Positions 1 to 39,890 of a DNA stretch of 39,890 nt are shown here, piece by piece. The notes below the pieces were generated by a model that did not search any database, was not told the origin of the DNA, and saw only the letters and a program-made list of their open reading frames with translations. The position numbers were made by a program, and so were the translations under genes. The stretch's first letter is position 1; every line of letters starts with the position of its first letter. This DNA comes from Acidobacteriota bacterium (GTDB lineage: Bacteria; Acidobacteriota; Blastocatellia; RBC074): positions 1-39,890 of the forward strand of contig JACPYM010000101.1 in NCBI GenBank assembly GCA_016196035.1, given 5' to 3'.

Positions 1-116
1 CAAGCGGCGCGTCAAGCACGGCGGACTGACGCAACACCGAAGCGCCGCTTGCTCACGCGCGCGGTACTGTCCCGGCGCGCGGCTTTTTGCCATACACCGA
101 AGTGAAAACCGATCTA
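1..116. repeat. Intergenic palindromic repeat, family A (copy 1, cut by window edge)
   Basis: This segment carries the core seen in the other family A copies (GCTTGCTCACGCGCGCGGTA) and ends in CACCGAAGTGAAAACCGATC followed by TA. Read on the minus strand the end is TAGATCGGTTTTCACTTCGG. Related copies lie near 20620-20824, 25266-25452 and 26813-26956. It lies downstream of the 3' end of the chemoreceptor gene. The left end is outside the window, so its full length is unknown. Confidence 0.6.
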
Positions 117-133
117 GTTTCCGGGCAGTTACA

Positions 134-209
134 GCCTCACCTTGTAGTAACGAATTTATTCGTTACGCGCTGGGATGTAACGAATAAATTCGTTACTACA
201 AGGTGAGGC
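134..209. repeat. Perfect 33-bp inverted repeat downstream of the chemoreceptor gene
   Basis: Bases 134-166 and 177-209 are exact reverse complements separated by 10 bases. The core is GTAGTAACGAATTTATTCG. It starts 17 bases past the stop of the chemoreceptor gene ending at 227. A related hairpin (GTAGCAGCGAATTTATTCGC core) lies at 21617-21683, just past the motB stop. It could act as a transcription terminator or mRNA 3'-end stabiliser. There is no U-tract, so a classical intrinsic terminator is not clear. Confidence 0.75.
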
Positions 210-226
210 CCGAAATGCCCAAGAAC

Positions 227-2353
227 TTAGCGCGCGAAACCGTGCGCGCGCGACCCGGCGCGGCTGGCGGTCTCAGCCGCTTTGGCCGCCACCAGATGGT
301 TAAGTTGCCGGCGTTCCTTGCTGGTCAGGGGGCGTTCCGGCGGCGGTTGGAAATCAACGCCCGGTTGCCTGCCCGGTTGCCTGCCCGGTTGCCCTGATGC
401 CGGTTCGTCCACCTGTTGATCGAAGTCCTCGTCGAAATGGAACTGCCCGACCACCTCCTTGAGCACATCCGATTGCTGGAAGAGGCTCTCCGCCGCCTTT
501 TGCAAGTCGTTGGTCATCTCGACGGATTGCTGCACCATCTCGCGCAACTGTTCAATCGCGCGGACGACTTCGGCGGTGCCCGTGGATTGTTCCTCGGTGG
601 CGGCAGAGATTTCTTGCGTGAGTTGGCTGAGACCGTGGGTGGCCCGGGCTATCTCTTCGGCGCCAGCCGACTGTTCGCTGGTGGCCGCTTCGATCTCCTG
701 CGTGCGTCCGACGATCTTTTCAACGGCAGCGAGAATCGTGCGGAAGGCCTCGCCCACCGAGGTGTCGGCGATGTAATCCCGCACGTGTTTATTCGATTCA
801 TCCATTTGCCGGACGGCGGCGCGTGAATCGCATTGGATGGCCGCGACCAGGTCGCCGATTTCTTTGGTTGAGCGGGCGCTGCGCTCGGCCAGTTTGCGCA
901 CTTCATCCGCCACGACGGCGAACCCCAGGCCATGCTCGCCGGCGCGGGCGGCTTCAATCGCCGCATTCAAGGCCAGCAGATTGGTTTGATCGGCGATGTC
1001 GTCAATCGTCTCGACGATTTTGCCGATGTTTTCGGCGCGTGAGCCGAGGGAGTCAACCGTTTGGCCGACGGTTTCGACCGAAGCTGAGAGCCGTTGCATG
1101 TTTTGCGCGGCGAGGTTGAGCGTTTGCTGGCCGGTTTGGGCCGCCTGGCCGGTGCTGGCCGAAAGCGCGGACAATTCCCGCACATGCTCGGCAATGCCGT
1201 GCAACGAAGCCACCATCTCAGTGATGGCTGCCGAGGTTTCGGTGGTCGCCGCCGCTTGCGTTTGCGCGTTGGTAGACACCTGGCGAATCGAAGCGGCCAT
1301 TTCATGAATGGTCGCCATGACTTCTTCGGTCGAGGAAGAAAGGGCCGTGGACGATTGACGCGATTGGGCGCTGGCGGTCTTGATCTCCGAGGAAGTCGCG
1401 CCGACCTGGCTCGAACCCTGACTGATGCGCATCACCGCCTCGCGCAGGTTCCCGTTCATCTGTTCGAAGCTGCTGCCGATTTCATTCAGCCGGGCAATCA
1501 TCTGATTGAAAGATTCCGCCATCTGGCCGACTTCATCGTTGGCGGAAACTTCGATGGCTTCAAAATGCACGGCCATCTGTTTGGTGAGATCGCCGGCGGC
1601 AATGGCGCGCGCGGAATCCACCAATTTGGGCAGTTGCTCTTCGGCCAGAAAATTGGTGGCCTGTGCAATGGCAATCACCGGTTCCGAAATCCGGCGGGCC
1701 AGCCAGCGGCCCGCGCCGAGGCTGAGGACGATCACCACCAGCAACGCCAGAATCTGTAAGTTGCGCTGCGAGCGGTAAAGCGCGCCGCTGCTTTCAGCGG
1801 ATTGCCTGCCAGCCGTCACGATATTGGTGACCAGTTGATCGCTGGCCTGGCTGATCTTGCGGCGCGTTTCCGCCGTTTTGGTGAGCAGCATCTGCGAAGC
1901 TTCGCCGACTTGTCCGGCTTTGAGCAGCGTGACCAATTGCGCGCTTTGCTCGTTATAGTCGCGCATGTTGCCGATGATTTCAGCACACAGCTTCCGGTCT
2001 TCCGGCTTGGTCAGCAAAGCCTCGGCCTTTTTCATGTGCGTGGCGAAATCCTGTAGCGCTTGGTTCAGCTCCTGCTCGAGCTGCCCGCGGGCTTGTTCGT
2101 CTGTTTCAACAAAGTAATTGAACTGTCGGATGCGGCTGTTAAAAAAGCTGTTTTGCGCGTTACCCAGCGTTTGGGTGACGGGCAGCCAGACGAAGGCCAG
2201 CGCCTCGGTTTCCCGGTTGAGCTTATGCATGCCGACCATCGAAAAGAGGCCCAGGCAGATCGTAAAGAGAAGTCCGATGACGAATCCAGCCAGTATCTTT
2301 TTGTGAATCGTCCAATTGGTGAACCAAGTCTGCGAAGAAATTTTCATGTTCAT
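227..2353 (-). CDS. Methyl-accepting chemotaxis protein (708 aa)
   Basis: This is a transmembrane chemoreceptor that should sense a ligand in the periplasm and control CheA through CheW. Membrane segments are visible near residues 18-40 and 199-218. Between them is a helical region of about 155 residues of the four-helix-bundle type. A HAMP-like region follows, then a long coiled-coil signalling domain with the hallmark hairpin tip ([19 protein letters not shown]). After the signalling domain there is a hydrophilic tail with a threefold QPGR-type repeat. I see no C-terminal NWETF-like CheR/CheB tether. ATG at 2353 is used; a second in-frame ATG lies two codons later. The gene is last in the chemotaxis run, 179 bases beyond a TonB-like gene, and may have its own promoter. 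Its ligand cannot be told from sequence. Confidence 0.95.
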   Translation of the reverse strand: MNMKISSQTWFTNWTIHKKILAGFVIGLLFTICLGLFSMVGMHKLNRETEALAFVWLPVTQTLGNAQNSFFNSRIRQFNYFVETDEQARGQLEQELNQALQDFATHMKKAEALLTKPEDRKLCAEIIGNMRDYNEQSAQLVTLLKAGQVGEASQMLLTKTAETRRKISQASDQLVTNIVTAGRQSAESSGALYRSQRNLQILALLVVIVLSLGAGRWLARRISEPVIAIAQATNFLAEEQLPKLVDSARAIAAGDLTKQMAVHFEAIEVSANDEVGQMAESFNQMIARLNEIGSSFEQMNGNLREAVMRISQGSSQVGATSSEIKTASAQSRQSSTALSSSTEEVMATIHEMAASIRQVSTNAQTQAAATTETSAAITEMVASLHGIAEHVRELSALSASTGQAAQTGQQTLNLAAQNMQRLSASVETVGQTVDSLGSRAENIGKIVETIDDIADQTNLLALNAAIEAARAGEHGLGFAVVADEVRKLAERSARSTKEIGDLVAAIQCDSRAAVRQMDESNKHVRDYIADTSVGEAFRTILAAVEKIVGRTQEIEAATSEQSAGAEEIARATHGLSQLTQEISAATEEQSTGTAEVVRAIEQLREMVQQSVEMTNDLQKAAESLFQQSDVLKEVVGQFHFDEDFDQQVDEPASGQPGRQPGRQPGVDFQPPPERPLTSKERRQLNHLVAAKAAETASRAGSRAHGFAR

Positions 2354-2440
2354 GGGGTCAAGCTACCTTTCGCTGTCCGCTGCCTGGTTAATGATCCGTT
2401 GGGCGGGCTGCTTGAGAGTGAATTGCGGGTGAAGCGGAAA

Positions 2441-2488
2441 GGCAGAGTGAGCCTGCTCTGGGAGTGAGCGCGCGGCGCTCACTCTGCC
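2441..2488 (-). terminator. Overlapping hairpins between the TonB-like gene and the chemoreceptor gene
   Basis: Two stem-loops share one arm. Bases 2462-2471 pair with 2475-2484 (10 bp, 3-base loop), and 2441-2452 pair with 2477-2488 (12 bp). They lie 45-92 bases past the stop of the TonB-like gene. This is compatible with a terminator, or with mutually exclusive leader structures for the receptor gene. No clear U-run follows. Confidence 0.4.
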
Positions 2489-2532
2489 GGAAGATAACGC
2501 GGAAGGCTAAGCGGGAAGAGACTGCGCAAGTT

Positions 2533-2943
2533 TCAACTCAACTTGAACTCATATTGCAAAAAACCAGTCACTCTCACCGCCGCTCCGGCCTTTAAGGTCG
2601 GCGCAAATTTCGCCTTCAGGGCGGCATCAACCGAAGCCTGCCGCAACATAGGGCTGCCACTGGTGGCTTTGGCCGATTCGACCTTGCCGGTTTCGCTGAT
2701 CACGATGTCCACTTTGACCAGCCCGGTAGTGCGTGTTTGTTTGGCCAAGGCCGGATACTCAGGCGTGGGCAGGCTCAAGGCGCGCCCATTGAGATTGCCT
2801 GCCTCCACAGTCTCAACGGCCTGGACGGCAGGCTGTGTGAGCAGCAGCAAATTGGCCAGCAGCCACAAAACCCCGGTCAGCAAAACGGTCTGACGTTTGT
2901 TGACGCGGAAACCAGCGATAGTGTTTTCACGGTTGAAAGACAT
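2533..2943 (-). CDS. Small TonB C-terminal domain protein (136 aa)
   Basis: ATG at 2943 is preceded by a good ribosome binding site (GGAGAA) 6 bases upstream. The protein has one membrane segment near residues 18-40, then a TonB-C-like domain from about residue 55. That domain has the pattern P-EYP--A----T-G-V-V---I-E-G-V--A and ends in a YEF-type strand. TonB proteins pass proton-motive energy from the inner membrane to outer-membrane receptors. This one lacks the usual long proline-rich periplasmic spacer, so it may not span the periplasm. It could instead be one of the many short TonB-like domain proteins of uncertain role. It lies between the cheX-like gene and a chemoreceptor gene, which is an unusual neighbourhood. 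The domain call is fairly safe; the function is open. Confidence 0.8.
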   Translation of the reverse strand: MSFNRENTIAGFRVNKRQTVLLTGVLWLLANLLLLTQPAVQAVETVEAGNLNGRALSLPTPEYPALAKQTRTTGLVKVDIVISETGKVESAKATSGSPMLRQASVDAALKAKFAPTLKAGAAVRVTGFLQYEFKLS

Positions 2944-3083
2944 CTTGAATTCTCCTTTGAGTGATTGTTTCGAGGAACGGGGGATTGTCCGGCTTTGCAG
3001 CACTGCGCGCGGAGCGCAAGCCCAATCATCGTGTAGGTGGCGTGGGTTGCAGTCTGATTAGGCGTTCGAAGCCCGGCGTCCTG

Positions 3084-3360
3084 TCATTCCCAGTCCAGCG
3101 GCGGATCAAACGAACGTTTGTCGAATTGCGCATCGCTCTCTTGAAAGCCCAAAGCCTGCAGAGCGCTGACAAGGCTCCCAGCAATGCCAGTAATCTTATC
3201 GGCTAAAGCGCCGGTTACTTGAGCGGGTTGGCAGATTTTTTGTGACTCTTCGCCTGTTTTCAGGCATGTGATGGCTGGTCATGCAGTGGAATTCATTGAG
3301 GCGCGGCAGGTGCGCGCCCGCGTTGACCAGCAAGGAAATCTCAGAGGTTGTTTTCATCAT
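3084..3360 (-). pseudogene. Possible small frameshifted or decayed coding segment
   Basis: From 3263 down to 3084 (stop TGA at 3084-3086) one minus-strand frame reads like protein, ending GFQESDAQFDKRSFDPPLDW-E. It has no ATG. A different frame opens upstream at ATG 3357-3360 (MKTTSEISLLVNAG...). Removing one base from the T6 run at 3236-3241 (A6 on the coding strand) would join the two frames into one protein of about 91 residues. There is no clear ribosome binding site before the ATG, and I do not recognise the protein. It may be a pseudogene, a sequencing error at a homopolymer, or chance. Confidence 0.3.
3196..3222 (-). promoter_or_regulatory. Sigma-28 (FliA)-like promoter match
   Basis: On the minus strand the sequence reads TCAAGTAA, 11 bases, then GCCGATAA. 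The known FliA consensus is TAAAGTTT-N11-GCCGATAA, so the -10 element is perfect and the -35 element matches 5 of 8. It faces the TonB-like gene 250 bases away. The GCCGATAA also falls inside a coding-like frame as Ala-Asp-Lys, so the match could be chance. Confidence 0.35.
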
Positions 3361-3390
3361 AGTTTTATAGCGCTTTGCAGATGGGTGCGA

Positions 3391-3494
3391 CCTAACGTAG
3401 GGGCAGACCTGCGTGTCTGCCCCGGTGGCCGCAGACGACAGCGGAGTCGTCAAACCCGCCCAGGGCAGACACGCAGGTCTGCCCCTACGTTAGG
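3391..3494. repeat. Perfect 32-bp inverted repeat covering the cheX stop codon
   Basis: Bases 3391-3422 and 3463-3494 are exact reverse complements with a 40-base spacer. The core is GTAGGGGCAGACCTGCGTGT. The right arm includes the TAA stop of the cheX-like gene (3490-3492). Its position at the end of the cheB-cheR-cheX run would suit an mRNA 3'-end hairpin. No transposase and no obvious target-site duplication are seen. Confidence 0.75.
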
Positions 3495-3954
3495 CCGCCT
3501 GCTGCGCCTCGTTTTTCAAGAGCACGACGAATAGCGGTTCGCCCAGACATTGAAACTCGACTTTGCTGACGACTTGGCCGTCGGGCAGCAACGACAGATA
3601 GTCCGCGCCGGCTTTGACGGAGGGAAGCGAGAGTTGGCTGGGCAGCGGCAATAAGCCTTTGATGTTGCCGCCCACGATATTGGCCAATTCGCCCAGCACA
3701 TCCTGCGTCTGCTCAAGTGTCGTACTTTGTTCCGGCACGCCAAAGAGAATGGCTGCCAATTGGCGCGCCAGCGTGACCGAGCAATTCAGCGTCACGGCGC
3801 CATTCCAATCCCCGTGCAAGTGGACGGAACCCATCAACATCTCGACCGGCACCGGTTGCCAGTCCAGGTAATGACCGGGTTCGAGTTCACGTTCCAACAT
3901 GGAGGCCCAGACCATTTCCGTGACCTGGCGAATCTCATTTTCCAGAAATTGCAT
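3490..3954 (-). CDS. cheX: CheX-like CheY-P phosphatase (154 aa)
   Basis: The protein fits the CheC/CheX/FliY family, which removes phosphate from CheY-P and resets the motor signal. The motif ELANIVGGNIKG near residues 87-98 carries the expected acidic and Asn catalytic pair (E--N) of CheX-type enzymes. The single such motif and the size of about 154 residues fit CheX rather than CheC or FliY. ATG at 3954 is chosen because AAGGAG lies a few bases upstream, overlapping the cheR stop region. That gives an 8-base gap to cheR and implies translational coupling. No cheZ is seen, so this is probably the dedicated phosphatase of the pathway. The stop codon sits inside a 32-bp inverted repeat. Confidence 0.85.
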   Translation of the reverse strand: MQFLENEIRQVTEMVWASMLERELEPGHYLDWQPVPVEMLMGSVHLHGDWNGAVTLNCSVTLARQLAAILFGVPEQSTTLEQTQDVLGELANIVGGNIKGLLPLPSQLSLPSVKAGADYLSLLPDGQVVSKVEFQCLGEPLFVVLLKNEAQQAA

Positions 3955-3962
3955 ACGTCTCC

Positions 3963-4778
3963 TTACACCTGATAGCAAATGGCCTTGTCATGGTTGAGCC
4001 GTGTAAACGTGCTGTCCAGGTTCAATGTCGTTTCCGCGCCCCCCAGGAAGAGATAGCCGCCAGGCCGGAGCACCTGACGTAGCTTGCGCAGAATGTGCTT
4101 TTTCATTTCGACATCGAAATAGATCATCACGTTGCGGATGAAGATAATATCCACCGCCGGAAGCGGATTCCACGGTTCGGCTAGGTTTAACTCGCGCACT
4201 TCCAACATGGCCCGCAACTCCGGCTTGATCTGCCATTCCAGGCCTTGCCGCTCGAAGTATTTGACCAGCAAAACGGCGGGCAGGCCGCGGTTGATCTCCA
4301 ATTGGTTGAAGCGGCCCTGGCGCGTGCGTTCCAACATCCCTTGCGAAATATCGGTGGCCAGAATGCGCACGTTCCAACTGGCCAACGCCGGAAAGTTTTC
4401 GCGCAGCAACATGGCGATGCTGTAAGGTTCCTGACCGCTCGAACAGGCGGCGGACCAGATGGTCAAATCGCGCATGGCCTGCCGTTTTTCGATGATGGCG
4501 GGCAGCACGATTTTCTTGAGCATGTCGAAGGGGTGAATATCGCGGAAGAACGTGGTTTCGTTGGTGGTCATGGCGTCCACCACTTTGCGATGGACTTGAT
4601 TGTAGGGCGTCGTGCGCAATTGCGTGATCAACGCCTCCAGGGAAGTAAACCCTTCGCGGCGTGCCAGCGGCGTCAAGCGGGCTTCCACCAGATATTCCTT
4701 GCCGGTTTCCAGCACAATGGCTGAACGCTCGCGCACGAGCTTGCTCAGGTAATCAAAGTCTGCGCTTTTGATCGTCAT
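3963..4778 (-). CDS. cheR: CheR chemotaxis protein methyltransferase (271 aa)
   Basis: CheR transfers methyl groups from S-adenosylmethionine to glutamates of chemoreceptors and so drives adaptation. The N-terminal helical domain is followed by the conserved NETTFFRD stretch and the SAM-binding motif WSAACSSGQEPYSIAM. Near the C-terminus is the FIRNVMIYFD and LFLGGAE pattern typical of the family. The ORF is open further upstream, but ATG at 4778 gives the standard N-terminus and length and lies 25 bases past the cheB stop; the longer reading would overlap cheB. The next gene downstream is the cheX-like phosphatase, 8 bases away, so cheB-cheR-cheX look like one transcript. Confidence 0.95.
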   Translation of the reverse strand: MTIKSADFDYLSKLVRERSAIVLETGKEYLVEARLTPLARREGFTSLEALITQLRTTPYNQVHRKVVDAMTTNETTFFRDIHPFDMLKKIVLPAIIEKRQAMRDLTIWSAACSSGQEPYSIAMLLRENFPALASWNVRILATDISQGMLERTRQGRFNQLEINRGLPAVLLVKYFERQGLEWQIKPELRAMLEVRELNLAEPWNPLPAVDIIFIRNVMIYFDVEMKKHILRKLRQVLRPGGYLFLGGAETTLNLDSTFTRLNHDKAICYQV

Positions 4779-4803
4779 GATTTCGTCTTTGGCAACTTGC
4801 GCC

Positions 4804-5916
4804 TTAAAGCGAATGAGAGCGTGCATCTTCGCGGCGGATGCGCCGCAGGATTTCAGGCGCCAGTTGATTGAGTGGCAGCACTTTGTCCGCCAAACCGGAT
4901 TGAGCGACGACCCCGGGCATGCCCCAGACCACGCTGCTGGCTTCGTCTTGCGCCAGGATCTGGCCATTGGCCTGATGGATCAGTTCGCAGCCGCGCAAGC
5001 CATCGCGGCCCATCCCCGTCAAGATCACCGCGAGCGTGCCCGCGCCATACGCCACGCAGACCGAGCGGAAGAGCACATCCACAGCCGGCCGGCAGGAATT
5101 TTCCGGCGCTTCCTGATGGGTGCCGAGCCGGACGACGCCTTTGCTGCTTTCCACCACCATGTGCTGACCGCCCGGCGCAATCCACGCCTGGCCGGGGCGC
5201 AATACTTCACCTGCCACGCCTTCGCGAATCTTTAACGTGGATTTGGCCTGCAAGCGCTCGGCCAGCAATTTGGTGAAGAGCGCGGGCATGTGTTGGACGA
5301 TCACAATCGGCACCGGAAAGTCGGCGGGCAAGGCCGGCAAGAGTTCGGCCAACGCATTGGGGCCGCCCGTCGAAACGCCGATGGCGAGAATCTCAACCGG
5401 GCGCGGCGCGCCTTTGGACAGCGGAGCGCGCACGAGTTGAGGCACAGCGACGGCGCTTGTGCCATTGCCAGGCGCGCGCGCCGGTAAGGGAGGTTTGAGA
5501 GCCAGAAGCTGCGGACACAGCCCTTTGATTTTGGGGATCAACTCATCGCGCAGACGTTGCAGCGCGACCGCGACGCTGCCGACATTGGCGGGTTTCGTCA
5601 CGTAATCATTGGCGCCCAGCGTCAAGGCTTCGAGCGTCGCCGCCGCGCCGCGTTCGGTCAGTGTGCTGAACATAATGACCGGCAGGCGCGGATGCGTTTT
5701 GCGCAGTTCCTTCAACGTCTCTAAACCGTCCAACTCCGGCATTTCGACATCCATCACCAGGATGTCCGGTTTGACTTGATTGAGTTTGGCCAAGGCGATG
5801 CGCCCGTTGGCAGCCGTGGCGACGACTTCGAGCTGCGGGTCTGTGGCCAGGGTGTCCGCCACCATGCGCCGCACGACGACCGCATCATCAACGATCAAGA
5901 CTCGAATTTTTTGCAT
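4804..5916 (-). CDS. cheB: CheB protein-glutamate methylesterase, response regulator (370 aa)
   Basis: CheB removes methyl groups from receptors (and deamidates glutamines) when phosphorylated by CheA, opposing CheR. An N-terminal receiver domain has acidic residues D10-D11, phosphorylation site D56 (VMDVEMP) and K109. After a linker the esterase domain carries the catalytic Ser182 (GVSTGGPNAL), His209 (VQHM) and Asp305 (GMGRDG). All key residues are present, so it should be active. ATG at 5916 puts the receiver strand at the very N-terminus and has GGAG about 12 bases upstream; the longer ORF adds only an unlike extension. It lies 58 bases beyond cheY. Confidence 0.96.
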   Translation of the reverse strand: MQKIRVLIVDDAVVVRRMVADTLATDPQLEVVATAANGRIALAKLNQVKPDILVMDVEMPELDGLETLKELRKTHPRLPVIMFSTLTERGAAATLEALTLGANDYVTKPANVGSVAVALQRLRDELIPKIKGLCPQLLALKPPLPARAPGNGTSAVAVPQLVRAPLSKGAPRPVEILAIGVSTGGPNALAELLPALPADFPVPIVIVQHMPALFTKLLAERLQAKSTLKIREGVAGEVLRPGQAWIAPGGQHMVVESSKGVVRLGTHQEAPENSCRPAVDVLFRSVCVAYGAGTLAVILTGMGRDGLRGCELIHQANGQILAQDEASSVVWGMPGVVAQSGLADKVLPLNQLAPEILRRIRREDARSHSL

Positions 5917-5974
5917 CACAGGGCATCTCCGGCATAGGCAGCGTTGGGGGCGCCGCTGTTTTCTGCTGACTGAC

Positions 5975-6346
5975 TCAGGCGAGTGGCAAACCCAGCATTT
6001 CCAGCTTTTCACGCAGGCCGTCCTTGGTGAAGGGTTTCATGATGTATTCGTTGGCGCCCGCTTCCAGCGCTTGGGTCATGTTTTCGATCTCGGTTTCGGT
6101 GGTGACCATCATCACGCGCAACTCAGCGTAGCAGGGTTGCGCGCGCACCGTTTGTAAGAACTCAAAACCATTCATCTCCGGCATGTTCCAATCCACTAAA
6201 ACCAGGTCGAACGTCTCATTGGCGCTGAGCTTGGCCAAGCCATCCTGACCGTGAATGGCTTCGACGACGGTGAACCCACAGCCTTTCAGGATATTGCTGA
6301 CGATCATCCGCATGGCTTTGGAATCATCAATCACAAGTGCACGCAT
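5975..6346 (-). CDS. cheY: CheY-type single-domain response regulator (123 aa)
   Basis: This is a stand-alone receiver domain expected to take phosphate from CheA and bind the flagellar switch. Visible residues are D7-D8, phosphoacceptor D52 (VDWNMPEMNG), T82 and K104 (KPF). The length is typical of CheY. The ribosome binding site GGAG precedes the ATG at 6346. It is the first gene of a group with cheB, cheR and cheX, after a 580-base gap from cheW. A second cheY is at 14743-15123. Which of the two drives the motor cannot be told from sequence; this one lies with the adaptation enzymes. Confidence 0.93.
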   Translation of the reverse strand: MRALVIDDSKAMRMIVSNILKGCGFTVVEAIHGQDGLAKLSANETFDLVLVDWNMPEMNGFEFLQTVRAQPCYAELRVMMVTTETEIENMTQALEAGANEYIMKPFTKDGLREKLEMLGLPLA

Positions 6347-6397
6347 GGTTATCTCCTCAGTACAAGAAAAACTAAATTTTCTGGCATTTACCTCTTC

Positions 6398-6588
6398 GCC
6401 GCAGAGCGGCGGTTGAATTTAGCCGTGGGTTTTCAACCCACGGGCAGCGCACAATCATTTGCGCGTCGCGTCAGCGACGCTTGAAACACGCGACCATTCA
6501 AGCGTCGCTGACTGACGCGACGCGGGTTTGTGGCGCGGATACCGTGGGTTGAAAACCCACGGCTAAATTCAACCGCCGCTAACGCGGC
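6398..6588. repeat. Nested palindromic repeat between cheW and cheY
   Basis: Outer arms 6398-6443 and 6542-6588 are nearly exact reverse complements. Each arm itself contains a 9-bp-stem hairpin CCGTGGGTT-TTC-AACCCACGG or its reverse. Inner arms near 6463-6484 and 6497-6524 form a further stem (AGCGTCGCTGA core). The whole can fold into one cruciform of about 190 bases. It lies 52 bases before the cheY start codon, so it may separate the cheW and cheY transcripts. Confidence 0.75.
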
Positions 6589-6928
6589 AAAAACAATTTT
6601 CAAAACACGAGATAACTTAGTTGCTCGTGTACTCAGTATCTCTCCGCCCAACTGCGTGGCGGGATGTTGACTCAAGTGCCCTAGCCAAACACCAAGCGCT
6701 TGGCTGACATAATGCTGATGGAGAGCCGGGAGATTTCAGCTAGGAATTAGGGATAGCTGTCCATCAGTGTCTTGGCTTGGCCGCTGCCAACCAAGCTGGG
6801 CGCGCGAAAAAGGGAGCGACTGCGCGTGGCGTGGCACGCGCTGCTGGAATTGGCTTATCACCAATGCGGGCGGCGGCGTGTCAAGAATCCGACAGCCGCC
6901 AAGCCGCGTGCAAAAGCCGCGCGCAACC
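6589..6928. other. Intergenic sequence without a recognised gene
   Basis: About 340 bases follow the cheW stop. The only distinct item is a 12-bp perfect palindrome CCAAGCGCTTGG at 6692-6703, of a size that could be an operator. Short open frames exist on both strands, but none has a convincing ribosome binding site or recognisable sequence. Confidence 0.5.
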
Positions 6929-7399
6929 TTAGCATCGAGCTTCGCTATCTCCTTTTCGTAGCTGGTGCAGAGCGTCCAGCGCCAGCGCTTTTTCGGTGTC
7001 CAAAATCAGTAAGAGCCGATCTTTGAGTTTATAGACGCCGCGCACCAGTGCACGTGCTGTGCCGTGCAAGGTCTCAGGCGGCTGTTCGAATTGTTCTGCG
7101 CTGACTTCCAACACATCGCCGATTTCGTCTACCAGCAAACTGACCGCGCCATCGTCGGTGCGGATGACGACATTCATCGGGGGGCGTTCGGCGGAGCGCG
7201 CTTTCAACTGCAACTGCTGGCGCAAATCAATGGCGGTGACGATCTGGCCGCGCAAATTGATCAGGCCTTTGACCACTTCCGAGGCCAAGGGCACACGCGT
7301 CATTTCCTGATACCGGATGACTTCCTGCACCCGGAGCACCTCCACGCCCAAAAACAGATTGTCCAAATAGAAAGTGCAAAATTGTTGTACGGCTGCCAT
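6929..7399 (-). CDS. cheW: CheW chemotaxis coupling protein (156 aa)
   Basis: CheW links chemoreceptors to the CheA kinase in the cytoplasmic signalling array. The protein is a single CheW-like domain: strand FYLDNLFLGVEVLRVQEVIRY, then the conserved LINLRGQIVTAIDLR motif near residue 47. The LLVDEIGDVLEV strand and a C-terminal VYKLKDRLLLILDTEK stretch complete the fold. GAGGAG is placed well before ATG 7399. It follows a chemoreceptor gene by 22 bases, so the two are probably co-transcribed and may work as a pair. The C-terminal tail beyond the domain is short and charged. Confidence 0.94.
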   Translation of the reverse strand: MAAVQQFCTFYLDNLFLGVEVLRVQEVIRYQEMTRVPLASEVVKGLINLRGQIVTAIDLRQQLQLKARSAERPPMNVVIRTDDGAVSLLVDEIGDVLEVSAEQFEQPPETLHGTARALVRGVYKLKDRLLLILDTEKALALDALHQLRKGDSEARC

Positions 7400-7421
7400 A
7401 AAACTCCTCGTTGCGATGCTG

Positions 7422-9098
7422 TCAGTGTTCCAGCGCGACGGGCGTCAGAACATTGTTCTCAAGCGCCTGCCAGCCGCGCTTGGCGGCGGAGCCGGAAGGG
7501 TCGCTTGGGGTGGCCGCGGCGGATTCATAACGGAACTGGCCAATCAGTCGCTGCAACTCTTGCGCCATCTGCGCCAGTTCGGCGGCTGCCGTCTGGCTTT
7601 CACCCGCGCCGGTGCGGAAGGTTTGCGCCGACTGGGCGACGCTGTGAATGTTGCCGGCAATTTCGGAACTGCCGCGCGCCGCCTCGACGATATTGCGGTT
7701 GATCTCGTTGGTGGTGACGGTTTGCTCTTCGACCGCCCCGGCAATCGCCGTCTGAATTTCGCTGATCTGGTGAATGATCTGGTTGATGCGTTGGATGGCG
7801 CCTACCGCTTCGGTCGTGTCGGTTTGAATGCCGCCGACTTTGCGGCCAATCTCTTCGGTGGCCTTGGCGGTTTCTTTGGCGAGTTCTTTGACTTCGTTGG
7901 CGACGACGGCGAAGCCTTTGCCAGCTTCGCCCGCGCGCGCGGCTTCGATGGTGGCGTTGAGCGCGAGCAGGTTGGTTTGTTCGGCAATCGAAGTGATGAC
8001 CTTGATGACATTGCCAATCTCGGCGCTCGATTGGCCCAAACGTGAAACCAGCGTGTTGGTGGCCTCGGCGGCTTCGACCACCGTGCTGGCGACGATGGTG
8101 GCCTCGGTGACGTTGCGGGCGATTTCCTTGATGCTGGCGGTCATTTCCTCGGTCGCGGCGGCGACGGTTTGCACATTGCTGCTGACCTCTTCGGCGGCGG
8201 CGGAAACCACGAGGGCTTGGGCCGACGTCTCTTCGGCGTTGCCATTCATCTGCTGGCCGATCTGATGCAGATTGGCCGAGGAGGTGGTCAGCGTCCCGGC
8301 GGCCTGACTAATCGAACGCAAAGTGCCGCTGATACTCGCAATAGATTGATTCAACGCTTGTGCCATCTGGCCGAATTCATCGGTCGAATCAAGCAAGAGC
8401 CGGTGTTCCAAATCGCCGCCGGCCAGCCCTTGCATAACCTTGACCGCTTCATCCAGCGGATGTTTGACGCTGCGCACGATCCAAGTGGTAAAGCCCAACG
8501 TGCCCGCGAGGGCAAACAACAAAGTCCACAGAATCAAGCGCTGGCCTTGCGCGCTGAGAGCCTCGCTTTCGGCGCGCGATTGTTCGACATCTTTTTCGAT
8601 GGCGTTCCCCAACCCTTCCAGCTTGCCTTCCAGCGATTTGAAAAGCTCGATATAGGCGGGCAATTTGGCGTTGGCCGCCGCCCGGTTTTTGAAGGCCAAC
8701 TCCAGCAATGTGCGTGAATCGTTGACGTATGTTTGAACCACCGGAATCACGGCTTTGGCATGGCTGGTGACTGCCTGATCGGGCGAGGTCTTTTCAACGT
8801 CGCTCAGAGAACTCTGCAACAACTCGACATGCTCGTTAAAATCCTGGCTGATGCGCGGCAGGTCGCTCTGCCGTGATTGGGCTGCATAGAGCGCGGCGTA
8901 AACGTCGGCGCGCAAGGCGTCGTGCATCATGTCGCCGTTCATCTGGTCGCGCTGGACCGAATTGTTCAAGGCCTGTTTTTGCACGGCAGCCGTCATCTGC
9001 GATAACCGCGAGTAGCCCGTCAAGCCGACCACCACCAGCGTCAATGCGCTTAACAGCGCCAACCCCAAAAGTTTTTGCCGAAAACCGATTTTGTTCAC
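7422..9098 (-). CDS. Methyl-accepting chemotaxis protein (558 aa)
   Basis: GTG at 9098 is chosen over the upstream ATG at 9161 because AGGAG lies 6 bases before it and membrane segment 1 then starts near residue 8. Segment 2 is near residues 188-208. Between them lies a helical four-helix-bundle-type sensor. HAMP follows, then the cytoplasmic signalling coiled coil with tip motif [19 protein letters not shown]. The last roughly 200 residues of that coiled coil are almost identical, in DNA too, to the receptor at 10250-11959. The sensor halves differ, so the two probably sense different things but feed the same kinase. cheW follows directly. The ligand is unknown. Confidence 0.95.
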
Positions 9099-9249
9099 GA
9101 AAATCTCCTGAATGCGGATGTTTGGTTGAAAGACTCGGCCAGCGTCGTTCCAGTCTGACATTGGTTTGAACCGCGCCGCTGGTTTAGCTGACCGATGTCG
9201 CGCGTGAGTTACTCAGGGATGCTTGAACAGCAGGCAGTCACGTTCGAAT

Positions 9250-10098
9250 TTATGATTTTGACTTCTTCCCAAACAACGGGTGCTCAATGCTGAGATACAG
9301 AAAAACGCCTTGCACACCGTTGCTCGGCCCGACGCCTAGCGGGACTGAGATGCCCGGCACGATCTGTGTTCCGTTGCGGAAGTTATGCGCCCAGCGCACG
9401 CCCGGATTGAGAAAGAGCGTGTCGCTGTGTTCGGTCAGGCGCGGCCCCGCCACCGTGCTGTAGCGATTCCAAGCCGTCTCGAACACCGCATGGAAACTGG
9501 GCTTGGCCAGCCAGATGACGCTGTGGCCCAGGTTATAGCCCAGTGTACGCGCCTGTTCCCGAGCCAGGTTTTGCGCCGCGGGCGTCACCGTCATTCCGGC
9601 ATTCCAGTGCATGACCACTTGCGGCGTGATCAGCGTGCTCACCGGCAAATTGACTTGATACCCGACCCCGCCCGCGCCGATGCCTTTTTGGACGCTGCCA
9701 TTGGGCAACAACAAACTCAAACGCGGCGCGACGGCCCAGCGCGTCGCGCCGCTGCCCACCAACTGATACCGGTAATTGAACGCAATGTCGCCCAGCCCCG
9801 TGTCATTGCCGGACGGATCGCTGACGCGTTGGCTGGGCAGCGTGTAACTCAATTGATGTTTCTGGCCGAAGAACGGCCATTCCTGGGTGAAGGTATAAAG
9901 GAAGCTGCCGTTGCGTTGGCGCGAGAAGGCGTGAATGTGCTGGATGACGCCAGCTTCCTGGTTATAGGCTTCTTCGATCAAAAAGCTGTTGTCCTGAATG
10001 CCGGAGGCTTCGGGTTTGGCGTCTTTTTTGCTGGCTTCCTGGCCGAGTGCTAACAGGGGAAAGAGCAGGGTGCCGCAGAGAAGGAGTAGTCGTTTCAT
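9250..10098 (-). CDS. Predicted outer-membrane beta-barrel protein (282 aa)
   Basis: The first 19-20 residues form a signal peptide (MKRLLLLCGTLLFPLLALG-Q). The mature part has many alternating strands, such as NRYQLVGSG-type hairpins and a PRLSLLLPNG turn. This resembles the MetA-pathway phenol-degradation/transporter barrel family (PF13557), where function is usually unproven. The final FLYLSIEHPLFGK resembles a closing strand, although the sequence ends in KKSKS rather than an aromatic residue. A GAGA element lies a little upstream of ATG 10098. The gene is wedged between two chemoreceptor genes with gaps of about 150 bases each side, so it may be transcribed with them. A role in ligand uptake is only a guess. 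Confidence 0.6.
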   Translation of the reverse strand: MKRLLLLCGTLLFPLLALGQEASKKDAKPEASGIQDNSFLIEEAYNQEAGVIQHIHAFSRQRNGSFLYTFTQEWPFFGQKHQLSYTLPSQRVSDPSGNDTGLGDIAFNYRYQLVGSGATRWAVAPRLSLLLPNGSVQKGIGAGGVGYQVNLPVSTLITPQVVMHWNAGMTVTPAAQNLAREQARTLGYNLGHSVIWLAKPSFHAVFETAWNRYSTVAGPRLTEHSDTLFLNPGVRWAHNFRNGTQIVPGISVPLGVGPSNGVQGVFLYLSIEHPLFGKKSKS

Positions 10099-10249
10099 AT
10101 TATTTATCTCGTTGAATTGTGAGTTGCGGGCAGGGTGCCGCCGGATTGGCTGGCCCCGCGTTGGTTACTTAGCGAGCTGTCACGAACCAAACGCAGCGAA
10201 GTGGGAGCGCTTGACCTTTGGATCTGAAATGCGGCGGCCAGCTTGCGCG

Positions 10250-11959
10250 TCAACGCTGCGCTGTCAGCGGCGTCAACAACGCTTTGTCAAAGGACAGTGG
10301 GGCACCGGGGCGCGCCTCACCCGGTTGACCGGGGCCACGGTGGTTGCCGCCGGATTCGGCGTCGAACTGGAACTGACTAATGAGTTGTTGCAGTTCCTGC
10401 GCTAAGCGTGAAAGTTCACTGGCCGCCGCTTGGTTGTCTGTGACACCGGCGCGCACGGTTTGGGCCGATTGCGCTACCGTATGAATGTTACCGGCAATTT
10501 CGGAACTGCCGCGCGCCGCCTCGACGATATTGCGGTTGATCTCGTTGGTGGTGACGGTTTGCTCTTCGACCGCGCCGGCAATCGCCGTCTGAATTTCGCT
10601 GATCTGGTGAATGATCTGGTTGATCTGTTGGATGGCCGCGACGGCTTCGGTCGTGTCGGTTTGAATGCCGCCGACTTTGCGGCCAATCTCTTCGGTGGCC
10701 TTGGCGGTTTCCTTGGCGAGTTCTTTGACTTCGTTGGCGACGACGGCGAAGCCTTTGCCAGCTTCACCGGCGCGCGCGGCCTCGATAGTGGCGTTGAGCG
10801 CGAGCAGGTTGGTTTGTTCGGCAATCGAAGTGATGACTTTGAGCACGTTGCCAATCTCGGTGCTCGATTCACCCAAGCGTGTGACCAGAATGTTGGTGGC
10901 TTCGGCGGAAGTGACCGCCGTGCCGGTAATGTCGTTTGCGGCGCTGACGTTGCGGGCGATTTCCTTGATGCTGGCGGTCATTTCCTCGGTCGCGGCGGCG
11001 ACGGTTTGCACGTTGCTGCTGACCTCTTCGGCGGCGGCGGAAACCACCACGGCCTGCGCCGAGGTCTCTTCCATGTTCTGGCCCATTTGCAAGCCATTGG
11101 CGGTGAGTTCTTCGGCGGCGCTGGCCAGAATTTGGGAATTTTGGCTGATGTTGTGCAACACGTTTTGCATGGCATCGAGCGCTTGATTGAGCGCCTGACC
11201 CATCTGGCCCATCTCATCCTGATTGTCGAGTTGGAGCCGGGGCCGCAAGTCGCCGGTCGCGACGACTTCCAACACCTGCACCGCGCTGGTCAAAGACCGC
11301 ATGATGCCGCGTCCGATCAATACGGCCAGCAAAACCGCCGCGCCCAGAAGCAACAGTCCCAGTACGATCAGCAGCGTCGTGCGCGACTGGATGACTTGGG
11401 CGGCATGTTGTTCATGCGCTTTGTTCCAGGTATCGGCCAGTCCGACGGTCTCAACGATGGCGGCGCGATGTTGCTCAAAAATGGGGTTGAGAGTGGTTTT
11501 GGAAATGAGCGTGGCCTTGGCCAGATTGCCCTTCAGCACCAGCGGCAGAAATTCCTTTTCGGCCTCGGCAAAGTAAGCGCGCGCGGGCTGGCCGGCTTTG
11601 TTGAGCAGGCAGTCTTTCAACTTGCCCGCTTCGAGATTGGTCGTCCAATAGGCGTGCCGCTCTTCGTACTCCTGTTTCTTTTGGCGCAACTCCGCAACCA
11701 GTTTTTCGCGTTTGACGGCGTTGGGTTCCAGCAGCATTTCATTGACATTCTTTTCCGCCTCGACAATGTAAAGGGGCGGCGGCAGGATGTCGGCAACGAT
11801 GTCTTTGCCTTGCACAATCTCGGCATACACCGGGCCATTCACCTTGATCAAATTGATGGTGGCAAACGCCACGACGGCAAGCAGCAAAAAGCCGGCGACA
11901 AACACGCCCGTCAGCAGCGTCAATTTGGTTTTATATTTCAGATCACTGAGTCGAATCAT
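10250..11959 (-). CDS. Methyl-accepting chemotaxis protein (569 aa)
   Basis: This chemoreceptor has membrane segments near residues 13-35 and 190-213. The periplasmic domain between them is helical and charged ([19 protein letters not shown]), of a four-helix-bundle kind. HAMP and signalling domain follow with the tip [25 protein letters not shown] precedes ATG 11959. The gene begins 30 bases after the cheA stop, so cheA and this receptor are very likely one transcript. Its signalling half is nearly identical at DNA level to the receptor gene at 7422-9098. This suggests a recent duplication or gene conversion with a different or diverged sensor half. Confidence 0.95.
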
Positions 11960-11989
11960 GTAAGCTCTCCTTGCGGCAAACGTGGGTCA

Positions 11990-14638
11990 TTAAAAGAGCG
12001 GTTGCAACGTGGTGGTTGGCGCGCTCGCAGATTGCGTCGTGGTTGCAACCGGTTTGATTACGGATGCCGGGGGTAAAAGTGTTTGCGGGCTGTCAACGAG
12101 TTGACAGTTCTCTGCCTGACAATGTTCGGTGAGCGGTGCGGATTGTTCGTCCCAATCCCGTGCATGGGCGCGCATGATGGCGGGTACGTCCAACAACTCG
12201 GTCACGCGTTGTTGGATGATGGCCGTGCCCAGCACGCCCGCGCGTTGCGAGATATGCTGTTGGGTGACGGCTTCTTCGGCGATGTCCACAATTTGATCCA
12301 CCACCAGGCCGATGGCGCGCGCGTGGCCGGAGTAGACGATCACCGGCAGCGTCTCTGCCGCGCTGGCCGGTTGATCGTCGTAGCCGAAAATTTGCGCCAG
12401 GCGCAGTAGCGGCATGATCTGGCCGCGGTATTGCACGACTTCCTGCTGGCCGGCGCGTTCGATGGCAGCCGCTGCAATTTCTTCCAGCCGCGCAACCTGC
12501 GCCAACGGCATGGCCAGGCGGCCCTGGCTGCCCAGCCTGAAAATCAGCAGCCTTTGGCGGTTGTGGGCCTCGTCGCTCGTCGCCGTCTCAGCCTCGGCCA
12601 AGGCGCGGTCGCGCACGCTGGAAACCACCCCGGCCTGTTGCGCCAAGCCCATGACATCCAAAATCAAGGCCACCTTGCCATCGCCCATAATCGTCGCGCC
12701 GGCAAAGGTGGTCAGGCCCTTTAACTGTTTGCTGAGCGGTTTGACCACGATTTCTTCGGTGTCGTTGATGGCATCCACAACCAGCCCGAATTGCCGCTCG
12801 TCCGCGCGCAGGATGACGAGATTGACAGCAGCTTCGCCAGTGTGGGCGGCACCCGCGCCGATTTGCAATTCCTGGTTCAGATAAACCAAGGGCAACAGCT
12901 TACCGCGCAAGCGGTAGACGGGCGCGCCGTGCACCAACTCAATGCCGGTGCGGGCTTGTTCGTGTTCCAGCCGCACCAGTTCCAGCAGATTGACTTGCGG
13001 GATAGCGAAACGCTCGCCGCCGCTGGCGATGAGCAGCGCCGGAATGATGGCGAGCGTCAGCGGAATTTTGATCTTGATCGTCGAGCCTGCGCCGAGCTTG
13101 CTTTGAATGTCGAGCGTGCCGCCGATTTTCTCGATGTTGGTTCTGACCACATCCATGCCGACGCCGCGCCCCGAGATATTGGTGACTTTCTCGGCGGTCG
13201 AAAAACCGGGCAGGAAGATCAGATTGATGGCCTCGCGGTCGCTCATGCGCGCGGCCTGTTCGCTGGTGATCAAGCCGCGTTGCTGGGCGCGCTGTTTGAG
13301 CTTGGCTGGGTCAATGCCCGCGCCGTCATCGGAAATTTCGATATTGACCTGGCCGCCCTCGTGATAGGCGCGCAGGTAAATATGGCCTTCGGCGGGCTTG
13401 CCGCGCTGCAGGCGCACGTCGGGCAATTCGATGCCGTGGTCGGCGGAATTGCGCACCAGATGGGTGAGCGGGTCTTTGATCGCCTCGATGATGGTTTTGT
13501 CCATCTCGGTTTCTTTGCCCGTGATCTCAAGGGCGATTTTTTTGCCGCAGGCGATGGCCAGATCGCGCACGACGCGCGGGAATTTGTTCCAGATGTTGCC
13601 GATGGGTTGCAGGCGCGTTTTCATCACGCTTTCCTGCAATTCGGACGTGATCATATTCAAGCGCTGCGTCGTCGCGCTTAAGCCGCCATCGGTTTGCGTC
13701 GCGGCGAATTGCAGGATTTGATTGCGCGCCAACACCAATTCGCCCACCAGATTCATCAACACATCCAATTGGCCGACATCCACGCGGATGCTGTTGTCGG
13801 CGACGCTCGGGCCTGCCGCAGCGGCGGGCTTAATGGCCTTTGCGGTGGCGGCTTTGGCGGCGGCGGGTTCAGCCGCCTGGGCGACGGGCGCAGGCGCGGC
13901 AGCCGGGACGGTTGGTTGTTCGAGCATGACGAGTGGCGCGTCTGACTGGCTGAGCACGAGTTCCGGTTCAACCCAACCGGCGTCGGCGCGCACGGGTTCA
14001 AACGTTTGACTGGCGGACGCCACGGGTTGTGCCGCCACTGCTGTGGGTGCGACGGCCTCTGTTTGCAGCGCCGTCAGCTTGGCGATCAGTTGCGTGTAAT
14101 CGGCGTCGCCCTCGCTGCGGGTGGTTTCGATTTGGTTGAGCATCTGCCGGACAGCGTCAACCAGCGCCAGCAAGCCGGTCGTGCGTGCGGCATCGAGTTG
14201 CAATTTGCCATCGCGCAAACGGCTCAGCAGGTTTTCGCCGACGTGCGTCACGGCTTCCAGCTTGCCGAAGCCGAAGAAGCCGCAGGTGCCCTTGATCGTA
14301 TGAATGGTGCGAAAGATGCTGGCCAGCGTGCTCTTGGCCGTCGGGTCTTGCTCCAGCGTAATCAAATCGCGGTCGAGTTGATCGAGATTCTCATAGCTCT
14401 CGATCAGGAATTCATTGATCAGATTGGCCAGCATTTCGGCTTCTTCGCTGTCCATGCCAGCGGCTTCGGCGGCAGGTTGGGCGGCGGGTTGGGCTGGCTG
14501 TAATTCCGGTTGTGTGGCGAGGGACTCTCTCGTAGTGGTCGCCTGATCGTACACTTCCTGTTTTAACGGTGGTGTGGCTGCCGAATCAGGCCGGAGTTTA
14601 TTGGGTGGTTGAACGATGGTCTGAGTTGGTTGCTTCAT
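11990..14638 (-). CDS. cheA: CheA histidine kinase with two CheW-like domains (882 aa)
   Basis: CheA autophosphorylates in response to receptors and passes phosphate to CheY and CheB. The Hpt domain (about residues 65-175) has H113 in RTIHTIKGTCGF. An Ala/Pro-rich linker (about 195-280) stands where a P2 docking domain would be; I see no P2. The dimerisation domain starts at 281. The ATPase domain has its N box at 394-402, DDGAGID at 437 and GRGVGMDVV at 490. A CheW-like P5 domain covers about 530-670, and a second CheW-like domain about 694-830. Most CheA proteins have one. ATG at 14638 is preferred; the longer reading adds an unlike leader. The gene lies 104 bases after a cheY and 30 bases before a receptor. 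Confidence 0.96.
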   Translation of the reverse strand: MKQPTQTIVQPPNKLRPDSAATPPLKQEVYDQATTTRESLATQPELQPAQPAAQPAAEAAGMDSEEAEMLANLINEFLIESYENLDQLDRDLITLEQDPTAKSTLASIFRTIHTIKGTCGFFGFGKLEAVTHVGENLLSRLRDGKLQLDAARTTGLLALVDAVRQMLNQIETTRSEGDADYTQLIAKLTALQTEAVAPTAVAAQPVASASQTFEPVRADAGWVEPELVLSQSDAPLVMLEQPTVPAAAPAPVAQAAEPAAAKAATAKAIKPAAAAGPSVADNSIRVDVGQLDVLMNLVGELVLARNQILQFAATQTDGGLSATTQRLNMITSELQESVMKTRLQPIGNIWNKFPRVVRDLAIACGKKIALEITGKETEMDKTIIEAIKDPLTHLVRNSADHGIELPDVRLQRGKPAEGHIYLRAYHEGGQVNIEISDDGAGIDPAKLKQRAQQRGLITSEQAARMSDREAINLIFLPGFSTAEKVTNISGRGVGMDVVRTNIEKIGGTLDIQSKLGAGSTIKIKIPLTLAIIPALLIASGGERFAIPQVNLLELVRLEHEQARTGIELVHGAPVYRLRGKLLPLVYLNQELQIGAGAAHTGEAAVNLVILRADERQFGLVVDAINDTEEIVVKPLSKQLKGLTTFAGATIMGDGKVALILDVMGLAQQAGVVSSVRDRALAEAETATSDEAHNRQRLLIFRLGSQGRLAMPLAQVARLEEIAAAAIERAGQQEVVQYRGQIMPLLRLAQIFGYDDQPASAAETLPVIVYSGHARAIGLVVDQIVDIAEEAVTQQHISQRAGVLGTAIIQQRVTELLDVPAIMRAHARDWDEQSAPLTEHCQAENCQLVDSPQTLLPPASVIKPVATTTQSASAPTTTLQPLF

Positions 14639-14742
14639 ATACGTCCGGGGCGCAGCGGGCCAGCACCGGGCCGGCCCGCTTGCCGAATCAAAAGCCAAAG
14701 CGAGGAAGGCTGTCGAGAGTCGCGCTGAGCGAGGGCGGCGGG

Positions 14743-15123
14743 CTACAGCTCTAAATCAGGGAAGATTTGCTCTAAGACATCGGTGACGGCCAGCCCTGAG
14801 AGGGGTTTGGTCAAATAGTGATTGGCGCCCAGGGCCAGCCCTTTGTCGCGCATCTCGTCGTTGCCGTGTGTCGAAAGAATGACAATCGGCAAGTTCGCGT
14901 AAAGCGGACGGGCGCGTTCAATGAATTCCAGCCCGTTCATTTCGGGCATATCAATGTCGGTGAAAACGATGTCCACGGGATTCGCGGCCAATTTTTCCAG
15001 CGCCACGACGCCATTGGGGGCATCAATTACCGACGTACAGCCCAGCTTTTTCAGCGTCATCACGATGAGCTGGCGCATAGTGGTTGAATCGTCAACGATC
15101 AAAAAGGATTTGTTCACAGCCAT
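14743..15123 (-). CDS. cheY: CheY-type single-domain response regulator (126 aa)
   Basis: This is a stand-alone receiver domain with D11-D12, phosphoacceptor D56 (FTDIDMPEMNG), S84/T85 and K107 (TKP). The start has an AAGGAA ribosome binding site. It sits directly upstream of cheA, a common place for the motor-binding CheY, and downstream of the GAF protein gene. It differs from the other CheY (5975-6346) in most surface positions, so they are unlikely to be recent copies. One may be the output protein and the other a phosphate sink or an adaptor for another partner; sequence alone does not decide. Confidence 0.93.
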   Translation of the reverse strand: MAVNKSFLIVDDSTTMRQLIVMTLKKLGCTSVIDAPNGVVALEKLAANPVDIVFTDIDMPEMNGLEFIERARPLYANLPIVILSTHGNDEMRDKGLALGANHYLTKPLSGLAVTDVLEQIFPDLEL

Positions 15124-15255
15124 AATGCGTTCCTTCGTTTAAGGTAGTGGTTTGGTGCGTGACGAATGCACGCAGTGTTGTTGAGCAAGTCAAAAAGCGG
15201 TTGGCGCCAGGCCGGGTTGCCACGCGGCGGCGAGCACGGCGCGGCGCACGGCTGC

Positions 15256-16119
15256 TTAGGCCGGTTTGATCAGGTTGATGAAGCTTTCCATAGATTTCAC
15301 CTTCTTGACGGTTTCGCTATAGACCTTGGAACTGGTTAGCGCGGTAGCGGTTTGGCTGGCGAGCAAATCGAAGAGTTCTTTGTCGAGATCACTCAACCCG
15401 CCTTTGTGTTTTTCAATTTCGTAAATGGTGATCAAGCCGATCACGCCGCGCCCTTCAATCTTGAGGGGGACGGCGGCCAGCGGGTCGCCGCTGACGGTGT
15501 TGTCAATAAAGAGCGAAACGCCTTCATTCAGGGCTTCGCTGGCCATGCCTTCCGTATGAATCAGCACGCCGTCAGGAAAGCGGCCCTCGATGCCCTCGCC
15601 CCCGATCAGCGACAGGCTGCCGGTCTTTTCGTTGTGCAGGAAAATGGCGAACACCGGCGCCGCGACCAGATTCCACAGAATTTCGGAAGCCGTCTTGACC
15701 ACTTCGGAAAAATCCAGCGTGGAATGCAGTTGGTTGGAGGCGATGTACACGTTGGAGAGCGCCGTGTTGTATTGCTCGATGTCCTCGTAACGGCGGCGGA
15801 ACTTTTGGGAGCGCTTTTCGAGTTCGCCGATTTGTGTGTTGAGTAAATTCAACTCAGCCTTTAACTGTTCGTTCTCGATGCCGATGCGGCTGCTTTCGAA
15901 GCGCTGCTCGGTTTCCAGCCTTTGCCGTTCGAGCAAGAGGTTTTGCACGCGTAGTTGTTCGTTGTCACGCATCAACTCGACGGCCAATTCGCGCGTGCGG
16001 CGGAAGAGTTCGCGCAAATCGGCCTGGGCGTGGGCGTTGCCTTCACTGGTGCCGTTGATAAGTTCTTCGGAACGGGCGAAGAGTTTGTTGATTTCCAGTG
16101 CGGGTATTGCAGCACTCAT
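15256..16119 (-). CDS. Coiled-coil GAF-domain protein (287 aa)
   Basis: ATG at 16119 follows an AGAGGA ribosome binding site; the longer frame has none and is unlike a real N-terminus. Residues about 15-130 are charged and helical (RTRELAVELMRDNEQLRVQN...), a likely coiled coil. From about residue 130 a GAF-type domain follows (SNQLHSTLDFSEVVKTASEI, then FAIFLHNEKTGSLSLIGGEG). No kinase, cyclase or helix-turn-helix output domain is present. GAF domains bind small ligands or mediate dimerisation. Being first in the chemotaxis block before cheY and cheA suggests a role in controlling or scaffolding the kinase, but this is inference. Confidence 0.8.
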   Translation of the reverse strand: MSAAIPALEINKLFARSEELINGTSEGNAHAQADLRELFRRTRELAVELMRDNEQLRVQNLLLERQRLETEQRFESSRIGIENEQLKAELNLLNTQIGELEKRSQKFRRRYEDIEQYNTALSNVYIASNQLHSTLDFSEVVKTASEILWNLVAAPVFAIFLHNEKTGSLSLIGGEGIEGRFPDGVLIHTEGMASEALNEGVSLFIDNTVSGDPLAAVPLKIEGRGVIGLITIYEIEKHKGGLSDLDKELFDLLASQTATALTSSKVYSETVKKVKSMESFINLIKPA

Positions 16120-16440
16120 GTTGTCCTCTTTTTTTGAAACAGCGTCATTGATTGATCGCGCCATTGAACAAGCTTGACGCTTCTTTGACACTTGCAACGG
16201 CAGTAGAGCCGTGTCGGGACTGACGCAAGCAGCAAGGCGCAATGGCACTAATGGAATTCGTGGCGATGGGGTTGCTACAGGGGATTGTTGTAGCTATGAG
16301 CAGAGCGGACCAGGGGTTCGCATCACGGCAAAACACCAATGAACAAACTGAACCGGATACTTGGCAGACTGCATACGCGGAAGGTCTCGCTGCCAGGCGT
16401 TCAGACACGTTTCACCGAGCTACTGCGCTTTTCGGCATTC
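16120..16440. other. Intergenic sequence between flhB and the GAF gene, no gene seen
   Basis: Together with the hairpin beside it this gap is about 346 bases. It separates the flagellar block from the chemotaxis block. Short frames occur on both strands, but none has a ribosome binding site or protein-like composition. A promoter for the GAF-cheY-cheA transcript is expected here. I could not find a good sigma-28 or sigma-54 match. Confidence 0.45.
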
Positions 16441-16464
16441 CCGCCGCAATACTTAAGGCGGCGG
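16441..16464 (-). terminator. Hairpin just past the flhB stop
   Basis: Bases 16441-16447 (CCGCCGC) pair with 16458-16464 (GCGGCGG) around a 10-base loop, starting 3 bases past the flhB stop codon. It may end the flagellar transcript. There is no run of T after it on the minus strand, so efficiency is uncertain. Confidence 0.45.
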
Positions 16465-16466
16465 TC

Positions 16467-17534
16467 TTATAAATCTCCGGGCGTTTGCGCGCGCTGCCGG
16501 TACACATAGGCCAGCAACTCCGCCACGACCCGGAAATACTCCGGGGGAATCACGCTATGCACGTCCACCTCGTGATAGAGGGCGCGCGCGAGCGGTGGGT
16601 TTTCGATGACCGGCACGTCGTGCGTCTTAGCGATTTCGCGAATGCGCAGCGCCATCCAATCCGCGCCCTTGGCCACCACCAGCGGGGCCATGCTCTTGGC
16701 GCGGTCATAACGCAAGGCCACGGCAAAGTGCGTCGGGTTGGTAATGACCACATCGGCGCGCGGCACTTCTTGCATCAACTGCCGCATGGCCAGGGCGCGC
16801 GCGGCGCGGCGGCGTTGCCCTTTGATCAGCGGGTCGCCTTCCTGTTGCTTGTACTCGTCCTTGATTTCCTGCTTGCTCATGCGCAGCGACTGTTCGTGCT
16901 TGTACCAGCCGTAACCGTAATCGAGCGCCGCCAACACCAAGAGGATGCCACCGGCCCGCCAACCCAATTGACTGATCAAGGCACCTGTGGCTTTGAGGGT
17001 TTCGGGCGCGCGGATGCCCACCAACGCGGCGGCTTGCGCTAGGGCGCGCGTGAACAAGCCGTAACAGGCCAGCCCAATCCCGGCCAGCACCAGACACTGT
17101 TTGGCCAACTCGACCAGCCGATCCAAGCCAAACACTTTTTTCCAGTTTTCTGCCGGATTGAACCGTTCGGCGTTTGGCAGCAAGGCTTCGGGCGTCAAGG
17201 TGAAACCGCCTTGCGCAAAATTGCTGGCCAGGCTGGTTAATAACAGTGTGGCGACGATGGGTAAGGTCAACAACGCGAAATGACCGGCGGCTGCCAGCAT
17301 AATTCCGTGCGCGGCACTCAGCGTGAGTGACGTTGGTTGACTGATCTGCTGGGCGATACTGGTAATCAAGCGGCCACTGCGCGTGACAAAATCCGGGCCG
17401 GTCGCTTCGAGCATCGCGAGCGCCGCCAAAAAACTGGCCGCCGCCGGTAATTCCGGACGCCGCGCGATTTGCCCTTTGCGCCGCGCATCCTCGCGGCGCT
17501 TGGGCGTAGCCTTTTCTGTCTTGTCGCTGGCCAT
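16467..17534 (-). CDS. flhB: FlhB flagellar export gate and substrate-specificity switch (355 aa)
   Basis: FlhB is part of the type III export gate and switches export from hook to filament proteins. The N-terminus (ASDKTEKATPKRREDARRKG) is the family signature. About four membrane segments lie between residues 30 and 210. The cytoplasmic domain carries the self-cleavage site NPTH at residues 266-269, so it should cleave normally. The switch partner, FliK, is encoded at 27416-32188. The gene follows fliR with a 107-base gap filled by heptamer repeats. flhA, usually next, is not in the window; downstream is a hairpin and then the chemotaxis block. Confidence 0.96.
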   Translation of the reverse strand: MASDKTEKATPKRREDARRKGQIARRPELPAAASFLAALAMLEATGPDFVTRSGRLITSIAQQISQPTSLTLSAAHGIMLAAAGHFALLTLPIVATLLLTSLASNFAQGGFTLTPEALLPNAERFNPAENWKKVFGLDRLVELAKQCLVLAGIGLACYGLFTRALAQAAALVGIRAPETLKATGALISQLGWRAGGILLVLAALDYGYGWYKHEQSLRMSKQEIKDEYKQQEGDPLIKGQRRRAARALAMRQLMQEVPRADVVITNPTHFAVALRYDRAKSMAPLVVAKGADWMALRIREIAKTHDVPVIENPPLARALYHEVDVHSVIPPEYFRVVAELLAYVYRQRAQTPGDL

Positions 17535-17543
17535 TGCTTAAAA

Positions 17544-17583
17544 AGTAGTCAGTGGTCAGTAGTCAGTAGTCAGTAGTCAGTAG
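17544..17583. repeat. Heptamer tandem repeat (AGTCAGT type) between fliR and flhB, left array
   Basis: Seven-base units of the type GTCAGTA or GTCAGTG are repeated about five times. The reverse-complement array at 17638-17659 could pair with it into a long hairpin across the fliR-flhB gap. Such short tandem heptamers are known in several bacterial groups as intergenic repeats. Confidence 0.8.
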
Positions 17584-17637
17584 CAATGATGATGGCTACA
17601 CCGAATAATTCGCGTGTGAATTCAGGGCGTTTTTATG

Positions 17638-17659
17638 CTGACTACTGACTACTGACTAC
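17638..17659. repeat. Heptamer tandem repeat overlapping the end of fliR, right array
   Basis: Three units complementary to the left array at 17544-17583. The last codons of fliR (VVSSQ and the TAG stop) are spelled by this repeat on the minus strand, so the repeat supplies the FliR C-terminus. Confidence 0.8.
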
Positions 17660-18409
17660 GATTCTTCTCATTGCGCTCAAGGCGCTGCGCACTGCGCCGG
17701 GCAGGAAGAAAAGCGCTCCGCCCAGCAGCCAGATGCCAGCGATGAATTTGACGGGGAAGCCGAGCAGCATGACTTGCAGTTGCGGCGCGGCGCGGCCCAC
17801 CAGGGCGAGCGTGAATTCGACCGTGAGCAAGACGACGATGGCGGGCGCCGCCAAGGCTACACCGACCGCCAAAGCGTCCGCCGAAAGACGCAGCAGCAAT
17901 TCGGCCAGCGCCGGACTCATCACGAAGCCGCCCGGCGCAATGGTGTCAAAGCTTCGCACGGTGGCGGCGAGCACCCAGTGATGACCATCCGCGCCGAGTA
18001 ACACCATCAGCCCGAACATCTGCGCCATCGTGCCGAGCGCCGTTGATTGCGCGCGCGTCGAGGGATCAATGATGCTGCCCAGCGTCAGGCCCAATTGCAG
18101 GCTCAACATCTGGGCCGCCAGATCGAGCGCGCTAAAGACCAGCCGTCCGGCAAACCCAAAGACGCAACCGATGGCCAACTCCAATACGATCACGATGCCC
18201 AAGCCGAGCAGGTCGGTGGGCGGTGTGCTCAGGCGCGGCGCGACGGCGGGTGTGAGCGCCAGCGCCAAGGCCAGCGCCAACATGGCCCGGATGCGTGGCG
18301 CGGCAGCCTGATTGCCCCAGAACGGCGCGAACGTCACCAATCCGCCGACGCGCGCGAGCACGACGCAAAAGAGCAGGACGGGCCGCAACGGTAAGAGAAT
18401 CGGATCCAT
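17642..18409 (-). CDS. fliR: FliR flagellar export gate protein (255 aa)
   Basis: FliR is an integral membrane component of the FliP-FliQ-FliR export gate. The protein is hydrophobic throughout, with about six membrane segments. It contains the family patterns ARVGGLVTFAPFWG near the N-terminus and LQLGLTLGSIIDP in the middle, then the FPVKFIAGIWLLGGALFFLP stretch near the C-terminus. Length is normal. It begins 27 bases after fliQ. Its last five residues and stop codon (VVSSQ, TAG) are encoded by a heptamer repeat rather than by family-like sequence, so the C-terminal tail has probably been replaced or trimmed. Confidence 0.94.
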   Translation of the reverse strand: MDPILLPLRPVLLFCVVLARVGGLVTFAPFWGNQAAAPRIRAMLALALALALTPAVAPRLSTPPTDLLGLGIVIVLELAIGCVFGFAGRLVFSALDLAAQMLSLQLGLTLGSIIDPSTRAQSTALGTMAQMFGLMVLLGADGHHWVLAATVRSFDTIAPGGFVMSPALAELLLRLSADALAVGVALAAPAIVVLLTVEFTLALVGRAAPQLQVMLLGFPVKFIAGIWLLGGALFFLPGAVRSALSAMRRIVVSSQ

Positions 18410-18436
18410 ACAAACCTATTCGTGCTGCCGCGGCGC

Positions 18437-18706
18437 TCAGCGGATGTACGGCGTGAAATCCGCCAGCAAGGTCGTCGTGAAGGTCACCAGCACGCGCAAC
18501 GCCCAGGGAAACATCAACAGAAAAACCAAAAAGATGGCCGCCACGCGCGGCGCAAATGAGAAGGTTTGATCCTGAATCGAAGTCAACGTCTGCAACAGAC
18601 TGACGATAACCCCGACGGCGATGGCCGCCGCCAACAACGGCGCGGTCACCCACATCAGGGTTTCCAGCGCGCGTTGCATTAAGGTCATGATGAGGGCGTC
18701 GGACAT
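18437..18706 (-). CDS. fliQ: FliQ flagellar export gate protein (89 aa)
   Basis: FliQ is a small two-helix membrane protein of the export gate. Residues about 15-37 (LWVTAPLLAAAIAVGVIVSL) and 50-75 form the two hydrophobic helices. Between them lies the highly conserved LLQTLTSIQDQTFSFAPR motif. The length of 89 is typical. It lies between fliP and fliR as in most bacteria. The heptamer repeat arrays at 18711-18823 fill the gap to fliP and come within a few bases of the fliQ ATG. They leave little room for a standard ribosome binding site: upstream of ATG 18706 is repeat-derived sequence, so its translation may be weak or altered. Confidence 0.95.
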   Translation of the reverse strand: MSDALIMTLMQRALETLMWVTAPLLAAAIAVGVIVSLLQTLTSIQDQTFSFAPRVAAIFLVFLLMFPWALRVLVTFTTTLLADFTPYIR

Positions 18707-18710
18707 AAAG

Positions 18711-18751
18711 CAGTGGTCAGTGGTCAGTGGTCAGTGGTCAGTGGTCAGTGG
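18711..18751. repeat. Heptamer tandem repeat (AGTGGTC) next to the fliQ start
   Basis: About six units of CAGTGGT run from 18711 to 18751. The complementary array 18791-18823 could pair with it to form a stem of about 30 bp. Its edge is 5 bases from the fliQ start codon. Confidence 0.85.
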
Positions 18752-18790
18752 TTGTTCAGCAGTAGACAGCAGGCAGCGGGTTACAAAATA

Positions 18791-18823
18791 ACTGACCACT
18801 GACCACTGACCACTGACCACTAA
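18791..18823. repeat. Heptamer tandem repeat at the fliP stop codon
   Basis: Units of CTGACCA run to the fliP stop; the TAG stop (18820-18822) lies in the repeat edge. It is complementary to the array at 18711-18751. Confidence 0.85.
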
Positions 18824-19707
18824 ACCACGCTGTTGATCAGTGAGCCAATGATCAGATACCAGCCGTCCACCATCACGAACAGCAGCACTTTGAACGGGGT
18901 TGAGATCAGCACCGGCGGCAATTGCATCATGCCCATCGAGAGCACGACCGAAGAGACCGCCAGATCAATCACCAAAAAAGGAATGAAGAGTACGAAGCCA
19001 ATCTGAAAGGCGGTCTTCAACTCCGAAATCATATACGCCGGGATCAGCGCCAGCGTCGGCACATCTTCGGGAACGTTGGGGCGCGGACTGGCCGCCAGCC
19101 GCAAAAACAGCGCCAGATCGCGCTCGCGTGTGTGTTTAAGCATGTACCCGCGCAACGGCACCAGCGCGCGCTCCAAAGCATCCATCTGGGAAATCTGACC
19201 GGCGCGCAAGGGCTGGATCGCGTCGAGGTAAATGCGTTTGCCCACCGGCGCCATGACGAACATCGTCAGGAAGAGCGCCAATCCCAGCAGCACTTGGTTG
19301 TTGGGCGCTTCCTGCAAACCGAGCGCCTGGCGCAGAAAATGAAAGACGACGATCAAGCGCGTAAAACACGTCATCGAAACCAGAATCGCCGGGATAAAGC
19401 TGAGCAGGGTCAGCAGGACGATGATCTGCACCGGCAAGGTGGCTTCGATGTTTTGCGCCAAGTCTAAACGCAGCGCCGGATTGTTTGGTGTTTGCGCAGG
19501 CGCGGCGGCAGCCGACGCGGCCAAGCCACCAAGCCAGAGCGGCAGCAGCAGCAAGCGCGACAGCCACCTGGCGGCCAGGATTTTGCAACGAAACATTTGC
19601 CAAAGAGCATTGAGTGCAGGCTGCAGCCTGCGCGCGCCAAGACAGGCTGAAGCCCGCACTCCATGCTTTTGTGCCCATTGTTGTATCAACCCGGTGCGAA
19701 CACTCAT
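18820..19707 (-). CDS. fliP: FliP flagellar export gate protein (up to 295 aa)
   Basis: FliP forms the core of the export gate. A signal-like segment lies at about residues 47-66 of this reading. The conserved body follows: LTLLSFIPAILVSMTCFTRLIVVFHFLRQALG, then PNNQVLLGLALFLTMFVMAP and, later, SELKTAFQIGFVLFIPFLVIDL. The start is uncertain. ATG 19707 overlaps the fliO stop as ATGA, which favours coupling. However, the first 37 residues run through an inverted repeat at 19612-19661 and look foreign. ATG 19596 gives a normal FliP N-terminus (MFRCKILAARWLSRLLLLPL) but has a weak ribosome binding site. The stop is inside a heptamer repeat. Confidence 0.94.
   Translation of the reverse strand: MSVRTGLIQQWAQKHGVRASACLGARRLQPALNALWQMFRCKILAARWLSRLLLLPLWLGGLAASAAAAPAQTPNNPALRLDLAQNIEATLPVQIIVLLTLLSFIPAILVSMTCFTRLIVVFHFLRQALGLQEAPNNQVLLGLALFLTMFVMAPVGKRIYLDAIQPLRAGQISQMDALERALVPLRGYMLKHTRERDLALFLRLAASPRPNVPEDVPTLALIPAYMISELKTAFQIGFVLFIPFLVIDLAVSSVVLSMGMMQLPPVLISTPFKVLLFVMVDGWYLIIGSLINSVV
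19612..19661. repeat. Inverted repeat inside the 5' end of the fliP frame
   Basis: Arms 19612-19630 and 19643-19661 (GAGTGCAGGCTGCAGCCTG and a 17-of-19 reverse complement) form a hairpin with a 12-base loop. It lies between the two candidate fliP start codons and keeps the reading frame open. Confidence 0.7.
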
Positions 19708-20297
19708 TGATCATTGCCTGCCGGTTGCATGCCATCGTGCGCGTCAATATTTGATTGTTGCCTGAGCCGTTCATCCGCCAGCGTCAGCGCGCGCGCAAAA
19801 TTACGGGGCTCCTCTTCGGCCAGTAAATCCGCCACCGAACGCCTGGGCGGCGTGTAAGACAGCGGTCGTTCAGTGCGCGCCGCCAGCAACGTCAGCGCCT
19901 GGGCGGTCGAGCCGATCAACAACAACTGATCGCCAAACCGCACTGCCGCAAGTTGCCGCCGGTCGCCCAGCGGAAGGGTGCCCAAGAGCGTCAGTTCCAC
20001 CGCCGGGCTGTCCGCGCCACCCAGCGGAGTGCCATTCAAGCGGCGCAAAGCCCAGGCCGTCGCGACGATCAAGCCGACAATCAGCAACAACGCGCCCACC
20101 GTGCGCAACAGCAATCCGCCCGCGCTGGGCGCACTTTCCGGCGGAGCTTCGGCGGGTGGCGTCATAAACGGGAGCCGTTCGTAGTTTTCCTGTCCGGGTG
20201 CGGCTGGCGCTGGCTGGGCGCTGGCGCAGGGCAGACAACCGCCGCAGAGCAGCACGCTCAGCAGAATGTATCTCAGCCAGCGGCGGTTCACACACAT
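19704..20297 (-). CDS. fliO: FliO flagellar assembly protein (197 aa)
   Basis: FliO helps assemble the FliP ring of the export gate. Residues about 1-28 form a signal-like segment (RYILLSVLLCGGCLPCASA). A membrane helix follows at about 63-85 (GGLLLRTVGALLLIVGLIVATAWALRRLNG). Then comes the conserved FliO cytoplasmic part with LLGTLPLGDRRQLAAVRFGDQLLLIGSTAQALTLL. The order fliN-fliO-fliP fits. Its ATG overlaps the fliN stop by one base (TGATG) and its stop overlaps the longer fliP start (ATGA). The family is poorly conserved in sequence, but the motif and context are strong. The two cysteines near the signal cleavage site could make it a lipoprotein, which is a guess. Confidence 0.9.
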   Translation of the reverse strand: MCVNRRWLRYILLSVLLCGGCLPCASAQPAPAAPGQENYERLPFMTPPAEAPPESAPSAGGLLLRTVGALLLIVGLIVATAWALRRLNGTPLGGADSPAVELTLLGTLPLGDRRQLAAVRFGDQLLLIGSTAQALTLLAARTERPLSYTPPRRSVADLLAEEEPRNFARALTLADERLRQQSNIDAHDGMQPAGNDQ

Positions 20298-20587
20298 CAG
20301 CGTTCCTCGGCGATGATTTCATTGATGCGGACGCCGGTGCGGTCTTCGATCATGATGATCTCGCCGCGCGCGATGCGTTTGCCGCCTGCCATCAGGTCAA
20401 CGCCTTCGCCCGTCGAGCGCGGCAATTGAATGATGCTGCTTTGTTCCAGCGCCAAAATTTCTTCAGCCGTGATTTTGGTGCGGCCCAATTCGACGGCGAG
20501 TTGCACGCTCAGATCCAGGAAGTTGCTCCAGGTTTGAATCTCCGCCCGGTTGGCGGCGCGAATGGCATCTTCATTGGGCTTGCGCAT
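20297..20587 (-). CDS. fliN: FliN flagellar motor switch protein (96 aa)
   Basis: FliN forms the outer part of the cytoplasmic C-ring and docks the export ATPase complex. The protein is a single SpoA-type domain: NFLDLSVQLAVELGRTKITAEEILALEQSSIIQLP, then GKRIARGEIIMIEDRTGVRINEI. That is the core FliN sequence with a short N-terminus. ATG 20587 is used; the frame extends to a TTG at 20614. Normally fliM lies just upstream, but here a 234-base repeat-rich gap separates fliN from fliL and no fliM is present. Confidence 0.95.
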   Translation of the reverse strand: MRKPNEDAIRAANRAEIQTWSNFLDLSVQLAVELGRTKITAEEILALEQSSIIQLPRSTGEGVDLMAGGKRIARGEIIMIEDRTGVRINEIIAEER

Positions 20588-20619
20588 AAAAATTGATGTT
20601 AGAGCGGGATGCAATTGCG

Positions 20620-20824
20620 TTTACGGGAGCGCGTTGTGCCGGGACGGTACCGCGCGCGTGAGCAAGCGGCACGGCAAGTTTATGCCGGGACGGTACCGCG
20701 CGCGTGAGCAAGCGGCACGGCAAGTTTATGCCCTTGGCTGAACAGCCAAAGCCTCGCTGGCTGACGCGCGCGGTACCGTCCCTCTACGTAACTTTTCCCC
20801 TTGACCGCTGTGAAAACCGAGCTA
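20620..20824. repeat. Family A palindromic repeat in the fliL-fliN gap, with a 46-bp tandem duplication
   Basis: The core GACGGTACCGCGCGCGTGAG appears twice because a 46-base unit (20637-20682) is repeated exactly at 20683-20728. The right arm (near 20765-20785) carries the inverted core. The end GTGAAAACCGAGCTAG reaches the fliL stop (TAG at 20822-20824). This gap is where fliM usually lies. Confidence 0.75.
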
Positions 20825-21424
20825 GAGCTGGACGATAAATTCCGTGATGTAGATAGCCTCGACTTTAGGCTCTTCAGAGGCAGCGCGGGCGGCGCGCAAC
20901 AGTTCTTTGCGCAATTTGTTTTTGCCCTCGGCCGTCAACACTTCGGCGGAGGATTTGGTCGTAAGCACCGCCAGCATGGCGTTGCGAATGCGCGTGGTGA
21001 AAAGCGCATCCGGTTTTTCGGCGCCCGCTTTCTCCTCACCGCCGACACCCAGGCTGACGGTGAGCCGCAAATAACGCGCTTCACCCGCATCGGCCAGATT
21101 GACGATGTACGGCTGTAACTCGATGACGTGTTTGACCGCGCTATCATCCGGCAGCGTCAAGGCGGCTGACTTTGGTTTTTTGCCGGGCGCTTCATCCGCG
21201 TTGGCCTCTTCATCGGCGGCGGGTTCTTCTTCGTCGCCCTTGGCGGGTTTCTTTTTGCCTTTTTCGGCGGCGGCCTTCGCCTCGACCTTGCTGTGTTGCA
21301 GGTAGTAATACGCGCTGCCGCCAGCGCCCGCCAGCACGACCACGGCGATGACGATAATGATAACCATCTTGTTGGACTTGGGCGGAGCCGCCCCGGCCTT
21401 TTCTGTCGCCACTGAATCAGACAT
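20822..21424 (-). CDS. fliL: FliL flagellar basal-body-associated protein (200 aa)
   Basis: FliL surrounds the stator and supports torque. ATG 21424 has a strong GGAGG ribosome binding site 8 bases upstream; the longer ORF is unlike FliL. One membrane helix lies near residues 20-41 (MVIIIVIAVVVLAGAGGSAYY). A charged, Lys/Glu/Ala-rich linker follows. The periplasmic FliL domain has IELQPYIVNLADAGEARYLRLTVSL and ends in VEAIYITEFIVQL, the usual FliL end. The linker is long (about 50 residues) but otherwise the length is typical. The TAG stop is shared with a family A repeat end. It lies between motB and fliN. Confidence 0.93.
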   Translation of the reverse strand: MSDSVATEKAGAAPPKSNKMVIIIVIAVVVLAGAGGSAYYYLQHSKVEAKAAAEKGKKKPAKGDEEEPAADEEANADEAPGKKPKSAALTLPDDSAVKHVIELQPYIVNLADAGEARYLRLTVSLGVGGEEKAGAEKPDALFTTRIRNAMLAVLTTKSSAEVLTAEGKNKLRKELLRAARAASEEPKVEAIYITEFIVQL

Positions 21425-21447
21425 ACAACCTCCGGTGCTCGGCCAGT

Positions 21448-21462
21448 GCGAGTCGCGTGCCG
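21448..21462 (-). promoter_or_regulatory. Weak sigma-54-like match before fliL
   Basis: On the minus strand this reads CGGCAC, five bases, TCGC. Against the known TGGCAC-N5-TTGC pattern it matches 8 of 10, with the key GG and GC pairs at correct spacing. The predicted start of transcription would be only about 12 bases before the fliL ATG, overlapping the ribosome binding site region. The region is GC-rich, so chance is likely. Confidence 0.25.
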
Positions 21463-21616
21463 CACCGGGGGCGCGGCTTATTCGTTCACACGGCCAAGTA
21501 ATTGAACGAGTTACTGTATTGATGAATTTGTGCTGGGCGTCTGGCGTCAGCAAGCCGATAAGCAGGCATCGGATTTATGACACTTGCCGGGCGGCAGGCG
21601 CTGCGGAGATTTAACC

Positions 21617-21683
21617 CTCCCTTCGTAGCAGCGAATTTATTCGCGGCGCGACAGCGCGAATAAATTCGCTGCTACGAAGGGAG
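21617..21683. repeat. Perfect 29-bp inverted repeat just past the motB stop
   Basis: Bases 21617-21645 and 21655-21683 are exact reverse complements with a 9-base loop. The core GTAGCAGCGAATTTATTCGC resembles the hairpin at 134-209, with G/A changes in both arms. It begins 13 bases past the motB stop and could end or stabilise the motA-motB mRNA. Confidence 0.75.
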
Positions 21684-21696
21684 TATGGAATCTTCG

Positions 21697-22710
21697 CTAA
21701 CGTGCCTTGCTGCGCCGCACACCCGGCGGAAGCTGGTCGGGTTCACCCACGGGCACCACGCCTTCGTTACGCAGCTTGCTTTCATTTAAGCGTTTGGCAG
21801 GCGTATTGACGGGCGTTTCTTGGGGTTCCGGCGCGGCGGGCGCCGATTTTTTTGGGGCCTGCGGTTCGCTCTCAGGCTGGGCGCTGGCATTGTGTTCGGG
21901 TGCTTCGGGGTTGCTCTTGCCGCCGAAAAGTTTGGGCACGCTGGACGCGCGCAGGTGCGTGACGGTGATGCTGATGCGCCGATTGCCGGGCGCAAAAGGG
22001 TCGCTTGGATAGAGCAATTCGGTGTCGGCGTAACCGACGACGCGGCGAATCTGGTCGGGCTTGACGCAACTGTGCTCTAAATAGCGGCGCGCCGCATTGG
22101 CGCGGTCGGCGGACAATTCCCAGTTAGTGTAAGACGACCCGTTCGGAAAAACATGGCGATCAGTGTGTCCGCCGATAAAGATCGGATTGGGTAAATCGCA
22201 AATGCTGGTGGCGATTTCAGTCAGAATCTGCCGGGCGCTCTCGGTCAATTCGGCGCTGCCGCTGGTGAAAGAAACCCGTTCGGCTTTATCCAGAATTTGA
22301 ATGCGCAAGCCATCCTCGGTGACTTCCACTTTGACCTGGTCTTTGACGGAGGAGAATTCAGGGCTTTTCTGAAATTTCTTGCGCAAGAGCACCGCCGCGC
22401 TCATCAAGGCATCTTCGTTGTCCTGCGGGTTCGGCTCTTTGCTCATGTTTTTTGAACGGCTGAGGATGCCGCCTTTCATGGTGCTGAAGACGCCGGGCGA
22501 TTTGAAATAATTGGCGATGGATTCTTTGAGTTTGACGTCGGCCTGCGAGACCAGCCAGAGCACCAGAAAGAGCGCCATCATCGCCGTGACGAAATCGGCA
22601 TAGGCCACCTTCCAGGCGCCGCCGTGATGGCCGCCGTGCCCTTTGACCTTTTTGACGCGGCGGCGCGGTTTTTTCTCCGGCGTCATGGCGGCTTGTTGAC
22701 CAGCCTTCAT
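21697..22710 (-). CDS. motB: MotB flagellar stator protein (337 aa)
   Basis: MotB with MotA forms the ion-conducting stator and anchors it to peptidoglycan. The single membrane helix (about residues 35-57, VAYADFVTAMMALFLVLWLVS) contains the essential Asp39. A long periplasmic part follows, with an OmpA-like peptidoglycan-binding domain at about 140-260 (IFIGGHTDRH, then NWELSADRANAARRYLE). The last 75 residues are Pro/Ala/Glu-rich and charged, an extension beyond the usual end. Its ATG overlaps the motA stop (ATGA). The helix looks more like proton-type than sodium-type stators, but this is a weak judgement. Confidence 0.95.
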   Translation of the reverse strand: MKAGQQAAMTPEKKPRRRVKKVKGHGGHHGGAWKVAYADFVTAMMALFLVLWLVSQADVKLKESIANYFKSPGVFSTMKGGILSRSKNMSKEPNPQDNEDALMSAAVLLRKKFQKSPEFSSVKDQVKVEVTEDGLRIQILDKAERVSFTSGSAELTESARQILTEIATSICDLPNPIFIGGHTDRHVFPNGSSYTNWELSADRANAARRYLEHSCVKPDQIRRVVGYADTELLYPSDPFAPGNRRISITVTHLRASSVPKLFGGKSNPEAPEHNASAQPESEPQAPKKSAPAAPEPQETPVNTPAKRLNESKLRNEGVVPVGEPDQLPPGVRRSKAR

Positions 22711-23567
22711 CGCGGTTTGATCTCCTTCAGCTTGGTTTCCATCTCGACATTGCTCGGACGGTCGAAGCTGAAAATCGTTTTGCGCGCAAACTCAGCCGAG
22801 GTCAATGGCGCTGCGCCATTGGCAAAGGCCAGCAAGCCGGCTTTCAAACAGGCGTAGTATTTCGCCTCTTCGTGCGCCAGGTTTTCCAGGTTGGTGGCCA
22901 CCGGCCCGACGACGCCATACGAGAGTAGGATGCCCAGAAAGGTGCCGACCAGGGCCGCGCCGACGTGATGGCCCAATTCTTCGGGCGGGCCGTCCAGATG
23001 TTGCATTGTGACGACAATGCCGAGCACGGCGGCGACGATGCCCAGCCCCGGCAAGGCGTCGGCCAGGCGCGTCAGAATGGCGGGCGCGATGGCGCTCTCT
23101 TCGTGATGCGTTTCCAGCTCGGCATCCATGAGTAATTCGAGTTCTTCGGGTTGGGCGGCGCCGTTGACCAGCATTTTCATGGCATCACAAAAAAAATCCA
23201 CCGCATGATGGTTGGCCATAAAGACGGGATATTTCGAGAAGATGCTGGATTTGTGCGGGTCGTTCACGTCGCCTTCCATCGAGAGCAGGCCGCCTTTTTT
23301 GGCATTCACAAAGACATCGTATTGCATGCGCAAGGCTTCGAGGAAAGAGTCTTTGTTGTAGGGCGAGCCTTTGAGCGCCGCCGGGATTTTCGCCCCGAGC
23401 ACCATCAGCAATTTGAGCGGATTGGCCGTCATCACCGCACCTATCGCCGCGCCGCCGATGACGACGAATTCGGACGGCTGCACGAGTACGCCGAGCGGGC
23501 CATCCACCATCAAATAGCCGCCCAAGACGCACCCCAAGACCACCACGAGACCAATGATAATAAACAT
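22707..23567 (-). CDS. motA: MotA flagellar stator protein (286 aa)
   Basis: MotA forms the ring around MotB and pushes on FliG. The N-terminus MFIIIGLVVVLGCVLGGYLM is typical of the family, so ATG 23567 is preferred over the longer frame. Four membrane segments are visible. Between the second and third is the cytoplasmic loop with RMQYDVFVNAKKGGLLSMEGD and the HHEESAIAPAILTRLADALPGLGIVAAVLGIVVTM stretch. The third-fourth helices contain GAALVGTFLGILLSYGVVGPVATNLE. Length is normal. It overlaps motB by 4 bases and lies 194 bases downstream of an HDOD gene; a sigma-28-like sequence lies in that gap. Confidence 0.96.
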   Translation of the reverse strand: MFIIIGLVVVLGCVLGGYLMVDGPLGVLVQPSEFVVIGGAAIGAVMTANPLKLLMVLGAKIPAALKGSPYNKDSFLEALRMQYDVFVNAKKGGLLSMEGDVNDPHKSSIFSKYPVFMANHHAVDFFCDAMKMLVNGAAQPEELELLMDAELETHHEESAIAPAILTRLADALPGLGIVAAVLGIVVTMQHLDGPPEELGHHVGAALVGTFLGILLSYGVVGPVATNLENLAHEEAKYYACLKAGLLAFANGAAPLTSAEFARKTIFSFDRPSNVEMETKLKEIKPR

Positions 23568-23676
23568 AACTTTGCTTGTTTGGAGAACGCGGCCAAGCAG
23601 CGCCTGGCCCGCCGGAAACTTTGCCGTTGAGAGAACGCTAAGCAGAGAGAAGCCGCCCACGACAGCCTCTCCCTGC

Positions 23677-23703
23677 TTATCGTCAACGAGTCGGGCGGAC
23701 TTA
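23677..23703 (-). promoter_or_regulatory. Candidate sigma-28 promoter upstream of motA
   Basis: The minus strand reads TAAG, 15 bases, GACGATAA. Against the known FliA consensus TAAA-N15-GCCGATAA this matches 3 of 4 and 7 of 8. It lies in a true intergenic gap and faces motA, a class typically under FliA control. The leader would be about 100 bases. Confidence 0.45.
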
Positions 23704-23761
23704 AGCGGTGTCAGCGTGAGCAGGGTGGGTCAAAGACGCTCGGTCACACCGCAGCGCTGAA

Positions 23762-25048
23762 TCAATCATTGACGAAATTCTGCGCGCGCTCGAGGTTGTA
23801 CGGCAAATCCCGCAGCACGATGCTTGCGCCTTGTTCGTTGAGTTTGAGGAAGAGCGCCGCCGGATGGGTCAACAGGCGCGCGGGCGTTAAATTGGCTAGC
23901 ACTTGGGCGCGGCTGGCCGGTGGTTGTTTCAGCGCAAAGGTGGTCAGACCGTCGGCCAGCGCCGCCAGCGCGACATAAGGCCGTTCGGCGGCGGCCTCTA
24001 AAAAACAATGATGATGCGCCATCGTCTCGATGACGGCGACGGGCAGCTTCCACTGTTCGCCGACGACGCGCCCGACACGCGGGTGATAATCGCGCACCAG
24101 GCTTTCAATAATCGGGCGCGGCAGCGGGCCAGGGTTGAGTTGTGAACGCCGCACCTGCTGAATGAGCGCATAAATAATCGTTTTGCCGAAATCCATCAGC
24201 AGGCCGCACAGGAAGCCATGCCCGGCATTCAGCCCGATGCAACCGGCCAGCGTTTGGCCGACAAAGGCGGCGGCGGCGGAATGAATGCTCAAGGCGCGCT
24301 GTTCGGGGGCAAAAATATCCTGGCCGAGCCGCTGGCGTTGCAACGACGCGGCGAGCACCAGGTTGACGACCGCCGTTTCGCCCAGCCGCTGAATGGCGTG
24401 CGTCAGCGACGAAACCTGAACTTCACCGCCGAAGCTGAACGAGTTGGCGCTGCGCAAGAGCCGCGCGGCGACCGCCTGATCGGTATAGATCAAAGTGCCC
24501 AGTTCGCGCAGCGAGTAATCTTTTTTGCGCGTCAGTTCCAGCACGCGCACGGCCAATTGCGGCATCACCGGCACACAGAAATCTTCGCGCAATAACCGGT
24601 CAACCAGCGCCAGGCGCAAGGCGTCGGCCAGGCCGAAGGTCTCGGTGTAGTCTTCGGTTTCAGCCCAATCATCAGTTTGTGCGGGCGGAGTTTTGGCCGG
24701 CTGTTGTTGCTGTTGTTGCTGTTGTTGCTGTGCGCAAGCCGCCACCAACAAACGCTCAGGCGAGATTTGCAGGTTGATAAACAACGCCTGGGGCGGCAAT
24801 GGGCCGCCGCAAAACGCGTAGTGGCCCGAACGCCAGTTGAGTGCTTCACAGAGCACAGCGGTAATTTTTTCGGCGCTGGCCAAAAAGGTCTCGGCGACCG
24901 AGGCGGCGGCAATCTCGCCGCGCACAAAGTAAAGCTGTAAGGGGTTGTCTGCGCCTTGCCGCATGGTCAGGCCGCCGGTGCGGCGCGTCAGGGCGATCCA
25001 TTGAATCAAATCGCCGAGCGGCAAGGTATGCGTTTCACCTTGGATCAT
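23762..25048 (-). CDS. DUF4388 (PATAN) plus HDOD domain protein (428 aa)
   Basis: ATG 25048 has AGGTGAG a few bases upstream; an upstream TTG frame at 25090 is less likely. The N-terminal domain (about residues 5-105; LPLGDLIQWIALTRRTGGLTM, LYFVRGEIAAASV) matches the DUF4388/PATAN type found in two-component and gliding systems. Ten glutamines at 107-116 come from a perfect repeat of a 9-base unit. From about 160 an HDOD domain follows (FCVPVMPQLAVRVLELTRKK, then LLRSANSFSFGG and a HxHH-like region MAHHH). HDOD proteins often act in signalling without nuclease or phosphodiesterase activity. Its place between flgE and motA suggests a motility regulator; the exact role is unknown. Confidence 0.85.
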   Translation of the reverse strand: MIQGETHTLPLGDLIQWIALTRRTGGLTMRQGADNPLQLYFVRGEIAAASVAETFLASAEKITAVLCEALNWRSGHYAFCGGPLPPQALFINLQISPERLLVAACAQQQQQQQQQQPAKTPPAQTDDWAETEDYTETFGLADALRLALVDRLLREDFCVPVMPQLAVRVLELTRKKDYSLRELGTLIYTDQAVAARLLRSANSFSFGGEVQVSSLTHAIQRLGETAVVNLVLAASLQRQRLGQDIFAPEQRALSIHSAAAAFVGQTLAGCIGLNAGHGFLCGLLMDFGKTIIYALIQQVRRSQLNPGPLPRPIIESLVRDYHPRVGRVVGEQWKLPVAVIETMAHHHCFLEAAAERPYVALAALADGLTTFALKQPPASRAQVLANLTPARLLTHPAALFLKLNEQGASIVLRDLPYNLERAQNFVND

Positions 25049-25144
25049 ACCCGTCTCACCTTCTGGTTTGCTAAACGTCAACTCGGTCAAGCGCGCGATG
25101 GTGCGCGTCTCAAGGTTGGGGAGCAGGTGTGGCGAGGGGCGTAA

Positions 25145-25265
25145 TTAATCAATCAATCTATGAATATGTCGCGGTGTGAAGGGCGCAGTACCGCGCTTAG
25201 GCGGGCAGCTCGATCCGGCTGCCAACCGGGCGGTACTTGCGCCAATCATCCAATCGCTATGGGCC
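25145..25265. other. Intergenic sequence between flgE and the HDOD gene
   Basis: The gap contains a GC-rich imperfect palindrome near 25181-25242 (GCGCAGTACCGC at one side, GCGGTACTTGCGCC at the other). It may be a truncated family A repeat. No gene or clear promoter is seen. Confidence 0.45.
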
Positions 25266-25452
25266 TAGATCGATTCAATTGCGTAAAGGGTAAAGCGCGG
25301 AGCGCCGGAGCAGTACCGCGACAGTGATGGAGCGGCCTTGGTGACTCCGACATTGTTCCGTTAGGTCTGTGGCGTCAGGCTCCGCTCCATCACTATCGCG
25401 GTACCGTACCGCTGCGCGGTGCTTACCATACACGCAAATGAAAACCGATCTA
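25266..25452. repeat. Family A palindromic repeat with matching ends, adjoining the flgE stop
   Basis: The element begins TAGATCGATTCAATTGCGTA and its other end, read on the minus strand, is TAGATCGGTTTTCATTTGCG. The two ends are imperfect inverted repeats over about 60 bases, including CAGTACCGCGACAGTGATGG inside. It is about 187 bases long, with no coding capacity. Its right end supplies the TAG stop of flgE. The form is that of a small non-autonomous mobile element. Confidence 0.7.
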
Positions 25453-26718
25453 AATAATCTGAATCACGTCTTGCAGGGTTTGGTTGATCGTCGTGATCAC
25501 GCGTGAATTCGCCTGGAAACCACGTTGGGCGACGATCAAATCGGTAAACTCATTGGCGATGTCTACGTTGCTCTGTTCCAGCACGCCGCCGATGATTTCG
25601 CCGCGTCCGCCCGTGCCCGCCGCGCCAATCGAAGGCGCGCCCGACGCCACCGTTTGGCCATACAGGTTGTCGCCCAAACGGCTCAGGCCTTCCTGCGAAT
25701 TGAACGTCGCAATCGCGACTTGCCCGACCGTGCGCGTCTGGCCGTTGCTGTAAACCGCGATCAACACGCCGTCGCCTTTGGGGCTAAACGAAAGCCCCGC
25801 CAGCGTGCCCGACGCAAAGCCGTTCTGTTCGGTCGCGGCCACCGCCGAGGTGGCGTTGTAATTGGTCAACAGACTTTGCCCCTTCGTGCCGTCCTCGTTG
25901 AGTTGATAGAGCGCGATGTCGAGGCTGGGCAGCGTGGCGCCCGCGAGTTTGGTTTGATCGGGCACGATGGCCAGCGTATTCGGCGCCGTCAATTGCCCAT
26001 TGGAATCGAAGGTCAGGTTGCCGGTCGCCGCCGCCGCGCCGCCGTCAATGCTGACTTGTGCGGCGTTGCCATCCAGCGTGGCCTTGACGGTATAAGCGCC
26101 GTCGCCGGTTTTGGTGTAAATCAAATCCATCGTGTGCGCCACGCCCAGCGAGTCATACACCTCGACGGGCGCGTGGAATTCGGCATTCACCGCATCGGTC
26201 GAACTGAGATTCATGTGGAACGAAGCTTTGCTGGTGACAACCGGGCTGGCGAATTGGCCGAGCGGCACTTGCAGCGAATTCAACGGCGCGCCCGGCGGAA
26301 TCGCGCCGTTATTAGCCTGATAGCCTTGCACCAGATCGCCGGTCGAATTCACCAGATGGCCGTCGCGGTCGAGCGTCAAGTCGCCCGCGCGCGTGTAAGC
26401 GGTGTCGCCGTTTTTCGAGGACACCACAAAATAGCCGTTGCCGCGAATGCCGGCATTGAGCGTCGAGCCGGATTCATCTAGCGAACCCTGGGTGAAATTG
26501 GTGGTCGTGCCTGCCGATTGCACGCCGCCGCCGATTTGCACGGCGAGGCCCGCGCCATTCAGCTTGGCATTGAGCGAATCGTGAAAGACGTCGGCGAAGT
26601 TGAGCGATTTGGCCTTATACGCCGTGGTGTTGGCGTTGGCGATGTTATTGCCCGTGACGCCGAGCGCCTCCGAGTTGGCCCGCAGGCCCGACAACGCGGT
26701 CGAAAAGGTAAGAGCCAT
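25450..26718 (-). CDS. flgE: FlgE flagellar hook protein (422 aa)
   Basis: FlgE polymerises into the hook, a flexible joint outside the cell. ATG 26718 has a strong GGAGGAA ribosome binding site. The N-terminus ALTFSTALSGLRANSEALGVTGNNIANANTTAYKAK and the C-terminus (SNVDIANEFTDLIVAQRGFQANSRVITT) are the family hallmarks that form the axial coiled coil. The middle domain is Ala/Gly/Ser/Thr-rich and moderately long. FlgE is larger here than in FlgF/FlgG, supporting the hook assignment. The gene follows flgD after 267 bases of repeat-bearing sequence. Its TAG stop is the first three bases of a family A repeat end. Confidence 0.95.
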   Translation of the reverse strand: MALTFSTALSGLRANSEALGVTGNNIANANTTAYKAKSLNFADVFHDSLNAKLNGAGLAVQIGGGVQSAGTTTNFTQGSLDESGSTLNAGIRGNGYFVVSSKNGDTAYTRAGDLTLDRDGHLVNSTGDLVQGYQANNGAIPPGAPLNSLQVPLGQFASPVVTSKASFHMNLSSTDAVNAEFHAPVEVYDSLGVAHTMDLIYTKTGDGAYTVKATLDGNAAQVSIDGGAAAATGNLTFDSNGQLTAPNTLAIVPDQTKLAGATLPSLDIALYQLNEDGTKGQSLLTNYNATSAVAATEQNGFASGTLAGLSFSPKGDGVLIAVYSNGQTRTVGQVAIATFNSQEGLSRLGDNLYGQTVASGAPSIGAAGTGGRGEIIGGVLEQSNVDIANEFTDLIVAQRGFQANSRVITTINQTLQDVIQII

Positions 26719-26812
26719 GTTTATTCCTCCGGGAAAGTCCGTGACGACAGCCATGCGCAACAAGGGCCACCATGCGCAACACGGGACTGCGAGCAACGGG
26801 AGATCAATTGAT

Positions 26813-26956
26813 TAGATCGGTTTGCACTTCGGTGTACGGGAAAAGCGCGGCGTGGGGCAGTACCGCGCGCGTCAGCAAGCCGAGACGGCGCGTTTGTGTT
26901 GCTGGGCCAAACTTGACGCGCCGCTTGCTGACGCGCGCGGTACTGTCCCGGTGCAA
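26813..26956. repeat. Family A palindromic repeat between flgD and flgE
   Basis: On the plus strand it starts TAGATCGGTTTGCACTTCGG and holds the paired core CAGTACCGCGCGCGTCAGCA and its inverse near 26925-26943. The right end lacks a clear terminal arm, so this copy may be truncated. Its orientation is opposite to that of the copies at 1, 20620 and 25266, judged from the conserved end. Confidence 0.7.
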
Positions 26957-26985
26957 CCGTCTCGTATTTGCAATTGCAACCCGCG

Positions 26986-27309
26986 CTAAGCGGCGGGCAG
27001 GGAGATGTCGCCCAGCGCCGCTTGCGCTTTTTGCGTTGATGTCTGTGGTTTTTGCAGATTCAGCAATTGATTGATGCGGTCATTGATGCTGGTGAGTTGC
27101 TCCAGCGAATTGAATTGCGCGAGTTGCGCGACGAACTCCGCTCCTTGCTGCGGTTCGAGCGGGTCCTGATGTTTCAATTGCGCGATGAGCAAGGTCAAAA
27201 AGGTGTTCGCGTCCACGCCTTTGTGCGACTTGTTCGCCGTCGTGTCGCTGCTGGCGGCAGCCTTGCCGGTCGTGGTCAACGCGGTCAGGTCTTGCGGATT
27301 GATCGTCAT
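26986..27309 (-). CDS. flgD: Short FlgD hook-cap protein (107 aa)
   Basis: FlgD is the scaffold cap on which hook subunits assemble. The typical conserved N-terminal FlgD motif is present at residues about 33-75 (DANTFLTLLIAQLKHQDPLEPQQGAEFVAQLAQFNSLEQL). The family often has a further 100 or more residues forming an Ig-like/Tudor part; here the protein ends about 30 residues after the motif. So only the core domain is kept, as in some Gram-positive FlgD proteins. ATG 27309 gives a normal N-terminus; the longer reading is unlike FlgD. It follows fliK by 106 bases. Confidence 0.92.
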   Translation of the reverse strand: MTINPQDLTALTTTGKAAASSDTTANKSHKGVDANTFLTLLIAQLKHQDPLEPQQGAEFVAQLAQFNSLEQLTSINDRINQLLNLQKPQTSTQKAQAALGDISLPAA

Positions 27310-27415
27310 AATGTTTTCTCTGCGCACGCGCGGCGGCGTGCTGCCTAAAACCCGCCGTGAATGGCTGCACATGGGGCAGGCGTCAAGCCTGTCCGCCGGA
27401 CGTTGTGCAACAGCT

Positions 27416-30400
27416 CTAAGCGAGCAAATTGATGAGCCTGTCGGCGGCGCTGGTTGCGCCACCGTTTGGTACCGGCTCGAAGTCAAAAGATTCAGCCTCA
27501 GGAATGCGGGCTGGAGGCGTGGGAGCGTGTTGTGAGTCTTGCCCGCCGGCGTGCCAGCCTTGTCCCGGTTGGTCGGGGCTGGTGTTGATGTCCAACTGCC
27601 CGACCTGCAAGCCGGCCTGTTCCAGCGTGGCGCGCAACTGGGCCAGTTCGCTGCGTAACACCTGCGTCGTCTGTTCGCGCTCGACCGTCAGCCGGGCGCT
27701 GAAACGGCCTGCCGTATCGCAGCGCAACTCGATTTCCACTTGCCCCAATTCGCGGGGCCGCAGTTTGAGCCGGATGGTGCGCGGCTCATTGGGCGCGAGT
27801 TCGGCGCTGGCATTAATCAAAGGTTCGGCCAGTTGCCTAGCCACGTGGCCGTCATTGACGTCACGCATGTCCACCTGCTGTGCAACTGCGGTGCCACGCT
27901 CGGACGCCGACGGCGCAAGAGCGCCGGTGACGTTGCGCGGCGGTTCCTCGGTGTTTTCCCGGATGGTTTCGCGCGCGGCCTCTGGCGCGGCAGTCACAGA
28001 CGAATTCAAACCAGCGTGCCGCAACGCTGGCGCAAGCTCAGAGGAAAATGCCGCCGTTGTCGTCACGGGTTGCGCCGCCTGTTCCGGCGATGGCTGGGAT
28101 AGTGTGTGGCGTTCAACGGCCCGCGCATGCTCAAGCGCCACGCGTGGGAGCGCCAAATCGCCCGTCGCGCCCGGCAGCGGAGTTGTGCCTGTCAAACCCG
28201 GCGGCGGGGCGGCCACGCGTTCCAAGGGCTGTGTTGGCGCGGGTTCCGTGCTGGCTTCCGGCGGCGGCAAGACGGGCGCACCCACATCTGAAGCGCTGTT
28301 TCGCCCGCTTGAGTTTTCAGGTTGCAACATTTCGAGGTTGGGGATAGGCAGCGGCGGACTCACGCCGCGCAACGGAAATTCAGCCGCGCTCGCGTTAGGT
28401 GGCGCGGGCCGGGAGGCCGGTTCCGTAACGCGCTTGAGCGCCGCCGTCCAACGCGCCGCGCTGGCGTTTTGCGCGGCTGGTTGCGCTGTTATCCGCAGGG
28501 CTGGCGCGGGCGCGGCAACGATGTTGGTCGTCCAGACACTGGCGGAGGCGGGCGGCGAAAAATAAACGGGCACGCTGGTGTTGGCAGGCTGCATTGCCAC
28601 TGCCGGAGCGGCACTGGGCGCCGCTGCCGCCAGCATTGGTGTCAATGTCCCGACACCTGCGGGGTTAAAGGGCGACACTGGCGGGTCAGGAATTTGGCGC
28701 TCGCCCAGCCATTCGTCCGTTGCCGCGGGCGCGCTGCTGGCGGATTCGGTCGCCACCGGCGTGCTGAAAACGTGCGTGGCAACCGCGCGTGCAGTCACTG
28801 CCGGCGTGCCTGTTTCAAGCGCGGCCAAATCCGCCAGCAAGGACTGTGGCTGTAAGCGTTCGCGCGGCGTGGCTGGTTGATTCATGGCTGGTTGATTCAT
28901 GGCTGGTTGATTGAAGACCGGCCCTGCGCTTTCGGCAGAAGCAGGCGCACTTATTAGCGGGGGCGCTGCGGTGAAGGCCGTGTCAGGCGCGCCGGGTGAC
29001 TGCGAAAGTGCCGCAGCAAAGTGCCGTTCAATGGCGGAGAACGTTGTGCGCAACAGCTCCACGCCGAACCTGGGCGGCCTGGACGCGACCTCGCACTGCG
29101 CCAATGGGTTGATCCCTTGCGCGCTTTGTGCAGGGTCAATCAGCGGCTCGGGCAATAGCTCAGATGTGGGTTGAATCGGCGGTTGGTCTGCGTCTGTTTC
29201 CGCGCTGCTGGCTGGTTCTGTATCAGGCGAGTCCGGAGAATTGATCACTGGCAGCGCGGCTGGCGCTGCCACGACGGGCTGCAACGTGGGCCGCTGAGCC
29301 GCCGCCACCGGATTGGACAACTCGTGCTCGAAGGCGCGCTGCGTTTGCGGCGCCGCAGTCGTAGGCAATTGCAACACTAACTGGAAGGTGCGTTGTCCGG
29401 GGCTGCTCGCCCGCGCGCTCAGCGTGGTCGTGAACGGCAGGCGCTGGACGCGTTCGCCTTCTTCTTTCACCACGCGCCAGGCTGGCGTTGGTTCAGCCGC
29501 CACGTCGTTCGGCGTGGTGGCGGCGAACGTCTGTGGCGCGACTGTCGGAATGGTTGTTTCTTGGGGAGCAGGCACGTCTGGCAGTTGATCCTCAACAGCC
29601 ACTGCGATCTGAGCCGCTGCGGCAATTACTGAAGCGGCTGGCGGTGCAACAGGCACAGGCGTTTCTGTCATTCCCGACGCGGGCGGCGCAAGGGGCACGC
29701 GCGGCGCGACGGCTAACTCTGGCAGCGACTCTAACCCCGTGGGCGCGGCTTGTTCAGTGACCGCCGCGAAAGCGTTGTTGATCACCGCGACCTGTGACGC
29801 AGCAGTTGTGAGCATTGCCGTGGGTGTCGCCAAGTTGGCTGCTGTGGGTGGCGTTTCCACAAGCAAAGCTTCCGGTTGCGGCTTGGCCAGCACCGCATAC
29901 GGCAGTGTGTTGGGCGGCACAACCGAGGCTTCATCGTTCAGCACCGTGTTCAGCACCGTGCGCGCGGCTTGGCTCGCTGTGAGTGGCGTCTTCAGGGTTT
30001 CTGTCGTTGCAACGCTGCTGGCATCGTTTGTCTGCTCAGGCATCTGTTCAGGCGTCTGCTCAGAGCGAATCAGCGGGCGCTCTGATTGCGCTGTCGTTTC
30101 GTGCACGGGTTCTGCAACTGGTTGCCGATCACGCGCGGCTGATGGGAGTGAAGCGTTGATCAGTTTGGCGACGCGCACAGCCGGTATCGCCGGGTTTGGC
30201 GAGATGGCAGCTTGGTCAAGCGGCGTCGCGCGTTGAGCGGGTTGGCCAAAGGTGAAGACTGGCTGGCCCGGCAAACCGGCAGCAGCGAAACCGGGGTAAG
30301 GCGCAGGGTTGTCTGGCGGCGCAACTTCAGGCTGCCGGGACGTGGCCGAAACGTTAGGCGCGTTTGTCTCAACCGCTGGCTCAACCACCACGGCGAGTTG

Positions 30401-32188
30401 TTCAGACGCAGCGTGGACGGTGGCGAAAGAGACAGACTGGTCGGGCGGCGCGGCTGGCGGTTCTTCGTGAGGAGCCGTGGGCGCAGGCAGTTTTTCGCTC
30501 AGGAAAACGACGTTGGCGTTTGCACGCGGCGTCTGTCTGCCGACATTCGCGCCATTCGTAGAGGCCGAAGCGGGCGGCTGCGCCGGGGCAGTCGCGAGCT
30601 TGTCAAAAGCTTCCGGTGGTCTGACTGCCGCCTTGCCGGCGTTGGGCTGAGCGGCTTGATGCATTGGCTTTGGCGCGTCGTTTGGCGCGTCGGTGGCGGT
30701 TGCAAGCCGGGCGGGGCCGCCGGATGTCAGCGGCTTCAACAAGACTGCTTCAGACTCGCGGGACGGCAGTGGCGACTCAGCGTTGCGCTCGAAGGCGGGC
30801 GCTTGAGCCTGCTCAGTGGGGCTGGCGTTGTGTGCGGCTTCGATTGGTTGCGGGGCGGGCGCGTCACCCGTTTCTGCAAGCTGGCCAATGCCGGGCGCGA
30901 CTTCGGCATTGTTGCCGGAGTTCTTGATTGACGGCTGTTCGACGTTTGACGTGACAACCATCTGAGGCAGCGGAAGACTGATTGGCAGCAGCGCGGCAGT
31001 GCTGGGCGCGTCGTCTACCTTTTGATCAGCCGCGCTGAGCGCGTCGTCGGCCAGTTGCGTAGGCTGCGGTTCGGCAGCTTCAGTGCGTGGCGCTGGCGTG
31101 GGTATTTTGCCTGGCGGTACGTCAAAGCTGCTGAGCGTGGGCAGGCTGGCTTGCGAATCTATTGTTGACCGCGTTTGTGGCGGCTGAGCAAGCGTGACTT
31201 TTTCGGCAAGCAGGCGGTCATGTTGCTTGGGCAGCGTGTTGAGCGGTTCGGCAGGCGCCTGCGCCGCAGTGTGGTTGGGTTCGGCGGCTGGCGTGTCCTG
31301 CGTTTCAGCGAAACCACCGTCCGGTTGCGGCATTGGTTGGATGGTTTCCGGTATTGCCTTACTGCGCAGGTGCGCTTCAACCGGCAAGGGTGGCGTATGC
31401 AGCGGCGTTGCTGGCGGTAGCGTTTGAACGAGCGCCACGGTGGTTTGGGCGTTGTTCAGGTTGGTTGCCGCCAGTGCTGGCGGCTCAGCAGGTGCGCTGT
31501 CAGGCATCCCGGTTGCGGGTTCGTTGCTGGCTATGAGTGTCGCGGTCTCAACGCGTTGCGCGTCCGGCTGCCAGTTGGGCGAACGAGCAAGGGCGGCCCC
31601 CGTGGTTTCGCGCGGCAGGTTGCGGTCTAGTTGCCATTGCTTGCGCACCGGGGGCGCTGTCAACGGCGCAGCATGTTGTTGGGCTTGGGGTGCGGCGTGC
31701 AGTAGCAAGCCCGCAGGTTCAACTGATTTGTCCGCTGGCGGGCCAGATGGCGTTGTTACGAACGGCGGCGTTGCGAGCGGTGGCGCGTCGTGCCTGGCGG
31801 CTGTTTCGCGCTCGACCGCTGCTGGCGCGGTGTGATCGGAAGGGGCGGCGGGCGGCAATGTTGCAGCCGCTGCCAGTGGTGTTGCCGGTGGTGTTGCCGA
31901 TTGTGCTTCCTGTAATGCTGTTGCTTGTAACGCAGGCTCAATTTCCGGGCTTGCGGCCGTGGCGACCGGCTCCGGCGTGGCGGGTTCGTTTGTTGCTGCT
32001 TCAGCGCGTTCGTTATGGCTGGTCTTCCGGCCTTCTGCCGGCCAGCTTGCCGTGCCCTCGCTCATCTGTTCGAGCAGCAACGCGGCAAAGTTGTTGGCGC
32101 TGCCGTCGGGCGGCGCTGTTTTATCAGCGAGCGGCTTATCGGCGAATAGGGCAGGCGTGAGAGCGGATGAAAAAACCAGCTTAGACAT
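27416..32188 (-). CDS. fliK: Giant FliK hook-length control protein (about 1590 aa)
   Basis: FliK is exported through the growing hook, measures its length and triggers FlhB to switch substrates. ATG 32188 has GGAGGAA 5 bases upstream and overlaps the fliJ end by 8 bases. The last about 125 residues hold the conserved FliK C-terminal domain (RTIRLKLRPRELGQVEIELR, then LRSELAQLRATLEQAGLQVG), which touches FlhB. Everything before is Ala/Pro/Thr/Glu-rich, low-complexity and probably unfolded. FliK of Salmonella has 405 residues. A 15-base unit is repeated three times near 28870-28912 (MNQPA). The extreme length is uninterrupted over 4.7 kb with no stop, so it is not an artefact of one frame. Confidence 0.93.
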   Translation of the reverse strand: MSKLVFSSALTPALFADKPLADKTAPPDGSANNFAALLLEQMSEGTASWPAEGRKTSHNERAEAATNEPATPEPVATAASPEIEPALQATALQEAQSATPPATPLAAAATLPPAAPSDHTAPAAVERETAARHDAPPLATPPFVTTPSGPPADKSVEPAGLLLHAAPQAQQHAAPLTAPPVRKQWQLDRNLPRETTGAALARSPNWQPDAQRVETATLIASNEPATGMPDSAPAEPPALAATNLNNAQTTVALVQTLPPATPLHTPPLPVEAHLRSKAIPETIQPMPQPDGGFAETQDTPAAEPNHTAAQAPAEPLNTLPKQHDRLLAEKVTLAQPPQTRSTIDSQASLPTLSSFDVPPGKIPTPAPRTEAAEPQPTQLADDALSAADQKVDDAPSTAALLPISLPLPQMVVTSNVEQPSIKNSGNNAEVAPGIGQLAETGDAPAPQPIEAAHNASPTEQAQAPAFERNAESPLPSRESEAVLLKPLTSGGPARLATATDAPNDAPKPMHQAAQPNAGKAAVRPPEAFDKLATAPAQPPASASTNGANVGRQTPRANANVVFLSEKLPAPTAPHEEPPAAPPDQSVSFATVHAASEQLAVVVEPAVETNAPNVSATSRQPEVAPPDNPAPYPGFAAAGLPGQPVFTFGQPAQRATPLDQAAISPNPAIPAVRVAKLINASLPSAARDRQPVAEPVHETTAQSERPLIRSEQTPEQMPEQTNDASSVATTETLKTPLTASQAARTVLNTVLNDEASVVPPNTLPYAVLAKPQPEALLVETPPTAANLATPTAMLTTAASQVAVINNAFAAVTEQAAPTGLESLPELAVAPRVPLAPPASGMTETPVPVAPPAASVIAAAAQIAVAVEDQLPDVPAPQETTIPTVAPQTFAATTPNDVAAEPTPAWRVVKEEGERVQRLPFTTTLSARASSPGQRTFQLVLQLPTTAAPQTQRAFEHELSNPVAAAQRPTLQPVVAAPAALPVINSPDSPDTEPASSAETDADQPPIQPTSELLPEPLIDPAQSAQGINPLAQCEVASRPPRFGVELLRTTFSAIERHFAAALSQSPGAPDTAFTAAPPLISAPASAESAGPVFNQPAMNQPAMNQPATPRERLQPQSLLADLAALETGTPAVTARAVATHVFSTPVATESASSAPAATDEWLGERQIPDPPVSPFNPAGVGTLTPMLAAAAPSAAPAVAMQPANTSVPVYFSPPASASVWTTNIVAAPAPALRITAQPAAQNASAARWTAALKRVTEPASRPAPPNASAAEFPLRGVSPPLPIPNLEMLQPENSSGRNSASDVGAPVLPPPEASTEPAPTQPLERVAAPPPGLTGTTPLPGATGDLALPRVALEHARAVERHTLSQPSPEQAAQPVTTTAAFSSELAPALRHAGLNSSVTAAPEAARETIRENTEEPPRNVTGALAPSASERGTAVAQQVDMRDVNDGHVARQLAEPLINASAELAPNEPRTIRLKLRPRELGQVEIELRCDTAGRFSARLTVEREQTTQVLRSELAQLRATLEQAGLQVGQLDINTSPDQPGQGWHAGGQDSQHAPTPPARIPEAESFDFEPVPNGGATSAADRLINLLA

Positions 32189-32636
32189 TTTCTTCCTCCA
32201 GGCCGCGCCGCACGATGTTGGCGGCCATTTCGTCCAGAAAATTTTGTTCGGCTGACGCGACTTCGGCCTCGTGGCGTTCTTTTTGGCGTTGTTTGAGCTG
32301 GCTGGTGATTTCGGCTTCCCGCGCGGCCTCAATCGCGCTGGTGCGCACGGTTTCGCGCTGTTGTTCCAGTTCCGTCAAACGTTCGCGCAACGCGCGTTCG
32401 CGTTGCGCCAGAAAATCCAAGTAGCCCAGTTGCAACGCCAATTCGTCGGCGTAAACCTGCCCGGTCGCGCGGGCCATTTTGCTTTCCGCCGTTGCGCGCT
32501 GGCGTTGCAATTCTTCCAACGCCGCCTCAGCGGCGCTGACGGCGGCACTGGCTTGCAGCAAGGCGCGCTCGGCTTCGTCGCGCCGTTGCGCGCGCAAGTT
32601 GTGCACCGTTTGCAATCTGAACCTGAAGCGTTTCAT
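32181..32636 (-). CDS. fliJ: FliJ flagellar export chaperone/stalk protein (151 aa)
   Basis: FliJ is a coiled-coil protein that binds the FliI ATPase ring and FlhA and helps move substrates. The whole protein is a predicted long helix pair rich in Ala/Glu/Arg/Gln (RFRFRLQTVHNLRAQRRDEAERALLQ at the start). This fits the family in length and composition. Its ATG overlaps the fliI stop (ATGA), and its end overlaps fliK by 8 bases. Sequence conservation in this family is low, so the call rests on the N-terminal motif and on position between fliI and fliK. Confidence 0.9.
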   Translation of the reverse strand: MKRFRFRLQTVHNLRAQRRDEAERALLQASAAVSAAEAALEELQRQRATAESKMARATGQVYADELALQLGYLDFLAQRERALRERLTELEQQRETVRTSAIEAAREAEITSQLKQRQKERHEAEVASAEQNFLDEMAANIVRRGLEEENV

Positions 32637-33985
32637 CGCGCGCCCTCAAGACTGAACTCACGCGTGAGGCGTTCGACGACGGCTGGGAATTCGACCGGTT
32701 CTTGCCGATCCTGGCGCAGAAAGCTGTTGATGCGGTCGTATTGCGCAATGGCCTCGTCAATACGCGGGTTGGTGCCTTTTTGATAAGCCCCGATATTGAT
32801 CAGGTCTTCGGCGGCGGCATAGGTGGCCAGCATCTCGCGCACGCGCGCGGCGGCGGCGGCTTGCGGCTTGGTCGCGACAGAATTGAACAGGCGCGAGGCG
32901 CTGTGCAGCACATCAATGCAAGGGTAATGATTGCGCGCGGCCAAGGTGCGCGACAGGATGATGTGACCATCGAGAATGCCGCGCACGGCATCGGCGATGG
33001 GTTCGTTCATATCGTCGCCTTCGACCAGCACGGTGTAAAAGGCTGTGATCGAACCGCCGGTGCCAAAATTGCCCGCGCGTTCGAGCAGGCGCGGCAGCAG
33101 CGCGAACACCGAGGGCGTATAGCCTTTGGACGAAGGCGGTTCGCCGGCCACCAAACTGATCTCGCGTTGGGCCATCGCAAAGCGTGTCAGCGAATCCATA
33201 ATCAACAGCACTTGGGCGCCCGCATCCTTGAAGTATTCCGCCACCGCCGTCGCCACCAAGGCCGCGCGAATGCGCACCAGCGGCGAATCGTCAGAGGTCG
33301 AGATGACCAGCACGGAGCGTGCCAAACCTTCGGGGCCGAGTTCGTGCTCGACGAATTCGCGCACTTCGCGCCCGCGTTCGCCAATCATCGCGATGACGTT
33401 GACGTCGGCGGTCGCATGTTTGGCCATCATGCCCAATAGCGTGGATTTGCCGACGCCCGAACCGCCGAAGATGCCGATGCGTTGCCCGGTGCCGACCGTC
33501 AGCAAACCGTCAATCGCGCGCACGCCCGTGCCCAGGGCTTGCGTGATGTTGGCGCGCGCCAGCGGATTGGTGGAACGCCGATGCAACGGATAAAAACCCG
33601 CATGTTCGACCGCGCCCAATTCATCGAGCGGTTCACCCAGCGCATTGATGATGCGGCCCAGCATTTTCGGCCCGACGGGCGCTTCGGCGACTTTGCCCGT
33701 CGCCACGACCGTATCGCCCGCGCGCACGGCGGGCATCGGGCCGAGCGGCATCAACAGCACGGTCGAATCGCGGAAGCCGATCACTTCGAGCACTGTATTC
33801 AGTTCGCCCGTGCGCCCTGCCAAATAGCACAATTCGCCCACCGAAACCGACGGGCCTTGCGATTCGATCACCAACCCGACCGCGCGTTTGATCGTGCCGC
33901 TCAGCCGCACCGGATCGAGATTCGCCAAGCGTTGAAAGTAGGAGGAGAAAGGGGCGGTAATGCGGAGCGGGCCGGTGTTTTCCAT
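32633..33985 (-). CDS. fliI: FliI flagellar export ATPase (450 aa)
   Basis: FliI hydrolyses ATP to help unfold and deliver export substrates at the gate. Walker A is at residues 174-181 (GGSGVGKS) and Walker B near 260 (VLLIMDSLTRFA). Before these is the ATPase beta-barrel domain and GPKMLGRIINALGEPLD; after them is the conserved GEPPSSKGYTPSVFALLPRLLERAG stretch. All catalytic features are present. ATG 33985 gives the usual length; the frame continues upstream through a repeat element and is not counted. It lies 269 bases from fliH, an unusually large gap for these partners. Confidence 0.96.
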   Translation of the reverse strand: MENTGPLRITAPFSSYFQRLANLDPVRLSGTIKRAVGLVIESQGPSVSVGELCYLAGRTGELNTVLEVIGFRDSTVLLMPLGPMPAVRAGDTVVATGKVAEAPVGPKMLGRIINALGEPLDELGAVEHAGFYPLHRRSTNPLARANITQALGTGVRAIDGLLTVGTGQRIGIFGGSGVGKSTLLGMMAKHATADVNVIAMIGERGREVREFVEHELGPEGLARSVLVISTSDDSPLVRIRAALVATAVAEYFKDAGAQVLLIMDSLTRFAMAQREISLVAGEPPSSKGYTPSVFALLPRLLERAGNFGTGGSITAFYTVLVEGDDMNEPIADAVRGILDGHIILSRTLAARNHYPCIDVLHSASRLFNSVATKPQAAAAARVREMLATYAAAEDLINIGAYQKGTNPRIDEAIAQYDRINSFLRQDRQEPVEFPAVVERLTREFSLEGAR

Positions 33986-34061
33986 AGTTAGAAAAAAAGG
34001 TACTGATGTTGAGAGCGCGGGTGTTCTTGATCTTGCGCGCGAGTTCCGCGTGCGAACTGCA

Positions 34062-34240
34062 AGCCCTGAAAGGGCGACATTCAATAGCCGGGGGCAACGC
34101 CCCCGGAGCGTGTGAAGAAGGCTCCCCGGCCCTGACAGAGCCGCATTTGAAGTCGGATGCGACCCTGACAGGGTCGAGGAATCACGCGCGCCTTTCCGTG
34201 GGCACTGCCCAGGGCTATTAAATTTCGCCCTTTCAGGGCG
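34062..34240. repeat. Family B repeat between fliH and fliI
   Basis: The ends AGCCCTGAAAGGGCGA and CGCCCTTTCAGGGCG are inverted copies. Inside are the hairpin CCGGGGGCAACGCCCCCGG at 34088-34106 and shorter stems. A second copy starts at 39773. It opens the FliI frame upstream but adds no recognisable protein. Confidence 0.75.
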
Positions 34241-34254
34241 CGGCCAAGCCAGGG

Positions 34255-35079
34255 TCAAACACTCAAAAACTCTTGTTCAATTTCGGCGAACTGTTGCTCA
34301 ATGCGGGCGTCAATTTCGCCGAGTTCACTTTGCACGATGCAACCGCCCAGACCGACCGTGCGGTCTTCGACGATTTCGACGGCGCCCTCGCTGTTGAGGC
34401 GTTCGCGGTGCGACCAAACGTAGGCATAGTCGTCGGGATGCAAGCGCACGGTCGCGTTGGCGCGGCTGTGCAGGCGGCCCAAGGCGACGCGCGCCAGGGT
34501 CAGCACGATTTCGTGATCAACGCGCACCTCGCGTTGCACGACCTTCTTGGCGATTTCCAGCGCGAGCCGCACCAGGTCTTGTTCCGCCCGGGCGGCCATC
34601 TGTTCGCGCAAGCCCGCCAATTCGTCCAGCGTGGCGGTCAGTTGCTGGCGCAGATCGGCCACGGCGAGTTGCAGTTCCTCTTGCGCTTGCGCATGGGCGA
34701 CGGCCTGGGCTTCGGCGAGACCGCGCGCGCGCGCGTCGGCTTCGAGTTCGGCGACGCGCGCCTGGGCGTTGGCGAGTTGGCGTTCGGCTTCGGCGCGCGC
34801 GGTGCGCACGATGCCGTCAGCTTTGGCCGAAGCCGCCGCCAGCAATTCCTTCACTTGCACGGTGGACTCGGGGCCTTTTCCCGGTTCCTTGCCGGTGGCT
34901 TTTGCGGGCGCTGTTTCTGGCGCTTCGGTGGTGGCGGGCGTGCCGGGCGCTTGGCGTGACGGCGGCGGAACGCTGGGTGTGGGCGCGAATTGCACCGGGC
35001 GATTGGTCTTGGCCACGCTGGGCGGGCTGAAGGGGTTGATGGTGGGGGTTTCGCCCGCCTTGATCAGCTTAACTGACAT
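34255..35079 (-). CDS. fliH: FliH export ATPase regulator (274 aa)
   Basis: FliH is an elongated coiled-coil protein that links FliI to the C-ring through FliN. ATG 35079 follows GAGAGGA and overlaps fliG by 11 bases. The first about 80 residues are Pro/Ala/Thr-rich (possibly flexible). A long charged helical region follows (about 90-170), then the conserved C-terminal V/A-type domain (RLALEIAKKVVQREVRVDHEIVLTLARVAL, then VRLHPDDYAYV). It is the FliH/SctL/V-ATPase E-subunit type. The family is weakly conserved but the C-terminal motif and the fliG-fliH-fliI context are clear. Confidence 0.92.
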   Translation of the reverse strand: MSVKLIKAGETPTINPFSPPSVAKTNRPVQFAPTPSVPPPSRQAPGTPATTEAPETAPAKATGKEPGKGPESTVQVKELLAAASAKADGIVRTARAEAERQLANAQARVAELEADARARGLAEAQAVAHAQAQEELQLAVADLRQQLTATLDELAGLREQMAARAEQDLVRLALEIAKKVVQREVRVDHEIVLTLARVALGRLHSRANATVRLHPDDYAYVWSHRERLNSEGAVEIVEDRTVGLGGCIVQSELGEIDARIEQQFAEIEQEFLSV

Positions 35080-36154
35080 AAGCGTCCTCTCCGCCAGCCG
35101 CGAGGCTGATGATGCCTTGTTCGTCCAGCTCGCGCAGGATGTCAATGATTTCGCGTTGCGCGTTGTTGACATCCTTGGCGCGCACTTGGCCCATGAAATC
35201 GAGCTCTTCCTTCATCATTTCGACGGCGCGCGTGGACATGTTGCCGAAGAAACGATTTTGCAATTCCGGCATGGTGCCTTTTAGCGCCAGCGTCAGCACC
35301 TTCTTGTCGGTGCGTTGCAGAATTTCGCGGATGCCCACGTCGTCCAGCAGCAACAGATCGTCGAAGGTCAGCATGCGATTGCGGATTTCGAGCGCGAGTT
35401 CGGGCTGCGCGCCTTCGATTTCTTCGAGCAGCTTGCGCGAGACGTCGCGACTCAGCCGGTTGCAAAGTTCGGCCACCGAACGCAGGCCGCCCACCGATTG
35501 GCGGTTCATATCGCCGATGCTCTTCAGCTTTTGATCGAGCACGACCGAGACGCGCCGGATCACGTCCGCCGAAATGGTTTGCAGGCTGGCCATGCGCAAC
35601 ACGACATCGGCGCGCACCGCTTCGGGCATATAGGACACGGTGTCGGCGGCGGTCGAAGCGTCCAGATGCGCCAGCACCAGCGCCACCGTTTGTGGGTGTT
35701 CGTTTTGGAAGAGTTTGGAGAGTTGCTGCGGATCAACCTTTTGCAAGGCCTCGAAACCGACGGTGGATTCGAGCGAGCGCGTGATTTTGTCGAGCAGGCG
35801 TTTGGCGATTTCCGGGCCGAACGATTTGACCAGCAAACGCTTGGCGTAATCTATGCCGCCATTCACGACGAAGGTGCGCGCCAACATCAGTTGATAGAAC
35901 TCTTCGATGACGTCGTCGGCCATTTCGGAGGTGACGCGCGCCAACGAAGCGAGTTCTTTGGTGATGCTTTGCACCTCCTCTTCATCGAGGTGTTTGAAGA
36001 TGGCGCTGGCCACATCGTCGCCGATGGCCATGCACAGAATGGCAGCCTTGCGCGCGCCGCTCAGATTTCCCAGGATGTGAGAAGGGCCGCTCCGCTCGAG
36101 CGCGCCGAAGATGCCATCATGGGCAGAGTTGTTTGCTGAATACGCTTCCGGCAT
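35069..36154 (-). CDS. fliG: FliG flagellar motor switch protein (361 aa)
   Basis: FliG sits on the MS ring, interacts with MotA to generate torque and switches direction. The N-terminal domain (LSGARKAAILCMAIGDDVASAIFKHLDEEEVQ) is followed by the conserved EHPQTVALVLAHL motif. The C-terminal torque domain (FDDLLLLDDVGIREILQRTDKKVLTLALKG) has the charged residues that meet the stator. ATG 36154 has an AGAGGT ribosome binding site. The N-terminal 30 residues ahead of the family core are a short extension. It lies 124 bases after fliF, with a perfect hairpin in the gap. Confidence 0.97.
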   Translation of the reverse strand: MPEAYSANNSAHDGIFGALERSGPSHILGNLSGARKAAILCMAIGDDVASAIFKHLDEEEVQSITKELASLARVTSEMADDVIEEFYQLMLARTFVVNGGIDYAKRLLVKSFGPEIAKRLLDKITRSLESTVGFEALQKVDPQQLSKLFQNEHPQTVALVLAHLDASTAADTVSYMPEAVRADVVLRMASLQTISADVIRRVSVVLDQKLKSIGDMNRQSVGGLRSVAELCNRLSRDVSRKLLEEIEGAQPELALEIRNRMLTFDDLLLLDDVGIREILQRTDKKVLTLALKGTMPELQNRFFGNMSTRAVEMMKEELDFMGQVRAKDVNNAQREIIDILRELDEQGIISLAAGGEDAYVS

Positions 36155-36170
36155 TGCGATAGACCTCTTT

Positions 36171-36277
36171 TGATGTTACGTGACGAATCTATAGCTTTGA
36201 GGTTTGACGATTTTGCAGCGCCGGAGGCGCTGCAAAATCGTCAGACGGCAAGCCTCCCTTTCGAGTGCGTAACATCA
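36171..36277. repeat. Nested inverted repeats in the fliF-fliG gap
   Basis: A 17-bp perfect stem, 36206-36222 with 36226-36242, has a 3-base loop (GACGATTTTGCAGCGCC arm). An outer pair, TGATGTTACG at 36171-36180 and its reverse complement at 36268-36277, encloses it. The inner hairpin is strong and may partly block transcription between fliF and fliG or stabilise the fliF message. Confidence 0.75.
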
Positions 36278-36278
36278 G

Positions 36279-38099
36279 TTATGGTTTTTTCTCTTCCAGC
36301 CAGCCCCGCACCGTGCGCGCCAACATTTCAGGATCGCGCGCGCCCATTTCGATCAATTGATTCTTGATCGCTTGCGTGCGCTTCAATTCGGGCACGTTTG
36401 AATCGAGTTCGCGCGCAATCTCGGCTTCCAGCTCGGCCACGGTGCGCGGCGTGGTGACGGTGATCGCTTCTTGGACGGATGTTTGATTGGCCGTCATGTG
36501 ATCTTCCCCTGCGGCGGGCAGCGCGGGTGGTTCGCCCGTGCCTTCGGCCAGCGCTTTCGTTTCGGCAGCAGTAATGGCTTCGGCCACGGTCAAGGCCGCC
36601 TCTTCCGAAGAGGGCGGCAACAGTTTCTGTTCGGGTGGCGGCAGCAACGCCTTTTGAATGGCCTGTTGCGCCGGGCGCAACACCAGGAAGCCCAGCAGCA
36701 AGGCGACGAGCAACAGCGAACTGTATTTGACGACGTTGGGCAGCAAGAAGCTGTAGCGCTCCATAAACGTGGGATTGACGGGCGCGGGTTGATCGAACGA
36801 GATGTTTTTGACGGCGATTTGATCGCCGCGTTCGGTGTTGATGCCGACAGCGGCGGCCACCAGTTCTTGCAGCTTTTTCAACTCTTCCTCGGGGCGCGGC
36901 GCGGGCTTGCCATTGACGAGGGGATTGTCCACCACGACCGAAACCGAGAGCCGTTGCAAACGTCCGCCGCCATCCACGGTGCGCGTGACGGTCTTGTCAA
37001 TTTCGTAATTGGTATTGGCGGCACTGCGCTGATCGCCTGACAGCGGCGCGGGCGCGGGCGTAGCTTGCAGTGTCGGCGCCGTTGCGGTTGCTACTGCCGG
37101 CGTCGGTGTCGGAGTTGCTGCCGTTACTGTCGCCGGTGTTGTTGTCGGATCATTGGCCCTGACACCGACGATGCCGCCGTTGGTCGCTAACTTGCTATTG
37201 CGCGTTTCCTGCGAGGTTTGTTGGTTACGAATGACCGCCGATTTCGGATCGTATTTTTCGGCGGTTTGTTCGACCTGGCTGAAATCCAGGTCGGCGCTGA
37301 CTTCGGCGCGCACGCGGCCCTGGCCGATGACGGGTTCCAGCAAGGCAATGACCCGCGCGGCAGTATTGGCTTCGAGGCGTTGGCGCGCTTCCAGATGGGA
37401 ATTGAATTCGTCGGCGTTATCGGCCCACCCCGCTTTGTCGCGTTTGGGCGCGGCCAGCACGCGGCCTTGTGAATCCATCACCGAAACATCGCTCGCTTCC
37501 AGCCCTTCGATGGCGCTGGCGACCAGGTGCGTGATGGCCAGGGCGCGTTCGCGCGCAAGTTCGCGGCTGCGGCGCACGCGCAGGACGACCGAGGCTTTGG
37601 CCTTTTCCGCCTTTTCCGTAAAGATGGATTCGCGCGCGGGCGTGATATGCACGCGCGCCGATTCGAGTTCATCCATACCTTCGAGCGTGCGCGCCAACTC
37701 GCCTTCGAGCGCGCGCTGATAATTGACGCGCTGGGCGAAATCAGTCGCCCCGAAACTGTTCTTGTCGAAGATGTCGAAGCCGACGTGTCCGCCCGACAGC
37801 GCGCCATCCGCCGCCATTTGCACGCGCAATTCCGGCACGCGCTCTTGCGGGACGCTGATGGCTGTGCCGCCGTTGGAAAGTTTGTAGGGCACATTGGCCG
37901 TCTTCAGCTTTTCGAGAATCGCCTGCGCGTCATTGGTTTTCAGCTCCGAAAACAAGAGGCCGTATTCCGACTCGGTCCCGAAATAAATCAGCGCGCCCAG
38001 CAGACCCAGCGTCGCCACCGCCGCCAGCCCAAGCGTCGCGCGTTGCACCAGGGTAAGGCGCTGCCAAACTTCTTTGAGTTGCGTTAACGGGTTGGCCAT
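36279..38099 (-). CDS. fliF: FliF flagellar MS-ring protein (606 aa)
   Basis: FliF forms the MS ring in the inner membrane, the base of the flagellum. Membrane segments are near residues 23-44 and 454-474. Between them is a periplasmic part with YscJ/FliF ring-building motifs (YRALEGELARTLEGMDELESARVHI and related). A Pro/Thr/Ala-rich insert (TPTPTPAVATATA and more) lies near residues 325-360. The cytoplasmic C-terminus ends with the FliG-binding helix region (ELKRTQAIKNQLIEMGARDPEMLARTVRGWLEE). ATG 38099 is used; the upstream TTG (38102) is an alternative. It is 17 bases from fliE. Confidence 0.96.
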   Translation of the reverse strand: MANPLTQLKEVWQRLTLVQRATLGLAAVATLGLLGALIYFGTESEYGLLFSELKTNDAQAILEKLKTANVPYKLSNGGTAISVPQERVPELRVQMAADGALSGGHVGFDIFDKNSFGATDFAQRVNYQRALEGELARTLEGMDELESARVHITPARESIFTEKAEKAKASVVLRVRRSRELARERALAITHLVASAIEGLEASDVSVMDSQGRVLAAPKRDKAGWADNADEFNSHLEARQRLEANTAARVIALLEPVIGQGRVRAEVSADLDFSQVEQTAEKYDPKSAVIRNQQTSQETRNSKLATNGGIVGVRANDPTTTPATVTAATPTPTPAVATATAPTLQATPAPAPLSGDQRSAANTNYEIDKTVTRTVDGGGRLQRLSVSVVVDNPLVNGKPAPRPEEELKKLQELVAAAVGINTERGDQIAVKNISFDQPAPVNPTFMERYSFLLPNVVKYSSLLLVALLLGFLVLRPAQQAIQKALLPPPEQKLLPPSSEEAALTVAEAITAAETKALAEGTGEPPALPAAGEDHMTANQTSVQEAITVTTPRTVAELEAEIARELDSNVPELKRTQAIKNQLIEMGARDPEMLARTVRGWLEEKKP

Positions 38100-38116
38100 C
38101 AATACTGAAAGCTGCG

Positions 38117-38431
38117 TTACACCTGCATACGCATGATTTCTTCGTAAGCGCCGATCACTTTGTTGCGCACTTGCAGCGCCAGTTGAAAGCTCAGGTCTTC
38201 GGCTTGCAGCGTCACCATCGTGCGGTGCAAATCGGGTGATTCACCGGCCACGGCGCGCGCCATTTCTTCTTCGACCGTGTGCTGGCCGCGATCCAGCCGC
38301 TCGACCGCGCCGCGCACAAACGAGCCAAACGAACCGTCGCCCGTGCCCAAGGCGCCGCCCGTCGCTTGTCCGGCTGTGCCAGTCGCCGTCGAAGTGACAG
38401 ATGTGATGGCTGCGCTAATCCCTTCGATCAT
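38117..38431 (-). CDS. fliE: FliE flagellar basal-body protein (104 aa)
   Basis: FliE joins the MS ring to the rod. The protein has the conserved central and C-terminal region (SFGSFVRGAVERLDRG-QH, then LHRTMVTLQAEDLSFQLALQVRNKVIGAYEEIMRMQV), which matches the family end almost exactly. A Gly/Thr-rich N-terminus is common in FliE. ATG 38431 overlaps the flgC stop (ATGA). Length and position between flgC and fliF are typical. Confidence 0.95.
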   Translation of the reverse strand: MIEGISAAITSVTSTATGTAGQATGGALGTGDGSFGSFVRGAVERLDRGQHTVEEEMARAVAGESPDLHRTMVTLQAEDLSFQLALQVRNKVIGAYEEIMRMQV

Positions 38432-38904
38432 CCGTTGTCTCCGAGTCTGAGGCTGGCGCGGGAAAGTTCTTTGGCGGTGTTGAAGGCGGTCGCATTGGCC
38501 TCGAACGAACGCGCCGCCGACATGATGTTGACGGTTTCTTCCAACGGGTCTACGGCGGGCAGCGCCACCATCCCACTGGCATCGGCGTCAGGATGATTCG
38601 GCTGATAACGTTTGACGATTTCGCTGGCATCGGCCAGCCGCGTGCTCGCTTGCACCCCGCGCGGCTGCGCCTCCAATTCCTCATCCGCAAAGGTGTCGAG
38701 GTTGCGCGCAAAGACGGTGTCGAAGATTGCGCCGGGTTGTTCCACCGGCACCGCTTCAAAGATGGTGTCGCGGCGGCGATACGGCCCCCCCGCCGGCGTG
38801 CGCGTCGTATTGGCATTGGCCAGGTTGGCGGCGGCGGCTTCCAAACGCTCGCGCTGCGCGGTCATGCCCTGGGTGGCGATTTTGTAGACATTGAAGAGCG
38901 ACAT
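38428..38904 (-). CDS. flgC: FlgC flagellar proximal-rod protein (158 aa)
   Basis: FlgC is one of the proximal rod proteins. The N-terminus has the rod/hook pattern SLFNVYKIATQGMTAQRERLEAAAANLANANTTRTP, with the LANANT motif. The C-terminus has the family end DPLEETVNIMSAARSFEANATAFNTAKELSR. ATG 38904 is a normal start; the longer reading adds residues unlike FlgC. The stop overlaps the fliE start. The gap to flgB is 160 bases and contains an inverted repeat, whereas flgB and flgC are usually contiguous. Confidence 0.95.
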   Translation of the reverse strand: MSLFNVYKIATQGMTAQRERLEAAAANLANANTTRTPAGGPYRRRDTIFEAVPVEQPGAIFDTVFARNLDTFADEELEAQPRGVQASTRLADASEIVKRYQPNHPDADASGMVALPAVDPLEETVNIMSAARSFEANATAFNTAKELSRASLRLGDNG

Positions 38905-38948
38905 AGTTGGATACCAGAGAAACTGACAAATGCTGAAGCCAATCAACG

Positions 38949-39045
38949 CAGGATGAGGATGACGCGGTGAAGGAAGAAGGCAGGTCCGAGAAAATTTGTT
39001 TCGTCACACTGCTGCTTCATCCCTCGTCTCGCCATCCTCATCCTG
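38949..39045. repeat. Inverted repeat in the flgB-flgC gap
   Basis: CAGGATGAGGATG at 38949-38961 is exactly inverted at 39033-39045, with partial further pairing inward. It is unusual to find a stem of this kind between two rod genes that are normally adjacent. Confidence 0.65.
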
Positions 39046-39064
39046 GCTTGCTTAGAAAACGATT

Positions 39065-39451
39065 TCACCGGCCTTCCTTGATCGCCGCGCGCAAGGTGCG
39101 GAAACGCATCTGTAAGAGTTGTGTGCCGGTCATGAATTTGCCGCCGGTTTCGGCGAGCGTCGCCATCTCGCGTTCGGTGTCAACGGTATTCCCGTCAATG
39201 CCGGGGACGTTTTCGGTTTGCTCGACGACGCGCAACGCCTCCGTATTGGTGACGCCTGCTGCTGCGTGGCGTGGCGCGATGGCGTCGCGCACGGCATTCC
39301 GCAAGTACTCGTCGAATTCCAGCCGTTTTGCCTTGTACTCAGGGGTATCCGCATTGGCCAAGTTGCTGGCAACGATCTCGGCGCGACGGCTTTGAACGTC
39401 CAGAAAATCGGTAAGTAAATTTGTAATGCGATCCAGTTCCGCCAAACCCAT
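39065..39451 (-). CDS. flgB: FlgB flagellar proximal-rod protein (128 aa)
   Basis: FlgB is a proximal rod protein. ATG 39451 gives the family N-terminus (MGLAELDRITNLLTDFLDVQ) followed by SRRAEIVASNLANADTPEYKAKRLEFDEYL, the conserved rod motif. The rest (RDAIAPRHA..., then FMTGTQLLQMRFRTLRAAIKEGR) ends as in the family. The frame stays open upstream for 76 more codons but is unlike FlgB. It is the first gene of the long flagellar run and has a close sigma-54-type promoter match 38 bases upstream. Confidence 0.95.
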   Translation of the reverse strand: MGLAELDRITNLLTDFLDVQSRRAEIVASNLANADTPEYKAKRLEFDEYLRNAVRDAIAPRHAAAGVTNTEALRVVEQTENVPGIDGNTVDTEREMATLAETGGKFMTGTQLLQMRFRTLRAAIKEGR

Positions 39452-39488
39452 AACACCAGCACCTTCGGGGCAATCGCCTAACGGCTGT

Positions 39489-39503
39489 GCAACCCCCGTG
39501 CCC
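39489..39503 (-). promoter_or_regulatory. Sigma-54 promoter of the flgB operon (candidate)
   Basis: The minus strand reads GGGCAC, five G, TTGC. The known consensus is TGGCAC-N5-TTGC: 9 of 10 positions match, including the invariant GG and GC, at exactly the right spacing. The predicted transcription start, about 12 bases downstream near 39477, would give a leader of about 26 bases to the flgB ATG, enough for a ribosome binding site. It lies at the head of the 39-kb run. Sigma-54 control of rod, hook and MS-ring operons is known in several bacterial groups. Confidence 0.7.
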
Positions 39504-39772
39504 AAGCATAGGTTTGATGGAAAGGGCAGTTGAAAAGAATTCTGCCCGCGCTGGTTGCGATTGAGAAAAGCTGTGAAACCCGGTTGCCGGGCGCTGTTTG
39601 TCGGCTCGTTGTGTTGCTGCGTCTCGCGCTGGTTCGGTTGCGTGGAGGTGTTTGGTGCACAGGCGATTGTCGGCATCACGGCAATCCGGCTTCAGAGTGT
39701 CACGATTTTGACGCCAGGGTAGCGCAACCTGCCGAGCATTCATTTCTACACAAGTCTACTGGCTCCGAGAAA
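39504..39772. other. Upstream region of flgB, no gene seen
   Basis: About 270 bases lie before the promoter. This is where enhancer sites for a sigma-54 activator might be found, but I could not identify a repeated site. Short frames on both strands have no recognisable protein. Confidence 0.4.
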
Positions 39773-39890
39773 AGCCCTGAAAGGGCGTAATTCAATAGCC
39801 GTGGGCAACGCCCACGGAACGGTTCGGGAAGAATTTTCGGCCCTGCCGGGGCCGCATTCGACGTCGAGTCCGGCCCCTTCAGGGCCGTAG
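39773..39890. repeat. Family B repeat at the window end (partial)
   Basis: The sequence begins AGCCCTGAAAGGGCGTAATTC and carries the hairpin CCGTGGGCAACGCCCACGG, matching the element at 34062-34240 in order and motif. It continues to the window edge. Confidence 0.7.

Follow-up and report, generated by a model that had tools for sequence, protein, structure and literature searches.

The flagellar gene cluster analyzed here, from a genome of the class Blastocatellia (Acidobacteriota), contains a gene for a FliK protein of exceptional length, and this raises the question whether the gene encodes a genuine, single-chain hook-length control protein and, if so, what kind of hook such a protein would specify. 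The window, that is, the whole stretch of DNA that was analyzed, is the entire contig C101 (39,890 bases) of a 9.59 Mb genome in 139 contigs that is 96.9% complete. The cluster lies on the minus strand, where the genes for a rod protein, FliE, FliF, FliG, FliH, FliI, FliJ, FliK, FlgD and FlgE are followed by those for an HDOD protein, MotA, MotB, FliL, FliN, FliO, FliP, FliQ, FliR, FlhB and by chemotaxis genes. Thus, fliK adjoins fliI-fliJ and flgD-flgE inside the flagellar cluster, and the order fliI-fliJ-fliK is that of E. coli. The genes of immediate relevance are:

16467-17534, minus strand: flhB, with an NPTH motif, encoding the partner of the FliK switch domain (PF01312, E 1.5e-117, the only match in the genome)
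25450-26718, minus strand: flgE, hook protein of about 422 amino acids (Pfam FlgE D2 and other domains)
26986-27309, minus strand: flgD, hook cap, 107 amino acids from the ATG, N-terminal domain only (Pfam FlgD N)
27416-32188, minus strand: fliK, hook-length control and export-switch protein of 1,590 amino acids (Pfam match, open frame, overlap with fliJ and GGAGG at the start)
32181-32636, minus strand: fliJ (Pfam FliJ)
32633-33985, minus strand: fliI, export ATPase (Pfam and sequence), with its probable start at the ATG (33985) rather than at the TTG (34258)

The best relatives of FliI align from about residue 87-104 of the TTG-extended frame, and, among named genomes, a Pyrinomonadaceae MAG (L051) gives the top match, at 67% identity. 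Between fliH and fliI (34063-34239), we observed a dispersed palindromic element, with 45-nt arms that are 84% complementary and are spaced by 87 nt, which occurs also at about 39769-39885. When the TTG-extended FliI was searched against its own genome, 51 of the 55 matches fell in the first 124 residues, that is, in the palindromic element, with the same place frequently matching on both strands; the element may mislead automatic gene callers into an erroneous extension of fliI across it. The FlgD protein is short at 107 residues, and frames of 104-117 residues are found in three relatives from the same class.

The open reading frame of fliK as listed (27416-32332, minus strand) starts with a TTG and comprises 1,638 amino acids, and the frame from stop to stop comprises 1,652 codons. 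The realistic start appears to be the ATG at 32188, which is preceded by a GGAGG and lies 8 nt within the 3' end of fliJ. From this ATG the protein has 1,590 residues, so the uninterrupted frame of about 1,590 codons in the first-pass annotation was correct in position and strand, and the frameshift that it named as a possible refutation was not found, there being no frame break within the window sequence. The frame contains no stops, compared with 19 to 59 in the remaining five frames of the same stretch; 21.8 stops are expected from position-specific base frequencies (P(0) = 2.8e-10). Among 2,000 second-order Markov sequences, the fewest stops were 12, and none had an open frame. The absence of stops in this frame is therefore beyond chance, given its own composition (P ~3e-10).

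Codon usage gives no positive support for translation of the frame and is of no help as proof of coding. Synonymous codon choice in fliK scores -0.04 bits per codon, which is background-like and without host preference, compared with 0.16 to 0.41 in the 18 neighbouring genes tested, and we count this against the gene. The parts of FliK proteins that precede the C-terminal domain (85 entries, with one genome represented twice) score on average 0.066 below the neighbouring genes; the gap reaches -0.27 in L153 and -0.46 in L154, both of which are long Ala/Pro-rich FliKs, and some FliKs score above their own neighbours. Because FliK middles elsewhere are, on average, also low in codon score, the weak preference looks like a trait of a fast-changing FliK rather than a mark of non-coding DNA.

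What the frame encodes can be divided into three parts:

27578-27853, minus strand: FliKC switch core, residues about 1446-1537 (Pfam, model, structure and profile matches)
27854-32074, minus strand: Ala/Pro/Thr-rich middle, a presumed unfolded ruler or linker, residues 39-1445 (composition and disorder scale)
32075-32089, minus strand: FAALL, a candidate export (gate recognition) motif, F-x-x-x-hydrophobic, residues 34-38

The first-pass annotation had called the C-terminal domain a normal FliK domain, and the evidence bears this out. The Pfam domain Flg_hook (PF02120) is detected at residues 1465-1541 with an E-value of 4.6e-16 (58.9 bits against a cut-off of 29.8); in the genome-wide search, where this is the only PF02120 match, it scores 66 bits. 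The AlphaFold2 model of the C-terminal part, built from 49 sequences, reaches pLDDT values of 81-93 by block over residues about 1446-1537 and 69 over the entire model. The modelled core matches the solved FliKC structure 2RRL (Z 9.8 over 95 residues, 3.3 A) and the SS domain of the needle-length protein PscP (5CUK, Z 10.1), with all other structure matches at Z 7.2 or less; Foldseek gives an E-value of 9.2e-06, with TM scores of 0.36/0.44 when these are taken over whole chains, and a profile search retrieves 2RRL at E 1.1e-21. As modelled, the C-terminal core of this protein has the FliKC fold. The similarity to PscP brings up the ruler proteins of injectisomes, YscP and PscP, from which the window gene differs in lying in a flagellar cluster, in a genome with one FlhA-type and one FlhB-type match. 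With flagellar neighbours and no separate export gate (one FHIPEP and one Bac_export_2 match), identity as an injectisome ruler was rejected.

At the N-terminus, FAALL is a candidate hook-type export signal, at a place that appears to be conserved across FliKs. The pattern F-x-x-x-hydrophobic, which we take to be the residue-level form of the gate recognition motif, occurs about 25-45 residues past a Met in 81 of the 98 distinct FliKs, the window FliK counted, compared with 19.1 +/- 3.3 (maximum 29) in 500 shuffles in which the Met positions were kept. The FliK fragment of G007, a genome of the same family, has FASLL at positions 34-38, as counted by eye. Passages of one paper place the gate recognition motif of FlgD at residues 36-40 and report that non-polar residues at the extreme N-terminus are also required in FliK (PMC8983047).

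Between these ends, the protein is rich in Ala, Pro and Thr, as had been noted at first reading: residues 1-1440 contain 19.7% Ala, 15.5% Pro and 9.1% Thr, with hydrophobic residues scattered through a middle of fairly uniform composition. Composition and disorder scale agree with an unfolded, proline-rich middle, so residues 39-1445 are presumed to form the ruler or linker. No relatives of residues 61-1420 were detected at E 1e-3 among the open reading frames of all fetched loci, and searching with FliK itself brought up no named relatives of the protein. The proline spacing is as random, that is, without any sign of selection on it in the window FliK; in three of 15 FliKs from the genus g65 (L153, L179 and L192), prolines are more evenly spaced than in shuffles by one of three measures (P <= 0.012).

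A protein of this length in an assembly of 139 contigs could, in principle, result from an assembly, fusion or frame artefact that joined FliK to a second protein or to a repeat, an explanation to which we assign hardly any probability. The frame is single and open, of fairly uniform composition, with no sizeable repeats and no second domain; the N-terminal motif and the C-terminal core are in their usual places, and other long FliKs are similarly built. Positions 27000-32700 contain 8 short rows of tandem repeats with at most 2.9 copies, and the self-BLAST of the protein shows no off-diagonal pairs; tandem-repeat expansion was rejected as the origin of the length. Exact repeats are in excess over shuffles (6 vs 0.9 of 6 letters and 3 vs 0.07 of 7 letters), and this excess is taken to come mainly from the 15-bp array of 2.9 copies. 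In a genome search that scored 40 of 122 first-look candidates, there was no sign of a genomic repeat inserted in fliK and no second copy of the gene, the one match elsewhere being 48 bp long at 84% identity. A second domain was found neither in Pfam (E 0.001), nor in NCBIfam or PHROGs (E 1), nor among PDB sequences (E 1); for NCBIfam and PDB, the single-sequence searches failed to pick up even the FliK domain, which makes them weak tests of fusion. Splitting of the gene in relatives into FliK and another protein, which the first-pass annotation had also proposed as a refutation, was not noticed in the loci examined in an unsystematic look. It is just as improbable that the cell uses a shorter FliK, whether cleaved or translated from a start within the gene: cleavage is compatible with the sequence, but among the internal ATG, GTG and TTG codons up to residue 1450 a stretch resembling a ribosome site accompanies TTG 1046 alone, where the export motif is absent, so that a ribosome site and the motif occur together at the first ATG only.

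The NPTH motif of FlhB is the self-cleavage motif; the genome contains one FHIPEP (FlhA) and one Bac_export_2 (FlhB) match, with FlhA located on contig C128 together with an FlhF-like frame (called by eye), and contig C73 encodes FlgK, FliD and two proteins with a flagellin N-terminal domain. Also on C73, near flgK, a FlgJ-type rod-binding domain is fused to a Peptidase_M23 domain (L183:190-1263). Flagella are patchy in the family, with an FlhA match in two of 11 genomes (the window genome and G007), some of which are incomplete; among the 10 other genomes, FlhA is present in G007 alone and a PF02120 match in none, the FliK of G007 breaking off at the contig end, 490 residues in and ahead of any C-terminal domain. 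Elsewhere, the FHIPEP matches of G031 are limited to two partial ones, located in frames of 1,358 and 601 residues (G031:C41:76522-79261), an odd fusion or a remnant.

The claim of exceptional length was examined in PF02120 surveys of four phyla, which yielded matches in 816 of 1,485 genomes in sum: 105 of 396 in the phylum of the window genome, with all matches listed, 226 of 395 in the phylum of the Desulfuromonas record, 246 of 299 in that of the Paenibacillus record and 239 of 395 in that of the Nitrospira record. In many genomes, scoring covered a subset of the first-look candidates (for example, 13 of 42), so some matches may have escaped. In its own phylum, the window FliK (1,652 from stop to stop) stands far above the other 119 frames (median 557, 95th percentile 851, maximum 1,019), six of which reach 900, although these statistics take in fragments at contig edges and matches below the cut-off. 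The longest frames among the matches listed are 1,372, 1,256, 1,216 and 1,092 in the Desulfuromonas-record phylum, 961 in the Paenibacillus-record phylum and 831 in the Nitrospira-record phylum; in addition, a Holophagae MAG has a frame of 1,158, in which the domain match is weak, and a 'Bacteroidetes' MAG has one of 1,432 (locus L115). The window FliK is the longest among the matches listed in the four surveys, of which those of the three other phyla comprise the best-scoring matches, so that a longer frame could have gone unlisted there if its domain match was weak. Within the titles and abstract openings searched, a scope mostly outside subscription papers, a FliK of this length is not reported. 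Across the four surveys, many genomes have two PF02120 matches (in the own phylum, 14 of the 105 matching genomes have more than one), so a second FliK-like gene is common outside the window genome. A FliK domain match from the Nitrospira-record phylum (G1210:C153:957-1175) contains two in-frame TAG codons, suggestive of decay or recoding.

The protein belongs to the tail of a distribution that is long in several groups, not to a separate class: it is an extreme member of an ordinary protein family, correctly located and named. Compared with the Salmonella FliK of 405 residues (FliKN 1-207, linker 208-267, FliKC 268-405), with which it appears to share a proline-rich, presumably flexible middle, the FliKC fold, the FlhB partner and the N-terminal export signal, the window FliK is about four times longer, with the extra length located in the middle. 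The Salmonella yardstick of 405 residues and a 55-nm hook, against which the length was originally judged, is a short one, given the own-phylum median of 557, and frames of 1,200-1,432 exist in other groups. The longest of these (L115, 1,432; L170, 1,372; L171, 1,256; L172, 1,216) are likewise very long before the C-terminal domain. The long middles differ among themselves in composition; unlike the window FliK, L170 is Gly/Glu-rich and L115 is Ser/Thr-rich, and these proteins come from other phyla and are shorter.

How labile FliK length can be is indicated by the genus g65, for which 15 of 18 matching genomes were fetched (G330, G351 and G418 being left out) and starts were assigned by the motif rule. 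The total length of these 15 FliKs varies from 426 to 1,009 residues; about 50 residues at the start and about 126 at the end can be aligned throughout, whereas the middle spans 241 to 823 residues, with the long stretches confined to a few species. With both ends conserved, the ruler part can thus double or triple within one genus, and the exact length looks labile. The first-pass annotation took the stop-free length to suggest selection; the frame is open beyond chance and the composition is kept, but the range in g65 lends no support to selection on the length itself. Weak rank correlations of FliK length with the lengths of FlgE (0.27, 73 loci, p 0.02) and FlgD (0.32, 107 loci, p 0.0008), computed from stop-to-stop frames and uncorrected for kinship and duplicates, were set aside as a link between FliK and hook or cap proteins.

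Taken together, the domain, the gene order, the fold, the 2RRL profile match, the place of the export motif, the NPTH motif of FlhB, the single FlhA and FlhB, the late substrates FlgK, FliD and flagellin, the frame open beyond chance, the first ATG as the sole start with both a ribosome site and the motif, the same architecture in g65 and the frames of up to 1,432 elsewhere argue for a genuine FliK. On balance, we favor, by somewhat better than even chances, a genuine single-chain FliK acting as a long-tether ruler, with hooks longer than those of Salmonella and a middle that grew by drift; the identity of the protein and its class of mechanism, an exported tether plus switch, are the best-supported part of this proposal. 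By analogy with the work on Salmonella, the N-terminus would lead as the chain is exported through the growing rod and hook, its middle would act as tether and ruler, and the C-terminal core, on dwelling at FlhB, would switch export from hook to filament proteins. The roughly 1,000 extra residues would make a longer tether, and the middle has probably been lengthened by fast, composition-limited drift in which the frame and the composition alone are kept.

The quantitative expectations come from passages of several papers. The FliKN/FliKL/FliKC layout of Salmonella FliK is described along with an extended chain of 0.37 nm per residue that must span the hook and the 35-nm rod (PMC6972891); with engineered Salmonella FliKs of 363-785 residues, each inserted residue added 0.2 nm to the hook, which ranged from 42 to 135 nm (PMC6126814); ruler-domain length altered hook length proportionally (PMC13344023); and in a review, the unfolded FliKN chain is proposed to exert a pull on FliKC while being stretched within the channel (PMC9776203). 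Extrapolation of the slope would give a hook of 55 + 0.2 x (1590-405) = 292 nm, and full extension would give about 1,411 x 0.37 - 35 = 490 nm. We lean towards hooks that would be clearly longer than those of Salmonella; strict proportionality of the hook to FliK length is doubtful, and length-controlled hooks in the range of about 300-500 nm, which would be over twice as long as the longest controlled hook among the engineered ones in the passages of PMC6126814 (135 nm), seem unlikely. The extrapolation reaches twice the tested range of FliK lengths, the inserts that gave the slope were helical ones from YscP, unlike the Pro-rich middle of the window FliK, and FlgE is of ordinary size. According to the same source, Salmonella loses swimming speed once its hooks exceed 75 nm (PMC6126814), so hooks of 300-500 nm would need a different swimming mode.

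The main rival to proportional hooks is that the protein is a true FliK but hook length is independent of its contour length, with ordinary hooks and a middle free to drift in length, either because the Pro/Ala-rich chain is compact or partly gathered as it is drawn through, or because switching follows the export speed of its last part, as a clock would. We consider this a serious possibility, although one less probable than not, because it fits the three-fold spread of the middle inside g65, the proline spacing without positional constraint and the lack of relatives of the middle among the open reading frames of the fetched loci, as well as the dependence of switching on export rate described in part of PMC13344023; the linear shift of hook length by inserts and deletions in Salmonella, as reported in passages of PMC6126814, speaks against it. 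Quite improbable, in our view, is loose control, whereby a long chain would measure poorly and hooks would be variable and polyhook-like, as might be extrapolated from Salmonella, where control is loose with linker deletions and likewise with the two shortest of the engineered FliKs (passages of PMC6972891 and PMC6126814). Those passages mention no over-long FliK with loose control, engineered FliKs of up to 785 residues are described as staying tightly controlled (PMC6126814), and the late filament genes and the conserved switch domain argue for a working switch.

If long-tether control holds, the hook of this bacterium would be a long flexible propeller part, measured by a disordered chain of 1,400 residues. 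In the passages of PMC6126814, the ruler rule rests on engineered Salmonella FliKs of 363-785 residues, and the natural FliKs of 1,200-1,600 residues, together with the g65 series (total lengths of 426 to 1,009 residues and conserved ends), offer a direct test of this rule, with the greatest value in the genus-level series rather than in the window genome alone. Either hook length follows FliK length far past the tested range, or a disordered chain sets the length in a way that is not simply proportional.
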